Of a stretch of 49,109 nt of DNA, positions 1 through 49,109 are shown one piece after another; position 1 is the stretch's first letter; each line of letters begins with the position of its first letter. Source of the stretch: Clostridia bacterium. Its GTDB lineage: Bacteria > Bacillota > Clostridia > Oscillospirales > CAG-272. Where the stretch lies: NCBI GenBank assembly GCA_017411605.1, contig JAFQPR010000026.1, positions 1 through 49,109 of the forward strand. Direction: 5' to 3'. The translations under genes were made by a program, and so were the position numbers. Below the pieces are notes generated by a model. That model ran no database searches and was not told the DNA's origin. It saw only the letters and a list, made by a program, of their open reading frames with translations.

Positions 1-240
1 CTTTCCGGATGCTCCGGATGCCTGCGTATACACTACGTTAAAGAGTGCTTTTCCGTTATGGATAAGCAGAAGCTTGCCTTCCTCTTCTTTTGGAAGATCG
101 TTTTCATCTCCATTGCCGTCTCCGTTATTATCTCCGCCGAGACCCGGAATATACTGGGCAAGTATATCACAGGAAGCCAGCGCAAACAACGTTACGAGAG
201 CCAAGACAAGAAGCAAAATTCTTACAAAATTTTTCTTCAT
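1..240 (-). CDS. Lipoprotein, N-terminal part (gene runs off the window)
   Basis: Reading leftward from the ATG at 240 gives 80 residues with no stop before the window edge. The first ~24 residues are a lipoprotein signal peptide: basic MKKNFVR, a hydrophobic core, then the lipobox LASC with the lipidated Cys at residue 24. A short acidic, Gly/Asn/Asp-rich linker (about residues 35-55) follows, then the start of a folded domain (KLLLIHNGKALFNVVY). The ribosome binding site GGAGG lies just upstream (244-250), and a good promoter sits at 284-312. The product should be anchored to the outer face of the membrane. The mature domain is not identified; the visible part is too short to assign a family. 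Confidence 0.8.
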   Translation of the reverse strand, partial: MKKNFVRILLLVLALVTLFALASCDILAQYIPGLGGDNNGDGNGDENDLPKEEEGKLLLIHNGKALFNVVYTQASGASGK

Positions 241-283
241 TTTTTCCTCCTTTTTTGAGCCGCGCTCATATTTTCGCGTATAT

Positions 284-312
284 ATTATAGCAAACACAAA
301 TTTTCCAGTCAA
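284..312 (-). promoter_or_regulatory. Sigma-A promoter of the lipoprotein gene
   Basis: On the minus strand, TTGACT (312-307), a 17-bp spacer and a consensus TATAAT (289-284) precede the lipoprotein start by about 40 nt. Confidence 0.75.
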
Positions 313-380
313 GTAACTATTTGTAAATTCGTAGGAACACACAAAAGGAAACATTCTTTATTGTTTATATTGCTAATATA

Positions 381-426
381 AAAAGCGCACGTACATATTA
401 GAGAAATAATTTGTACATACGCTTTT
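381..426 (-). terminator. Terminator downstream of thiT
   Basis: Arms AAAAGCG(TA)TGTAC and GTACGTGCGCTTTT form a long hairpin followed by a T run in the minus direction. It closes the thiT transcript before the lipoprotein promoter. The near-symmetric A/T flanks could let it work on both strands. Confidence 0.65.
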
Positions 427-448
427 CATTTTTTATTCAAATTTAACT

Positions 449-1318
449 TCAGATATCCTTCTGAACACGTTTCTTTAATACTGCCCCAAGTATGTAAAGA
501 ACGATAGATCCGACAATACAAACGGAGCTGACAATAATAACAGACACCCAGCTTACTTCCCCAAGATTTGCGAATGTGAATTCTCCGCTCTCGGCATTTT
601 GAAGATGCGGAGCTATGATTATTGTATCAACGCTTGCCGCAAGCAAAAGCAAGAAGCTCGCAATATGGGGCAAAACTTCACACGCAACGTCACTTTTCGT
701 GTTGCATGCCCCATAAGATGGAGCAAATCTCGTAGGAACATGCTTTGAAAAGTCGATAACCTCTCCTATCCACAAGCCGACAAGCACCGAGATGATAGTT
801 TCGGGTATCATATACGTAGCGTTATAACCTATCGAATAAATAAGCGCAGCTTCGGTCGGAATGGATAATCCTGCCCATACGGTTGCGCCGCCAATCGTAT
901 GGCTGAGAAAACGCAAAATGCACACTAACCCCATACCCGTTGCAATTTCTATCTTTTGTTTTGTGGGTGGGAGAAGTTTTTTCAATCCTATTCTGTTTCT
1001 GAAAATACCACCAATTCCGACAACGGTAAAGGCAACAATATAATCAAGCAGCATAACCGCTATTACCGATTGCCAGGTAGTAAAATAAGAAAGGTTATTT
1101 AGTCCGAGAAGCTGCTGTATCACCGAATAAACAACTCCGGATAAAAGACCGATGCCAACACCGTGGCGGTACGATACGATAAGTATCGGAAGCATCGACG
1201 CAAGAGTTACAGAGCCTCCATACGGCATTTCAACTACCTTAAACAGGCTCAGCACCGTGGCTAAAGCTATCATAACGGACGCTTCAACCATTTGTTTTGT
1301 TAGATTTTTGTTTTTCAT
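449..1318 (-). CDS. thiT: ECF transporter thiamine-binding S component ThiT
   Basis: A 289-residue integral membrane protein with about six or more hydrophobic segments. The stretch MPYGGSVTLASMLPI (residues 31-45) is characteristic of ThiT, the substrate-capture subunit that works with the shared EcfA/A'/T energizing module, which is not in this window. The TPP riboswitch directly upstream independently supports thiamine as substrate. At 289 residues it is longer than the ~180-200 of well-studied ThiT proteins; the excess is a C-terminal extension with extra hydrophobic segments (about 225-285). I chose the ATG at 1318, which has GAGGAGG a few bases upstream. A longer reading frame starting at 1348 would run through the attenuator hairpin and is unlikely. 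Confidence 0.88.
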   Translation of the reverse strand: MKNKNLTKQMVEASVMIALATVLSLFKVVEMPYGGSVTLASMLPILIVSYRHGVGIGLLSGVVYSVIQQLLGLNNLSYFTTWQSVIAVMLLDYIVAFTVVGIGGIFRNRIGLKKLLPPTKQKIEIATGMGLVCILRFLSHTIGGATVWAGLSIPTEAALIYSIGYNATYMIPETIISVLVGLWIGEVIDFSKHVPTRFAPSYGACNTKSDVACEVLPHIASFLLLLAASVDTIIIAPHLQNAESGEFTFANLGEVSWVSVIIVSSVCIVGSIVLYILGAVLKKRVQKDI

Positions 1319-1333
1319 AGTTTCCTCCTCAAG

Positions 1334-1366
1334 AAAAAATCGCCACACAGAAAATATCCGTGTGGC
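1334..1366 (-). terminator. Attenuator hairpin of the TPP riboswitch
   Basis: On the minus strand GCCACAC (1366-1360), an 11-nt loop, GTGTGGC (1348-1342) and a run of T residues form an intrinsic terminator between the TPP aptamer and the thiT ribosome binding site. This implies transcriptional attenuation when TPP is bound. Confidence 0.8.
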
Positions 1367-1404
1367 AAAATCAACCGAGAGAGTTAACTCTTGTATATTT
1401 TGGT

Positions 1405-1493
1405 CAAATATCTTCCTACGACGGCATTATCCGTATCAGGTTAAAGGGTTTGCGACGTATCGCATCTCAGCAAAAGCACCCCTGATATATTCT
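1405..1493 (-). ncRNA. TPP riboswitch (THI element) controlling thiT
   Basis: The minus strand shows the conserved TPP aptamer in order: the P1/P2 side with GGGGTGC, the CTGAGAT pyrimidine-sensor signature (1470-1464), the ACCC and ACCTGAT segments, then GGATAATGCCG and GTAGGAAG, closing with a P1 arm near 1406. It lies between a strong promoter (1530-1558) and an intrinsic terminator (1334-1366) in front of thiT. The expected behaviour is repression of thiamine uptake when intracellular TPP is high. Confidence 0.95.
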
Positions 1494-1529
1494 GTTTTGG
1501 CGAACCGCATAAAATTTACGGTCAAATGA

Positions 1530-1558
1530 ATTCTAGCACAAACTTTTCCGTTTGTCAA
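1530..1558 (-). promoter_or_regulatory. Promoter of the TPP riboswitch-thiT transcript
   Basis: On the minus strand, consensus TTGACA (1558-1553), a 17-bp spacer and TAGAAT (1535-1530). The start of transcription is expected near 1523, about 30 nt before the aptamer. Confidence 0.8.
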
Positions 1559-1649
1559 CACATTTTCAAAAAAATTCGAAATCAAAAACCGACACCGATA
1601 ATCACGCCATAATTTCACACGTACACCATATAAAAAGCGATATCAAGAA

Positions 1650-2270
1650 TTAAACTTCTTGCATTATAAGCAAAGTTCCGCTTTTCACGGATATTTCAGC
1701 TTTTCGGTTATCAATGAATGAATTTGACACGCCCAGAGGCCGAGAAGCCATCAGAGTAATATTTTCAGCCTGATATTTAAGTCCCTTGATGCTCACCCCG
1801 TGCGCATCACCGCCAAAGGCAAACACGGAAATCCCCCGTCCCGCCTCGGAAGAAAGGATAATCCTTTCGTTTTTGATAACAAAAATTTTTATACCGTTGC
1901 CAAAGAGATATGCGCGATTTTTATCGTTAATTATCTCATTTAGCAAACAATAGTTTGCAAACGTGTGGTCTTCTCTACCACCAACACCACCGTAAAGATG
2001 GAATTCAAGGCATCCGCGAGATGCACCGATCTTATAAGCAAGATACATATCCGTCTCATCCTTTTCGACGGGATGCCTTATTATTTCAACGGATAGATCA
2101 TTTGGCAAGTCATCTAACGAATCAAAATCTCCAATCAAAACGTCAGGTTTTATTCCTGCTTTCAAAAGATGAGTATACCCTCCATCGGCAGCTATAATAA
2201 GGTCACCATTTTTAACACGGATAGGGGCATAGAGATCTCCCGCGCCGACAATAACACATCTTTTCATCAT
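1650..2270 (-). CDS. thiN: Thiamine pyrophosphokinase
   Basis: This 206-residue protein transfers pyrophosphate from ATP to thiamine, making the TPP that the riboswitch at 1405-1493 senses. The family motifs are all present: AADGG (28-31), GDFDS (47-51), DETD (71-74) and the glycine-rich GGVGGREDHT (94-103), with the thiamine-binding C-terminal segment around PLGVSNSF. The start overlaps the stop of the upstream gene by 4 nt (ATGA at 2267-2270), so translation is probably coupled. A second in-frame ATG at 2267 is an alternative start. thiN salvages thiamine imported by ThiT, although the two genes have separate transcripts. Confidence 0.92.
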   Translation of the reverse strand: MMKRCVIVGAGDLYAPIRVKNGDLIIAADGGYTHLLKAGIKPDVLIGDFDSLDDLPNDLSVEIIRHPVEKDETDMYLAYKIGASRGCLEFHLYGGVGGREDHTFANYCLLNEIINDKNRAYLFGNGIKIFVIKNERIILSSEAGRGISVFAFGGDAHGVSIKGLKYQAENITLMASRPLGVSNSFIDNRKAEISVKSGTLLIMQEV

Positions 2271-3532
2271 TTTTCCGAAAGATCGAGCATCTCATCAACG
2301 GCGCGCATTACGCCGAGCTTACCGTACTCGTAAGTGAGTCCGCCCTGCATATAAGCGGTGAAAGGATAAACAAGAGGACCGTCGCAGCTGAGCTCATTCG
2401 TAGCTCCCGTCACAAACGTACCCGCAGCCATAATCTCAGGATGAGGATATCCCGGCATTTCTCCGGGCTCGGGAATACAATACGATTCAACAGGAGAGCC
2501 CATCTGAATTCCCTTGCAGAATTTTATAAGCTTATCCGCCGAATAAAGATTCATCGTCTGAACTATGTCGGTTCTCTTTTCATCATACTTCGGGTCAACG
2601 TCCGCAAATCCGACAAGCTCAAGAAGTCTTGCGGCAAAAGCCATTGATTTTAACGTCGAAGCTACGCACGAGGGAGCCATAAAGAATCCTTTATAAAAAG
2701 ATGCGAGCTGATTGAAGTTAGCGCCGAGGTCCTTACCTACGCAAGGCGCGGTAAGCCTTTCCGCGATATCCTCGATAACATCGCGTCTACCCACGCAGTA
2801 TCCGCCGCTGACAGCAAAGCCGGCGCCGAGATTCTTCATCATAGAGCCAACGAATACGTCTGCGCCAACGTCGGTAGGTTCTCTATCCTCGGTAAATTCA
2901 CCGTAGCAATTATCTACCATTATGATAGTTTCGGCGCATGCCTCCTTAACAACCCTGATAGCCTCGGCAATTTTATCTATCGTCAAACTCTTTCTTTGCG
3001 AATAACCGCGGCTTCTTTGTATCGCAGCAACCTTAATATCGCCGCGAGCTACTCTTTTGCGTATAGCCTCGAGATCAAATTCATTTCCCAAAAGGTCGAT
3101 CTCTTCATATTTTACACCGCATTTTATAAGAGAGTTTCTGCTGTCTCCCGCCGTTCCGATAACGCTTTTCAGAGTATCGTAAGGCTCGCCCGATATATAA
3201 AGGAGCGTTTCTCCGTGCTTAAGAAGTCCACCGAGGGTCACAGCAAGGGCGTGAGTTCCCGACATAAGCTGAGGTCTTACGAGCGCATCCTCAGCGCCAA
3301 AAACGCGAGCGTATATTTCTTCAAGCTTATCCCTGCCCGAATCGGTATATCCGTAGCCTGTTATTTCAATAAAATCAGCAGTTGATACTCTGCATTCCTG
3401 AAAGGCTGTAAGTATCTTTGCCGAGCAAAGAAGAGAATTTTCCTCTATTTTTTTGAAGACGTCGCAAAGATCGCGTTCCGCCTGCTCCGCCATTCTTGCG
3501 GTATACTCACTTATTTTATATCCGTAATACAT
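2267..3532 (-). CDS. Methionine gamma-lyase family PLP enzyme (YnbB/aluminium-resistance family)
   Basis: A 421-residue fold-type I PLP-dependent protein of the family often labelled 'aluminium resistance protein' or 'methionine gamma-lyase family' (B. subtilis YnbB). Visible elements are SGTHA (91-95) for cofactor phosphate binding, VDNCYGEF (206-213) with the pyridine-binding Asp207, and the probable Schiff-base lysine in GSMMKNLG (Lys233). The length matches the family. The true substrate of this family is poorly defined; carbon-sulfur lyase activity is a family-level guess. It precedes and overlaps thiN. The ribosome binding site is weak (AAGAG region) and no clear promoter is visible in the 217 bp upstream, which hold a direct repeat. 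Confidence 0.85.
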   Translation of the reverse strand: MYYGYKISEYTARMAEQAERDLCDVFKKIEENSLLCSAKILTAFQECRVSTADFIEITGYGYTDSGRDKLEEIYARVFGAEDALVRPQLMSGTHALAVTLGGLLKHGETLLYISGEPYDTLKSVIGTAGDSRNSLIKCGVKYEEIDLLGNEFDLEAIRKRVARGDIKVAAIQRSRGYSQRKSLTIDKIAEAIRVVKEACAETIIMVDNCYGEFTEDREPTDVGADVFVGSMMKNLGAGFAVSGGYCVGRRDVIEDIAERLTAPCVGKDLGANFNQLASFYKGFFMAPSCVASTLKSMAFAARLLELVGFADVDPKYDEKRTDIVQTMNLYSADKLIKFCKGIQMGSPVESYCIPEPGEMPGYPHPEIMAAGTFVTGATNELSCDGPLVYPFTAYMQGGLTYEYGKLGVMRAVDEMLDLSEK

Positions 3533-3549
3533 TTTTTTACACTCTTTTC

Positions 3550-3748
3550 TGTACCGTAATCTTTATTTTTTACCATTTTAAAAGGGTTTTCGCTATTTTT
3601 GCTTTGACAATTACTTTGGGTTTGTTATACTTACCGTCACATTTCAAAGCATTTTCAAAACACTTTCTATCGTTTAACGAGCTTGAGTTAAATGAACCCA
3701 TAAAAATACAATTTTTACTCTGTTTTAGTGTACCATAATCTTTATTTT
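3550..3748. repeat. Pair of 20-bp direct repeats in the spacer upstream of the PLP gene
   Basis: TGTACCGTAATCTTTATTTT (3550-3569) recurs as TGTACCATAATCTTTATTTT (3729-3748), 19 of 20 identical, 179 bp apart. The two copies bracket the gene-free interval 3533-3749. Nothing else recognisable lies between them. Confidence 0.6.
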
Positions 3749-3749
3749 C

Positions 3750-4436
3750 TTATATTTTATCGAGAATTTCAAGCAATTCATCAAAATTTCTTGCAGAATG
3801 CTCGGGTTTTATATCCGTATAAGTAAATTCACGTCCGTTTGTATAATGACAGGTGTGTATTCCCGCGTTCATTCCGCCAAGGATATCCGAGGTAAGGCTA
3901 TCACCGACTATCAAGGTTTCTTCTCTTACGGCATCTTTCATCAAAGCGAAGCATGCGTCAAAAAAATCAGATGACGGCTTATGCGCGCCCATACGCTCCG
4001 AAATGAATATCCCGTCAAAATACTTAGCTATACCGCTTTTCTTTATTCTTCTGTCCTGTACGAAAGCTGTTCCGTTTGACGCTATGTATAAGCGGTATTT
4101 ACCCGAAAGACAGCGAAGCAGCTCCTCTGCGCCTTCTATAAAATAAGCGCCCTCCGAAAGCCTGATTTCGTAATACGCCTGAACCGCTTTTGCAGACACC
4201 TTTTCACCCACAGAGTCGAAAAAAAGCTCGAAGCGCTTTGTTAAAACGTCATCACGTTTCATCTCGCCCCGCTCAAGCGCTTCCCAACAAGCGCGGTTAA
4301 ACGAACGGTATCTTGCAATAACATCATCGTTAACGTTGACACCAAAATGGGATAGAGTATCCGTTATAGCTTCCCTTTCCCCTTTATGAAAATCCAATAT
4401 AGTGTCATCCAAATCGAGAAAAATATTTTTAATCAT
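3750..4436 (-). CDS. HAD-superfamily phosphatase, YjjG family
   Basis: A 228-residue HAD hydrolase that begins with motif I as LDLDDT (residues 7-12; nucleophile Asp8, general acid Asp10). Motif II is ASNG (119-122), motif III Lys153 in HKP, and motif IV GDSLTSDI (178-185). The C1 cap is helical. The overall pattern (WEALERGEM, FISERMGAHKP) is that of YjjG-type 5'-nucleotidases, which dephosphorylate pyrimidine and non-canonical nucleotides. It is cytoplasmic and monocistronic, with its own promoter at 4466-4494. Exact substrate is inferred from the family only. Confidence 0.85.
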   Translation of the reverse strand: MIKNIFLDLDDTILDFHKGEREAITDTLSHFGVNVNDDVIARYRSFNRACWEALERGEMKRDDVLTKRFELFFDSVGEKVSAKAVQAYYEIRLSEGAYFIEGAEELLRCLSGKYRLYIASNGTAFVQDRRIKKSGIAKYFDGIFISERMGAHKPSSDFFDACFALMKDAVREETLIVGDSLTSDILGGMNAGIHTCHYTNGREFTYTDIKPEHSARNFDELLEILDKI

Positions 4437-4465
4437 ACAAGCTCCATATAATTTTGAACTTCAAT

Positions 4466-4494
4466 AGTTTAACACAAAACTTGCTTTAAATCAA
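4466..4494 (-). promoter_or_regulatory. Promoter of the YjjG-like gene
   Basis: On the minus strand TTGATT (4494-4489), a 17-bp spacer and TAAACT (4471-4466), about 30 bp upstream of the ATG. Confidence 0.65.
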
Positions 4495-4532
4495 TATATA
4501 TTTTAAATATAGGCTTAAAAAAACAATAAAAC

Positions 4533-4561
4533 TTGCTATTTACGTTAAATTATGCTATACT
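4533..4561 (+). promoter_or_regulatory. Promoter of the GH43-like gene
   Basis: TTGCTA (4533-4538), a 17-bp spacer and TATACT (4556-4561). The 5' leader of about 75 nt ends with the AGAAGGGG ribosome binding site. Confidence 0.7.
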
Positions 4562-4645
4562 GTAAAAGGTTTTACGATAGATAATCGGTCTATAACAGTC
4601 AAAACGCAAAAAACACGAGAAAATAACAGAAGGGGTATCTAAAAT

Positions 4646-6094
4646 ATGAATCCTTTATTTTCAGAATTTAAAAGAAAATTTTCCGTTTCCATGTATAAGA
4701 ATATGCAAATTCCTCTCGGTGAGATGAATTTCCTCAAGGATTTCGTTAACGACACCAGAGGTGATCTTTATCCCGTCTTTGAAAAAAGCGCGGACTGCAA
4801 GGAGCGCGTAGGCGAAAACCGTTTTTACGTCGAAGGCGGCTCTACGGAGCGTGTATTCTGCCAATTCTTTCCTTTTGCTACATATGAACTGATCGCAGAC
4901 AAGGTTGACGGCGAGGTGGGCTTTGCGTTCCGTATACCCGGAGCCTCCGCCATCGTCACTGTAAAAAGAGATACAAACGCCACTTCTCTCACATACAAGT
5001 GCGGCGAGCATACCGAGAGCTTTGATCTCCCTCGCGACTTCGCCGAAAATTCACCTTGGCTCGTTACCTGCCGCCCGGGATTCTTCGATATTTACTACAG
5101 AGTGAACGGCGGCGCAATCTACTATCTGACGATAGACGAGCCCGAGTTTGCCGAGTCAAACCGCTACGCGACCTTCAAGGACGGAAACGTTTCTCTTATC
5201 GCATCCGGTAAGATAACCGTTTCAAAGGTCACCTCAGCTCTCGATAACGGTGTTTCAATAGCGGACTTCCGCGCTGTAAAATACGAAGATGGAACGCCCA
5301 TTCACGAAAACGGAAAGGTGTATTTCACGGCATCTATCCGCACCCACGCAGGCAACTATCAGTCCATCTTCTCGTGGGTTCCCGGTACTATGCAATTCGA
5401 GATGACGGGCATACTCTTCTTCGATCACGGAGACGGCTTCTGGAGAGGATATATAGCATCATCAATTCTCTACCACAGAGAGAAAAAGGAATGGTACGTT
5501 TGGGTAAGCTCATTTGAGCACGACCATATTCTCGCCTACGGCTCATTCAAGGGTGATCCCAGATTCGGTATCGGTGTGGCTGACGTAAAGATTATGGACA
5601 GAGCAACCGAGGATAACAAGATGACCGATTTCATCGGATTTTTCCGCGATGAGGACCCTGACCTTATTTATGATGAAGAAACGAACCGCTGGCTTCTGGC
5701 TATCTGCCGCATTGACCCCGAGATAAAAAAATACCGTTACGTCTTCTTTGAATCCGACGATCCGTTCAAGAATTTCCGTTGCATAGGATGCGGCGTTCAG
5801 GAGGAATCGAGCGAAACGGGAGGCTCCTTCCTCCGCGTTAACGGAGAGCTTCACTTCGTATGCGGTAACACCTTTGACAGACGCTCGGAATACCGCATTT
5901 ACAGCAAAGACGGAATGAAGCTTGCAAAATTTCGTTATCCCGACGGCGGCTTCCGCGGCTGGGGCTGCGTTATGCCCTTGACTCTCGGCGCAAGAACACG
6001 TTATTTCTGGCTCACTTTCGACCGTCACAACGGTAGTTCGTACAATTGGAGCTACGGAAACGTTTACTGCTTCGAAGCCGAAGAATATAATTAA
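4646..6094 (+). CDS. Putative GH43/GH117-like five-bladed propeller glycosidase
   Basis: A 482-residue protein with no signal peptide or membrane segment, so it is probably cytoplasmic. The N-terminal ~190 residues look like a beta-sandwich; the rest has the repeated Asp/Trp/Tyr-rich beta-strands of a five-bladed propeller. Segments such as DEDPDLIYDEETNRWLL (about 335-351) and WGCVMPL recall GH43/GH32-like enzymes, in which an acidic residue at the start of blades acts in catalysis. No exact family can be fixed by eye and the substrate is unknown. It has its own promoter and is closed by a bidirectional terminator. The ATG is preceded by AAGGGG. Confidence 0.55.
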   Translation: MNPLFSEFKRKFSVSMYKNMQIPLGEMNFLKDFVNDTRGDLYPVFEKSADCKERVGENRFYVEGGSTERVFCQFFPFATYELIADKVDGEVGFAFRIPGASAIVTVKRDTNATSLTYKCGEHTESFDLPRDFAENSPWLVTCRPGFFDIYYRVNGGAIYYLTIDEPEFAESNRYATFKDGNVSLIASGKITVSKVTSALDNGVSIADFRAVKYEDGTPIHENGKVYFTASIRTHAGNYQSIFSWVPGTMQFEMTGILFFDHGDGFWRGYIASSILYHREKKEWYVWVSSFEHDHILAYGSFKGDPRFGIGVADVKIMDRATEDNKMTDFIGFFRDEDPDLIYDEETNRWLLAICRIDPEIKKYRYVFFESDDPFKNFRCIGCGVQEESSETGGSFLRVNGELHFVCGNTFDRRSEYRIYSKDGMKLAKFRYPDGGFRGWGCVMPLTLGARTRYFWLTFDRHNGSSYNWSYGNVYCFEAEEYN

Positions 6095-6188
6095 AGTAAA
6101 TAATTATTTATATATAAGAGCTAATAGCATTAAAATGTCAATCATAAATAGTCAAGATAAACTCAAAAAAATAAGCATTATACTAAGT

Positions 6189-6225
6189 AAAAAAGCGAAG
6201 ATGCTGATTGCATCTTCGCTTTTTT
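6189..6225. terminator. Bidirectional terminator between convergent genes
   Basis: Perfect 10-bp stem GCGAAGATGC/GCATCTTCGC with a 5-nt loop, flanked by A6 and T6. It serves the GH43-like gene (plus) and the ABC operon (minus). Confidence 0.9.
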
Positions 6226-6292
6226 GGATATTCAAACAGACAAATCTGTTTTCGTTCAGAAAACGTTTTTGCGTTTAATATTACAGCACAAA

Positions 6293-7087
6293 TCAACCGA
6301 GCATTGCTCTGTCGCTTGAAAATTCGTCACCGCTCGCACGGCTGAACAGAGCAAGAAGGTCCTCAACCGTAAGCTTCGATTTTTCCTCACCGCTGACGTC
6401 AACGACTATTCTGCCCTCGTGCATCATTATAAGGCGATTGCCGTATCTGATAGCATCACGCATATTGTGAGTTATCATAATAGTCGTCAGCTTGCTCTCA
6501 TTAACTATCTTTTCGGTAATCTCAAGAACTTTAGCGGCAGTTTTTGGGTCGAGCGCTGCGGTGTGCTCATCAAGAAGAAGCAGCTTAGGCTCCTTGAGCG
6601 TTGCCATAAGTAAGGTTACAGCCTGACGCTGTCCGCCCGAAAGAAGTCCAACCTTCGAGGAAAGTCTATCCTCAAGTCCAAGCTCAAGCTTAGCAAGGAC
6701 AGGCTTATAGCTCTCTCTTTCCTTCTTGGGAAGTCCCCATACGAGTCTGCGTCTTGTTCCTCTTCTCGCAGCTATCGAAAGGTTTTCAGCGATTTCCATA
6801 TCGGGAGCTGTTCCCTTCATGGGGTCCTGGAAAACTCGTCCGAGATACTTTGCCCTTTTGTATTCGGGCATATGAGTTACGTCAACACCGTCAATCTCGA
6901 TAGTTCCGAAATCGGGATTGAATACGCCCGAGATCGCGTTGAGCATCGTGCTCTTTCCCGCGCCGTTTCCGCCGATTACGGTAACGAAATCACCGTCATT
7001 AAGAGTCAAATTTAAGCCGTTAAGAGCTTTTTTCGCATTGACCGTGCCGGGATTGAAGGTTTTGTGGAGATTTGTTATCTTAAGCAT
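6293..7087 (-). CDS. ABC importer ATP-binding protein (TrpZ-like)
   Basis: A 264-residue ATPase with Walker A GGNGAGKST (39-47), signature LSGGQ (149-153), Walker B LLLLDEH (169-175) and switch His207. The DEHTAALDP stretch is typical of the ATPases that pair with the PF04392-type binding protein and BPD_transp_2-type permease (TrpXYZ-like systems). It is the last gene of the three-gene importer operon and overlaps the end of the permease gene by 8 bp. I chose the ATG at 7087 with GAGGAGG upstream; a longer frame starting at 7240 lies inside the permease gene and adds 51 non-family residues. Substrate, from the T-box, is probably phenylalanine or a related compound. Confidence 0.9.
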   Translation of the reverse strand: MLKITNLHKTFNPGTVNAKKALNGLNLTLNDGDFVTVIGGNGAGKSTMLNAISGVFNPDFGTIEIDGVDVTHMPEYKRAKYLGRVFQDPMKGTAPDMEIAENLSIAARRGTRRRLVWGLPKKERESYKPVLAKLELGLEDRLSSKVGLLSGGQRQAVTLLMATLKEPKLLLLDEHTAALDPKTAAKVLEITEKIVNESKLTTIMITHNMRDAIRYGNRLIMMHEGRIVVDVSGEEKSKLTVEDLLALFSRASGDEFSSDRAMLG

Positions 7088-8018
7088 TTTCACTAACCTC
7101 CTCAGTGTTTTTCTTTTCCTGCGCAGTCTTTGCATCCTCAAAAATCTTCTGCTTGGTGAAATACTTTTTCTTGAGATACGGAAGCGCCAAGAAGCCTGCA
7201 ACAACAAGCGCGGAAAGCATCTTGAGAAGGTCCGTATCAAGACCGAGCCAGATTACGAACGTATAGACGAGGTAATAAATTATACCGCCGCCGACAACGC
7301 CTATAAGAGATACGACGAAGTTCGGCTTTATTTTAAGAGAGATAGAAAGACCGATAATTATAGCGGCAAGACCAATAACAATTGCTCCGCGTCCCATATT
7401 TATATCGGCAAATCCCTGATACTGGGCGAGAAGCGCGCCCGAAAGAGCGATAATTCCGTTCGAGATAGCAAGTCCGAGAACCTTATTGAAATCAACGTTG
7501 ATTCCCTGCGCGCGGCTCATATGCTCGTTATCGCCCGTGGATTTAAGCGAGAATCCAACCTCGGTGAAGAAGAACAGATAAAGACCTACGATAATTATCG
7601 CGCAGAACAGAAGCGCAACGAGAATAGATCCCACGCTATCCATAGACGAAAGAAGAACGTCATATTTTCTTGCGCTTATAGAAAGGTTAGCCTTTCCGAG
7701 TATTTTAAGGTTTATCGACCATAGCATAAGCTGGGTAAGTATACCCGCGAGTATTGCCGGAATACCCATAGCCGTGTGGAAAAGTCCCGTTACAATTCCT
7801 GCAACCGCACCTGCGGCAAAGGCTGCCAGAAGGCACAGGTAAATATTTATACCATGCGTCAGCATTACCGCAAAAACGCAAGCGCCGGTACATATAGAAC
7901 CGTCAACGGTAAGATCCGCAATATCAAGTATTTTATAAGAAATGTAGAGTCCTATTGCAAACAGTCCCCAAATAAGTCCCTGCGCTACAGCACCGGGAAT
8001 AGCGTTTAAAAAGCCCAT
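7080..8018 (-). CDS. ABC importer permease (TrpY-like, BPD_transp_2 family)
   Basis: A 312-residue membrane protein with about eight or nine hydrophobic helices, of the branched-chain/ribose-type permease family (PF02653). The start MGFLNAIPGAVAQGLIWGLFAIGLYISYKIL and the segment DLTVDGSICTGACVFAV are characteristic of permeases in the TrpXYZ-like group. The C-terminal ~35 residues are hydrophilic and charged. It lies 27 bp after the binding protein and is followed by an overlapping ATPase. GGAG precedes the ATG at 8018. Confidence 0.88.
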   Translation of the reverse strand: MGFLNAIPGAVAQGLIWGLFAIGLYISYKILDIADLTVDGSICTGACVFAVMLTHGINIYLCLLAAFAAGAVAGIVTGLFHTAMGIPAILAGILTQLMLWSINLKILGKANLSISARKYDVLLSSMDSVGSILVALLFCAIIIVGLYLFFFTEVGFSLKSTGDNEHMSRAQGINVDFNKVLGLAISNGIIALSGALLAQYQGFADINMGRGAIVIGLAAIIIGLSISLKIKPNFVVSLIGVVGGGIIYYLVYTFVIWLGLDTDLLKMLSALVVAGFLALPYLKKKYFTKQKIFEDAKTAQEKKNTEEVSENA

Positions 8019-8045
8019 TTTTACTCCAAATTAAAGTGTTTTTTA

Positions 8046-9074
8046 TTATTCTGCTTCAGTACCTGCGATCACAACGTAACCCGCAGCCTTGAGAGCCTCA
8101 ACGTCAATACCGAGATTGATGCAAGCCTTCTCATTGTATTTCTTAACGGCAGCATCGTCGTACTGAATAGCAAGCGTGGTGATATCGGTTTTGCCGAGAA
8201 GAACCTTCGCAGCCATCTCACCGGTTACCCTACCGATATTGTAGTAGCTGATAGCAAGAGTAGCATAACCGCATCCTGTGCAGGTAGCCTCTTCACCCGC
8301 AAATACGGGAACCTTCTTAGGCTCACAGACGTTATTAATAATAGAAGTATTGGAAGCGGCAACGTTATCGGTAGGAACGTAAATAGCATCTACCGAATTC
8401 GCAGCGTTTGCGGCGATAGTCTGAAGGTCGTTAGAATCGGTGAACTTATAATCCTGGCAGATATAACCCTTACCCTCAAGATATGCCTTTACACAGTCTA
8501 CCTGATACTGAGAGTTAGGCTCAGCGGAGCAGTAAAGAAGACCGATCTTCGCGCTGGACTCAAGACCGAGAGTATCAATCATCATCTGAGCCTGAGAATC
8601 AAGGTCAGCAAGGTCGGAGGTTCCGGAAACGTTTCCGCCAACAACACCGTCGAAGTTCTCTATCTCAAGAGCCACGCCGTACTCGGTGATGGAAGTACCG
8701 AGAACGGGGATAGTTACGGTAGCATTTGCAGCTGCCTGGAGAGCAACGGTTGCGTTTGCCATAATAAGGTCAACGTCCTCAGCAACAAAGCTGTTTACGA
8801 TAGTAGTACAAGTATTGGAATCGCCTGCGGCATTCTGCTCTTTGAATTCAACCGTTCTGCCTTCTGCAGCAAGAGCGGCGGTAAGAGCGTCCTTGAATCC
8901 CTTGGTTGCAGAGTCAAGAGCATCGTGAGTTATGAGCTGGCAAATGCCGACTACATACTTTTCTTTGTCGGGATTAATTTTTATCTCGGATTTCTTATCC
9001 TTGCAGGATGCAAGAGCAAAGCAAGTTCCGAGGCAAAGAGCCAAGGCGAGAATAAGTGATACGATTTTTTTCAT
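8046..9074 (-). CDS. ABC substrate-binding lipoprotein (TrpX-like, PF04392 family)
   Basis: A 342-residue lipoprotein. Signal peptide residues 1-23 end in the lipobox LASC with Cys24. The mature part has the two-lobe periplasmic-binding-protein pattern of ABC_sub_bind proteins: YVVGICQLITHDALD near the N-terminus, VPVLGTSITEYG, AKIGLLYCSAEPNSQYQ and AIYVPTDNVAAS. It captures substrate outside the cell for the permease and ATPase encoded next. The start is the ATG at 9074, preceded by GGAGG; the frame could open at a TTG at 9089 but that lies on the ribosome binding site. First gene behind the T-box. Confidence 0.9.
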   Translation of the reverse strand: MKKIVSLILALALCLGTCFALASCKDKKSEIKINPDKEKYVVGICQLITHDALDSATKGFKDALTAALAAEGRTVEFKEQNAAGDSNTCTTIVNSFVAEDVDLIMANATVALQAAANATVTIPVLGTSITEYGVALEIENFDGVVGGNVSGTSDLADLDSQAQMMIDTLGLESSAKIGLLYCSAEPNSQYQVDCVKAYLEGKGYICQDYKFTDSNDLQTIAANAANSVDAIYVPTDNVAASNTSIINNVCEPKKVPVFAGEEATCTGCGYATLAISYYNIGRVTGEMAAKVLLGKTDITTLAIQYDDAAVKKYNEKACINLGIDVEALKAAGYVVIAGTEAE

Positions 9075-9125
9075 TTTTGTTTCCTCCAAAAAATGTTTTT
9101 TGATTTATAATCTGCACATCTTACC

Positions 9126-9174
9126 TTAGCTGGTACCAACACAACTTTAACGTTTTACATTGGTTTTCAGCTAA
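9126..9174 (-). other. Unexplained hairpin in the importer mRNA leader
   Basis: Arms TTAGCTG(N4)CCAA and TTGG(N3)CAGCTAA enclose about 20 nt between the T-box terminator and the first ribosome binding site. It has no T tract, so it is not a terminator. It could be an mRNA-stabilising or processing element. Confidence 0.45.
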
Positions 9175-9251
9175 CCGATAAGGTGATGTAAATTAACAAA
9201 TTAATATATAAGAAAAGGATACTTTAAACGGATAAAATATACCACAAAAAA

Positions 9252-9549
9252 GAAAAAGCCCCGTTCCTTCTCAAAAGAAAGATACAGGGACAGCAATATA
9301 TAATTACCGTGTTACCACTCTGCTTCGCTTATACCTCGCGGTAAAAGCCTCATCGGGTGCAATCACACCCTCGGCGATATAACGGTCGCTCCCGGTCAAA
9401 CCTAATCACTCCATTCACTTGGAATTTTCAGCTCACAGCTCACGAAATGAATTCGCCTCGGTCTTAACACTGCCTCGCACCAAACGGCAGCTCTCTGAAG
9501 ATAAAACGTAAGGGTACTACTTTTCGCTCAAGCGCTTTTTCCTATGATA
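9252..9549 (-). ncRNA. T-box leader of the ABC importer operon, probable Phe (UUC) specifier
   Basis: The minus strand carries a full T-box leader. The Stem I apical signature AGAGAGCTGCCG...TTGGTGCGAGGCAG is followed by the specifier-loop region GCGAATTCATTTCGTGAG (about 9437-9456) and by the antiterminator T-box AGAGTGGTAACACGG (9321-9307). An intrinsic terminator (arms near 9289-9284 and 9264-9259, then T5) closes it. In the specifier loop GAA is followed by UUC and A (UUC at 9451-9449), so a Phe codon is the best reading. The UGGU in the T-box fits a tRNA with discriminator A, as in tRNA-Phe, and argues against tRNA-Trp (G73). The leader closely resembles that of pheST at 43949-44226. Confidence 0.9.
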
Positions 9550-9555
9550 TTGCAT

Positions 9556-9584
9556 ATTTTAGCAAATGATTTTCGTTTTGTCAA
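9556..9584 (-). promoter_or_regulatory. Promoter of the T-box/ABC importer operon
   Basis: On the minus strand TTGACA (9584-9579), a 17-bp spacer and TAAAAT (9561-9556). The upstream ATGCTTGACA context is shared with the pheST promoter. Confidence 0.8.
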
Positions 9585-9717
9585 GCATTTTTTGAAAATT
9601 TATTCATTTTTTTGAATATTTCCGTTTTTGAGCTCGGTTAAGCAACCTTTGTGTTATGCATATATACTGCATAAATAGCGTATTTTTGCCTTTTCGCGAA
9701 AAAGATATAAAAAATTC

Positions 9718-9746
9718 TTGACCGAAAAGACGATATGTGGTAAACT
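9718..9746 (+). promoter_or_regulatory. Promoter of pepT
   Basis: TTGACC (9718-9723), a 17-bp spacer and TAAACT (9741-9746), about 40 bp before the ATG. Confidence 0.7.
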
Positions 9747-9788
9747 AAGTATATTATAGATAAATGAAGGAAGTCGCAAGAGGTAATT

Positions 9789-11006
9789 ATGAAGGCATAC
9801 GAAAGACTTTTAAAATACGTTAAGATCTGCACGCAGAGCTCCGAAGAAAGCGGGCTTCATCCAAGCACCGACTCTCAGTTCAAGCTAGCCGAAATGCTTA
9901 AGGACGAGCTTATCGCGCTGGGTTGCACGGACGTTAGACTTGACAGCTCATGCTATTTATACGCAAAGCTCCCCGCAACGAAGGGATACGAAGCAAAACC
10001 AAAAATCGGTTTCATAGCGCATATGGATACCGCTCCCGATTTTTGCGGAGATGGCGTCGAGCCGATAATTCACGAAAACTACAACGGAGAAAAGATCACG
10101 CTTTCCGACAGTGGACGAGCTCTTGATCCCGAGCAGTTCCCTCACCTCAGATCTCTTGCGGGAAGAACTCTTATTACCACGAACGGAAAAACACTTCTCG
10201 GAGCAGATGACAAGGCGGGAATTGCAGAAATTCTAACCCTTATCGAGAGGCTTAAGAGTGAAAATATTCCTCACGGGTGCATACTTATCGCATTTACGCC
10301 CGACGAGGAGATCGGCGAGGGCGCTGACGGTTTTGACGTTCCCGCCTTTGGCGCAGACTTTGCATACACGGTTGACGGCGGCCCCGAGGGCTCGCTCGAA
10401 TACGAAAACTTCAACGCGGCAAGCGCAAAATTCGAGGTTAATGGCTTCAACGTTCATCCCGGCTCGGCAAAAAATACTATGGTCAACGCCGCGCTCGTTG
10501 CAATGGAGATAAATTCTCACCTTCCAACGCTCGAAACCCCCACGCACACTGACGGTTATGAGGGCTTCTACCACCTGACCGATATGAGCGGCTCGGTTGA
10601 AAAGGCTACTCTCTACTATATTGTAAGAGATCACAGCGCAGAGCTTTTCGATGCAAGAATAAAAACTCTTCTTCATATAGAGAAGATTATGAACGAAAAA
10701 TACGGCGATGGTACGGTCAAGCTTGAGGTAAAAGAAAGCTACCGCAATATGAAGGAAAAAATTCTGCCTCATATGCACCTTGTCGATAACGCGATAAAGG
10801 CAACCGAAATGGCGGGACTCACCGCATCAATTGAGCCTATCAGAGGAGGAACCGACGGCGCGCGCCTATCGTTTATGGGGCTTCCCTGCCCTAACCTTGG
10901 AACGGGCGGATACGCATTTCACGGTCCGTTCGAGCATATCACTGCAGAAGGAATGGATATTGCAACAAGCATACTCATAAATATAGTTAAACTTTATTCC
11001 AAATAA
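9789..11006 (+). CDS. pepT: Peptidase T (tripeptide aminopeptidase)
   Basis: A 405-residue M20-family dizinc aminopeptidase that removes N-terminal residues from tripeptides in the cytoplasm. The zinc ligands and catalytic residues are visible: HMDTA (His78, Asp80), bridging Asp140 in GADDKAG, and PDEEIGEG with the general base and zinc-binding Glu (172-174). The C-terminal GGTDGARLS (about 350) and the final zinc-binding His region (AFHGPFEH) are intact. The dimerisation domain occupies about residues 205-320. Full length for the family. It stands alone with its own promoter, divergent from the T-box operon. Confidence 0.94.
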   Translation: MKAYERLLKYVKICTQSSEESGLHPSTDSQFKLAEMLKDELIALGCTDVRLDSSCYLYAKLPATKGYEAKPKIGFIAHMDTAPDFCGDGVEPIIHENYNGEKITLSDSGRALDPEQFPHLRSLAGRTLITTNGKTLLGADDKAGIAEILTLIERLKSENIPHGCILIAFTPDEEIGEGADGFDVPAFGADFAYTVDGGPEGSLEYENFNAASAKFEVNGFNVHPGSAKNTMVNAALVAMEINSHLPTLETPTHTDGYEGFYHLTDMSGSVEKATLYYIVRDHSAELFDARIKTLLHIEKIMNEKYGDGTVKLEVKESYRNMKEKILPHMHLVDNAIKATEMAGLTASIEPIRGGTDGARLSFMGLPCPNLGTGGYAFHGPFEHITAEGMDIATSILINIVKLYSK

Positions 11007-11079
11007 CAAATAATATGATAAATATTCAATTATTTGAAAACTTTTGTTTACATTATTCCCATTTTAGCGGAGATAAAAT

Positions 11080-12432
11080 ATGAATATAATCATCATTGGA
11101 AGCGGAACGGTTGGTTCAGCCATCTGTTCTCAGCTTGTAAAAGAAGGGCATGACGTCACCGTTATCGACTCTGACGAAAAGAGCCTATCTGAAATATCGA
11201 ACACATATGACGTAACCGGAATTCTGGGTAACGGAGCGGACATAAGCTTGCTTAGCGATGCGGGTGTAGAAAATGCAGATCTTCTCGTAGCTGTTGCTGC
11301 TATGGATGAGATAAATATGCTTTGCTGCTACGCTGCTAAAAAGCTGGGCGCATCCTATACCGTAGCGAGAATCAGAAATCCGGAGTATATTCCCTTTATG
11401 AATCTTATGAAATCCGATGCGAATCTCTCGATGACTATAAATCCCGAGTACGCAACCGCTAAGGAAATCGTGAGAAATCTCAAATTTCCCGGCGCTACAA
11501 AGGTTGATACCTTCTGCGACGGCATGGTCGAGATGGCTGAATTCACGGTCACAAAAAATTCCCCGATATGCGATCTTTCACTTCTTGATCTCAGAGAAAA
11601 ATTAAACATTAAATTCCTTGTTTGCGGAGTTCTTCGCGGTGATAAAGCTTATATACCCTCGGGTACATTCGTGCTCAAGGAGGGGGACTCAATTTGCATT
11701 ACCGCATCAGAGGAAGAGCTTGTCAAATTCTTCAGGCTTCTCGGCGGGAAACGCAAGAAAGCAAAGCATTTAATTATCACGGGGGCGGGCAGAACGACTT
11801 ATTACCTTGCGAAGCTTCTGGGTAAATCCATAGCAAACGCCACGATAATTGAAAGAGACGAGGCTCGATGCGAGGAGCTGAGCGCGGAGTATAACATCAG
11901 CGTAACTCACGGTGACAGTACGAGTCAGGAGCTTCTGCTCGAGGAAGGAATCGAGAGCTGCGACGCGTTTCTTGCCCTTTCCGACGTTGACGAGGAGAAC
12001 GCAATCGTTTCAATGTACGCAAAGAAGATGGGCGTTCCGCAAATCATAACTATGATAAGATCTCTTTCGTATATTAACTTCTTCAAGGATGCGGGTATAG
12101 ATTCCATCGTTTCCCCGAAATCATCAACGGTTGACTACATTCTCCGTTTTGTCAGGGGTATGGCGGATGCTCAGGATTCCGAAATCGAATCTCTGCATAC
12201 CGTTCTCGACGGCAAGATCGAAGCTCTTGAATTTGTCATTAAGGAAAGGATCGACGGTCTTACGGAAACACCTATCTCAAAAATCAAAAGAATTCCAAAT
12301 TCTCTCATTGCTTGTATCGCAAGAGGTGAGGATATCATAATTCCTTCGGGTAATGATATTATAAAAATCGGTGACCGCGTTATCGTTCTCGCCACAGGTT
12401 CAATAAACAATATTAAGGATATTTTAAACTGA
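11080..12432 (+). CDS. trkA: Trk potassium uptake regulatory subunit TrkA
   Basis: A 450-residue cytoplasmic protein with two tandem RCK modules. Each has a Rossmann NAD(H)-binding half, GSGTVGSAIC (residues 7-16) and GAGRTTYYLA (about 236), and a TrkA-C domain (about 140-220 and 370-450). It gates the TrkH channel in response to nucleotides. Its stop overlaps the trkH start (TGATG), so the two are translationally coupled. Start ATG at 11080 follows GCGGAG. The 74 bp upstream hold a weak inverted repeat CAAATAA/TTATTTG (11007-11036). Confidence 0.94.
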   Translation: MNIIIIGSGTVGSAICSQLVKEGHDVTVIDSDEKSLSEISNTYDVTGILGNGADISLLSDAGVENADLLVAVAAMDEINMLCCYAAKKLGASYTVARIRNPEYIPFMNLMKSDANLSMTINPEYATAKEIVRNLKFPGATKVDTFCDGMVEMAEFTVTKNSPICDLSLLDLREKLNIKFLVCGVLRGDKAYIPSGTFVLKEGDSICITASEEELVKFFRLLGGKRKKAKHLIITGAGRTTYYLAKLLGKSIANATIIERDEARCEELSAEYNISVTHGDSTSQELLLEEGIESCDAFLALSDVDEENAIVSMYAKKMGVPQIITMIRSLSYINFFKDAGIDSIVSPKSSTVDYILRFVRGMADAQDSEIESLHTVLDGKIEALEFVIKERIDGLTETPISKIKRIPNSLIACIARGEDIIIPSGNDIIKIGDRVIVLATGSINNIKDILN

Positions 12433-13883
12433 TGAATTATAAGATGCTGGGCAGATTTTTGGGTCTGGTGCTTCTTATAGAAGCAGGACTCCTTATTTTC
12501 CCTATGCTTGTCGCTTTGATATATAACGAGTCGGCAACCCCTTTCCTTATTACCATAGGGATACTCGCTGTAGTTTCTTTGCCTACAAGATTTATAAAAC
12601 CAAAAAACAAACGTTTTTACGCCAAGGACGGTTTCATTTGCGTTGCGCTGAGCTGGATACTGCTTTCGGCATTCGGAGCTTTGCCCTTCGTTTTAAGCGG
12701 AGCAATAACGAATTATATCGACGCGTTCTTTGAAACCGTATCGGGCTTTACAACCACGGGCGCATCCATTATCCCCGCAGGCGGAATCGAGGCCTTGCCG
12801 AAGGGCGTGCTTTTCTGGCGCAGCTTTACGCATTGGATAGGCGGTATGGGAATACTCGTATTTATGCTTGCCATAATACCCAATGCGGAAGGAAACGTAA
12901 TTTTCCTTATGCGCGCAGAGGTACCCGGCCCTCAAAAGGGTAAGCTCGTTCCAAAGCTGAAGGACAGCTCGCTTATACTTTACGTAATATACCTCGCCTT
13001 AACACTCCTTCAGGTAGCAGCTCTCCTTTGCACCGGAATGCCGATCTACGATTGCCTGATCAACGCCTTCGGAACTATGGGAACGGGAGGTTTCTCTGTT
13101 CTCAACGACTCTATTGCCGGTTATAATAATCCTGCCGCAGAAATAATAATTGCAATATTCCTTATAATCGCAGGTACAAACTATAATATTTTCTTCTATA
13201 TTCTTATAAAAAAATTTCGAGCTATTTCAAAGAATGAAGAATTAAAGCTTTATCTCAGTATAGTATTTATTTCAACGCTTCTTATATCGGTCAATATTTT
13301 CAACTCCGCAGCTCTTTTGTATGACTCATTCGGGCACGCATTGAGAGATGCGCTGTTTCAGGCTGCATCTATAATGTCGACCGCGGGATTTACTACCGCG
13401 AGTTTCGACACGTGGCCGTATTTCTCGCAAACGGTAATTATCATTCTAATGCTTATAGGTGCCTCTGCAGGCTCAACAGCCGGTGGTCTTAAGGTTTCAA
13501 GACTTCTCATCTTATTTAAAAGCATGAAGCGCGAGGCAAGAAAAATTTTCAAGCCAAATTCGGTAAAAGCGCTCAAGCTGGATGGGGATACACTTAGCGA
13601 GGACACCGTAAGATCAACGCTAAGCTATTTTGTATTCTACATTATGGCAATGATCATACCGTTTATAATCCTTTCGCTTGACGGAAAGGATTTCATCACC
13701 ACCTCTACATCTGTGATCGCGTGCTTCAATAATATAGGTCCCGCTTTCGGAGAAGCTTTTTCTTCGTATTGCGGTTTTTCAGACCCTGCAACGCTGTTAT
13801 TATCCTTTGTTATGCTCTTTGGCAGACTTGAAATCATGCCGATGCTCGTGCTTTTCTCACCGTCAACATGGAAGAAAAACTGA
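12432..13883 (+). CDS. trkH: Trk potassium uptake channel subunit TrkH
   Basis: A 483-residue membrane protein of the TrkH/TrkG/KtrB superfamily with four M1-P-M2 repeats. Selectivity-filter-type loops are visible: SGFTTTGAS (first), GTMGTGGFSV (second), ASIMSTAGFTTA (third) and NNIGPAFG (fourth). Together with TrkA it imports potassium. It starts one base inside the trkA stop. The last residues (STWKKN) are the usual short cytoplasmic tail. Confidence 0.94.
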   Translation: MNYKMLGRFLGLVLLIEAGLLIFPMLVALIYNESATPFLITIGILAVVSLPTRFIKPKNKRFYAKDGFICVALSWILLSAFGALPFVLSGAITNYIDAFFETVSGFTTTGASIIPAGGIEALPKGVLFWRSFTHWIGGMGILVFMLAIIPNAEGNVIFLMRAEVPGPQKGKLVPKLKDSSLILYVIYLALTLLQVAALLCTGMPIYDCLINAFGTMGTGGFSVLNDSIAGYNNPAAEIIIAIFLIIAGTNYNIFFYILIKKFRAISKNEELKLYLSIVFISTLLISVNIFNSAALLYDSFGHALRDALFQAASIMSTAGFTTASFDTWPYFSQTVIIILMLIGASAGSTAGGLKVSRLLILFKSMKREARKIFKPNSVKALKLDGDTLSEDTVRSTLSYFVFYIMAMIIPFIILSLDGKDFITTSTSVIACFNNIGPAFGEAFSSYCGFSDPATLLLSFVMLFGRLEIMPMLVLFSPSTWKKN

Positions 13884-13929
13884 TAATTCTATTAAAATAA
13901 TTATTTTTTCATTTTTTTTGAAAAAGGTA

Positions 13930-13958
13930 TTGCTTTTTTCGGTTCTTTATGATAGAAT
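13930..13958 (+). promoter_or_regulatory. Promoter of secG
   Basis: TTGCTT (13930-13935), a 17-bp spacer and TAGAAT (13953-13958), about 50 bp before the secG ATG. Confidence 0.65.
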
Positions 13959-14009
13959 TACTATATATTTTAATGCCCTTTTGGCAAAACCCCCAGAAAG
14001 GAATAAATA

Positions 14010-14318
14010 ATGGAATACGTTCTTCTCAGCATACTTCTCGTATGCGCAATCGTTATTACGGTAGCAGTTACCTTACAGAAATCTAACGAGGGTCTTTCCG
14101 GTACTATCGCCGGCGGCTCTGAAACATATTACGGTAAGGACAAAGCATCTCAGACCGGTAAGAAGCTCTTCAAGATTACTCTTATCCTCTCCATTGTATT
14201 CGCTGTTGCAGTTCTCGTGGCTTACGTTATGCAGCCCGATTACAACGCAAATACGGCTAACGAATGGATGGAGCTTAGCAGAGATTTCAAAACTGCAATG
14301 CAAAAAGCAACAAAATAA
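14010..14318 (+). CDS. secG: Preprotein translocase subunit SecG
   Basis: A 102-residue membrane protein. Two hydrophobic helices (about 3-20 and 55-75) flank the SecG cytoplasmic loop with the family-type LQKSNEGLSGTIAGGSETYYG (about 22-42). It is the accessory subunit of the SecYEG channel. The C-terminal tail after residue 76 is longer than usual and hydrophilic. AGAAAGGA precedes the ATG. secG next to rnr is a common Firmicute order. Confidence 0.9.
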   Translation: MEYVLLSILLVCAIVITVAVTLQKSNEGLSGTIAGGSETYYGKDKASQTGKKLFKITLILSIVFAVAVLVAYVMQPDYNANTANEWMELSRDFKTAMQKATK

Positions 14319-14338
14319 AGAGAATTTTATAATTCTCT

Positions 14339-14378
14339 ATAGAGAGGAACTTTCAAGTAAAGCTCCTCTCTATTGCTT
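14339..14378 (+). terminator. Probable terminator after secG
   Basis: Perfect 10-bp arms ATAGAGAGGA/TCCTCTCTAT around a 15-nt loop. The following T tract is poor (TGCTTTATT), so termination may be partial. A second small hairpin, AGAGAATT/AATTCTCT, sits just before it (14320-14339). Confidence 0.55.
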
Positions 14379-14482
14379 TATTATGCGGCTTACGGTAAAT
14401 AAATTAATCAAAAAACGCATATGATAAGCACGTATTGATCTATACCGAACGAGAGTGGCATAATAACTTAAAAAGGAAAGAA

Positions 14483-16603
14483 ATGAAAAACACTAACAAA
14501 GGATTTAAAAAGTTTTCATCGCGCTCGTCCCTGCGAGAGCGCTCGAAGCGCGAGCTTTTGCGCATAGCTGAAGAGGTCAACGTCGGAACAAAGGCTGCAA
14601 AAGTGAAATTTACCGAAGCGCCTTATCCAAAAAGCACATCAAGAGGAAAGGATATTTTCGCAGAGGGAATTTTTGCCGAAACCGCGAACGGATACGGCTT
14701 TTGCAGACTCGATAACGGTGACCGCGATGTTTTTATTCCCGAATCGCACACGCTCGATGCGCTTGACGGTGACCGTGTTAAAATCAGGTATCACAAATTT
14801 ATCTCTTCCGGCGGAGAGGAAAAGACAGAAGGCAGAGTTCTTGAGATACTCGAATTCGGTAAAAAAACAGTCATTGGAACTGTAGAAAACGACCTATATC
14901 GCATAGGTAGACGAAGAATAAACCGCCTCTACGTGATTCCCGATGACGGAAGTATAAAAAAACGTATCTTCTTAAACTACGACGGCGGAGCAAGAGAGGG
15001 AGATAAGGTGCAAGTCAAGCTTATACGCTCGGCTCATTCTTACACTCTTACGGCAGACGTTATCTCAAACTTTGGTGACAGCATGTCTCGCGAGGCGAAT
15101 TACGGGGCAATACTTGCGGATTGCGAGATTGATACCGAGTTCTCTCCCGAGGAGCTCCGTCTGGCAGACGAAGCCGCGAGCGAGCCCATCTCCTACGAGG
15201 GCAGAGTCACACGAGACGAAGTGATATTTACAATAGACAGCGAAAGCGCCAAGGACCTTGATGATGCAATATCGCTGAAAGTCAACACGGATGGCACTTA
15301 CACGCTCGGAGTCCATATAGCAGACGTATCTCATTATATCAAAGAGAAGACAGCGCTTGACAGACTCGTTATGGCAAGAGGCACCAGCGTATACTTCACG
15401 GACAAGGTCGTTCCAATGCTGCCACCCGCGCTCTCAAACGGAGCGTGCTCCTTGAATCCCGGTGAGCCGAAATATACTCTTTCGGCTATTATGACGCTTG
15501 ACTCGGACGGTAATATTCTAAGCACGTCTATTGAGCCTTCGGTAATAGTAAGCCGAGTCAAGGGTATTTATTCCGAAATAAACAAGATTTTTGATAAAAC
15601 TGCAGATGACTGTCTTATAAACAAATACAAGGATTGCCTTGATTCTCTCGATAAAATGCACACGCTATATACCGTTCTTGCAAAAAAGGCGAAAGAACGC
15701 GGCTCGGTAGAGCTTGAAAGTGCAGAAGCGGAAATCCTGCTTGATGCCGACGGAACGCCCATCGAAATTGTAAAACGAGAGCGCGGCGATGCCGAAAAGA
15801 TGATAGAGCAATTTATGCTCACTGCAAACGAGGCGGTTGCCACCCTACTTCTCGGAGAGGCTATCCCGTGCGTATTCAGAGTCCATGAAGCGCCCCCCGA
15901 GGATAAGCTTTCCGACTTCATAAATTATGCTCACAATCTCGGTTTTTCTACAGATTATATCAGTGCCGCAAAATGCGAGCCGAAGGATTTGGCAAGGCTT
16001 ATCGACGAGGCTAAAGCACGTGGCATCGGCGAAGCGGTATCCTATGCTTGCTTGCGCTCTATGGCGAAGGCTACGTATTCGGAAATACACCGCCCCCACT
16101 TCGGACTCGGAATTGAGAATTACTGCCACTTCACGTCCCCGATAAGACGACTTTCCGACCTGGCGACTCATAGAATAATACACAAGGTATATCTCGGAGG
16201 GGCGGCAAAGGAAAAATACAAGTCTTACGCAAAACGCGCCGCTGCCGCCGCTACGGACGGAGAAATGCGCGCGCTCACTGCAGAAAGAAAAATCGAGAAC
16301 CTATATAAAGTTATCTATATGGAAAAGCACGTCGGAGAAGAATTCACTGCGATGATAACCTCTGTGACTTCATTCGGAATATTCGCTACTCTTGAAAATA
16401 CCTGCGAGGGGCTGATACCTATATCTACTCTTGAATACGGCTCGGTATACGATGAAAAAAACGTTACTATCAGAAACAGTAAGGGCTTTTATCGCGTAGG
16501 AGATACAATTAAAGTGAAGCTTGAAGAAGCGGATATTACCCGAGGAAAGCTCAGATTTTCTCTGACCTGCAAAGAGGTACTGAAAAGTGACGCAAAAAAT
16601 TAA
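14483..16603 (+). CDS. rnr: Ribonuclease R
   Basis: A 706-residue 3'-5' exoribonuclease of the RNase II/R family. Basic N-terminus, then cold-shock/OB-type RNA-binding domains (about 60-220), then the RNB catalytic domain with IDSESAKDLDDAIS (about 251-264), whose acidic residues bind the catalytic metal. HRPHFGLGIENYCHFTSPIRR marks the RNB end. An S1 domain follows (about 615-700). I start at the ATG at 14483, preceded by AAAGGAAAG; the frame is open back to 14435 but without a binding site. The next gene overlaps by 17 bp. Confidence 0.94.
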   Translation: MKNTNKGFKKFSSRSSLRERSKRELLRIAEEVNVGTKAAKVKFTEAPYPKSTSRGKDIFAEGIFAETANGYGFCRLDNGDRDVFIPESHTLDALDGDRVKIRYHKFISSGGEEKTEGRVLEILEFGKKTVIGTVENDLYRIGRRRINRLYVIPDDGSIKKRIFLNYDGGAREGDKVQVKLIRSAHSYTLTADVISNFGDSMSREANYGAILADCEIDTEFSPEELRLADEAASEPISYEGRVTRDEVIFTIDSESAKDLDDAISLKVNTDGTYTLGVHIADVSHYIKEKTALDRLVMARGTSVYFTDKVVPMLPPALSNGACSLNPGEPKYTLSAIMTLDSDGNILSTSIEPSVIVSRVKGIYSEINKIFDKTADDCLINKYKDCLDSLDKMHTLYTVLAKKAKERGSVELESAEAEILLDADGTPIEIVKRERGDAEKMIEQFMLTANEAVATLLLGEAIPCVFRVHEAPPEDKLSDFINYAHNLGFSTDYISAAKCEPKDLARLIDEAKARGIGEAVSYACLRSMAKATYSEIHRPHFGLGIENYCHFTSPIRRLSDLATHRIIHKVYLGGAAKEKYKSYAKRAAAAATDGEMRALTAERKIENLYKVIYMEKHVGEEFTAMITSVTSFGIFATLENTCEGLIPISTLEYGSVYDEKNVTIRNSKGFYRVGDTIKVKLEEADITRGKLRFSLTCKEVLKSDAKN

Positions 16604-17408
16604 GCTTATAACCATAATTGATCTCTTGTTTCTTATGATTCTCGGTGCGGCGGGCTCGTTGAAAAACGATATTCTGTCAGATATCGTTTATTACCTCGCA
16701 TTTCTAATACCAATAGCACTTGGAATCAGCCACATATTCGGAGATTTTGGAAAACAAAGCAATTCAATGTCAAGAAAAGCTAAGCTCGATGATTTTAAGC
16801 TAACACGGGAAGGGGCTATTCTATCTTTACCGCTCATATTTCCCGAGATACTTGCAGTTCTTCTCATATCTGTTGCGACGTCCGAGCTGATGGCTCTTTT
16901 GGGACAGGAAAATACCGCATCCTTCACTGAACCTTTTATATATGCGGTTTTTATTCACGCGCTCGTTCCCGCAATTCTTGAGGAACTTCTATTCAGATTT
17001 GTTCCAATAAAAATACTGAAGGAAGACAAAAAGACCGCAGTAATTCTTTCTTCCGTTATGTTTGCTTTCGCTCACGCAAATCTTTTCCAGATACCTTACG
17101 CTTTTATCGCCGGACTCATCTTCGCATTCGTCTACGTTGCAACGGGAAGTATTTGGCCATCGGTCGCAATGCACTTTACAAATAATCTGGTCTCTCTTAC
17201 GTCTATATACGGCTTTGCCGACGGTTGGCTTGTTCCACTCCTTGCGGTGTTTACTCTGATATCCGCAGTTTTTATCGTGATACGCAGAAAAACATACAAA
17301 GAAAAAATAAAAACATTATGCGAAGGCGACAAAATCAATCTGACCTATTCACCGCTTTTATTTATAGCGGTATCACTTATTCTATCATTGTCAGTTCTGT
17401 TCGTTTAG
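16587..17408 (+). CDS. CPBP-family (CAAX/Abi) intramembrane protease-like protein
   Basis: A 273-residue membrane protein with about eight helices. The Rce1/Abi motifs are present: EELLFR (Glu132-Glu133, Arg137), FAHAN (His163) and the HFTNN box (His196). These residues make the glutamate-based active site of CAAX-prenyl-type proteases in the membrane. The bacterial substrate is unknown. It starts with GTG at 16587 inside the rnr reading frame, with AGAGG upstream, so it is probably coupled to rnr. tadA follows after 34 bp. Confidence 0.82.
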   Translation: MTQKIKLITIIDLLFLMILGAAGSLKNDILSDIVYYLAFLIPIALGISHIFGDFGKQSNSMSRKAKLDDFKLTREGAILSLPLIFPEILAVLLISVATSELMALLGQENTASFTEPFIYAVFIHALVPAILEELLFRFVPIKILKEDKKTAVILSSVMFAFAHANLFQIPYAFIAGLIFAFVYVATGSIWPSVAMHFTNNLVSLTSIYGFADGWLVPLLAVFTLISAVFIVIRRKTYKEKIKTLCEGDKINLTYSPLLFIAVSLILSLSVLFV

Positions 17409-17442
17409 TTTTTGCTAATCATTATTTACAAATGGGGGTTAT

Positions 17443-17901
17443 ATGAACGAGATATCCGATTTTGAATATATGGAAGAAGCAATTGCGGAAGCAAAGCTTG
17501 CAGAAGATATCGACGAGGTTCCAATCGGCGCTGTTATCGTCAGGGATGGCAAAATAATAGCGCGAGCGCATAACACGAGAGAGAGTTCCAAGTGCGCAAC
17601 TCACCACGCAGAAATACTTGCTATCGAAGAAGCTTGCCGTACTCTTGGCGGTTGGCGTCTTCCCGAAACAACAATCTACGTTACTCTCGAGCCTTGCGCT
17701 ATGTGTGCCGGAGCTATAATCAACGCAAGAATACCAAACGTTGTTTACGGTGCTCCCGACCTCCGATTCGGCGCATTCGGCTCACTTATCGATCTTTCAG
17801 AGATACCTCTTAACCATAAGCCCGAGATAAGACGTCACGTGCGCTGTGAAGAATGCAAAAATCTTCTTGGAGAATACTTCCGAAAAAAACGCAAAAAATA
17901 A
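17443..17901 (+). CDS. tadA: tRNA adenosine(34) deaminase
   Basis: A 152-residue zinc deaminase that converts A34 to inosine in the anticodon of tRNA-Arg(ACG). The active site is intact: HAE (His55, Glu57) and PCAMC (Cys85, Cys88). The segment VVYGAPDLRFGAFGS and the basic C-terminus (RKKRKK) fit tRNA binding. GGGGG lies before the ATG. It is the last gene of the rnr-CPBP-tadA run and is followed by a clear terminator. Confidence 0.93.
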   Translation: MNEISDFEYMEEAIAEAKLAEDIDEVPIGAVIVRDGKIIARAHNTRESSKCATHHAEILAIEEACRTLGGWRLPETTIYVTLEPCAMCAGAIINARIPNVVYGAPDLRFGAFGSLIDLSEIPLNHKPEIRRHVRCEECKNLLGEYFRKKRKK

Positions 17902-17910
17902 ATATACATA

Positions 17911-17954
17911 AAGCTCCCCGGAACAGACACACCGCGGGAGCTTATTATTTTTTT
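17911..17954 (+). terminator. Terminator after tadA
   Basis: AAGCTCCC and GGGAGCTT pair around a 17-nt loop, with a second CCGG/CCGC-type inner pairing possible, followed by ATTATTTTTTTT. Confidence 0.85.
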
Positions 17955-17971
17955 TAAAAAGGTTACCGAAT

Positions 17972-19135
17972 ATGAAAATAACAGAAGTAATAAGCGATAC
18001 CAATATAGGTGGGGCGGGAGTTCTCCTGGCTTCCCTAGCGGAAGGACTCAAGAATGAATTTGAAATTGAGGTGATAATGCCAAGAGGCTCGCTCTTGTAT
18101 AACAAAATGCCAAGCGGTATTAAAATAACCGAACTGCAGATTGCAAAGGACAGAAGCTTTTCCGGCGCAGACTTCCCTCTTTTTTACCGATATTTTCTAA
18201 AAACAAAGCCCGATATTATTCATACCCATGCATCCCTTACGGCAAGGCTTGCGGGCAAGCTTGCCACGGGCGCATTCTGCCTATCCACAAGGCACTGCGC
18301 AAGACCGATAGGTAAAGCTGCAGGCACTTCTCCGATAAAAAGCAAAGCGTATAATTTCTGCACCGATCTCACAGTATCCACAGCAGACTTTGCAACACAC
18401 AATTTAATATTTGAGGGAGTTGACGAAAACCGCATAATTACCATTAAAAACGGCTCTCCGGACCTGAAAAAGTGTGTTACGGGTGCCACTATATCGGTTT
18501 TTGAGAGCCTTGGGCTTTCTCCTGACACTAAAATTATAGGCTCAGTCGCAAGGCTCGAAAAGGTCAAAGGGCAAGACCTGATACTGAGAGCCGCGCCGGA
18601 GATACTTGCTCATTTTCCAAAAGCGCATTTTTTATTTCTCGGCGCGGGAAGTATGAAGTGCGAATATAAGAAGCTCGCCGCAAATCTCGGGATAGAGAAA
18701 AACGTTACGTTTCTCGGGTTCGTTGACAATCCGGAAAATTATCAACAGATCTTTACGGTCAACGTGAATTCATCCAGAGGAACGGAAACCTCTTGCCTTG
18801 CTATCTCTGAATGTCTGTCGCTCGGTATACCTACGGTTGCTTCAGACTTTGGAGGAAATACTGAGATGATAAAGGATTTCAAAAACGGTTTTATATTCTC
18901 TTCGGATAACCCCCACGTGCTTTCTTGTATTATAATAAGACTTCTTCGCGATACCGCGCTATATCAAAAGCTGTCAATCGGCGCAAGAGAAAGCTATCTT
19001 AAATTCTTTTCGAGAGACAGAATGATAGATGATTACAAAAAGCTTTTTCACCGTTTGGACTCTGAGCGTCAAGCAAAAAGGAGATATGCGCGAAGTCGGA
19101 GCAGCGTATTACAAAACACGGCGGACGACCGTTAA
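17972..19135 (+). CDS. GT4-family glycosyltransferase
   Basis: A 387-residue GT-B glycosyltransferase. The N-terminal half starts MKITEVISDTNIGGAG, the usual acceptor-domain opening with a glycine-rich loop. The donor half has GSVARLEKVKGQD and LGFVDNP. The family's E-x7-E motif appears as ETSCLAISECLSLGIPTVAS (about 272-291). It probably transfers a sugar onto a lipid or glycan in the cytoplasm for surface polysaccharide, in keeping with the O-antigen ligase-like gene nearby (20476-22347). It lies alone between a terminator and the rimM promoter. Substrate unknown. The last ~25 residues are Arg/Ser-rich and not conserved. Confidence 0.83.
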   Translation: MKITEVISDTNIGGAGVLLASLAEGLKNEFEIEVIMPRGSLLYNKMPSGIKITELQIAKDRSFSGADFPLFYRYFLKTKPDIIHTHASLTARLAGKLATGAFCLSTRHCARPIGKAAGTSPIKSKAYNFCTDLTVSTADFATHNLIFEGVDENRIITIKNGSPDLKKCVTGATISVFESLGLSPDTKIIGSVARLEKVKGQDLILRAAPEILAHFPKAHFLFLGAGSMKCEYKKLAANLGIEKNVTFLGFVDNPENYQQIFTVNVNSSRGTETSCLAISECLSLGIPTVASDFGGNTEMIKDFKNGFIFSSDNPHVLSCIIIRLLRDTALYQKLSIGARESYLKFFSRDRMIDDYKKLFHRLDSERQAKRRYARSRSSVLQNTADDR

Positions 19136-19167
19136 TTGTTATTTATGCGTATATTATTTAAAAAAGA

Positions 19168-19197
19168 TTGACAACAGTTCTCTTTTTATGTTAAAAT
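19168..19197 (+). promoter_or_regulatory. rimM-trmD promoter placed for a leaderless mRNA
   Basis: Consensus TTGACA (19168-19173), an 18-bp spacer and TAAAAT (19192-19197). The rimM ATG is at 19205, only 7 nt after the -10 box, so transcription should start at or within a base or two of the start codon. Confidence 0.75.
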
Positions 19198-19204
19198 ACA
19201 AAGT

Positions 19205-19717
19205 ATGAAAAAAGAGTTTCTTGAATGTGGAAAAATCGTTGGCGCTCACGGCGTCAAGGGATTGGCTAAGGTTGAAAGCTGGTGCGACTCGCCTAAAATT
19301 CTTGCTGCGCAAAAGCGCGTTTTCCTTGCCGAAAAGGACGGCAGCTACAAGGAAGTCAAGATAGAGTCAGCATCCGTTTCGGGACCTTTGGTTCTTATGA
19401 TGCTCTCGGGTGGCTTTGACAGAGAGCAGATACAGGGTATGAAAAACACCGTGCTTTATCTTAAAAGAGAAGATATCCCCTTGAAAAACGGCGCTATACT
19501 CCTCGCTGATATAATAGGCCTTGACGTTGTTGATATCGACACGGGTATCACCTACGGTCGAGTCAAAGACATAACAGAGGCTCCGAGGTCACGCATATAT
19601 GTGGTAGAACAAAAGGACGGACGAGAGGTTCTTATTCCCGACGTTAAAGAATTTATCAAGGAGATAGACGCCGAACGCGGAGTGCTGATACGCACCATCC
19701 CCGGCTTCTTTGACTAA
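19205..19717 (+). CDS. rimM: Ribosome maturation factor RimM
   Basis: A 170-residue 16S processing protein needed for late 30S head assembly. The N-terminal RimM domain opens CGKIVGAHGVKGLAKVESW, and the C-terminal PRC-barrel starts near residue 97 (GAILLADIIGLDVVD), ending with the family-type LIPDVKEFIKEIDAERGVLIRTIPGFFD. No ribosome binding site is visible before the ATG and the promoter is only 7 nt away, which suggests a leaderless transcript. One base separates its stop from trmD. The usual neighbours rpsP, KH-domain gene and rplS are absent. Confidence 0.94.
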   Translation: MKKEFLECGKIVGAHGVKGLAKVESWCDSPKILAAQKRVFLAEKDGSYKEVKIESASVSGPLVLMMLSGGFDREQIQGMKNTVLYLKREDIPLKNGAILLADIIGLDVVDIDTGITYGRVKDITEAPRSRIYVVEQKDGREVLIPDVKEFIKEIDAERGVLIRTIPGFFD

Positions 19718-19718
19718 T

Positions 19719-20486
19719 ATGAAATTTCACGTTATGACGCTTTTCCCCGAGCTTATAGAAAACGTTCTCGGCGAGAGCATTATAGGCAGAGCGAGAAAAG
19801 ACGGTTACATCTCGCTTGAATGCTATAACATACGCGATTATTCGACCGATAAGCACAGAAAGACAGATGATACTCCATTCGGCGGCGGTATGGGTATGGT
19901 AATGACTTGCCAGCCTATATTCGACTGCTTTGATGCGGTTAAGAAAAACATACCCGATAACGCCCGTACCCGTGTTATATATATGTCGCCTAAGGGCAGA
20001 CATTTCACGCACGAGGTCGCAAGAGAGTTTGCAGAGTACGACGAGCTCATTTTCCTTTGCGGTCACTACGAGGGGGTTGACCAAAGAGTTATTGACGCTA
20101 TCGTTGACGAGGAGCTTTCCATAGGCGATTACGTCGTTACAGGCGGCGAAATACCCGCCTGCATCGTTATAGACGCAACCTCAAGACTCATTGACGGAGT
20201 CCTTGCATCAAAGGAGTGCTACGAGGACGAATCCGTTGCATCGGGCATTCTCGAATATCCGCAGTACACCAAGCCGAGAAGCTACAACGGAATGGAGGTT
20301 CCCGAGGTGCTTCTTTCGGGTGACCATAAAAAAATCTCAAGGTGGCGTCTTGAAGAGTCTGTAAAGATAACGAAAGAAAGACGCCCCGACCTGCTTCTCC
20401 TTCACCCCGAATTTGAAGAATCGCTCAAGCCAAAGGTGAAGAAAACAAGAAAAAGAAAGGTAATTGACGAGCCAAATGAAGTCTAA
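19719..20486 (+). CDS. trmD: tRNA (guanine37-N1)-methyltransferase
   Basis: A 255-residue SPOUT-class enzyme that makes m1G37 with SAM to prevent frameshifting. Recognisable elements are MTLFPEL, DDTPFGGGMGMVM (about 51-63), the knotted SAM site HYEGVDQRVID followed by LSIGDYVVTGGE, and the C-terminal tRNA-binding domain ending HWRLEESVK-like (SRWRLEESVK). It starts with the ATG at 19719, one base after the rimM stop; a TTG at 19710 is in frame but would overlap rimM. The basic C-terminal tail KPKVKKTRKRK is a lineage extension. Confidence 0.95.
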   Translation: MKFHVMTLFPELIENVLGESIIGRARKDGYISLECYNIRDYSTDKHRKTDDTPFGGGMGMVMTCQPIFDCFDAVKKNIPDNARTRVIYMSPKGRHFTHEVAREFAEYDELIFLCGHYEGVDQRVIDAIVDEELSIGDYVVTGGEIPACIVIDATSRLIDGVLASKECYEDESVASGILEYPQYTKPRSYNGMEVPEVLLSGDHKKISRWRLEESVKITKERRPDLLLLHPEFEESLKPKVKKTRKRKVIDEPNEV

Positions 20487-22347
20487 GTTTTTGGATTTTA
20501 TCTTCGGATACGAGGACTCGGAAAAAAACTTTGAAGAAAGCGCTATAGCAAAAGCGGAGAAGAGATTTTCCGACAAGATTATCAGCGGTATAGGTTCAGC
20601 ATATTCAAAAAGAGTCCTATCAAGCCCCGCGGTCGGCTTTATATCAAGCTTAAGAAGCGCGCTTGCTCACGCATCCGTTAAAAGCTACGGTATACTGTTC
20701 CTTGCTTTCGGACTTATTACTATGCTTGCGAACTTCGCCGAGTATTATTTCCGTGATCTTCCCGAAAGTCCCGCGTTTGAACTTGTTGTCGGAATTGTAT
20801 TTGCGGTAATTTCCGTTCCGCTGCTTTTTGTGGATACGCCGCTTTCGGATATGCTGGAACGAATTCCCCTCACCGAGTTTATTTTATTTGATTTCTTCTG
20901 TCTTCGAAGAAGCGCATCTTTTAAAAAACAAAATGAAAAACAGGAGCTCTCGTGGCTTATTCCAATATTTGCCGCCGCTGTTCTGGCAACGTTCGGTTTT
21001 CTATTCCCTCTTCACATCGTGATAATAGCCACGCTTGTGCTTGTCGTTCTCGCTCTTGCATTATCATCACCCGAGTTTTCGCTGATGATAACGCTAATGC
21101 TTCTACCACTGATACCTATACTGCCACACTCTACACTGATTCTTACGGCGCTGATTTCCGTAACGGCAGTATCATACACAATGAAGGTATTGCTTGGGAA
21201 AAGGCTTTTTCACTTCGAGCAATACGATGCGATAATGCTTATATTCATGCTTTTCGTTCTTATAAGCGGAATATTCAACAAGGGTATCGTTTCATTTGAA
21301 AATTCGCTGGTCATCGTCGCTCTCGGATTTACTTATTTCCTTGTGAGCAACATTCTGATAAATCGCAGACTTGCCGAAAACGCAGTAAAAATTATCGTTT
21401 ATTCCTCCATTCCCACCGCAATCTACGGAATAATCACTTATTATTCAACATCAGCACGTCCGGAATGGCTTGATCCAACGTTCGATAATATTTCGTCGCG
21501 CGCTTATTCAACCTTTGGAAATCCAAACGTATTTGCGGTATTCCTTATCGTTGCACTGATATTCTCGGTAGCTCTCGTTTTTGAAAAAACAGAGAGAAAA
21601 TACGCTCTCGTATATGCGCTGACAGCCGCGCTCAATCTCTTCGTGCTCATACTTACGTGGACTCGCGGAGCATGGCTCGCCGTGATAATATCAGCTATCG
21701 GCTTTGCGATCATACGCAGCAGACGGTGCCCAAAGGCACTCCTCTTCCCTGCGCTGCTCGTGCCGCTTGCTTTGCCGTTCATTCCGTCCGGAATAACCGA
21801 AAGATTTCTTTCTATCTTTAATATGCAAGATTCCTCTCTTGCATCAAGGCTTTCGATTTGGCGCTCATCACTCCGTATGTTTATTGATAACATATTTATC
21901 GGTACGGGTGTTGGAAGCGATGCGTTTTCCGAAGAATTTCTGAAATACGCAGAGGACAGCGTTACCGCGCCCCATAGTCACAACCTTTTCCTTGAAATAG
22001 GCTGCGAGATAGGCGTCTTCGGGCTTCTTCTCTTTGTATTTATGTTGCTTATAAGAATAAGACACAGAGCAACCTACGCAAAATATGTCCGCAATTCATC
22101 CGTAGATAATCTATGCACTGTATCGGGTACCGTACTCTTTGCTCTTCTCGTTTTCGGTATGACGGATTACATTTGGTATAACTCAGCAATGTACGTGATG
22201 TTCTGGGCAGTATTCGGCATCGGTAGCGCAACGCTCAGAATCTCAAAAAAAGAATACGACGACTCTCTCATTGCAACTCCCGCCGAGGCGGAAGATTATT
22301 CAGCAGAGATAAACTTCTTAATTGAGCCGAAAAAGAAAAGAAACTAG
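20476..22347 (+). CDS. O-antigen ligase/polymerase-like membrane protein (Wzy_C family)
   Basis: A 623-residue protein with a ~70-residue cytoplasmic N-terminus and about a dozen hydrophobic helices. The region LTWTRGAWLAVIISAIGFAI followed by a large external loop and PHSHNLFLEIGCEIGVFGLLLF (around residues 495-520) is typical of the O-antigen ligase/polymerase family (PF04932), which joins or polymerises lipid-linked glycans outside the membrane. The charged C-terminus ends EPKKKRN. It begins inside the end of trmD (11-bp overlap) and may also start at a TTG at 20464. With the GT4 gene it suggests a surface glycan or teichuronic-type polymer. Closed by the terminator at 22407-22445. Confidence 0.82.
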   Translation: MKSKFLDFIFGYEDSEKNFEESAIAKAEKRFSDKIISGIGSAYSKRVLSSPAVGFISSLRSALAHASVKSYGILFLAFGLITMLANFAEYYFRDLPESPAFELVVGIVFAVISVPLLFVDTPLSDMLERIPLTEFILFDFFCLRRSASFKKQNEKQELSWLIPIFAAAVLATFGFLFPLHIVIIATLVLVVLALALSSPEFSLMITLMLLPLIPILPHSTLILTALISVTAVSYTMKVLLGKRLFHFEQYDAIMLIFMLFVLISGIFNKGIVSFENSLVIVALGFTYFLVSNILINRRLAENAVKIIVYSSIPTAIYGIITYYSTSARPEWLDPTFDNISSRAYSTFGNPNVFAVFLIVALIFSVALVFEKTERKYALVYALTAALNLFVLILTWTRGAWLAVIISAIGFAIIRSRRCPKALLFPALLVPLALPFIPSGITERFLSIFNMQDSSLASRLSIWRSSLRMFIDNIFIGTGVGSDAFSEEFLKYAEDSVTAPHSHNLFLEIGCEIGVFGLLLFVFMLLIRIRHRATYAKYVRNSSVDNLCTVSGTVLFALLVFGMTDYIWYNSAMYVMFWAVFGIGSATLRISKKEYDDSLIATPAEAEDYSAEINFLIEPKKKRN

Positions 22348-22406
22348 AAATACGCATAAAATCTCTGATTTTGCATAAACTTTTATCGTAATAAAAAACA
22401 CATGAC

Positions 22407-22445
22407 AATACAGGGTATCTCCGCTGCGGGACACCCTGTATTTTT
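22407..22445 (+). terminator. Terminator after the O-antigen ligase-like gene
   Basis: AATACAGGGT (22407-22416) pairs with ACCCTGTATT (22433-22442) around a GC-rich inner pairing CCGC/GCGG, followed by TTTTT. It covers the open frame upstream of the next gene and so decides that gene's start. Confidence 0.85.
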
Positions 22446-22452
22446 AAAAAAT

Positions 22453-22821
22453 ATGCGATTTAGTAAACAATTATTGTCCATTTTTGTAGACTTTCTCTTC
22501 TTATTGACTCTCTTTTCTATAATGGTTTTATCGGTTTTCATAATCAAGAATATGCTTTACCCGGAGGGTAAGGGTGGCAGCACTCTGGTTATAAGAACGG
22601 AAAGAATGCCTATTGAGTTTCGGAATACTATTCAAAAAAACGAAGTGATATACGATACTCTGACGAAAAGGAAAGTCGGAGAAATCAGAGAAATTCAGAG
22701 CGAATATGATGCTGACACAGTTTCATATATTATCACTATTGATGCAAAATTCACGCCGAGATCAGAGAGTCTCAGAACTAAGTCTTTATGGTTCAAATAT
22801 TATACCGAGAGGTTTGATTGA
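22453..22821 (+). CDS. Small membrane-anchored protein, possibly DUF4330-like
   Basis: A 122-residue protein with one N-terminal membrane helix (about 8-35, LLSIFVDFLFLLTLFSIMVLSVFII) and a soluble, mostly external beta-rich part. The pattern TLVIRTERMP...VIYDTLTKRKVGEIREIQ resembles DUF4330 proteins, which sit in Firmicute and cyanobacterial genomes without known function. The start is uncertain: the frame is open from 22402 but that part is a terminator hairpin, so I use the ATG at 22453, which has no good ribosome binding site. It is followed by a similar small protein with a 4-bp overlap. Confidence 0.5.
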   Translation: MRFSKQLLSIFVDFLFLLTLFSIMVLSVFIIKNMLYPEGKGGSTLVIRTERMPIEFRNTIQKNEVIYDTLTKRKVGEIREIQSEYDADTVSYIITIDAKFTPRSESLRTKSLWFKYYTERFD

Positions 22822-23189
22822 AAATGATTAGGATAAACGGCTTTAGCGCTTTTTGCATCCTTTCTCTGCTTGCAGCCTTTTTTGTTTTAGGCTGCCATCT
22901 TGGAGATGAGCGCAACGAATACAGCTCTATAATATTCAGCGTTACTATTCATCCCGACAAGATTTCAGGCACCCCCGACAGCGGCGCCGTAGCTCTTATT
23001 GACGGTAAGTATGAATGCTCGGTTGAAAAATACGAAAGTGAAAAAATAGTGCTTATCTGCGAAGGAAGCTATACCGAAGCGGGTTATCTACTTTCGGGAG
23101 CAAAATATCTTTCTTTAAATCAACCTGTAAAAGCCATTCAGGATTGGGGGTACTTTGAGGGCAGAATATATGAAATCAAAAGTTCCTAA
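22818..23189 (+). CDS. Small membrane-anchored protein, partner of the preceding gene
   Basis: A 123-residue protein. One N-terminal hydrophobic segment (about 8-26, FSAFCILSLLAAFFVLGC) ends in VLGC, which could be read as a weak lipobox. The rest is soluble and beta-rich, with GAVALIDGKYECSVEKYE recalling the domain layout of the upstream protein. Start: a TTG at 22818 overlaps the upstream stop (TTGA) and has GAGAGG five bases before it; an ATG lies at 22824. Function unknown; both genes are probably co-translated and act at the membrane next to the surface-glycan gene. Confidence 0.5.
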   Translation: MKMIRINGFSAFCILSLLAAFFVLGCHLGDERNEYSSIIFSVTIHPDKISGTPDSGAVALIDGKYECSVEKYESEKIVLICEGSYTEAGYLLSGAKYLSLNQPVKAIQDWGYFEGRIYEIKSS

Positions 23190-23358
23190 GCTTTTATTCA
23201 TTACAGTAAGAAAAATATTTTGCCTTACTTTTCTGCCGTAATCCCCTCTGTTTCAATGATAAACGCGAAAAACAAATTCCTTTTTTTTAAAATTCTCGAA
23301 TTTTTACAAAAAATTACAGAAAAAAGCTCCATTTTGCAAGTAATTTTTAAAAAAGGTA

Positions 23359-23387
23359 TTGATTTTTATTTCTTTATTTGATATACT
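23359..23387 (+). promoter_or_regulatory. Promoter of the HPr-like gene
   Basis: TTGATT (23359-23364), a 17-bp spacer and TATACT (23382-23387). The ATG is at 23424 after AAGGAGTG. Confidence 0.8.
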
Positions 23388-23423
23388 TGTACTACTAACG
23401 GAAATCTCCAAGGAGTGTAACAA

Positions 23424-23687
23424 ATGATTACTCGCAACGTAACAATGGAGAACGGTGTAGGCCTCCACGCAGGTCCCGCTTCGCTCTTTATTCAAAAGGC
23501 AAATTCTTATAAGAGCTCTATCTGGGTAGAAAAGGACGATTGCCGCGTAAATGCTAAGAGCTTGCTTGGCATTCTATCGCTCGGTATCTCAAAAGGTACT
23601 ACTATCACAATTATTGCTGACGGAATTGATGAGGCTGAAGCTATTAGCGGTCTTTCCGAGCTTATCGCGGGCGGCTTCAATCACTGA
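23424..23687 (+). CDS. HPr-family phosphocarrier-like protein with Arg17 replaced by Gly
   Basis: An 87-residue protein of the HPr fold. His15 (PEP-dependent phosphorylation site) is in GLHAGPA and Ser46 (HPr kinase site) in AKSLLGILSLG, both at canonical positions. Arg17, which in classical HPr (GLHARPA) stabilises phospho-His15, is Gly here. The context beside uvrC resembles that of the Crh-like regulatory paralogues rather than a pts operon. It may therefore be a regulatory HPr (CcpA partner through Ser46-P) rather than a sugar-PTS carrier; that is inference. Own promoter and terminator, so it is a single-gene transcript. Confidence 0.87.
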   Translation: MITRNVTMENGVGLHAGPASLFIQKANSYKSSIWVEKDDCRVNAKSLLGILSLGISKGTTITIIADGIDEAEAISGLSELIAGGFNH

Positions 23688-23717
23688 TTTCATTACATAA
23701 TAGTTCAGGTATAGTTT

Positions 23718-23745
23718 AAAACGGCAGTCTTTAGGCTGCCGTTTT
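23718..23745 (+). terminator. Terminator after the HPr-like gene
   Basis: Perfect 10-bp stem AAAACGGCAG/CTGCCGTTTT with an 8-nt loop. Confidence 0.85.
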
Positions 23746-23774
23746 GCCTTATAAAATCAGAAAGGAGTAGCAAG

Positions 23775-25607
23775 GTGACTATCATAGAAACACTTCGTAA
23801 CAAAGCGAATTCCCTCCCCGAGAGCCCGGGTGTTTACATTATGAAGGATTCGGCAAACAATATTATTTATGTCGGTAAATCAAAGAAGCTGAAGAACAGA
23901 GTCACAAGCTACTTCAGCACAAATCATACGTCGCCGAAAACCGCGAGAATGGTAAGCCTTGTACGCGACTTTGATTTTATACTTTGCAAGACAGAGATCG
24001 AAGCGCTGACGCTCGAAAATGTATTAATCAAAAAACATTCTCCAAAGTACAACATAAAGCTCAAGGACGCCAAGTCTTACCCATATATCAAGATAACAGC
24101 GGATGAATATCCGAAGCTTGTGGTCACCCGTGATAGGAAAAGTGATCGCGGCAGATATTTCGGCCCTTATCAAAGCGCCTCTATGGCGTATACCGCCCTC
24201 GAGACGGTCAAGAAGATATTTTCTTTGCCAACCTGCAAAAGATCATTCCCGAAGGATATAGGCAAGGAGCGTCCTTGTATCTATAAAGATATGGGAAGAT
24301 GCATAGCACCTTGCGCGGGCGGTGTCAGCTCCGAGGAGTATTCATATCTGGTCAAATGCGCGAGCCACGTACTTGACGGAAATATAAAAGACACAGAGAA
24401 GAGCCTTACAGAGGAGATGACTATTGCCGCCGAAGAGATGAACTTCGAGCGAGCGGCAGCCCTACGTGACAGTATAACGGCGCTGAAGCGACTCTCGGAT
24501 AAGCAGAAGGTCGTAGCCGACGCTAAGATAAACAGAGACGTATTTGCTCTCTACACGTCCGAAACGGAGGGAGTGCTTGCTACGCTTTCAATACGCGAGG
24601 GCTCACTCGTCGGAAAAAACGAATTTATCCTTTCCGCGGAAGCTCCAACATCACCCGAGGATATGCTTAACCTTATACTCAACTACTACGAAGGCGGCAT
24701 AAGTATTCCGCGCGAGGTAATGATAGACTTCAAGGCGGATGATGACGATACTGACCTACTATCCGAATATCTCACTCTTCTCGCAGGAAAGAAAATTACA
24801 GTCCGCACGCCCGAAAGAGGCGACGGACGCGCGCTTTGCGATATGGCATATGAAAACGCAAAAGAAGCGGCAAGGCAGTACAGACTCGATGGCGAGAGGG
24901 ATAACAAGAGCTTGTCCAGGCTCGCGACTCTTTTGGGACTTGAATACGTACCGCAAAGAATAGAAGCATACGATATATCAAATATAGGCGATGAGTGCAT
25001 TGTCGCATCAATGGTCGTTTGCGTCGGCGGCAAAATGAAGAAAAGTGAATACAGAAGCTTCAAAATAGCAACGACCGACGGACGCGACGACTATGCTTCA
25101 ATGAGAGAGGCGTTGACGAGAAGACTTTCTCATATCGGCGACGGCACGCAATCTCTCGGAGAGCGTCCCGATCTTATTCTGCTTGACGGTGGAGAAACGC
25201 ACGTTGGAGCCATAGCTCCCATCCTAAAGAAAATGGAACTCGATATTCCACTCTTCGGAATGGTTAAGGATGACTTCCACAAAACGAGAGCTATCACCGA
25301 CGGTAAAAATGAGATTTCAATAGCTTTTGAAACGAATGTGTACACTTTTGTTTACAATATACAAGAAGAAGCGCATAGATTTGCTTATCTCAACTCACAA
25401 AGTTCGAAATTAAAAAGCTTAACAAAATCATCTCTCGAAAACATTCCAGGCATAGGCAAAAAGAAAGCGAAGCTGCTTCTTTCCGCAATGCCGTTATCAG
25501 ATCTCAAGATTGCAGAGATATCCAAGCTTGAAAAAATCAAGGGTATCTCGAAAAAGGATGCCGAGAATATATACGAATACTTTAAAAATATCGGAAATGA
25601 AGGTTAA
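23775..25607 (+). CDS. uvrC: Excinuclease ABC subunit C
   Basis: A 610-residue nucleotide excision repair nuclease. Domains in order: GIY-YIG nuclease (GVYIMKDSANNIIYVGKSKKLKNRV, about 19-43), UVR domain contacting UvrB (about 200-240, EEMNFERAAALRD), the C-terminal RNase H-like nuclease with YDIS (about 399-402) and LLDGG, and tandem HhH motifs (IPGIGKKKAKLL and IKGISKKDA). It cuts on both sides of a lesion with UvrAB. It starts with GTG at 23775 after GGAG. The rsmD start overlaps its stop by one base. Confidence 0.95.
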   Translation: MTIIETLRNKANSLPESPGVYIMKDSANNIIYVGKSKKLKNRVTSYFSTNHTSPKTARMVSLVRDFDFILCKTEIEALTLENVLIKKHSPKYNIKLKDAKSYPYIKITADEYPKLVVTRDRKSDRGRYFGPYQSASMAYTALETVKKIFSLPTCKRSFPKDIGKERPCIYKDMGRCIAPCAGGVSSEEYSYLVKCASHVLDGNIKDTEKSLTEEMTIAAEEMNFERAAALRDSITALKRLSDKQKVVADAKINRDVFALYTSETEGVLATLSIREGSLVGKNEFILSAEAPTSPEDMLNLILNYYEGGISIPREVMIDFKADDDDTDLLSEYLTLLAGKKITVRTPERGDGRALCDMAYENAKEAARQYRLDGERDNKSLSRLATLLGLEYVPQRIEAYDISNIGDECIVASMVVCVGGKMKKSEYRSFKIATTDGRDDYASMREALTRRLSHIGDGTQSLGERPDLILLDGGETHVGAIAPILKKMELDIPLFGMVKDDFHKTRAITDGKNEISIAFETNVYTFVYNIQEEAHRFAYLNSQSSKLKSLTKSSLENIPGIGKKKAKLLLSAMPLSDLKIAEISKLEKIKGISKKDAENIYEYFKNIGNEG

Positions 25608-26185
25608 TGGGGGTAACCGTGTTGAAAATTATCACAGGAACAGCTAAAGGAAAGCTTTTAAAAACACTCGAGGGTGAGGCTACAAGACCCACCTCGGAGA
25701 GAATCAAGGAAGCCGTCTTTTCATCTATACAGTTTGACATTGAATCAAGGAGAGTTTTGGACCTCTTTGCGGGCTCGGGGCAAATGGGACTCGAGGCACT
25801 CTCGCGCGGAGCGCTCTCTTGTATGTTTATAGACTCCTCGAGGGAGGCTATGGAAATAGTAAAGGCTAACGTTTTATCAACGGGATTTGCAAAGCAATCC
25901 AAATACCTCGTCAGCGATGCTAAAAACTACATAAGAAAGGCATCGGGACGCGAGGTCTACGATCTTGTCTTTATAGACCCGCCGTATTCACTTGAATGCT
26001 CGGCTGAAATTATGCGCAAGCTCATCACGGGTGGTATGCTTGCCGACGGAGCCATAGTCGTTTCGGAAAGCGGAACGGAAGTCATAAATCCCTCCGAATT
26101 TCCCGAATTTGAGGTCACAAAATCCCGTCAGTACGGCAAAAAGACCGCAATCAACATTTTCCTTTATCACAAGGATAGCGAGTAA
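25607..26185 (+). CDS. rsmD: 16S rRNA (guanine966-N2)-methyltransferase
   Basis: A 192-residue class I SAM methyltransferase. The N-terminus IITGTAKGKLLKTLEGEATRPTSERIKEAVF is typical of RsmD. Motif I is LDLFAGSGQMGLEALSRGA and the catalytic motif IV is IDPPY (about 124-128). The start is ambiguous: ATG at 25607 overlaps the uvrC stop, while GTG 25619 and TTG 25622 have GGGGG upstream and give an N-terminus closer to that of the family. The rsmD-coaD order is widely conserved in bacteria. Confidence 0.92.
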   Translation: MGVTVLKIITGTAKGKLLKTLEGEATRPTSERIKEAVFSSIQFDIESRRVLDLFAGSGQMGLEALSRGALSCMFIDSSREAMEIVKANVLSTGFAKQSKYLVSDAKNYIRKASGREVYDLVFIDPPYSLECSAEIMRKLITGGMLADGAIVVSESGTEVINPSEFPEFEVTKSRQYGKKTAINIFLYHKDSE

Positions 26186-26203
26186 GCGAGGAACGGTTGT
26201 TTT

Positions 26204-26698
26204 ATGGAAGATAAAAAGAATATCAAGTCGGTAATTCTCCCCGGCAGCTACGATCCCGTAACTCTCGGTCATCTTGATATTATCAGACGCGCCGCTGAGA
26301 AATACGAGGAGGTCTACGCCGTGGTTTTCATTAACCCCGATAAAAAATACACGTTCACACTCGATGAACGCGTAAAGATGCTTATGCTTGCAACAGACGA
26401 GCTTGACAACGTTCTCGTCAGCTACTCTAACGGTCTTGTTATCGATTATATGAGAGATCACGATATCGAGCTCATAGTAAAGGGCTACCGCAACGACACC
26501 GACCTTGAATACGAAAAGAAGCAAGCGGAGTGGAATCTCAAGCACGGGGGCTACGAAACCGAGCTTCTCCTTTCCGATCCCACGCTCACGGAAATAAGCT
26601 CCACAGTAGCAAGAGAAAAAATCAATAACGGTGACGAGCTTATGAAAATACTTCCGAAAAGCGTTATTGATTACATTAATTCAATTACGCTAAAGTAA
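26204..26698 (+). CDS. coaD: Phosphopantetheine adenylyltransferase
   Basis: A 164-residue nucleotidyltransferase catalysing the penultimate step of CoA synthesis (4'-phosphopantetheine plus ATP to dephospho-CoA). The signature PGSYDPVTLGHLDII carries the (T/H)xGH motif (His25), and the C-terminal ISSTVARE holds the ISSTxxR motif. KGYRNDTDLEYE is also diagnostic. Length is normal. It follows rsmD by 18 bp. Confidence 0.95.
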   Translation: MEDKKNIKSVILPGSYDPVTLGHLDIIRRAAEKYEEVYAVVFINPDKKYTFTLDERVKMLMLATDELDNVLVSYSNGLVIDYMRDHDIELIVKGYRNDTDLEYEKKQAEWNLKHGGYETELLLSDPTLTEISSTVAREKINNGDELMKILPKSVIDYINSITLK

Positions 26699-26718
26699 AA
26701 AACTTTTGGAGTATCGAT

Positions 26719-29337
26719 ATGAAAAAGTATCTAATTATATTATTATTTTTATTAATCTTGGTAAGTATGCTTGTCGCCTGCGATTCAGAGCATACCTGTG
26801 ATTATAAGCTCACCTCTACTAAAAATCCGACCTGCGAGTTTGACGGCTATCAGGTCTATGCCTGTGCCTGCGGTAATTCTTATAAAGAAACTCTTAATTC
26901 TTACGGCGGTCATGAATTCGGCGAATATATCTATGACGGTAACGCTACCTGCACCAATGACGGAACTATGAGCGCCGTGTGCTGCCGTTGCGAAAAGAAA
27001 AGTACTGTTACCGCTACGGACACGAAGCTCTCTCACACCTTTACAAGCTATACCTATAACGGTAATGCCACCTGCAAGTCAGACGGCACAAAGACCGCAT
27101 ATTGCGATACTTGCAGTATAGCAACCGATACCGTTACCGCTACGGGTACGCGCCTTGCCTGCGAAATCGAGAGGTGGTACACTTCTGACAACATTACCTC
27201 ACATGGCAAATGCGACGATTGCAACACTGTATCTTACGGCACCGTTACCGAAAGCGAGCACGACCTCGCGCTTTATTCAGGAAGCAGAAACAGCTCTTCA
27301 GAAGTTGATTGGTTCGTTTGCTCGAATTGCGGTATTTTCTTTGATGTAGACGATGTTCTCAAGCTAACGATAACCGACAGCAAGCACACGGACGGATTTT
27401 GCCTAACAGTTTCGGCAAAATACTCTTCACTTACCTTTTCTTCGGTCGGACTTATGCAACTTCCCTTGGATTTAGAGATAGAGAGCGACAATTTCGGTGA
27501 ACATACCGCGCTTGCAGATTATGCTTCCTCTATTACCGAGTTGGTTTTCGAGGAAAACATACGCGCTATCGAGGAGCTTTCACAGTTTGAGTACGTAGAG
27601 CGCGTAACCGCTTCCGAGGACCTTGAATATATAGGCGACGAGTGCTTTTTTATGTGTGCCTTTCTTTCCGAGGTTTATCTTCTCGGTGATTGCCCAACCC
27701 TTGGAGCAAACTCACTTTACAGAAGCCTCAGAAGCATCGACGACTCTATTCCCTCGCCCTATAATCCAATTCTTTACTATATGCCCGGCGCTTTGGGGTA
27801 TAGCGGCTATAAGATGCAAGGCTTTACGCTTCGTGAGTACGGCGCATCATCCCCTACTGCCCCCGAAGTAACAATCCTTGAGTATTCCGCCGCCACGGTG
27901 GATAAATCTCTTGAGATTGCCGAGGATTTCTTCCTTGGCTTTGAGGATAGCGGCAATCTCTTCCACCTGATACCTCACTTTTCTTTCGAGAGATATCGCG
28001 ATATTTATACTCTCGCCCACAGCCTTACCGATACTCTTACTACCGAAAGTGAAAAGGCAGAGGCTATATTCAATTGGATAATTTCCAATATCACCTATAG
28101 TGACGTCGCAAGATATTACACGGTCGAAGAGGTTTTCGATAAGAAACTTGCCGTATGTAACGGATACGCTACTCTTATGCACGATATGCTTTCTGCGGTA
28201 GGAATATCCTCGCTCTACACCCACGGTATAGTTACCTATGCTGACGGACTTTTAATTTCGGAAATACTCGACGGAAGCCACACAACAAAGTACGCCAACG
28301 ACCACCATGCCTGGCTTATTTGCTACCTCGACGGCGAGAGCGTTATCTGCGACCCAACCTGGGGACAGTTCGATATCGACCCCGACGAATTTTCCACAAC
28401 GCGTCTTACCCTCGGCGTATACGGTGTGGATACCATTCCCGACAATTTCGATCCCCGTCTTTATTCTAATATTCACTACTATGACGGTGACAAGCTCTAC
28501 TATCTCGAGTACGGTAATCTTTCTACCTCATCCTCTACCGAAACAACATTCAACTTTTCCCTATCGGTTTCATATCAGTTCTATCTTCCTAACGATGGAT
28601 ACGTTTTCACAGGCGAATCTCCCGAATTATACTCCGCATACCGTGAACTTATAGCCGAATACTCTGATACGGGATACCTTTTCACAAACTACTACGACAG
28701 CGCGTTCCGTACCTATAACTATCTTACAATCCTCAAGTATATACTCTTCTACGACTTATATTGCGATACAGATATGACCGTCGAATTTATAGAAGAATAT
28801 ACCTTTGACGAATACGGAAACATATACCTTGTTTTGAGCGACACCGAGCTTGAGTTTATCGGCACTGTATTTGACGGCGCGAAGCTGGTTGTTCCCGCGA
28901 CCGTAGGAGAGCGAGAAGTTGTTGGTATCGGTTGGCACGCATTTAACGGCTGCTATGCCGAGGAAATAATCCTTCCCGATACGGTAGAATACATATCTTC
29001 TGCGGCATTCTGGGGTTGCCATAACCTCACCGAACTCACCCTGCCTAAGAATTTAAAGAGCCTCGGTATATCCGTTTTCAGTTTCTGTGAGAAGCTGGAG
29101 AGGTTGGTTCTTCCTCAAAGCTTGGAGTTTATAGGACTTCCGGATAACAAGCAATCCTGCTTGCCTTATCAGATGTTTTCCGAACTCGACCCCGATACGC
29201 TTACCGTTGTCTATGAGGGAACAAAAGAGCAATTTGATACTATTAATTTCTATAACCCTTGGGGTGACGGAAGCGGCGACCATTTTGATTACGAGCACTA
29301 CGAGCATATCCTTGAGTTTATTGAGTTTAATCAATAA
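26719..29337 (+). CDS. Large lipoprotein: Cys-rich repeats, LRR_5 and transglutaminase-like domain
   Basis: An 872-residue surface lipoprotein. A signal peptide ends with lipobox LVAC (Cys21). Residues about 25-215 contain four or so imperfect repeats of the pattern H-x-F/Y..Y-x-N/D-G-N-A-T-C..DGT..A-x-C..C, each with paired Cys. BspA-like LRR_5 strands follow (about 270-340). A transglutaminase/protease-like domain spans about 410-560, with a complete catalytic triad Cys480 (AVCNGYA), His530 (HHAW) and Asp545 (CDPTWG). A second LRR_5 block ends the protein (about 740-840). It probably acts on proteins or peptides outside the cell; the Cys repeats may bind metal or form disulfides. Tyr/Asp-rich composition. 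It follows coaD by 20 bp without its own visible promoter. Confidence 0.8.
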   Translation: MKKYLIILLFLLILVSMLVACDSEHTCDYKLTSTKNPTCEFDGYQVYACACGNSYKETLNSYGGHEFGEYIYDGNATCTNDGTMSAVCCRCEKKSTVTATDTKLSHTFTSYTYNGNATCKSDGTKTAYCDTCSIATDTVTATGTRLACEIERWYTSDNITSHGKCDDCNTVSYGTVTESEHDLALYSGSRNSSSEVDWFVCSNCGIFFDVDDVLKLTITDSKHTDGFCLTVSAKYSSLTFSSVGLMQLPLDLEIESDNFGEHTALADYASSITELVFEENIRAIEELSQFEYVERVTASEDLEYIGDECFFMCAFLSEVYLLGDCPTLGANSLYRSLRSIDDSIPSPYNPILYYMPGALGYSGYKMQGFTLREYGASSPTAPEVTILEYSAATVDKSLEIAEDFFLGFEDSGNLFHLIPHFSFERYRDIYTLAHSLTDTLTTESEKAEAIFNWIISNITYSDVARYYTVEEVFDKKLAVCNGYATLMHDMLSAVGISSLYTHGIVTYADGLLISEILDGSHTTKYANDHHAWLICYLDGESVICDPTWGQFDIDPDEFSTTRLTLGVYGVDTIPDNFDPRLYSNIHYYDGDKLYYLEYGNLSTSSSTETTFNFSLSVSYQFYLPNDGYVFTGESPELYSAYRELIAEYSDTGYLFTNYYDSAFRTYNYLTILKYILFYDLYCDTDMTVEFIEEYTFDEYGNIYLVLSDTELEFIGTVFDGAKLVVPATVGEREVVGIGWHAFNGCYAEEIILPDTVEYISSAAFWGCHNLTELTLPKNLKSLGISVFSFCEKLERLVLPQSLEFIGLPDNKQSCLPYQMFSELDPDTLTVVYEGTKEQFDTINFYNPWGDGSGDHFDYEHYEHILEFIEFNQ

Positions 29338-29383
29338 ACGTAGTCCTCTTTAAATACCCCGAATACCCATAATACTTAAAAAT

Positions 29384-29436
29384 AGCAATATACGATGCGA
29401 CGTGTTCACTTTCGTCCTTGTATATTGCTTTTCTTT
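29384..29436 (+). terminator. Terminator after the lipoprotein gene
   Basis: AGCAATATAC (29384-29393) pairs with GTATATTGCT (29420-29429), with an inner GACG/CGTC pairing, then TTTTCTTTT. The same 10-bp outer stem is used in the terminator at 40305-40358. Confidence 0.85.
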
Positions 29437-29493
29437 TGTTTTCTTTCATGCTTTTGTTAAAGCGGATAAGTTATTAAAATTCTTACTTTGCTA

Positions 29494-29522
29494 TTGACAA
29501 AACAATAAAAATATGTTAAAAT
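29494..29522 (+). promoter_or_regulatory. Promoter of the TetR-ABC exporter operon
   Basis: Consensus TTGACA (29494-29499), a 17-bp spacer and TAAAAT (29517-29522), overlapping the operator at 29520-29549. Confidence 0.85.
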
Positions 29523-29549
29523 AACAGTTGATATATAACAAGTGTTATT
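29520..29549. promoter_or_regulatory. Probable TetR operator
   Basis: AATAACAGTTG (29520-29530), an 8-bp spacer and CAAGTGTTATT (29539-29549) form an 11-bp inverted repeat with a single mismatch. It overlaps the -10 box and the expected transcription start and lies just before the TetR gene, the classical position for an autorepressor operator. Confidence 0.75.
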
Positions 29550-29562
29550 TGAAGGAGATGCA

Positions 29563-30123
29563 ATGGCACCGAGAGTTAAGATCACGAGAGAAAATATAAT
29601 CAATGCCGCAGTGGAAGCTGTACGCGCCGAGGGCATTGACGCGTTAAATGCCAGAGCGCTTGCGGCAAGGCTTGGATGCTCAACGCAGCCGATATTCTCT
29701 AACTTTTCAACTATGGACGAGGTAGAGCTTGCGGTTATCAAAGAAGCAAACGAGCTTTGCGAGGAATATATCAACCGAGAGGTTGCAAGCGGCGAATATC
29801 CCCCCTACAAAGCAAGCGGTATGGCTTATATCAGGTTTGCGCGCGAGGAAAAGGAGCTCTTCAAGCTTCTATATATGCGTGAGGGCGGCGGCGAGGATAC
29901 TTCTCTTGAATCGTCACTCACCGCAAGGATGGAAACCACGGTTACCCGCAATACGGGTCTTCGGGACGACGGAGCGAAGCTATTCCACCTGGAGATGTGG
30001 GCTTTCGTGCACGGTATCGCATCAATGACAGCTACGGGATTTCTTGATCTCGAGTGGGAGCTTATCAGCAAAATGCTGACGGACTCTTATCTCGGCTTAA
30101 AAAAGCATTTCTGCGAGGAATAA
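29563..30123 (+). CDS. TetR/AcrR-family transcriptional repressor
   Basis: A 186-residue regulator. The N-terminal TetR helix-turn-helix is about residues 8-50 (ITRENIINAAVEAVRAEGID, LNARALAARLGCSTQPIFSNF); the C-terminal ligand domain resembles TetR_C proteins with EEKELFKLLYMRE. It starts at the ATG at 29563 after GAAGGAGATG; a longer frame from 29542 would begin inside the operator. It is the first gene of an operon with an ABC-2 exporter, so the likely role is drug- or toxin-inducible repression of the pump and of itself. Confidence 0.87.
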   Translation: MAPRVKITRENIINAAVEAVRAEGIDALNARALAARLGCSTQPIFSNFSTMDEVELAVIKEANELCEEYINREVASGEYPPYKASGMAYIRFAREEKELFKLLYMREGGGEDTSLESSLTARMETTVTRNTGLRDDGAKLFHLEMWAFVHGIASMTATGFLDLEWELISKMLTDSYLGLKKHFCEE

Positions 30124-30125
30124 AA

Positions 30126-30854
30126 ATGGAAACTATCAGAACAGAAAATCTGACTAAAAAATACAAGGATATCACTGCAGTTGATAACCTTAATTTAACT
30201 ATCGAGCGAGGTGAGCTATTCTCTCTTCTCGGCGTAAACGGCGCAGGTAAAAGCACGACTATAAAAATGCTCTCCTGCCTTACCGAGCCTACCTCGGGTG
30301 AAGCTTACCTTCACGGCAAAAGCATTACGAAAAACAAAACAGAGGTCAAGGCATTGATAGGTGTTTCTCCCCAGGAGACCGCAATTGCCCCGGGACTGTC
30401 CGTCACGGAAAACCTTGAACTGATATGCGGCGTTCACGGCTTTTCAAAGGAAAAGAAAAGAAGAAAGATAAGCGAGCTTTCCGAGCTTCTGGGACTTGAC
30501 AGCGTGGCGAAAAGAAAGGCGGGAAAGCTCTCGGGTGGCTGGCAACGCAGACTCAGCATAGGTATGGCTCTCATCAGCGAGCCGGAGGTATTATTCCTTG
30601 ATGAGCCGACACTCGGTCTTGACGTTATCGCAAGAAGTGAGCTATGGGACATAATCCGCTCGCTAAAGGGGAAAATAACCGTTATTCTTACTACTCACTA
30701 TATGGAAGAGGCAGAAGCTCTCTCGGATAGGATCGGTATAATGAAGGACGGTAAGCTTCTCGTTTGCGGAACTGCCGAAGAGATAAAAAGCAGCGCCGAA
30801 ACAGATAAATTCGAAGAGGCGTTTATCCGCATAGTAAGGGGGAATGCAAAATGA
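30126..30854 (+). CDS. ABC-2 type exporter ATP-binding protein
   Basis: A 242-residue ATPase of the DrrA/CcmA group. Walker A GVNGAGKST (36-44), Q-loop Gln83, signature LSGGW (135-139), Walker B VLFLDEPT (155-162) and switch His in TTHYMEEAE. LSGGWQRRLSIG is a usual variant in multidrug and antibiotic exporters. It starts two bases after the TetR stop and overlaps the permease start by 4 bp (ATGA), so the three genes are coupled. Exported compound unknown. Confidence 0.9.
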   Translation: METIRTENLTKKYKDITAVDNLNLTIERGELFSLLGVNGAGKSTTIKMLSCLTEPTSGEAYLHGKSITKNKTEVKALIGVSPQETAIAPGLSVTENLELICGVHGFSKEKKRRKISELSELLGLDSVAKRKAGKLSGGWQRRLSIGMALISEPEVLFLDEPTLGLDVIARSELWDIIRSLKGKITVILTTHYMEEAEALSDRIGIMKDGKLLVCGTAEEIKSSAETDKFEEAFIRIVRGNAK

Positions 30855-31582
30855 AAATGCTGACACTTGCAAAAAGAAACGCCAAGGAAATCTTAAGAGA
30901 CCCTCTGAATCTCGGCTTCGGGCTCGGCTTCCCTCTCGTGCTCATATTCTTACTAAGCGCAATTCAGGCGAGCATACCCGTAAGTCTTTTTGAGATAGCG
31001 CATCTTACTCCCGGTATAACCGTCTTCGGTCTTTCGTTTATGACTCTTTTCTCGGCAACGATAATCGCTAAGGACAGGGGCAGCTCGCTTCTCCGCCGTT
31101 TATATACGGCGCCCTTAACGCCCTTTGATTTTATTCTGAGCTATACCCTTCCAATGATACCGATAGCAATGGCTCAGAGCGTGATATGCTATATCGCAGC
31201 GATAATTCTCGGGCTTGACGTCACGGTAAATATTCTTTACGCAATTCTGTTTATCATCCCCGTTGCTTTGTTATTCGTTGCGCTCGGTCTGCTCTTCGGC
31301 AGTATTCTTACCGATAAGCAGGTAGGAGGCATCTGCGGCGCTCTGCTCACAAACCTCTCGGCGTGGCTCTCGGGTACGTGGTTTGATCTCGAGCTTGTTG
31401 GCGGTGCGTTCAAAAAGATAGCCTATGCTCTTCCCTTCGTTCACGCGGTAGAAATGGAAAGAGCTGTGCTTTCGGGCAGCTTCTCGGGCGTACTTCCCCA
31501 CCTGCTTTGGGTGCTTGGATATACGGCAGTGACACTCGCTCTCGCAATACTCTTATTCTTAAGACAAATGAAAAGGCAATAA
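30851..31582 (+). CDS. ABC-2 type exporter permease
   Basis: A 243-residue membrane protein with six hydrophobic helices in the ABC-2 layout: a short amphipathic N-terminus (MKMLTLAKRNAKEILRDPLNLGFGLGFP), then helices around 22-40, 57-77, 101-122, 130-152, 158-176 and 218-238. It contains the SSLLRRLYTAPLTPFDFILSY loop common to DrrB-like permeases. It forms the pump with the preceding ATPase under TetR control. Confidence 0.87.
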   Translation: MKMLTLAKRNAKEILRDPLNLGFGLGFPLVLIFLLSAIQASIPVSLFEIAHLTPGITVFGLSFMTLFSATIIAKDRGSSLLRRLYTAPLTPFDFILSYTLPMIPIAMAQSVICYIAAIILGLDVTVNILYAILFIIPVALLFVALGLLFGSILTDKQVGGICGALLTNLSAWLSGTWFDLELVGGAFKKIAYALPFVHAVEMERAVLSGSFSGVLPHLLWVLGYTAVTLALAILLFLRQMKRQ

Positions 31583-31634
31583 CTTGTTAAATGTTTCTTC
31601 TAAAAATGTTTTTAAAAAAGTACGAGGTAATAAC

Positions 31635-31856
31635 GTGGGAAAATATAAAAACAGACTCAAAGATCTGAGGCAAGATAAAGATATGACGCAGGCGCAAATC
31701 GCAAAATTGTTCTTTCTTCAACCGACACAATACAGAAGATATGAAAACGGAGAGAGTGATCTTCCCCTTGAATGGGCGAAGAAATTTGCAATTTATTATG
31801 ACGTTTCAATCGACTACATAGCGTGCTTGACCGATATACCCCGCAAACCAATTTAA
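31635..31856 (+). CDS. Small XRE-family helix-turn-helix protein
   Basis: A 73-residue DNA-binding protein that is nearly all HTH: LKDLRQDKDMTQAQIAKLFFLQPTQYRRYENGESDLPLEWAKKFAIYYDVSIDYI. I start at GTG 31635 because CGAGGT lies seven bases before it; the frame is open from a TTG at 31584 but the extra 17 residues do not look like part of the fold. It follows the exporter genes by 52 bp and probably shares their transcript. Target unknown. Confidence 0.75.
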   Translation: MGKYKNRLKDLRQDKDMTQAQIAKLFFLQPTQYRRYENGESDLPLEWAKKFAIYYDVSIDYIACLTDIPRKPI

Positions 31857-31879
31857 ATAAGATGATTCATTTATGCAAA

Positions 31880-31926
31880 AAAGAGCGAAGATTCCGTCAA
31901 AAAAATAACGGGCTCTTCGCTCTTTT
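31880..31926. terminator. Bidirectional terminator between the XRE gene and AraC regulator 1
   Basis: AAAGAGCGAAGA (31880-31891) and TCTTCGCTCTTT (31914-31925) form a perfect 12-bp stem with A and T runs on the two sides. Confidence 0.85.
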
Positions 31927-31960
31927 ATATTTGTTTTTTATGGGTTTGAATGATTCCGCT

Positions 31961-32818
31961 TTACGAGTCCGACTGAGGATGAATAACTGCGGTTTTTTTC
32001 TTTCTGTATTCCTTTGGGGATAAGCCCGTATGCTTGCGGAAAGCGGTACAAAACTGCGAACTATCGGTAAATCCAACCTCGTCGGATATTACGCCAACCG
32101 AGAGGTCGGTTTCCTTTAAAAGCCGCTTTGCCACTCTTATTTTCTCACTTATCACCGCCTGATGAATTGTAATACCGGTTATTTTTTTAAAAATTCTGTT
32201 CAGGTAGAACGAATGGTATCCGAACTCCGCGGATATTTCGGAATTGCTTATATCTCTATCGTAATTCTGTTGGATATAAAGATTTATTTTTTGAACGGTT
32301 ACGTTGATATCGGGAATCTTCGCGTTGGCATTTTCCACGATATAACAAAGTATCTCCTTGAGAAGAGATGACGTTAATGCATCCGAGCACGTCGAGGGAT
32401 AGCAAAAATGAGCAAGGCACTCCTGCATTTTTTCTTTTACTTCAAAGGCGTTTTCGATTGCTATAAGCCTTTCAAGCTCTTTTGGCGGAGTATTCTCAAA
32501 AATCAGCGCGGTATCAAAGCTTTTTACCGTTTTCGACGGTTTTATCGGCTTTTTTATATGGGCTTTCGCTCGAGTCATATCAAAATTCAAAACTATGACC
32601 TTTACCTTGCCGTCAAAGTAATACGGCATAGCGGGACGGAAATAAAGAAGCGTTCCCGCCATGAGCGCGATCCTACCATCCTCCAGCACGAGGTCTGCTT
32701 CTCCCTCAATTATGTAAAATATCCTGTAATCGTACGCGCAGCTCAAGGGTGCGCTCGTTACCGCAGACGGCTGAAGCTCCGCATAGCGAAGGAATGGGTT
32801 TATATCACAAAGCTGCAT
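31961..32818 (-). CDS. AraC-family regulator 1 (cupin sensor plus HTH)
   Basis: A 285-residue regulator. The N-terminal ~110 residues form a cupin-type sensor (YDYRIFYIIEGEADLVLEDGRIALMAGTLLYFRPAMPYYF). The C-terminal ~100 residues hold the two AraC helix-turn-helix units (ISNSEISAEFGYHSFYLNRIFKKITGIT and LSVGVISDEVGFTDSSQFCTAFRKHTGLSPKEYR). It is divergent from the U32/QueG-like operon and shares a palindromic promoter region with it, so it is its likely regulator. GAGG precedes the ATG at 32818. It has the same layout as the regulator at 39462-40304 (INPxxRxA start, YDxRxYYI, LNFDxT), so the two are paralogues. Confidence 0.88.
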   Translation of the reverse strand: MQLCDINPFLRYAELQPSAVTSAPLSCAYDYRIFYIIEGEADLVLEDGRIALMAGTLLYFRPAMPYYFDGKVKVIVLNFDMTRAKAHIKKPIKPSKTVKSFDTALIFENTPPKELERLIAIENAFEVKEKMQECLAHFCYPSTCSDALTSSLLKEILCYIVENANAKIPDINVTVQKINLYIQQNYDRDISNSEISAEFGYHSFYLNRIFKKITGITIHQAVISEKIRVAKRLLKETDLSVGVISDEVGFTDSSQFCTAFRKHTGLSPKEYRKKKTAVIHPQSDS

Positions 32819-32866
32819 ATTTACCTCATAGGTTTGTTTTTCAAAATTTTTTGTTTGTATTTTACG

Positions 32867-32898
32867 TTGATTATATCATAGATTTATTTTATAATCAA
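32867..32898. promoter_or_regulatory. Palindromic bidirectional promoter 1
   Basis: TTGATTATA (32867-32875) and TATAATCAA (32890-32898) form a perfect 9-bp inverted repeat with a 14-bp centre. Read rightward it is TTGATT, 17 bp, TATAAT; read leftward it is again TTGATT, 17 bp, TATAAT. Each -35 box overlaps the -10 box of the opposite direction. The start codons are 46 bp (plus, 32944) and 49 bp (minus, 32818) away, each with a good ribosome binding site. Confidence 0.75.
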
Positions 32899-32943
32899 GA
32901 TAGAATATAATTTTTATAAAACTTTGCAACGGAGGATTTGTTT

Positions 32944-33981
32944 TTGAAATACATAGTCGGGCTTCCCGTAAGCGAAAACAGCACTTTTATTGACAACGTA
33001 ATAAAAAAACGCGAGCATATAAAAGAGGTCTACTTTTCCTTTGGTGATTCACCTAGTGGCAGAAGCGCTCTGTCATCCGTTTCAAATATGACTCCCTTTG
33101 AAGCCGAGATGCATCAGGCAACAGCACTGCGCAAGCTTTGCGATTCGGAAATCGGACTCAATCTGCTTTTCAACGCCAATTGCTACGGACGCGATGCGCA
33201 GTCAAGAGCCTTTTTCGGCAGAGTCGGCGATCTTGTTGACTATATCGCGCGTGAATATAAGCTTCTCTCGGTCACAACGTCATCTCCGCTTATAGCAAAA
33301 TTCATCAAGGATAATTTCAATGGAATCGATGTTCGAGCATCGGTAAATATGGAGATAGGCACCGTCGAAGGGATATCTTACGTTGCGGATTATTTTGACA
33401 GCTTTTACGTAAGACGCGAAGCAAACAGAAGCCTCAAAAGTCTTCTCGACCTGAGACGCTATTGCGACGAGATGGGTAAAGAGATGTATCTGCTTGCAAA
33501 CAGCGGATGCTTAAATAACTGCTCGGCTCATATATTCCACGATAATCTCGTAGCGCACGAAAAAGAGATATCGGCTATGGATAACGGATATCAGTTCAAC
33601 GGCGTTTGCTGGGACTTTTTATCAAAAAAGGATAGCCTTGACATTTGGCTTCAGAATACTAACTTTATCCGTCCCGAGGATATCGGTCTTTACGAGGATA
33701 TAACTCCCGCAGTCAAGCTGGCAACGAGAGTCAACTCTTCCCCATCCCGTATACTTGACGCATACATCGACAGAAAATACCGCGGCTCGGTTATGGAGCT
33801 GCTTGAACCTAATCATAGCGGTGTTTTTTATCCAAGCTATATAGAAAACTCTAACTTCAACAAGGATTTTGCAAAGCGGATTATGACTTGCGACAAGAAC
33901 TGCCGTGAATGCGGCTTTTGCGCACAAACAACAAAGGATGCGTGCATAAGGCTTGCAAGCGATCCTTCCGAAGCAGTTTGA
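32944..33981 (+). CDS. U32-like TIM-barrel protein with C-terminal Cys cluster
   Basis: A 345-residue soluble protein. VRASVNMEIGTVEGISYVADYFDSFYVRRE and LLANSGCLNNCSAHIFHDNLVAHE (about 182-206) resemble the U32 family (YhbU/UbiU/RlhA type), whose members carry a [4Fe-4S] cluster and several of which perform oxygen-independent hydroxylations. Cys189, Cys193 and Cys222 are candidate core ligands. An extra C-x3-C-x2-C-x2-C set (Cys316, 320, 323, 326) at the end could hold a second cluster. Start: TTG at 32944, eight bases after GGAGG; a TTG at 32938 is too close. It heads an operon with three QueG-like Fe-S proteins. The family call is by pattern only; the reaction is unknown. Confidence 0.55.
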   Translation: MKYIVGLPVSENSTFIDNVIKKREHIKEVYFSFGDSPSGRSALSSVSNMTPFEAEMHQATALRKLCDSEIGLNLLFNANCYGRDAQSRAFFGRVGDLVDYIAREYKLLSVTTSSPLIAKFIKDNFNGIDVRASVNMEIGTVEGISYVADYFDSFYVRREANRSLKSLLDLRRYCDEMGKEMYLLANSGCLNNCSAHIFHDNLVAHEKEISAMDNGYQFNGVCWDFLSKKDSLDIWLQNTNFIRPEDIGLYEDITPAVKLATRVNSSPSRILDAYIDRKYRGSVMELLEPNHSGVFYPSYIENSNFNKDFAKRIMTCDKNCRECGFCAQTTKDACIRLASDPSEAV

Positions 33982-33996
33982 TAAGGAGATTACTTT

Positions 33997-35076
33997 ATGT
34001 TAACCAGTGAAATGATAAAAAAGGTAGCGCTTGAGGCGGGCGCTGATGCTTGCGGTATCGCGCCCATCTCCCGTCTTGCGGGCGCTCCCGACGATATGAA
34101 TCCGAAATTTCTATTTCCAGAAGCGAAGAGCGTTATCGGATTTGTTTTCCGCATTCCGAGAGGAGTTCAGCGCGGAATTGAGGAAGGTACACAGTTCTAT
34201 CAGTACCCTTCTATGGCTTACGGCGGTATAAACGAGATATTCGCCCCAGCCGTGCTTTACCACGTAGGTAAGCTTATCGAGGACGAGGGGTACGAGGCGT
34301 TCGTTTACAGAAATACGGGTGCTCGCGGAAGCGTTTCCGATATGGACGGCAGCCCCGGAAATACACTTTCTCCCGAGGAGCAGATAGAGATAAACGAGAA
34401 CGCAAAGACCTCGACCGCGCATCACAGAAGCGTTCAGTTCACGCGTCCTACAAGAGATGACAACGTAGCTCCCGACCTGCAGTTCCAGTTCCGCCTCGTT
34501 GCGGTGGCGTGCGGTCTCGGTGAGATAGGCTGGAGCAAGATGCTCCTCACGCCCGAGTTCGGTCCTTTGCAGAGAGTTGCCTTTCTTTTCACGGACGCCG
34601 AGCTTGAATATGACGAGATGTATAACGGCGAGCCGCTATGCAGGAAATGCGGCGCGTGCGTAAGAGAGTGCCCCGGCGGATGCATTCCGCCTATCAATTC
34701 GGGCAAAAAGGTGACCGTTAACCTCGACGGTAAGATCTGCGAGTGGGGTGACATTGATATGTGGCGCTGCTACGCATTCTACACTCACGCAGGACGGTAT
34801 TATAATCCTTTCGTGCCAAAAGAAGTCTTTGACGCGAACGAAAACGGCGATCTTGACCTTCTTGAGGGTAAGACCGACATTGCGGATGAGAAAGAGATAA
34901 TGAAGGTCTACGGCGCTCTGCAAAAATACTTCCCGAGCTGGGTTGGCTATAATATGGCAAAATGCGGCGGCTGCATACGCGGTTGCGTTTCAATGCTCGA
35001 AAAGAAGGGCGGCTGCATGGAAAACAGATTTAAAGAGCCCCTTCGTCACGGCAAGCCCTGGAAGCTTGACAGATAA
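33997..35076 (+). CDS. QueG-like 4Fe-4S protein, paralogue 1
   Basis: A 359-residue cytoplasmic protein of the group often annotated as epoxyqueuosine reductase or 4Fe-4S double-cluster protein. The opening ALEAGADACGIAPISRL and LFPEAKSVIGFVFRIPRG match that group. The first cluster motif is Cys215-x2-Cys218-x2-Cys221-x3-Cys225-Pro. A second set is Cys258 (MWRC) with Cys323-x2-Cys326-x3-Cys330. Unlike true QueG there are no queuosine genes nearby. It has about 45 extra residues (105-150) compared with its two neighbours, plus Cys248 and Cys340. AAGGAG precedes the ATG; 15 bp after the U32-like gene. Confidence 0.75.
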   Translation: MLTSEMIKKVALEAGADACGIAPISRLAGAPDDMNPKFLFPEAKSVIGFVFRIPRGVQRGIEEGTQFYQYPSMAYGGINEIFAPAVLYHVGKLIEDEGYEAFVYRNTGARGSVSDMDGSPGNTLSPEEQIEINENAKTSTAHHRSVQFTRPTRDDNVAPDLQFQFRLVAVACGLGEIGWSKMLLTPEFGPLQRVAFLFTDAELEYDEMYNGEPLCRKCGACVRECPGGCIPPINSGKKVTVNLDGKICEWGDIDMWRCYAFYTHAGRYYNPFVPKEVFDANENGDLDLLEGKTDIADEKEIMKVYGALQKYFPSWVGYNMAKCGGCIRGCVSMLEKKGGCMENRFKEPLRHGKPWKLDR

Positions 35077-35088
35077 GGGAGGATACAT

Positions 35089-35988
35089 ATGCTTACAAGT
35101 GAATTTATAAAGAAAAAGGCAAAGGAGCTCGGAGCGAGCGTTTGCGGTATCGGAAAAATATACGACGAGCCCGATCCCGGCCGAGATCCTTTGCAGATAC
35201 TCCCCCACGCAAAATGCATAATAGGATTCGGATTCGTTATTCCGAGAATGCTGTTTAACACTATGAACCGCGGTGTTCAATATTACACGTATACGACCCT
35301 CGGTGTAAAATACCCCGACGAGGAGCTTGCCGAGATATTCTTACTCAAGATAGGCGGACTTATTGAAAACGAGGGTTATGACGCTTGCTTGCAGAAGGCT
35401 ATACCGAATCTACGTATAAAGGGTGATAAGACTACAAATCCCGAGGTCGTGGACACCTACGAGCTTATTCACGCAACACCCGTAGCGCCGGGGAAGCCTA
35501 CGCCCGACGTTATTATAGACTTTGCGAAGGCGGCAAAGGCCTGCGGTATTGGCGACAAGGGACTAAGCGGAAAGATACTTAACGAAAAATACGGTCCGTA
35601 TATGCGCTATTGCTTTATCATTACCGACGCTCCGCTTGACACGGATGAGCCCATTACTACTCCTATCTGCGACGGATGCGGCGAGTGCATAAAGGCGTGC
35701 CCGGGTCATGCAATCACAGATGAGGGACTCGATAGCTGGCAGTGCTCGGTCTACTATAAGGGCGCGCACAGGTCAAATCCGTTTATGACGGACGACTTTT
35801 TAAAAGGACACCCCGACAGAGAGGCTATAATTTCCGGAGATTACCGCTTTGATGCAAATAGCGCAAGAGCGATATATCCGAGCCTTAACTTTTTACCTAA
35901 CACGCAGTGGGGCTATTCCGCTTGCATCTGCGGAAGAGCCTGCGACCATGCGTGCTACGAGCACCTTATCGGAGGTAAGAAAAAGTGA
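35089..35988 (+). CDS. QueG-like 4Fe-4S protein, paralogue 2
   Basis: A 299-residue paralogue of the flanking proteins. AKELGASVCGIGKIYDE and ILPHAKCIIGFGFVIPR give the family opening. The ferredoxin motif is Cys194-x2-Cys197-x2-Cys200-x3-Cys204-Pro-Gly-His. The second set is Cys219 (SWQC) and the C-terminal CICGRACDHAC (Cys279, 281, 285, 289). The first Cys of that set is one place off compared with paralogue 3 (CSICGRACDVAC), so cluster ligation may differ. The ATG at 35089 follows GGGAGG; the next gene overlaps by 4 bp (GTGA). Confidence 0.75.
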   Translation: MLTSEFIKKKAKELGASVCGIGKIYDEPDPGRDPLQILPHAKCIIGFGFVIPRMLFNTMNRGVQYYTYTTLGVKYPDEELAEIFLLKIGGLIENEGYDACLQKAIPNLRIKGDKTTNPEVVDTYELIHATPVAPGKPTPDVIIDFAKAAKACGIGDKGLSGKILNEKYGPYMRYCFIITDAPLDTDEPITTPICDGCGECIKACPGHAITDEGLDSWQCSVYYKGAHRSNPFMTDDFLKGHPDREAIISGDYRFDANSARAIYPSLNFLPNTQWGYSACICGRACDHACYEHLIGGKKK

Positions 35989-36923
35989 AAGAAAGAATAA
36001 TTGAGCTTTGTAAAAAATGCGGCGCAGACCTCGTTGGATTTGCGCCGATAGAACGCTTCCCGGAGGACTCCGCCGTACGAAAATTAATGCCCGAGGCAAG
36101 GACCGTGATAGGTCTTGCATTCAGAGTACTGCGCGGTATTTACAGAGGAGTCGAGGAAGGAAGCACGTATTATCAATATACCACTATGGCTGTTGAGAAT
36201 ATGGAAGAAACGGTTATGCCAATGGCAACCGTCAGACTCTCTATGATGCTTGAAGAGGAGGGATATCTCGCGCTTCCCCAGCGCCGCCATCAGCAAATTA
36301 TGGCAGAGGAAAACTCGACCAACCCCGAGGTTGCTTACGATGCCGTTTACAGAGGTCGAACAGAGGAGATGCAGATGGACTTTTCCGAGGCGGCGGTTTT
36401 ATGCGGTCTTGGTGAGATAGGCTTACACGGGGCGTTGCTTACCGATGAGTTTGGTCCGTTTGTACGCACCTGCTTCGTTCTTACTGATGCTGTAATCGAG
36501 CCTACGCCCATAAAGAAGGCTCATCTTTGCGACAAATGCGGAGAATGCATCAAAGGCTGCCCAGGTCACGCAATTTCCGATGACGGTAAGGTCGACCCCT
36601 GGCAGTGCGCGGTTTACTATAACGGCGCAAACGGACTCAAAAACCCCTTTATGCCACCCGATGCCTTCCGTAGCTTTGAGGACAGACTTACAATCATAGC
36701 GGGAGAAGCAAAGGTCGATCCCGAAACCGCAAGAAGGATTCTCGATAATATCTATTTCTACCCGCCCGCGCAGCACGCATATCAGTGCTCTATCTGCGGA
36801 AGAGCCTGCGACGTTGCCTGCTACGTGCATCTTGAGGAAAAAGGCGTACTAACCAAAACCTTTAAGACTCCTTTCCGACGCCGCGAGGAATGGAAGTTTG
36901 ATATAAAGGATTTTGATAATTAA
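35985..36923 (+). CDS. QueG-like 4Fe-4S protein, paralogue 3
   Basis: A 312-residue paralogue. KKCGADLVGFAPIERF and LMPEARTVIGLAFRVLRG open the protein. Ferredoxin motif Cys182-x2-Cys185-x2-Cys188-x3-Cys192-Pro-Gly-His; second set Cys208 (PWQC) and Cys268-x2-Cys271-x3-Cys275-x3-Cys279. WQCAVYYNGANGLKNPF is shared in outline with both other paralogues. It begins with GTG at 35985, nine bases after GGAGG and overlapping the previous stop. Last gene of the operon. Three unequal copies suggest a heteromeric electron-transfer or reductase complex; that is inference. Confidence 0.75.
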   Translation: MKERIIELCKKCGADLVGFAPIERFPEDSAVRKLMPEARTVIGLAFRVLRGIYRGVEEGSTYYQYTTMAVENMEETVMPMATVRLSMMLEEEGYLALPQRRHQQIMAEENSTNPEVAYDAVYRGRTEEMQMDFSEAAVLCGLGEIGLHGALLTDEFGPFVRTCFVLTDAVIEPTPIKKAHLCDKCGECIKGCPGHAISDDGKVDPWQCAVYYNGANGLKNPFMPPDAFRSFEDRLTIIAGEAKVDPETARRILDNIYFYPPAQHAYQCSICGRACDVACYVHLEEKGVLTKTFKTPFRRREEWKFDIKDFDN

Positions 36924-36930
36924 TGAAAAA

Positions 36931-36970
36931 ATAACGGAATGCCCGATATGAAGGCATTCCGTTATTTTTT
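36931..36970. terminator. Bidirectional terminator between the QueG-like operon and ygjV
   Basis: ATAACGGAATGCC (36931-36943) pairs perfectly with GGCATTCCGTTAT (36953-36965), with A5 and T6 flanks. Confidence 0.9.
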
Positions 36971-36979
36971 ATTCTTCTT

Positions 36980-37531
36980 TTAATTCTCTGCATCTTCCGA
37001 CGCGGCTTTCTCTGCTTGCCTTTTTTCGGCGTAGAGCCTGAAGAAAAATATCGCAATTGACACAAGGGTAATAATTTCATTAATGATTACCGATATAGAT
37101 CCAACAAATATTGCATAAATTATCTGTGTTATGCAAACAAATATTCCCATTATCTTGGTATTTTGCGGTTTTTTCTGCCAATAACCAAACGTTGCAAAAA
37201 TACAAGAGAACACAGAACAAATACTGTAAACGTTTTTCCACGTCAGTATTATAGCACCGACTCCGATACTCATAAAGAAAGCCAGCCAACCTCGATTTCC
37301 GCTTTTTCCCTTGAGGGAGAGTATAAAGAACGTAAGGCTGCGCAAAACGCCTACAAGAGATACTACCATACCCGAGGTAGCACCCAGCAGAAGAAAGTGG
37401 ACTATCCATATAACGTCGGCAGAAAGCTTTGTAGCTAATATCCGATTTCTCGTTTTCTGCTGAAAGATAAGAAATCCAAGTCCGATCGCAATAAAGCCAA
37501 GGCTTTCCGCTATTATTTCCATAGGTCCCAT
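36980..37531 (-). CDS. YgjV-family membrane protein
   Basis: A 183-residue protein with six hydrophobic segments in the pattern of the bacterial inner-membrane YgjV family (PF10688): SLGFIAIGLGFLIFQQKTRNRILATKLSADVIWIVHFLLLGATSGMVVSLVGVLRS. The family function is unknown. The charged C-terminus follows residue 165. Its ribosome binding site (AAGGTGAG) overlaps the stop of the glycosidase gene upstream, so the two are co-transcribed and probably coupled. A second Met at position 4 is an alternative start. Confidence 0.78.
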   Translation of the reverse strand: MGPMEIIAESLGFIAIGLGFLIFQQKTRNRILATKLSADVIWIVHFLLLGATSGMVVSLVGVLRSLTFFILSLKGKSGNRGWLAFFMSIGVGAIILTWKNVYSICSVFSCIFATFGYWQKKPQNTKIMGIFVCITQIIYAIFVGSISVIINEIITLVSIAIFFFRLYAEKRQAEKAASEDAEN

Positions 37532-37541
37532 ATTTTCAAGC

Positions 37542-39302
37542 TCACCTTATAACAATGCATTTATTCGACTCTATTACCTTACCGCGATAGGATGCAGGCT
37601 CTACGGTAAAATTAGCCGCTATTTCCACGCCGTCCTCATACCTCGTTACGCACACTCCGTTATCAAGCACGCGATAGGACTCTATAAACACAAGCTGCCT
37701 ATCCCAAAGCTCGGAATATTCCTTTGCCGCAGCCGCGATCACAGCCGCATCGGCATCAAGCTCCTCGGGACTGCCCGACGTCAGATCCTCTTCTCCCATC
37801 CAGTTATTGCTGATACCCGTAAATACGTTTTTCTTTGCGGATAAAAATTTAGAGTTAACATAAAACACCGGTTTGCCGCCGAGAAGAGTCATCGTTGATA
37901 CCGCCTCATCCCCCTTTATTGCTGCATTGACGGTGGCGGAGGAAACGTTATAAAGCACTATACCGTGGTAAATAATCTCCATCATCGGAACAACCGCGGA
38001 TACCATTTTATAGTCCTTCGCGAGGAAGGAAAGTCTACTTGAGCGGAAGCAGTTATAAAGCGAGAAATCAAGCTCACCGACGGAGAAGTCACGCATTCCC
38101 TCAGACGAAAAGCCGCCAAGCTTTTCGGTATATAACTTCATTGTTCTGCGAAGTATTTTAATGGACTCGGAAAGCGTTACTCTATGGTTTTCATCGAAGC
38201 ACGTATCAGGACGGCAGATGCTAAGACAATCGACGTAATGAATTCCAAGAAAACCAAGCTCATAGAGGTCGTTAATATCTCGTTCGGCATAACGAAGCTG
38301 AGTTAAAGGGCACGCAGCATACGACATACCTCCGCCCCAATTTCCGTGAGATTTGAGGGATCCGTCAATGCGTTTAACAAGATCTGCAGTATCGAACGTG
38401 CTTGCTATTTCGTAGTGGTCCGCGTGATTGGTATGGCAGGTCAGCTTATATCCGAGAGCGCGCACGTGAGCGACAGTTCTTCGAAGCTCCTCGATTCCGC
38501 CGAGCGCCTCCTCGACGGGAAACAGATCGGGCCATCTTCCGTCGTGGCCTTTCGCGTTCCAGCCGACGAGAGATATTTCCGCGCCCTCAACTCCGTGAGC
38601 CTTAAGTCTGTCCGCAAGCAATCTCACATCGGCAAACGTGCAGGCAACGTGCATCGGCGGCTCGTTTTCGGGCGTCTGATGCAAAATCTCCGGCGGAACG
38701 GGCTTCCAGCCCATACGGACTCTGATAAGCGGATATTTACAAGCGTATTCAAGAGCCTCACGCTCAAGGTATTTCTCGGAAAGAGGTCTTATTTCACCTT
38801 TTTCAAGGCGGTAATTTCTTATAGCCCGCGCTACGTCGTTATAATCCGAGCCTGCGGGAAGCGTTATAACTCTGACGGTGATATCATCACCGAGAGGCTG
38901 AGCCGTCGTTTTGACATTAAAGGAAACTGCGTACTTACCGTCCGACAGAGATGCGCTAAGAACGTAATAATAATTATTCTCTATCATAACCACGTAAGTT
39001 GCGGCGTCCGATGCGGACACGAAGAAGGAGAGTGACGGATTGTCTATTTTTATCTCTTCCCCATCGCCCTTACCGTTAAATCTTATAAGCGCCGTCCCGG
39101 ATGCCTTCTCATCACCCGGTATAAGGTAGTAGCCTCCGTCACCTACCTTACGGGAGAAAGCATCTGCTGTGATATCAATAGCATTTTTATTGGCAAATCT
39201 ATCAGCACCGAGAGAAAAAACTCTTATATTCCCCTCGCGCCTCTCGCAAAAATCGAGAATAGCTCCGTCATCACTTCTTGCGTAAAACTTCAATTCTTCC
39301 AT
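37542..39302 (-). CDS. Putative glycoside hydrolase (DUF5696-like TIM barrel)
   Basis: A 586-residue protein with no signal peptide. Residues 1-190 look like beta-sandwich domains; the middle (about 195-480) has the alternating strand/helix pattern of a TIM-barrel glycosidase, with GAEISLVGWNAKGHDGRWPDLFP, LTCHTNHADHYEIAS, GIHYVDCLSICRPDTCF and GGFSSEGMRDF as candidate active-site loops rich in Asp, Glu and His. The nearest match I recall is DUF5696, a proposed glycosidase family. Substrate unknown; intracellular location suggests it acts on imported oligosaccharides. First gene of a two-gene operon, divergent from AraC regulator 2. AAGGGTG precedes the ATG. Confidence 0.55.
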   Translation of the reverse strand: MEELKFYARSDDGAILDFCERREGNIRVFSLGADRFANKNAIDITADAFSRKVGDGGYYLIPGDEKASGTALIRFNGKGDGEEIKIDNPSLSFFVSASDAATYVVMIENNYYYVLSASLSDGKYAVSFNVKTTAQPLGDDITVRVITLPAGSDYNDVARAIRNYRLEKGEIRPLSEKYLEREALEYACKYPLIRVRMGWKPVPPEILHQTPENEPPMHVACTFADVRLLADRLKAHGVEGAEISLVGWNAKGHDGRWPDLFPVEEALGGIEELRRTVAHVRALGYKLTCHTNHADHYEIASTFDTADLVKRIDGSLKSHGNWGGGMSYAACPLTQLRYAERDINDLYELGFLGIHYVDCLSICRPDTCFDENHRVTLSESIKILRRTMKLYTEKLGGFSSEGMRDFSVGELDFSLYNCFRSSRLSFLAKDYKMVSAVVPMMEIIYHGIVLYNVSSATVNAAIKGDEAVSTMTLLGGKPVFYVNSKFLSAKKNVFTGISNNWMGEEDLTSGSPEELDADAAVIAAAAKEYSELWDRQLVFIESYRVLDNGVCVTRYEDGVEIAANFTVEPASYRGKVIESNKCIVIR

Positions 39303-39388
39303 ATTTACACCCTTTTATTAATTAAAACAAATATTATTCATATCTGCTTTTTTAACGTTGTTATAGCATAAAACTACGCATCTTCGTA

Positions 39389-39420
39389 TTGATTTTAACA
39401 TTTATATATGATATAATCAA
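39389..39420. promoter_or_regulatory. Palindromic bidirectional promoter 2
   Basis: Rightward: TTGATT (39389-39394), 17 bp, TATAAT (39412-39417). Leftward: TTGATT (39420-39415), 17 bp, TAAAAT (39397-39392). The perfect inverted-repeat arms extend to GTATTGATT/AATCAATAC (39386-39394, 39415-39423). It has the same 32-bp size as the element at 32867-32898 and matches it at 25 of 32 positions. It lies between the glycosidase (minus) and AraC regulator 2 (plus). Confidence 0.75.
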
Positions 39421-39461
39421 TACAAAAAGCAAACACGAATTTTGTAAAAAGGAACATTTTT

Positions 39462-40304
39462 ATGAAAACCGAGAATATAAATCCGCATATTCGATTTGCA
39501 ATGACGTTTCGCTATCCTATAAAAGAAACACCGCTGGTTGCATATGACGCGCGACTGTATTATATCACAAAAGGCAAAGGCACGCTTACCGCAAGTAATA
39601 AAACGCTCGAATTTGAAGAGGGCTGCGTGCTGCTGGTACCTGCCGGTATACCGTATTTATTCTCTTCGAATGAAAACGTATACTGCATATGCCTTAATTT
39701 TGATTTCACAAAAAGCAATTCCGATATAGAAGAGCCTATGTTCCCTGCGGATATAAAAAGCTTCAATGCCGACAGCGTATGCGACAAGGTGGTTTTCGAG
39801 GAGCACCCGATTTTAAACGAAGCCGAGGTTTTTAACTCGCAGCAAGGACTGAAAGCAAAATTTGAGAAGATAGAACTCGAATTTATATCTAAAAAGCACT
39901 TATATCGGGAAATAGCTTCCGCAGAGCTTAAGGGAATAATATCAGAGCTTCTGCGCTCGAGCATCTCGGGGCATTCTATTGACGAGAAGATCAACCGAGT
40001 GCTCGCATTCGTTCAAGAGCATTATTCAGAGGATATACAAAACGGAGTTATCGCGGAAAAATTCGGTTATCATCCGTATCACTTGAACAGACTTATGAGG
40101 GCGGCGCTCGGAACAACACTTCATCAGTATCTTATATTCTACCGCATAGAAATGGCAAAAAGATTATTAACGAGCACCGACCTTACGGTAGCGGAAATCA
40201 GCCGCAGGTGCGGATATAATAACTTCAGCAATTTCTCCACCGATTTCAAAAAGAAGACAAGCTACACCCCGCTCGCTTACAGAGAGCGTAGCGCAAGAAG
40301 ATAA
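39462..40304 (+). CDS. AraC-family regulator 2 (cupin sensor plus HTH)
   Basis: A 280-residue paralogue of the regulator at 31961-32818. Cupin-type sensor at about 10-100 (YDARLYYITKGKGTLTASNKTLEFEEGCVLLVPAGIPYLF) and two HTH units in the last ~100 residues (NGVIAEKFGYHPYHLNRLMRAALGTTLHQYL and LTVAEISRRCGYNNFSNFSTDFKKKTSYTPLAYR). It is divergent from the glycosidase-ygjV operon and is its likely regulator, probably answering a sugar. AAAAGGAAC precedes the ATG. Confidence 0.88.
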   Translation: MKTENINPHIRFAMTFRYPIKETPLVAYDARLYYITKGKGTLTASNKTLEFEEGCVLLVPAGIPYLFSSNENVYCICLNFDFTKSNSDIEEPMFPADIKSFNADSVCDKVVFEEHPILNEAEVFNSQQGLKAKFEKIELEFISKKHLYREIASAELKGIISELLRSSISGHSIDEKINRVLAFVQEHYSEDIQNGVIAEKFGYHPYHLNRLMRAALGTTLHQYLIFYRIEMAKRLLTSTDLTVAEISRRCGYNNFSNFSTDFKKKTSYTPLAYRERSARR

Positions 40305-40358
40305 TAAAAAAGCAATATACCAAGTGCTCAATGCTCGAGTCTTAGTATATTGCTTTTT
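40305..40358. terminator. Bidirectional terminator between AraC regulator 2 and pheT
   Basis: AGCAATATAC (40311-40320) pairs with GTATATTGCT (40345-40354), flanked by A6 and T5. It uses the same outer stem as the terminator at 29384-29436. Confidence 0.85.
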
Positions 40359-40407
40359 GTTTATTTCAAGCTAATTTGAAACTTTTGTTTACAAAATTCG
40401 TTTTTTC

Positions 40408-42840
40408 TTATCTTCTCTCAGCGCCAAAGGTCTTCTGGAGCTTCTTCATAACTCCGTTTGCAACCTCTTCAATTTCCTGAGAAGTAAGCGTTTTTTCATC
40501 AGAGCCTACGGCAAGGCGGATAGTAACCGACTTCTTACCCGCCGGAACCTGCTTACCCTTATATTCGTCAACGAAGGAAACGCCGCGAAGAAGTCCGCCC
40601 TTTGCCTTTTCCATGGCAGCCGTGTAAATTTCTTCAAACTTAACCATAGAATCAACAAGGAAGGAAATATCGTAATCGTTGATAGGATATTCCGCAAGAT
40701 GAGTAAACTTATTAGTTCTCGATCTGAAGGGGACGAACTCGTCGATATTAAGTTCAACGAGAACCGCGGAAACAACCTTTATTCCCGCTGTAAGCGCGCT
40801 CTTCTTTGAAAGAAGCGCAATGTCACCGATTCTTTTGCCGTTAAGACAGATATTCTGCCATACAACGTCGTCTGCCCAGAAGGGCTTCTCATCTCTTGTG
40901 AAGGTGAAGCCTTCCATATGAGTATAGGACGGCATAGCGGCGATAATACCCTTTGCGTGGCGGTAGAGCGACTGAATATCCTCGGTCTTGGCTACGAACG
41001 CGCATCCAAGGTGCCTTTCCTGCGTGGGAAGAGCCTCGCCCTTATACTTTTCAGTGTAATTTTTATCTATGAATACGAGGGACTCTTCATAAATATCAAA
41101 CTCATCAAAGTTACGCTCGTTTTTAACGATAGCGCGGCATATATTGGGAAGAAGCGAGCACTTTACGTACTTCTCTGTGGGAGAAGGGGGAGTTGCGAGA
41201 GCAAGAATACCGTCAGTCGAGGGCATGATCGCAGAAACGCACTCATCGCTCATCCAAGGATAAGTGAATATCTCCTGCATACCCGAACGGAAGGCAAGAT
41301 ACTCCTTAACCTTTCTCGTAAGATCGTAGTCAAGCTGATTGATAGCGGAATCAAACGAGGTGGTAATAGTTGTCGCCTCAAAGTTCTCGTAGCCGTACAT
41401 ACGGGCAACCTCTTCCATAATGTCGCACTTCTCTGAAACGTCACCGGTAGAGCGCCAGGTGGGAACAACTATATGCATCATATCCTCGGTAAAGCTTACG
41501 TCGTAGCCCATAATACCGAACTTTTTAGAGATAACTTCCTCGGGAATACGCTTGCCGAGACGGCGCTCGAGCCAATCAAGCTCAACGTCTATTTCGGCGC
41601 GCTTTGTTTTGTGGGGATATACGTCATTGAAGGCAACTAGCTTCATATCGGGATAAAGCTCTGCGAAGAGCTTCATCGCAAGAGAAAGCGCCTGGTCGCA
41701 ACGCTCTGCATCAATAGCCTTCTCGTATCTTGAGGACGCTTCGGTACGGTTATCGTATCTCTGCGCGGTTCTTCTTACACCTCTTGACTCGAAGTTTGCT
41801 ATCTCAAGGATAACGCTGTCGGTTGTGGGAAGAACCGAGTCCTTCGCGCCGCCCATAACGCCCGCAAGAGCAACAGCGCCCTCGGCATCGGCGATTACAA
41901 GGTCATCGGAAACGAGCGAGATATCCTTATCGTTAAGAAGCTGAAGCTTCTCTCCCTCACCTGCTCTGCGAACAGATATATGGTCAATAATGTGATCGGA
42001 ATCGAATACGTGAGTGGGCTGACCTACCGCAAGCATTACGTAGTTTGTTATATCAACGAGAGCGTTGATAGGACGCATACCTACTCTCCAGATGCGGCTC
42101 TGCATAAGGAAGGGCGAGGGCTTAACGCCAAGACCTTCAATTTTTGCGCCGATGTATCTTTGGCATCTCTCGGTGTCCTCAATTCTTACGTCGTAAACCT
42201 CGCTTACGTTCGGTACGAAGGGATCGAACTCGACGAGAGGGAGATCGTAAAGGGCGGCAAGCTCTCTTGCTATACCGTAGTGACCCCAGAGGTCGGGGCG
42301 GTTTGTCATAGACTTATTGTCGATCTCAAGGATGATATCGTTAAGATCAAGAGCATCGGCAAGAGGAGTACCGGCTTTTGCGTCAAACGCGGTAACGTCC
42401 ATAATTTCGTGATCGTCACTTGCAGGGAAAAGATCGGCAAGACCAACCTCTACCGCGGCGCATATCATACCGAAGCTCTGAACACCTCTGAGCTTTGCGT
42501 TCTTTATTTCAACGGGATCGCCCTCGCCGTGCCAACGCACCATAGCGCCGGGGCAAGCAACGACTACCTTCATTCCCGCTTCAAGGTTTGAGCCACCGCA
42601 CACGATATCCTTGATATCCTCTGTGCCGACGTTTACTTTGCAAACACGAAGCTTGTCCGCATTCGGATGAGGAAGAACCTCAAGTATTTCACCTACGACG
42701 ATATTCTTGAACTGATCCGCAAGATTCTCAGCGCCCTCGACCTCAACGGTTGACATAGTGAGATCGTACGCAAGACGGGTAAGGTCCATATCGTCGGGAA
42801 TTTTAACGTAATCCTTTATCCAATTAAGAGATAATTTCAT
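40408..42840 (-). CDS. pheT: Phenylalanyl-tRNA synthetase beta subunit
   Basis: A full-length 810-residue subunit. Domains in order: EMAP/tRNA-binding domain (about 40-150, VVGEILEVLPHPNADKLRVCKV), B3/B4 editing domain (about 215-390), B5 domain (about 400-470), the catalytic-like core, and a C-terminal anticodon-binding FDX-ACB domain (about 715-808, FTHLAEYPINDYDISFLVD). With PheS it charges tRNA-Phe and edits mis-acylated Tyr-tRNA. It lies 24 bp after pheS under the same T-box. Confidence 0.97.
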   Translation of the reverse strand: MKLSLNWIKDYVKIPDDMDLTRLAYDLTMSTVEVEGAENLADQFKNIVVGEILEVLPHPNADKLRVCKVNVGTEDIKDIVCGGSNLEAGMKVVVACPGAMVRWHGEGDPVEIKNAKLRGVQSFGMICAAVEVGLADLFPASDDHEIMDVTAFDAKAGTPLADALDLNDIILEIDNKSMTNRPDLWGHYGIARELAALYDLPLVEFDPFVPNVSEVYDVRIEDTERCQRYIGAKIEGLGVKPSPFLMQSRIWRVGMRPINALVDITNYVMLAVGQPTHVFDSDHIIDHISVRRAGEGEKLQLLNDKDISLVSDDLVIADAEGAVALAGVMGGAKDSVLPTTDSVILEIANFESRGVRRTAQRYDNRTEASSRYEKAIDAERCDQALSLAMKLFAELYPDMKLVAFNDVYPHKTKRAEIDVELDWLERRLGKRIPEEVISKKFGIMGYDVSFTEDMMHIVVPTWRSTGDVSEKCDIMEEVARMYGYENFEATTITTSFDSAINQLDYDLTRKVKEYLAFRSGMQEIFTYPWMSDECVSAIMPSTDGILALATPPSPTEKYVKCSLLPNICRAIVKNERNFDEFDIYEESLVFIDKNYTEKYKGEALPTQERHLGCAFVAKTEDIQSLYRHAKGIIAAMPSYTHMEGFTFTRDEKPFWADDVVWQNICLNGKRIGDIALLSKKSALTAGIKVVSAVLVELNIDEFVPFRSRTNKFTHLAEYPINDYDISFLVDSMVKFEEIYTAAMEKAKGGLLRGVSFVDEYKGKQVPAGKKSVTIRLAVGSDEKTLTSQEIEEVANGVMKKLQKTFGAERR

Positions 42841-42864
42841 CTTTTATTCTCCTTTCCGCGCTTC

Positions 42865-43902
42865 TTATCTGAACTGCTTCAAGAAGCGGAGATCGGTGCT
42901 GTGGAACAAACGAACGTCATCAACACCGTAACGCATCATAACGAGTCTGTCAAGACCGATGTTTACGTAGAAGCCTGTATATTCATCGGGATCGAGTCCT
43001 GCGGCGCGGAGAACGTTCGGGTGAGGAGTGCCGCCGGGCATTATCTCTATCCAACCAACGTGCTTACATACGCTGCAGCCTTTTCCGCCGCAAACAAGGC
43101 AGCCCATATCAATTTCAAATCCGGGCTCAACAAACGGGAAGAAGCCCGCTCTCATTCTTACGGGAACGTCCTTGCCGAATACCTTTTGAAGGATGCTCTT
43201 TATCATTACCTTACCTGCGGTATATGTGAAGTCCTTATCAACGATAAGCGCCTCATACTGGAAGAACGCTCTTTCGTGACGCGCGTCGGTGGTCTCGTTT
43301 CTGTAAACTCTGCCGGGATATACGAATCTGTAAGGCGGTTTATGAGTCTGCATATAGCGCACACTGTCACCCGTCAAGTGAGGACGAAGGCAAAGCTTCT
43401 CGTTTGCCTCACCCGAGTCGTGCCCCTCGAGCCAATAAGTATCCATACTCTCTCGTGCAGGGTGGTTCGGAGGGAAATTGAGGTTATCGAACGCATAGTA
43501 TTCGCTCGTGATCTCGGGACCGGAGAACACCTCGAAGCCCATAGAACGAAATGCATCGTTGAGGTCGTAGCACATCTGCGTGATAGGATGAAGGCCGCCG
43601 ATCTTAGGTGTGGTTCCCGGAAGAGTGAAGTCAAAGTCGGGAGCTATTTCCGACGCCTTGAGCTTGAGAGTCTCACGTCTGCCTTCTATCTGCTCGGAAA
43701 GCAGATTTTTAACGTTATTCACCGCCTTACCCATCTCGGGGCGAAGAGCGACGTCAAGCTTGGGTATCTCCTTGAGAAGCTCGGTCACGCTTCCCTGCTT
43801 ACCAAGGAGCAAAACCTTTACTTCCTGAAGCTCAGCCTCGCTCGCAGCGGCTTCGATCTTCGCTGTTCCTTCTCGGAGCAGCGCTTCAAGTTTTTCTTTC
43901 AT
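42865..43902 (-). CDS. pheS: Phenylalanyl-tRNA synthetase alpha subunit
   Basis: A 345-residue class II synthetase subunit. N-terminal coiled coil (about 1-85), then the catalytic core with HPITQM, the Phe-specific NFPPNHPARESMDTYWL, motif 2 VYRNETTDARHERAFFQYE, and motif 3 GLDRLVMMRYGVDDVR. The core includes MGCLVCGGKGCSVCKHVGWIEIMPGG, in which four Cys form an uncommon zinc-like knuckle seen in some clostridial PheS. AGAGGA precedes the ATG. Controlled by the T-box at 43949-44226. Confidence 0.97.
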   Translation of the reverse strand: MKEKLEALLREGTAKIEAAASEAELQEVKVLLLGKQGSVTELLKEIPKLDVALRPEMGKAVNNVKNLLSEQIEGRRETLKLKASEIAPDFDFTLPGTTPKIGGLHPITQMCYDLNDAFRSMGFEVFSGPEITSEYYAFDNLNFPPNHPARESMDTYWLEGHDSGEANEKLCLRPHLTGDSVRYMQTHKPPYRFVYPGRVYRNETTDARHERAFFQYEALIVDKDFTYTAGKVMIKSILQKVFGKDVPVRMRAGFFPFVEPGFEIDMGCLVCGGKGCSVCKHVGWIEIMPGGTPHPNVLRAAGLDPDEYTGFYVNIGLDRLVMMRYGVDDVRLFHSTDLRFLKQFR

Positions 43903-43948
43903 TTCAAAATCCTCTTGAATATATAAATTTTATTTTTCTCTAAAAAAC

Positions 43949-44226
43949 AAAAAACTGCGTTTTCCTCTCTTGGAAAACGCAGGGACGGCATTCGCCGTGT
44001 TACCACTCTGCTTCACTTACGCCTCGCGGCATAAATCTCATCAAGTGCTAAAAACACTCTCAGCGCGATAACGGTCGCTCTCCGATGAAGCCTACTCGCA
44101 TAACAGCTTTAAGCCCACAGCTCACGAAATGAATTCGCCAAAGTCCGCCTACTGCCTCGCACCAAACGGCAGCTCTCTTGAAGGTTTCTTTTTGGTTACT
44201 ACTTTTCGCTCAAACGCTTTTACAAC
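43949..44226 (-). ncRNA. T-box leader of pheST, Phe (UUC) specifier
   Basis: On the minus strand: Stem I signature AGAGAGCTGCCG...TTGGTGCGAGGCAG, specifier loop GCGAATTCATTTCGTGAG with UUC at 44133-44131, T-box AGAGTGGTAACACGG (44009-43995), then a perfect 11-bp terminator stem CTGCGTTTTCC/GGAAAACGCAG (43982-43955) and T6. Uncharged tRNA-Phe should favour the antiterminator and allow pheST expression. The UGGU in the T-box fits the A73 discriminator of tRNA-Phe. Confidence 0.95.
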
Positions 44227-44232
44227 ATTGGT

Positions 44233-44261
44233 ATTTTATCAAAGAAACGTATTTTTGTCAA
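44233..44261 (-). promoter_or_regulatory. Promoter of the T-box/pheST operon
   Basis: On the minus strand TTGACA (44261-44256), a 17-bp spacer and TAAAAT (44238-44233). The upstream ATGCTTGACA context is identical to that of the ABC importer promoter. Confidence 0.85.
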
Positions 44262-44312
44262 GCATTTTATGAAAATATTTTTTCTTATTATAAAATAAAG
44301 AGCTTTTATTAC

Positions 44313-44348
44313 AAAAATAAGGCTGCACAGAATTATCCGTACAGCCTT
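44313..44348 (-). terminator. Terminator of the ADP-ribosylglycohydrolase-family gene
   Basis: AAGGCTG (44348-44342) and CAGCCTT (44325-44319) pair in the minus direction and are followed by ATTTTT. Confidence 0.75.
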
Positions 44349-44366
44349 CACAGCCAAAACTGTTTT

Positions 44367-45860
44367 TTATCCGAGAATAGTGATAGGACAGTAAAGAACG
44401 GTAGGTCTGCCGTCGCACTCGACCTCGAGAACTATTCTGTTCTTCGCGTCAACAAAGTCCCCTGCTTTGACTACAACCTCTGTTTCGGCAAGAAGGTTTT
44501 TTGAGTGACTTGTCCATTTGGTAAGTAACAGAGATTTTTCTCCGCCTTCAACGCTCAATCCGTCGGGAGTTATCCAATTAAGAGCGAGCGTATACGGCGC
44601 GTCATCGTGATCGTGATACTTGTTTAAGAATTTAACCTGAATGCGAAGCTCTCCGTTCGGCTTGATCTTCGGGCCGTCGGGAAGCGTTATTATCGCGTGA
44701 TACGCAAACCCCTCAAACTCAAGAGTATACGGCTTGATCCTGTCAAGCTTATCCTTCGTGCGTTTAACAAGATACATCTCGATATCGTAAACGTCACTTG
44801 GAATATATTCCTCACCCTCGGTTATGGAAACGTCGGATTTGTTTCTGTCGATATTGACCTCGAAGTTGTTAAATAAAGCTCCGGGCGCGACTCTGACTAC
44901 TCGGTCTGTAAGCGCCGAACAGGTTGTTGGAAGAGATCTTGCGCTGCTTGCTCTGTTAAGTGAGAGTGTGACTATTTCATCTCCGAGGTGCTCACGCCAA
45001 TCCTCGGGAATACCCGCCATACCGTTAAGAATACCGAGCGTTGCTCCCACGGTCGCTCCCGTGCAATCGGTATCGTCTCCGCAGTTGATCGCGGCTATCA
45101 TAGACTTCTTGAAATCTCCCGCCCCAACGAGAAGACCGAGAACAACGTAAGCTACGTTCGAGGGCGCTTCAAACCAACCGTCACCAATATCTGCATTCAT
45201 CTCTTGAACGGCATCGCGCATCTCTCGCGCGCTCATTCCTTTATCATAAGCGTCAATAACGAATTTTACGCTCTTCGCAACACGGCACTCCTCGGGAATT
45301 GCCGCAAGACCGAGATTTATGCATTTTCTGATATCCGATATAACAAAAGCCGCGCTCTGCATAGCGCCGACAAATGCCGCAGCGTACGTTCCCTCTCCCA
45401 CGCCGTGGTCAACCTTTGCGTCCTCTATGGCATATTTTGCCGTCGCGCCCGCATTACCGGGAGTAACGCATGCCCATATCTCGGTTCTTATCCAAGCGCC
45501 GTTAGAATCGCGCCAGCTATTATCATAATCTCCCGCAAGAGGAGGAAGGAGTCCTCTTTTCATATTTGCTTTGCCTATGCCGTACTCATTCCAATAAGGA
45601 ACGATATACGAAAGCCAATATTCACCGAGCAGCGCAGAATTGATTTTTTTTGCTCCGTCATGCTCAAGCGCAAGAAGCCATATGAGCTGAAGATCAAGAT
45701 CGTCGTTCGGAAGAACCTCGCCCTTCTTGGTAACAAATCCCTTGATATCAAGATATTCCTTCGTGCCTTCGTAAGGAGTTCCCATTGTGCCGCCGATATT
45801 CTTACCGAGCCAGCACGCCTTTACTTTGTCATAGTATTTTGCGTAATTAAGCTTTATCAT
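44367..45860 (-). CDS. ADP-ribosylglycohydrolase-family protein with C-terminal beta domain
   Basis: A 497-residue protein. The N-terminal ~310 residues belong to the all-helical ADP-ribosyl_GH family (PF03747): CWLGKNIGGTMGTPYEG (16-32), NDDLDLQ (52-58) and CGDDTDCTGATVG (260-272), whose Asp residues bind two magnesium ions. The usual first acidic motif (T/S-DDT) is PNDDLD here. The last ~170 residues are a beta-rich domain not found in the classic DraG/ARH proteins. No signal peptide. It may remove ADP-ribose from proteins or metabolites or cleave another glycosidic substrate. I start at ATG 45860 after GTGAGGTG; the frame is open to 45869. Confidence 0.8.
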   Translation of the reverse strand: MIKLNYAKYYDKVKACWLGKNIGGTMGTPYEGTKEYLDIKGFVTKKGEVLPNDDLDLQLIWLLALEHDGAKKINSALLGEYWLSYIVPYWNEYGIGKANMKRGLLPPLAGDYDNSWRDSNGAWIRTEIWACVTPGNAGATAKYAIEDAKVDHGVGEGTYAAAFVGAMQSAAFVISDIRKCINLGLAAIPEECRVAKSVKFVIDAYDKGMSAREMRDAVQEMNADIGDGWFEAPSNVAYVVLGLLVGAGDFKKSMIAAINCGDDTDCTGATVGATLGILNGMAGIPEDWREHLGDEIVTLSLNRASSARSLPTTCSALTDRVVRVAPGALFNNFEVNIDRNKSDVSITEGEEYIPSDVYDIEMYLVKRTKDKLDRIKPYTLEFEGFAYHAIITLPDGPKIKPNGELRIQVKFLNKYHDHDDAPYTLALNWITPDGLSVEGGEKSLLLTKWTSHSKNLLAETEVVVKAGDFVDAKNRIVLEVECDGRPTVLYCPITILG

Positions 45861-45948
45861 AAAAAGCACCTCACTTAATATAATATTCGGTTAATTCCTT
45901 TAATCGGGCGAGTGAAACCTAATTCTAACACACCCGGGTAAGAAAAAG

Positions 45949-46016
45949 AAAAATCACGTTCTCACCTATAGCTCTATTCTATCATATAGGAGCTTAAAAG
46001 GAAAGTACGTGATTTT
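45949..46016 (-). terminator. Long hairpin after the SbcD-like gene, probable terminator
   Basis: In the minus direction AAAATCACGT (46016-46007) pairs with ACGTGATTTTT (45959-45949), enclosing an inner CCTATA/TATAGG hairpin (45965-45990) and followed by T-rich sequence. The 47-nt enclosed region is long for a simple terminator. Confidence 0.5.
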
Positions 46017-46041
46017 ACCTATTTGTGCGTTTTTTTACATT

Positions 46042-47193
46042 TTAGAAATCAATATCTCTGTTTTCAAGCGCCGCAAGACCCACTCTGAACGCTCTTGCCG
46101 CAACAAGCCTATCCTCTTCATCATCGGACTCCAGTCTCGGAAGAAGATTTCTGAAGAGCTCGCCTTTAACGCTCATATCGCGCTTGAGCTTCTCCGTTCC
46201 GAAGAGAGGAAGAGTTTTATCAATCATATCAAAGGAATAAAGTCCGAACGCCTCGGAATCAAGGTTCTTCGGAATAATAAATCTCGGGTCAATATCTCCC
46301 GTAACCTCAACGCGAAGAGCAGTTTCGATTCCGTATTTCTTCTCACTGATAAGACGGCTGATACGGTTGATTATCTCATTATAGGCATTAACGCCTGTAA
46401 CGTCTATCTGCTCAGTATGGAAGGTAAGATGACCGAAGGTAAGCTTTCTTACGTCTATCGAGATACCGCCGTTCTTATCGTCAACGATGATAAGGTTTGC
46501 TCCGCCGATGCCGGGATTATCAAAGCCCGTGCACTCAAGTGAGCCGCAATATGTATAAAATGAAGCTCCGACTCTCTCGGTATTACCTGCAGCGTGACGA
46601 GAGCCGAACGCATAATAATCCGCGCCGAATCTCTTGAGCTCGTCGGTGGAAATAGGACAGAATTCCGAGCCGATACGTCCGTCAAGATCCGCATATCCGC
46701 AAACAACGTTTATTCTTGAAATATCGTCAACGTGGCGGTCATAAAGAGGATTTTCCGCCATTCTGGGAGTGCGGAAGCCCCAACCGTAAACGGTAACGTT
46801 AAGCTCGTTTATATCAACTCTCGAAAGGTGCTCATCCATAATAACGTGGCAATTCTGCGGAAGTCGTCCCGAATTATATATAGGATTATTCTCATACGAA
46901 TCCGAGCTGCCGGGCGCGATAACAAAGATTGCATCGGGGCAGTTTCTGAACTCTCTGATAAGGACCTCCGCGGTAGTATTCGTAGCATATACCGTATCAA
47001 AGATATCGCCGCACATAAGAACAACATCAATACCTCTGTCACGCACGTACTGCATCATTCTGCTGAACGAGTTTCTCAGCTCACGGCGTCTTTCCTCGCT
47101 TTTTTCGGCGGAAAGCCCTGTATACGGAGTATCAAGATGAATATCTCCGCACTGCAAAAATTTGATATGTCTTTTTTCAGTTGTCTGACCCAT
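46042..47193 (-). CDS. Degenerate SbcD/Mre11/YhaO-like metallophosphoesterase
   Basis: A 383-residue protein clearly built like a DNA-repair exonuclease of the calcineurin-like phosphoesterase family: FLQCGDIHLDTPYTG at the start (Asp17, His19), CGDIFD (Asp63) and a C-terminal YCGSLECTGFDNPGIGGANLI. Several metal-site residues are lost, however: the GNHD motif reads GSSD (95-98), the LHG motif reads CGYAD (165-169) and the GHxH motif reads GSRH (197-200). It is therefore probably inactive as a nuclease or altered in function. No SbcC/YhaN ATPase follows. GGAGG precedes the ATG. Own promoter at 47235-47263, divergent from a methyltransferase gene. Confidence 0.8.
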   Translation of the reverse strand: MGQTTEKRHIKFLQCGDIHLDTPYTGLSAEKSEERRRELRNSFSRMMQYVRDRGIDVVLMCGDIFDTVYATNTTAEVLIREFRNCPDAIFVIAPGSSDSYENNPIYNSGRLPQNCHVIMDEHLSRVDINELNVTVYGWGFRTPRMAENPLYDRHVDDISRINVVCGYADLDGRIGSEFCPISTDELKRFGADYYAFGSRHAAGNTERVGASFYTYCGSLECTGFDNPGIGGANLIIVDDKNGGISIDVRKLTFGHLTFHTEQIDVTGVNAYNEIINRISRLISEKKYGIETALRVEVTGDIDPRFIIPKNLDSEAFGLYSFDMIDKTLPLFGTEKLKRDMSVKGELFRNLLPRLESDDEEDRLVAARAFRVGLAALENRDIDF

Positions 47194-47234
47194 GTCAAAC
47201 CTCCGTCGTATTTTAAAAATAATTCTCTATGCTA

Positions 47235-47263
47235 AGTATATCACTAAATTTGACCTTTTGCAA
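47235..47263 (-). promoter_or_regulatory. Promoter of the SbcD-like gene
   Basis: On the minus strand TTGCAA (47263-47258), a 17-bp spacer and TATACT (47240-47235), about 40 bp before the ATG. Confidence 0.75.
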
Positions 47264-47291
47264 TATTTTTTGAAAAAAAGATAGAAAACTC

Positions 47292-47320
47292 TTGCAAGAA
47301 TCGTAAAAATATGTTACAAT
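47292..47320 (+). promoter_or_regulatory. Promoter of the methyltransferase gene
   Basis: TTGCAA (47292-47297), a 17-bp spacer and TACAAT (47315-47320). It is back-to-back with the promoter at 47235-47263 and uses the same -35 hexamer; the leader is about 100 nt. Confidence 0.75.
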
Positions 47321-47427
47321 ATTCTCAAATAAACCGTGGCAGAATGAAAAAGCCTTGAAAATCGGGCATTTTTTCCATTCTCCGCGTTTTTTAAACCAAT
47401 GCAATCCGATAAGAAAGGAGTAGGCTT

Positions 47428-48948
47428 ATGTTAAATCTCGCAGTCAGAAATACGGGAAAGCTTATAAGAGAAAAGTCAAAAAGTGAGAATATCCGTCTCG
47501 GAAGACTTTTCACCAAAAAGAACTCGGCGCGTCTTATGGCTAATATGATAAAGCTTGATGACAGCAAGAATGCCTACACCGTTCTTGATCCCGGCGCGGG
47601 CACGGGTATACTCAGCGCGGCTGTTATAGAGCATATCTGCAAAAATGCGCCTAACTGCCGTCAGATATTCCTTACCTGCTACGAGGATGACGTTGATTTT
47701 ATCCCCATGCTTGAAGATAACCTCGAGAGGATCAGAAAGAAATGCCGCCACGATTATGACGTAAGGCTCTTCGTTACGGTCTATCACGAAAATTATCTTA
47801 TAGACGTAAGAAATCACTATACCGTTACCTTCTTCGATACGGTCGAGGATAAATTTGATATCATAATTTGCAACCCTCCTATAGATCTTATATCCAAGGG
47901 CTCAGAGGAGGCGCAGAGCGTCGGCGGAGTTACAATGCTCAAGGTATCCGCTGCATTCCTTTTCCTTAAGGTTGCGTCAGAGCATCTCGAAGTCGGGGGA
48001 AAGCTCGTTATAATGCTTCCGACAACGGTTGCCACCGCATCGTCGCTTACAGAGATACGCAAGAAGATCGCGGAAACTCTCTCTATAAAAAAGATCCACC
48101 TATTCGTCGGAAAGCAGAAGAACACCAAGCGCGCAATACCTCTCAAAAAATCCGTTATTATTTCATACGAAAATACGGATAAGCGCGAGGATATAGTTAT
48201 TACTACGTCAACGGACGACGGCTCTGAAGCAAAGCTCGTTACACTTCCTCCGCTTTCCTACGACTTTGTCGTTGATAAAAACGACGGCTCGCTGACTCTG
48301 CCGAAGAGTCTTGAGGAAACGAGAATAGTCAAGTATATCGGCGGTTTCCCCGAAACGCTCGGCTCACTCGGACTTAAGATGAGCACGGGACTTGTTATAG
48401 ATTCGAAGTGCAAGGACTTGCTTTACGACAAAGAGATGCCCGGAACCGTTCCCGTTATACGCCCATCCGCAATGATAGCGGGCGGTATAAAAATACCGAT
48501 GCCGGGAGCAAAGAAGCAGTATCTGATGCCGACGAAAACCTCGCTCTTCCAGAGAAACAAAAATCTTATCATAATCAAAAGAGTTCCCGCGAAGAGTGAT
48601 GACAGGTTTGTAAATACAGCCGTTTATTTCGCAGGCCAGCGTCCTGCAAACCAATATATATCGACTCACAACAAGATAAACTTCATCGACACTAAGGATA
48701 ACAAAGAGGAAATGTGCGCACGCCTTGTATTCGGTCTTTTCGCTATCCTTAATTCGACGATATATGACAGATATATTTCCATAGTCTCAAAATCCAAGCA
48801 GATAAATTCAAAGGAAATGAAGCAGCTTCGTCTGCCCCCGAGAAATCTTATCGAAAATATGGGTATGAGACTTATGGCGGGAAGGGACAATTCGGTTGCC
48901 GCATGCGACGCGATAGTCAATCCTACCCTTCACATTAAAATCAAATAG
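47428..48948 (+). CDS. Eco57I/TaqI-like DNA methyltransferase with a divergent NPPI motif
   Basis: A 506-residue class I SAM methyltransferase. Motif I is LDPGAGTG (53-60), followed by a Rossmann core with YEDD (85-88) as the probable SAM-ribose acidic site. The catalytic motif IV, NPPY or NPPF in N6-adenine methyltransferases, reads NPPI (149-152), so the aromatic residue that stacks on the flipped base is missing. The C-terminal half (about 310-490, GSLGLKMSTGLVIDSKCKD, NQYISTHNKINFI) resembles the target-recognition part of Eco57I-like enzymes. No endonuclease domain or partner is present, so this is an orphan or repurposed enzyme. AGAAAGGAG precedes the ATG. Confidence 0.8.
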   Translation: MLNLAVRNTGKLIREKSKSENIRLGRLFTKKNSARLMANMIKLDDSKNAYTVLDPGAGTGILSAAVIEHICKNAPNCRQIFLTCYEDDVDFIPMLEDNLERIRKKCRHDYDVRLFVTVYHENYLIDVRNHYTVTFFDTVEDKFDIIICNPPIDLISKGSEEAQSVGGVTMLKVSAAFLFLKVASEHLEVGGKLVIMLPTTVATASSLTEIRKKIAETLSIKKIHLFVGKQKNTKRAIPLKKSVIISYENTDKREDIVITTSTDDGSEAKLVTLPPLSYDFVVDKNDGSLTLPKSLEETRIVKYIGGFPETLGSLGLKMSTGLVIDSKCKDLLYDKEMPGTVPVIRPSAMIAGGIKIPMPGAKKQYLMPTKTSLFQRNKNLIIIKRVPAKSDDRFVNTAVYFAGQRPANQYISTHNKINFIDTKDNKEEMCARLVFGLFAILNSTIYDRYISIVSKSKQINSKEMKQLRLPPRNLIENMGMRLMAGRDNSVAACDAIVNPTLHIKIK

Positions 48949-48996
48949 TAAAAAAGCGGACTGTTTCAAGGATCACCTTAGGAACAGCCCGTTTTA
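48949..48996 (+). terminator. Terminator after the methyltransferase gene
   Basis: CTGTTTC pairs with GGAACAG (one G-U), extended through a mismatch and bulge by CGG/CCG and AAAA/TTTT. Confidence 0.65.
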
Positions 48997-49016
48997 AATG
49001 ATAATGGTTATAGTAA

Positions 49017-49091
49017 GTCGAAATAGCATGATTTCACGCTATTTCGACACAATATCTATGATATTGTGCCAAATTTTTTATAAAAATTTGG
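49017..49091. repeat. Three contiguous perfect stem-loops
   Basis: Stem 1: GTCGAAATAGC/GCTATTTCGAC (49017-49048, 10-nt loop). Stem 2: CACAATATC/GATATTGTG (49048-49068, 3-nt loop). Stem 3: CCAAATTTTT/AAAAATTTGG (49069-49091, 3-nt loop). They abut with no spacer. They lie after a terminator in gene-free sequence that runs to the window end. They may be a dispersed repeat, a mobile-element end or a structured RNA. Confidence 0.7.
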
Positions 49092-49109
49092 ACTAACCCA
49101 TTGCAATGA

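Follow-up and report, generated by a model that had tools for sequence, protein, structure and literature searches.

In Tn10, the overlapping divergent promoters of tetR and tetA lie between the regulator and its target, and the repressor operators lie within the promoter region. In divergent control by LysR-type proteins, the recognition site is located near -65. The araI site provides the comparison for two direct half-sites that lie about 21 bp apart and abut the -35 element of the target.

The symmetry of bidirectional promoters permits polymerase to bind in two mutually excluding orientations, and many of these promoters lie between divergent genes; in the accessible text of the reports, they are defined by divergent starts 7–25 bp apart around a shared -10 element (Warman et al. 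2026, PMC12825309; PMC10268837). At five bidirectional promoters tested in E. coli, which have another geometry than the sites described here, the same text gives the basal activity as too low for polymerase competition (PMC12825309; PMC10268837). At Pc/Pr of plasmid pLS20, according to the accessible part of the report, the -35 and -10 elements of one promoter are proposed to lie exactly over the -10 and -35 elements of the other, the starts were mapped by primer extension, and a regulator gene lies on one side (Ramachandran et al. 2014, PMC4207663). The initial annotation of the present DNA regarded this geometry, duplicated at two paralogous AraC loci, as unusual; full superimposition had already been proposed once, for Pc/Pr, and so is not without precedent. 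A clade-wide description of such a superimposed dyad was not found among the papers listed by the literature searches, whose coverage excludes most subscription papers. The extent to which bacteria exploit the single orientation of a polymerase on symmetric promoters has received little study.

Anatomy of the two dyads

The window, the whole stretch of 49,109 nucleotides analysed here, contains two loci at which an AraC-family gene diverges from a putative target. For convenience, they are numbered in order of position.

31961..32818, minus strand: AraC-family regulator 1 (HTH_18, HTH_AraC)
32944..33981, plus strand: target 1, which opens a run of four genes on this strand
33997..36923, plus strand: three genes after target 1 (33997-35076, 35089-35988, 35985-36923)
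37542..39302, minus strand: target 2, DUF5696 protein with weak similarity to glycoside-hydrolase families
39462..40304, plus strand: AraC-family regulator 2

The start codon of target 1, initially placed at 32938, is more likely 32944, judging from the ribosome-binding site and comparison with the closest homolog. At E 0.001, neither Pfam nor NCBIfam gives a match to target 1, and a PDB sequence search finds nothing significant for it. The three genes downstream have partial similarity, under curated cut-offs, to reductive dehalogenase/QueG Fe-S reductases, and the close spacing suggests that the four-gene run is co-transcribed.

Each intergenic region contains TTGATT-N20-AATCAA in exactly 32 bp, TTGATTATATCATAGATTTATTTTATAATCAA at 32867-32898 and TTGATTTTAACATTTATATATGATATAATCAA at 39389-39420, as the initial annotation had it. 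The window has 2 such sites, compared with a mean of 0.01 in shuffles, of which 0/100 reach 2.

32867..32898, unstranded: dyad 1, two putative superimposed promoters; 13/16 positions symmetric, 18/18 promoter-defined positions
32867..32895, plus strand: predicted target promoter 1; -35 TTGATT 32867-32872, 17-bp spacer, -10 TATAAT 32890-32895, without TG
32870..32898, minus strand: predicted AraC1 promoter; -35 TTGATT 32898-32893, 17-bp spacer, extended -10 TGA-TATAAT with the -10 at 32875-32870
39389..39420, unstranded: dyad 2, two putative superimposed promoters; 13/16 positions symmetric, 17/18 promoter-defined positions
39389..39417, plus strand: predicted AraC2 promoter; -35 TTGATT 39389-39394, extended -10 TGA-TATAAT with the -10 at 39412-39417
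39392..39420, minus strand: predicted target promoter 2; -35 TTGATT 39420-39415, extended -10 TGT-TAAAAT with the -10 at 39397-39392

The sequence features of a sigma-A (sigma-70 type) promoter, namely the -35 element, 17-bp spacer, -10 element and optional TG, are present on each strand, and the hexamers and spacing originally read in both directions are correct for all four promoters. The spacer is 17 bp in 4/4, and each promoter has at least 9 of the 12 sigma-A consensus bases. The extended -10 TG is present in 3/4; the -10 element is TATAAT in three and TAAAAT in the one directed toward the DUF5696 gene. Placed about 7 bp after the -10 element, the transcription starts are predicted near 32902 (plus, target 1) and 32863 (minus, AraC1) for dyad 1, and near 39424 (plus, AraC2) and 39385 (minus, target 2) for dyad 2.

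The dyads are identical at 25 of 32 positions on the same strand, as first reported, and at 27 of 32 when both are oriented from regulator to target. Such identity could suggest that the 32 bp reached both AraC loci through a duplication in the recent past or as a small mobile repeat. The 60-bp flanks, however, match at only 15/60 and 16/60 positions in the same orientation, and at 31/60 and 21/60 when flipped, the flank with 31/60 being the A/T-rich side that bears the candidate operator. In addition, the middle of the dyad varies among 97 distinct sites (identical sites collapsed; sites less than 60 bp from a locus end skipped). Because the flanks are unmatched beyond the operator side, we reject this origin as extremely unlikely. 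A bidirectional terminator or RNA hairpin is also not favoured: the dyads are A/T-rich and located upstream of both predicted starts, and a terminator scan of 31800-40500 finds no site at the dyads.

Recurrence and conservation of the dyad

The window's own genome contains five exact TTGATT-N20-AATCAA sites. The search of related genomes proposed in the initial annotation finds the pattern: 60 exact sites in 60 genomes of the genus (not all phylogenetically independent) against 2 for the reversed-pattern control, and 29 against 2 in 38 genomes of the same order. Among sites with an A/T-tolerant -10 element, 32 of 35 have the superimposing gap of 14 and none has a gap of 13 or 15, with 1 for the control. 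Divergent ORFs flank 31/32 of the tolerant superimposed sites versus 8/28 of the other N20 sites; these counts supersede those of a greedy ORF caller that over-extends starts (24/32 versus 2/28). The bases left free in the N20 search, the TAT of each -10 element and the TG of the extended -10, recur in register at many loci. The spacing, the interior bases and the divergent context thus support the initial view of a complete promoter on both strands, but not its presentation as a duplicated feature specific to AraC loci.

When an extended -10 is required on each strand, the resulting strict pattern has 75 sites in GTDB with one genome per species, nearly all in Clostridia; 43 are beside LysR, 9 beside AraC, and 19 beside neither (mostly one housekeeping-type pair). 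One carrier with a strain-collection number is Ructibacterium gallinarum DSM 107454, in which the strict dyad belongs to an aldehyde-dehydrogenase-like/tatD-like pair (L171). The dyad is common to AraC loci, LysR loci and gene pairs without a recognised regulator; it extends beyond AraC loci and is not a duplication, contrary to its first description as duplicated at two paralogous AraC loci. Among the best 30 of the 75 HTH_18 matches in the window's own genome (73/75 above the cut-off), 25 have a divergent ORF, and the 7 with a dyad of at least 15/18 all belong to those 25. The carriers are mostly uncultured gut bacteria. A general viral element was considered and dropped, since IMG/VR has no clear enrichment (strict pattern 5, gap one shorter 4, gap one longer 0, reversed 0).

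The distribution bears on two operator readings. A palindrome that is symmetric and located inside AraC/target intergenic regions could be the operator of the adjacent AraC protein, with the promoter match as a by-product, which the initial annotation itself named as a finding that would count against it. However, the dyad is not specific to cognate AraC loci, and we reject the AraC reading because the same dyad is common to LysR loci and gene pairs without a recognised regulator. Moreover, AraC-like direct repeats lie outside the dyad, and regulators 1 and 2 have only 31% identity, yet the dyad is what their loci share. An AraC operator is therefore very improbable. The second reading is that an unknown global dimeric regulator of the clade binds the palindrome, which also overlaps the promoters. 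The sharp spacing and the two-fold symmetry are consistent with such a protein, and so is the near confinement of the dyad to Clostridia, given that the sigma-A consensus itself is general. However, the strongly conserved positions are explained by the -35, -10 and extended -10 elements on both strands, and weaker versions grade off as promoters do. The sharp spacing is also expected because the genome itself prefers a 17-bp spacer: with spacers of 14–18 searched, 17 bp is found in 80/100 promoters among the matches listed, from which about 98% at 17 would be expected for two independent promoters. We consider a global operator quite improbable.

Conservation at orthologous loci, a lack of which would have refuted the initial annotation, extends to the closest homologs found by protein search. 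The dyad has 18/18 positions next to a homolog 62% identical to target 1, and 17/18 next to one 70% identical to target 2. It is not kept beside homologs 54-56% identical to target 1 (L186, L187, L188), whose promoters are arranged otherwise or include a poor one, indicating that the superimposed geometry is not essential. The comparison left out L192, L199, L200 and L202, which are partial or ~28-38% matches. In a LysR survey unselected by motif (75 LysR matches, one duplicate dropped), the superimposed register occurs at 5/52 divergent loci, or 5/44 with both promoters callable, so it fails as a rule for LysR genes. The C85 LysR site of the window's own genome is superimposed too, outside the 5/52, as the ORF rule missed it. 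Near-coincident -10 elements and overlapping -35 elements are as common as the superimposed register or commoner. Full superimposition is one register among several.

Candidate activator sites outside the dyad

32832..32863, plus strand: candidate AraC1 operator; direct half-sites GTTTGTTTTTC (32832-32842) and GTTTGTATTTT (32853-32863), 21 bp apart
39423..39456, minus strand: candidate AraC2 operator; half-sites 39456-39444 and 39435-39423, 21 bp apart

The candidate AraC1 operator is positioned directly upstream of the target 1 -35 element, and the sequence of L185 reads with the same spacing and place. The candidate AraC2 operator has the same arrangement in L195, also on reading the sequence; its distal half-site overlaps the likely ribosome-binding site of AraC2, which makes it the less secure of the two candidates. 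The arrangement of an AraC-type activation site, a pair of direct half-sites with a spacing of about 21 bp that abuts the target -35 element, is thus present at the level of sequence.

Similar asymmetry is found across the sites, after near-duplicates are cut at 80% identity (LysR 46 to 44, neither regulator 20 to 16, AraC 26 to 26; 5 edge sites excluded). In tests framed after the alignments were viewed, the 21/22-bp repeat on the regulator side of the AraC sites is above every one of 500 shuffles, with nothing on the other side, and a LysR-type box (an ATRR-N4..8-YYAT-like inverted repeat) is found on the regulator side of 35/44 LysR sites, compared with 0/44 on the mirror side, 0/26 for AraC and 0/16 for neither regulator. 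The centre of the box lies about 30.5 bp upstream of the target -35 element, that is, near -65 from the predicted target start. For a repeat at lag 23, the LysR sites too are above the shuffles. The regulator promoter is the stronger one at 14 of 18 AraC sites, equals the target promoter at 4 and is weaker at 0; both window loci have their weaker promoter on the target side.

These data also bear on the possibility that superimposition arose by drift of compact divergent pairs, with symmetry saving space only and no functional switch. The several overlap registers that coexist at LysR loci, the dyads at pairs without a recognised regulator, and the low basal competition at E. coli bidirectional promoters are all consistent with drift. 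On the other hand, a single exact register is found repeatedly, its elements near consensus in both directions, the candidate operators are one-sided, and none of the 18 AraC loci has a strength bias in favour of the target. Drift is a serious possibility, though we would not call it probable. It has the same anatomy as our preferred explanation and differs in function alone. That explanation, in which the window palindromes are fully superimposed divergent sigma-A-type promoters with one-sided activator sites, is very probably correct; whether they act as a functional switch we judge to be evenly balanced.

A putative orientation switch and its relation to known systems

Polymerase exclusion, activation, autorepression and switch behaviour are what we infer from the sequence. 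In the 32-bp dyad, the -35 element of each predicted promoter coincides, antiparallel, with the reverse complement of the -10 element of the other. Judging from this geometry, RNA polymerase holoenzyme would bind the dyad in one orientation only, and with signals superimposed in opposite directions it could face only one neighbour gene at once. Since the target promoter is weaker at both window loci, the resting state would favour the regulator. The dyad would not be the operator of AraC, or elsewhere LysR; the protein would bind just outside it on the regulator side, at a place that is immediately upstream of the target -35 element and covers the start and leader of the regulator gene. The bound activator may then recruit polymerase toward the target and simultaneously block the regulator promoter, so that inducer-loaded AraC would tip the balance to the target.

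More tentatively, and with somewhat more doubt than belief, we propose that gut Clostridia of one lineage share a standard cassette, a near-perfect 32-bp promoter dyad in which polymerase orientation is itself the switch, tilted to the regulator at AraC loci by one target-promoter down-position and flipped by any one-side activator, AraC or LysR. If so, target activation and regulator shut-off would be a single physical event, and regulators from different families would be exchangeable on the same core. About 100 natural sites (97 distinct) have near-consensus elements in both directions and one-sided candidate activator sites. Competition between polymerase orientations is directly testable at them, and the gene pairs without a recognised regulator serve as built-in controls. 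The dyad is also a simple signature by which regulator-target pairs could be found in the sequences of uncultured gut bacteria.

In Tn10 tetR/tetA the operators lie within the promoters, whereas the candidate activator sites here lie outside them and on one side only. The conserved box about -65 from the predicted target start resembles LysR-type control, from which the loci differ by the full superimposition of their promoters in a single, fixed register. The predicted starts are 39 bp apart at each locus (32863/32902 and 39385/39424), and the -10 elements do not overlap, each lying over the other's -35 element; by prediction, the dyads thus fall outside bidirectional promoters as the accessible text of Warman et al. 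defines them. Both exact 32-bp dyads share with pLS20 Pc/Pr, as far as the accessible part of that report describes it, the position of each -35 element over the -10 element of the other promoter. Pc/Pr is a single plasmid locus at which, in the same text, Pr is weak, far from consensus and regulator-dependent (PMC4207663). In contrast, each of the present pairs has two near-consensus promoters in an almost perfect dyad, which occurs clade-wide with two regulator families or none.

Two predicted pairs of superimposed promoters in the window

The initial annotation described two 32-bp palindromes, TTGATT-N20-AATCAA, each between an AraC-family regulator gene and a divergent target gene. Both are present:

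32867-32898, dyad 1, between AraC1 and target 1 (no family match)
39389-39420, dyad 2, between AraC2 and target 2 (DUF5696)

The pattern occurs only these two times in 49 kb; shuffled windows hold a mean of 0.01 sites, and two were reached in 0 of 100 shuffles. As had been counted, 25 of 32 positions are identical on the same strand, rising to 27 of 32 when the dyads are turned to a common regulator-target order. Promoter scan scoring also recovers a promoter on each strand of both sites, with the claimed 17-bp spacer. All four promoters are among 20 matches in a scan of 31800-40500, compared with 13.4 (sd 3.4) in shuffles, so the scan alone is not persuasive.

Downstream of dyad 1, after a gene without a family match, lie three consecutive plus-strand genes (33997-36923) with partial similarity to reductive dehalogenases and epoxyqueuosine reductase. 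Their matches, TIGR02486 and TIGR00276, are far under the cut-offs.

Frequency, spacing and genomic setting

The exact pattern occurs 5 times in the window's own genome (2.8 Mb) versus once for the reversed control, 60 times versus 2 in the 60 genus genomes including that one (sum of genus rows), and 29 times versus 2 in 38 additional genomes of the same order. With the gap free from 8 to 32, the own genome holds 28 sites (control 3), of which gap 20 accounts for 5 and the other 24 gaps share 23 (Poisson 0.003). When the third -10 base need only be A or T on either strand (TTGATTWTA-N8..20-TAWAATCAA, hereafter A/T-tolerant), the gap is exactly 14 in 32 of 35 sites and 11, 16 or 17 in the rest (control 1). 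Two outward extended -10s, with the -35 ignored, give 48 sites (control 2), and the superimposing gap of 8 is the commonest (12). The second commonest gap in that search is 3 (9 of 48), mostly ATTATACCA-N3-TGGTATAAT, as at G012:C20:13816, G019:C26:7846 and G051:C56:16408 in genus genomes; these may represent one orthologous locus.

The sharp spacing has a simple source. A search of the own genome for ordinary TTGA...TATAAT promoters with spacers of 14-18 counted 184 plus-strand and 177 minus-strand matches (21 and 22 for the controls); the spacer is 17 bp in 80 of the 100 matches listed. Independent choice of spacer in each direction predicts 98% of superimposed pairs at 17, and thus no extra protein is required. 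Of 77 ordinary 17-spaced promoters listed from this genome, window sites excluded, 50 have TTGACA or TTGACT as their -35 and 6 have TTGATT; the dyad's TTGATT is what a -35 is reduced to once it shares bases with the opposite -10 (ATTATA).

By a simple ORF rule applied to all 60 exact genus sites, 31 of 32 A/T-tolerant sites lie between two divergent ORFs, versus 8 of the other 28 (Fisher 1e-8); a cruder ORF caller gives 24/32 and 2/28. If as many as 3 of the 18 dyad positions may mismatch, 41 sites are found in the own genome (control 5). Divergent ORFs flank 24 of these; of the 8 sites that have TG in both directions, 7 are so placed.

A strict dyad, TTGATTATAnCA-N8-TGnTATAATCAA, was scanned over GTDB with one genome per species and no reversed control, a scan that may omit records very near the window's genome. 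It occurs in 75 stretches, by record titles nearly throughout from Clostridia or clostridial groups; carriers include Monoglobus, Ructibacterium, many ruminant hindgut bins and one Desulfobacula bin. An ORF stands on each side in 69, a contig end cuts 4, and one ORF is missing in 2. The neighbours are LysR in 43, AraC in 9 and two ORFs with neither in 19, as labelled by phmmer with four query regulators, which may miss distant ones. Judged by N-termini, 14 of the 19 resemble one orthologous pair that lacks a recognised regulator; its carriers include Monoglobus and Ructibacterium. At L111, a locus in another genome, the Pfam test identifies this pair as an aldehyde-dehydrogenase-family gene, presumably ProA, and a TatD-family gene.

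Loci with the aldehyde-dehydrogenase/TatD-type pair
L111: Pfam
L116, L120, L126, L139, L141, L148: N-terminus match
L156, L160, L163, L165, L166, L171, L176: N-terminus match

One neighbour is a HemN-type radical SAM gene at L129 and an M20 peptidase gene at L172.

That the dyad is the operator of one regulator family is largely ruled out, since LysR pairs, AraC pairs and pairs without a recognised regulator all carry it, indicating a core-promoter arrangement. The earlier reading is partly right: the superimposed dyad is a real, well-supported feature, but it is not limited to AraC loci.

Conservation and promoter strength

Homologous loci were located by protein search on the targets, that is, without motif selection. 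Target 1 homologs occur in 9 and target 2 homologs in 7 of 60 genomes, own included. The palindrome, which had been expected at orthologous loci, is kept at the closest (18/18 at a 62% target 1 homolog, 17/18 at a 70% target 2 homolog), but more distant homologs differ. Among target 1 homologs at 54-56%, the -10s of L186 stand nearer by one base and its target -35 is weak, at L187 only the regulator direction has a good promoter, and L188 has separate promoters, as does L189 (46%); no good promoter was found upstream of the 40-42% homologs. L196 and L197, mutually near-identical 36% target 2 homologs, have a degenerate superimposed pair (14/18, TG on both strands), and no superimposed pair is kept at L198 and L201 (35% and 37%). 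Thus, the architecture is retained in near relatives and evolves beyond them.

The own genome has 75 AraC-type HTH_18 matches (73 above cut-off) versus 2 LysR HTH_1 matches. Among the best 30 of the 75, 25 stand opposite a divergent ORF, and a dyad of at least 15/18 is present at 7 of the 25. A divergent ORF accompanies 52 of 74 LysR genes from 31 genus genomes, and both promoters can be called at 44 of those 52; the register is superimposed at 5, with the own-genome LysR-locus site, missed by the ORF rule, in addition. Near-coincident -10s (D=4) account for 5 and overlapping -35s (D=33-39) for 10. The superimposed register is recurrent, one among several and not the rule. Upstream of LysR genes, D=4 is seen at L244, L247, L248, L249 and L294, and TTGACA read against TGTCAA, at D=38, at L263, L281, L283 and L303.

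The genus searches left both sides equally free to vary. At their 18 AraC sites, the -10/TG facing the regulator is better in 14, equal in 4 and worse in 0 (sign test 1e-4, with orthologs among the loci). No such bias is seen at the 12 LysR sites from these searches, where the regulator is favoured in 2, the target in 1 and neither in 9; strict-scan sites (8 AraC, 34 LysR) are equal by construction. In the window, both target promoters are the weaker (locus 1 lacks TG; the locus 2 -10 is TAAAAT), a difference kept at the closest homologous loci.

Candidate operators and known systems

Flanks were pooled from 97 distinct sites (26 AraC, 46 LysR, 20 neither, 5 edge), oriented from regulator to target. 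The LysR and AraC repeats were both noticed before counting; the mirror side, other classes and single-base shuffles served as controls. In 35 of 44 near-unique LysR sites, TTGATT is preceded by an inverted repeat, ATRR-N4..8-YYAT, whose centre lies ~30.5 bp away (shuffles: mean 0.9, maximum 4); the repeat is absent from the target-side mirror position (0/44), AraC sites (0/26) and neither-sites (0/16). Relative to the predicted target start it lies near -65, the classical position for LysR-protein binding.

The 45 bp preceding the target -35 of AraC sites match themselves when shifted by 21-22 bp (0.433 for lag 22; shuffle maxima 0.352, sd 0.010; reached by 0/500). The target side gives no such signal (493/500 shuffles reach the observed value), nor do the flanks of neither-sites (487/500). 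The regulator side of LysR sites is also above shuffles (lag 23, 0.400 versus 0.366; 0/500 reach). The candidate AraC half-sites in the window, 21 bp apart and ending near the target -35, are:

32832-32842 and 32853-32863, locus 1
39456-39444 and 39435-39423, minus strand, locus 2

The distal locus 2 half-site is less certain because it overlaps the likely AraC2 ribosome-binding site. Read by eye, the closest homologous loci have a like arrangement.

The simplest account would be a pair of divergent promoters superimposed so that polymerase binds in a single orientation at a time, an exclusivity that the dyad geometry would impose. At AraC loci, a bias toward the regulator would be flipped by an activator docked on the regulator side; activation, autorepression and switching at dyad loci are what we infer.

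In the literature searched, no description was found of a clade-wide, near-perfect, family-independent form of superimposed promoters. The kind of arrangement is already known, since a like superimposition has been proposed for pLS20 Pc/Pr, in which Pr is weak (PMC4207663). For E. coli bidirectional promoters, one report holds that activation one way can repress the opposite direction through competition, and that basal competition was negligible at five tested promoters (PMC12825309). Those promoters share a -10 and start 7-25 bp apart, whereas the predicted starts of the dyads here are 39 bp apart (PMC12825309, PMC10268837).
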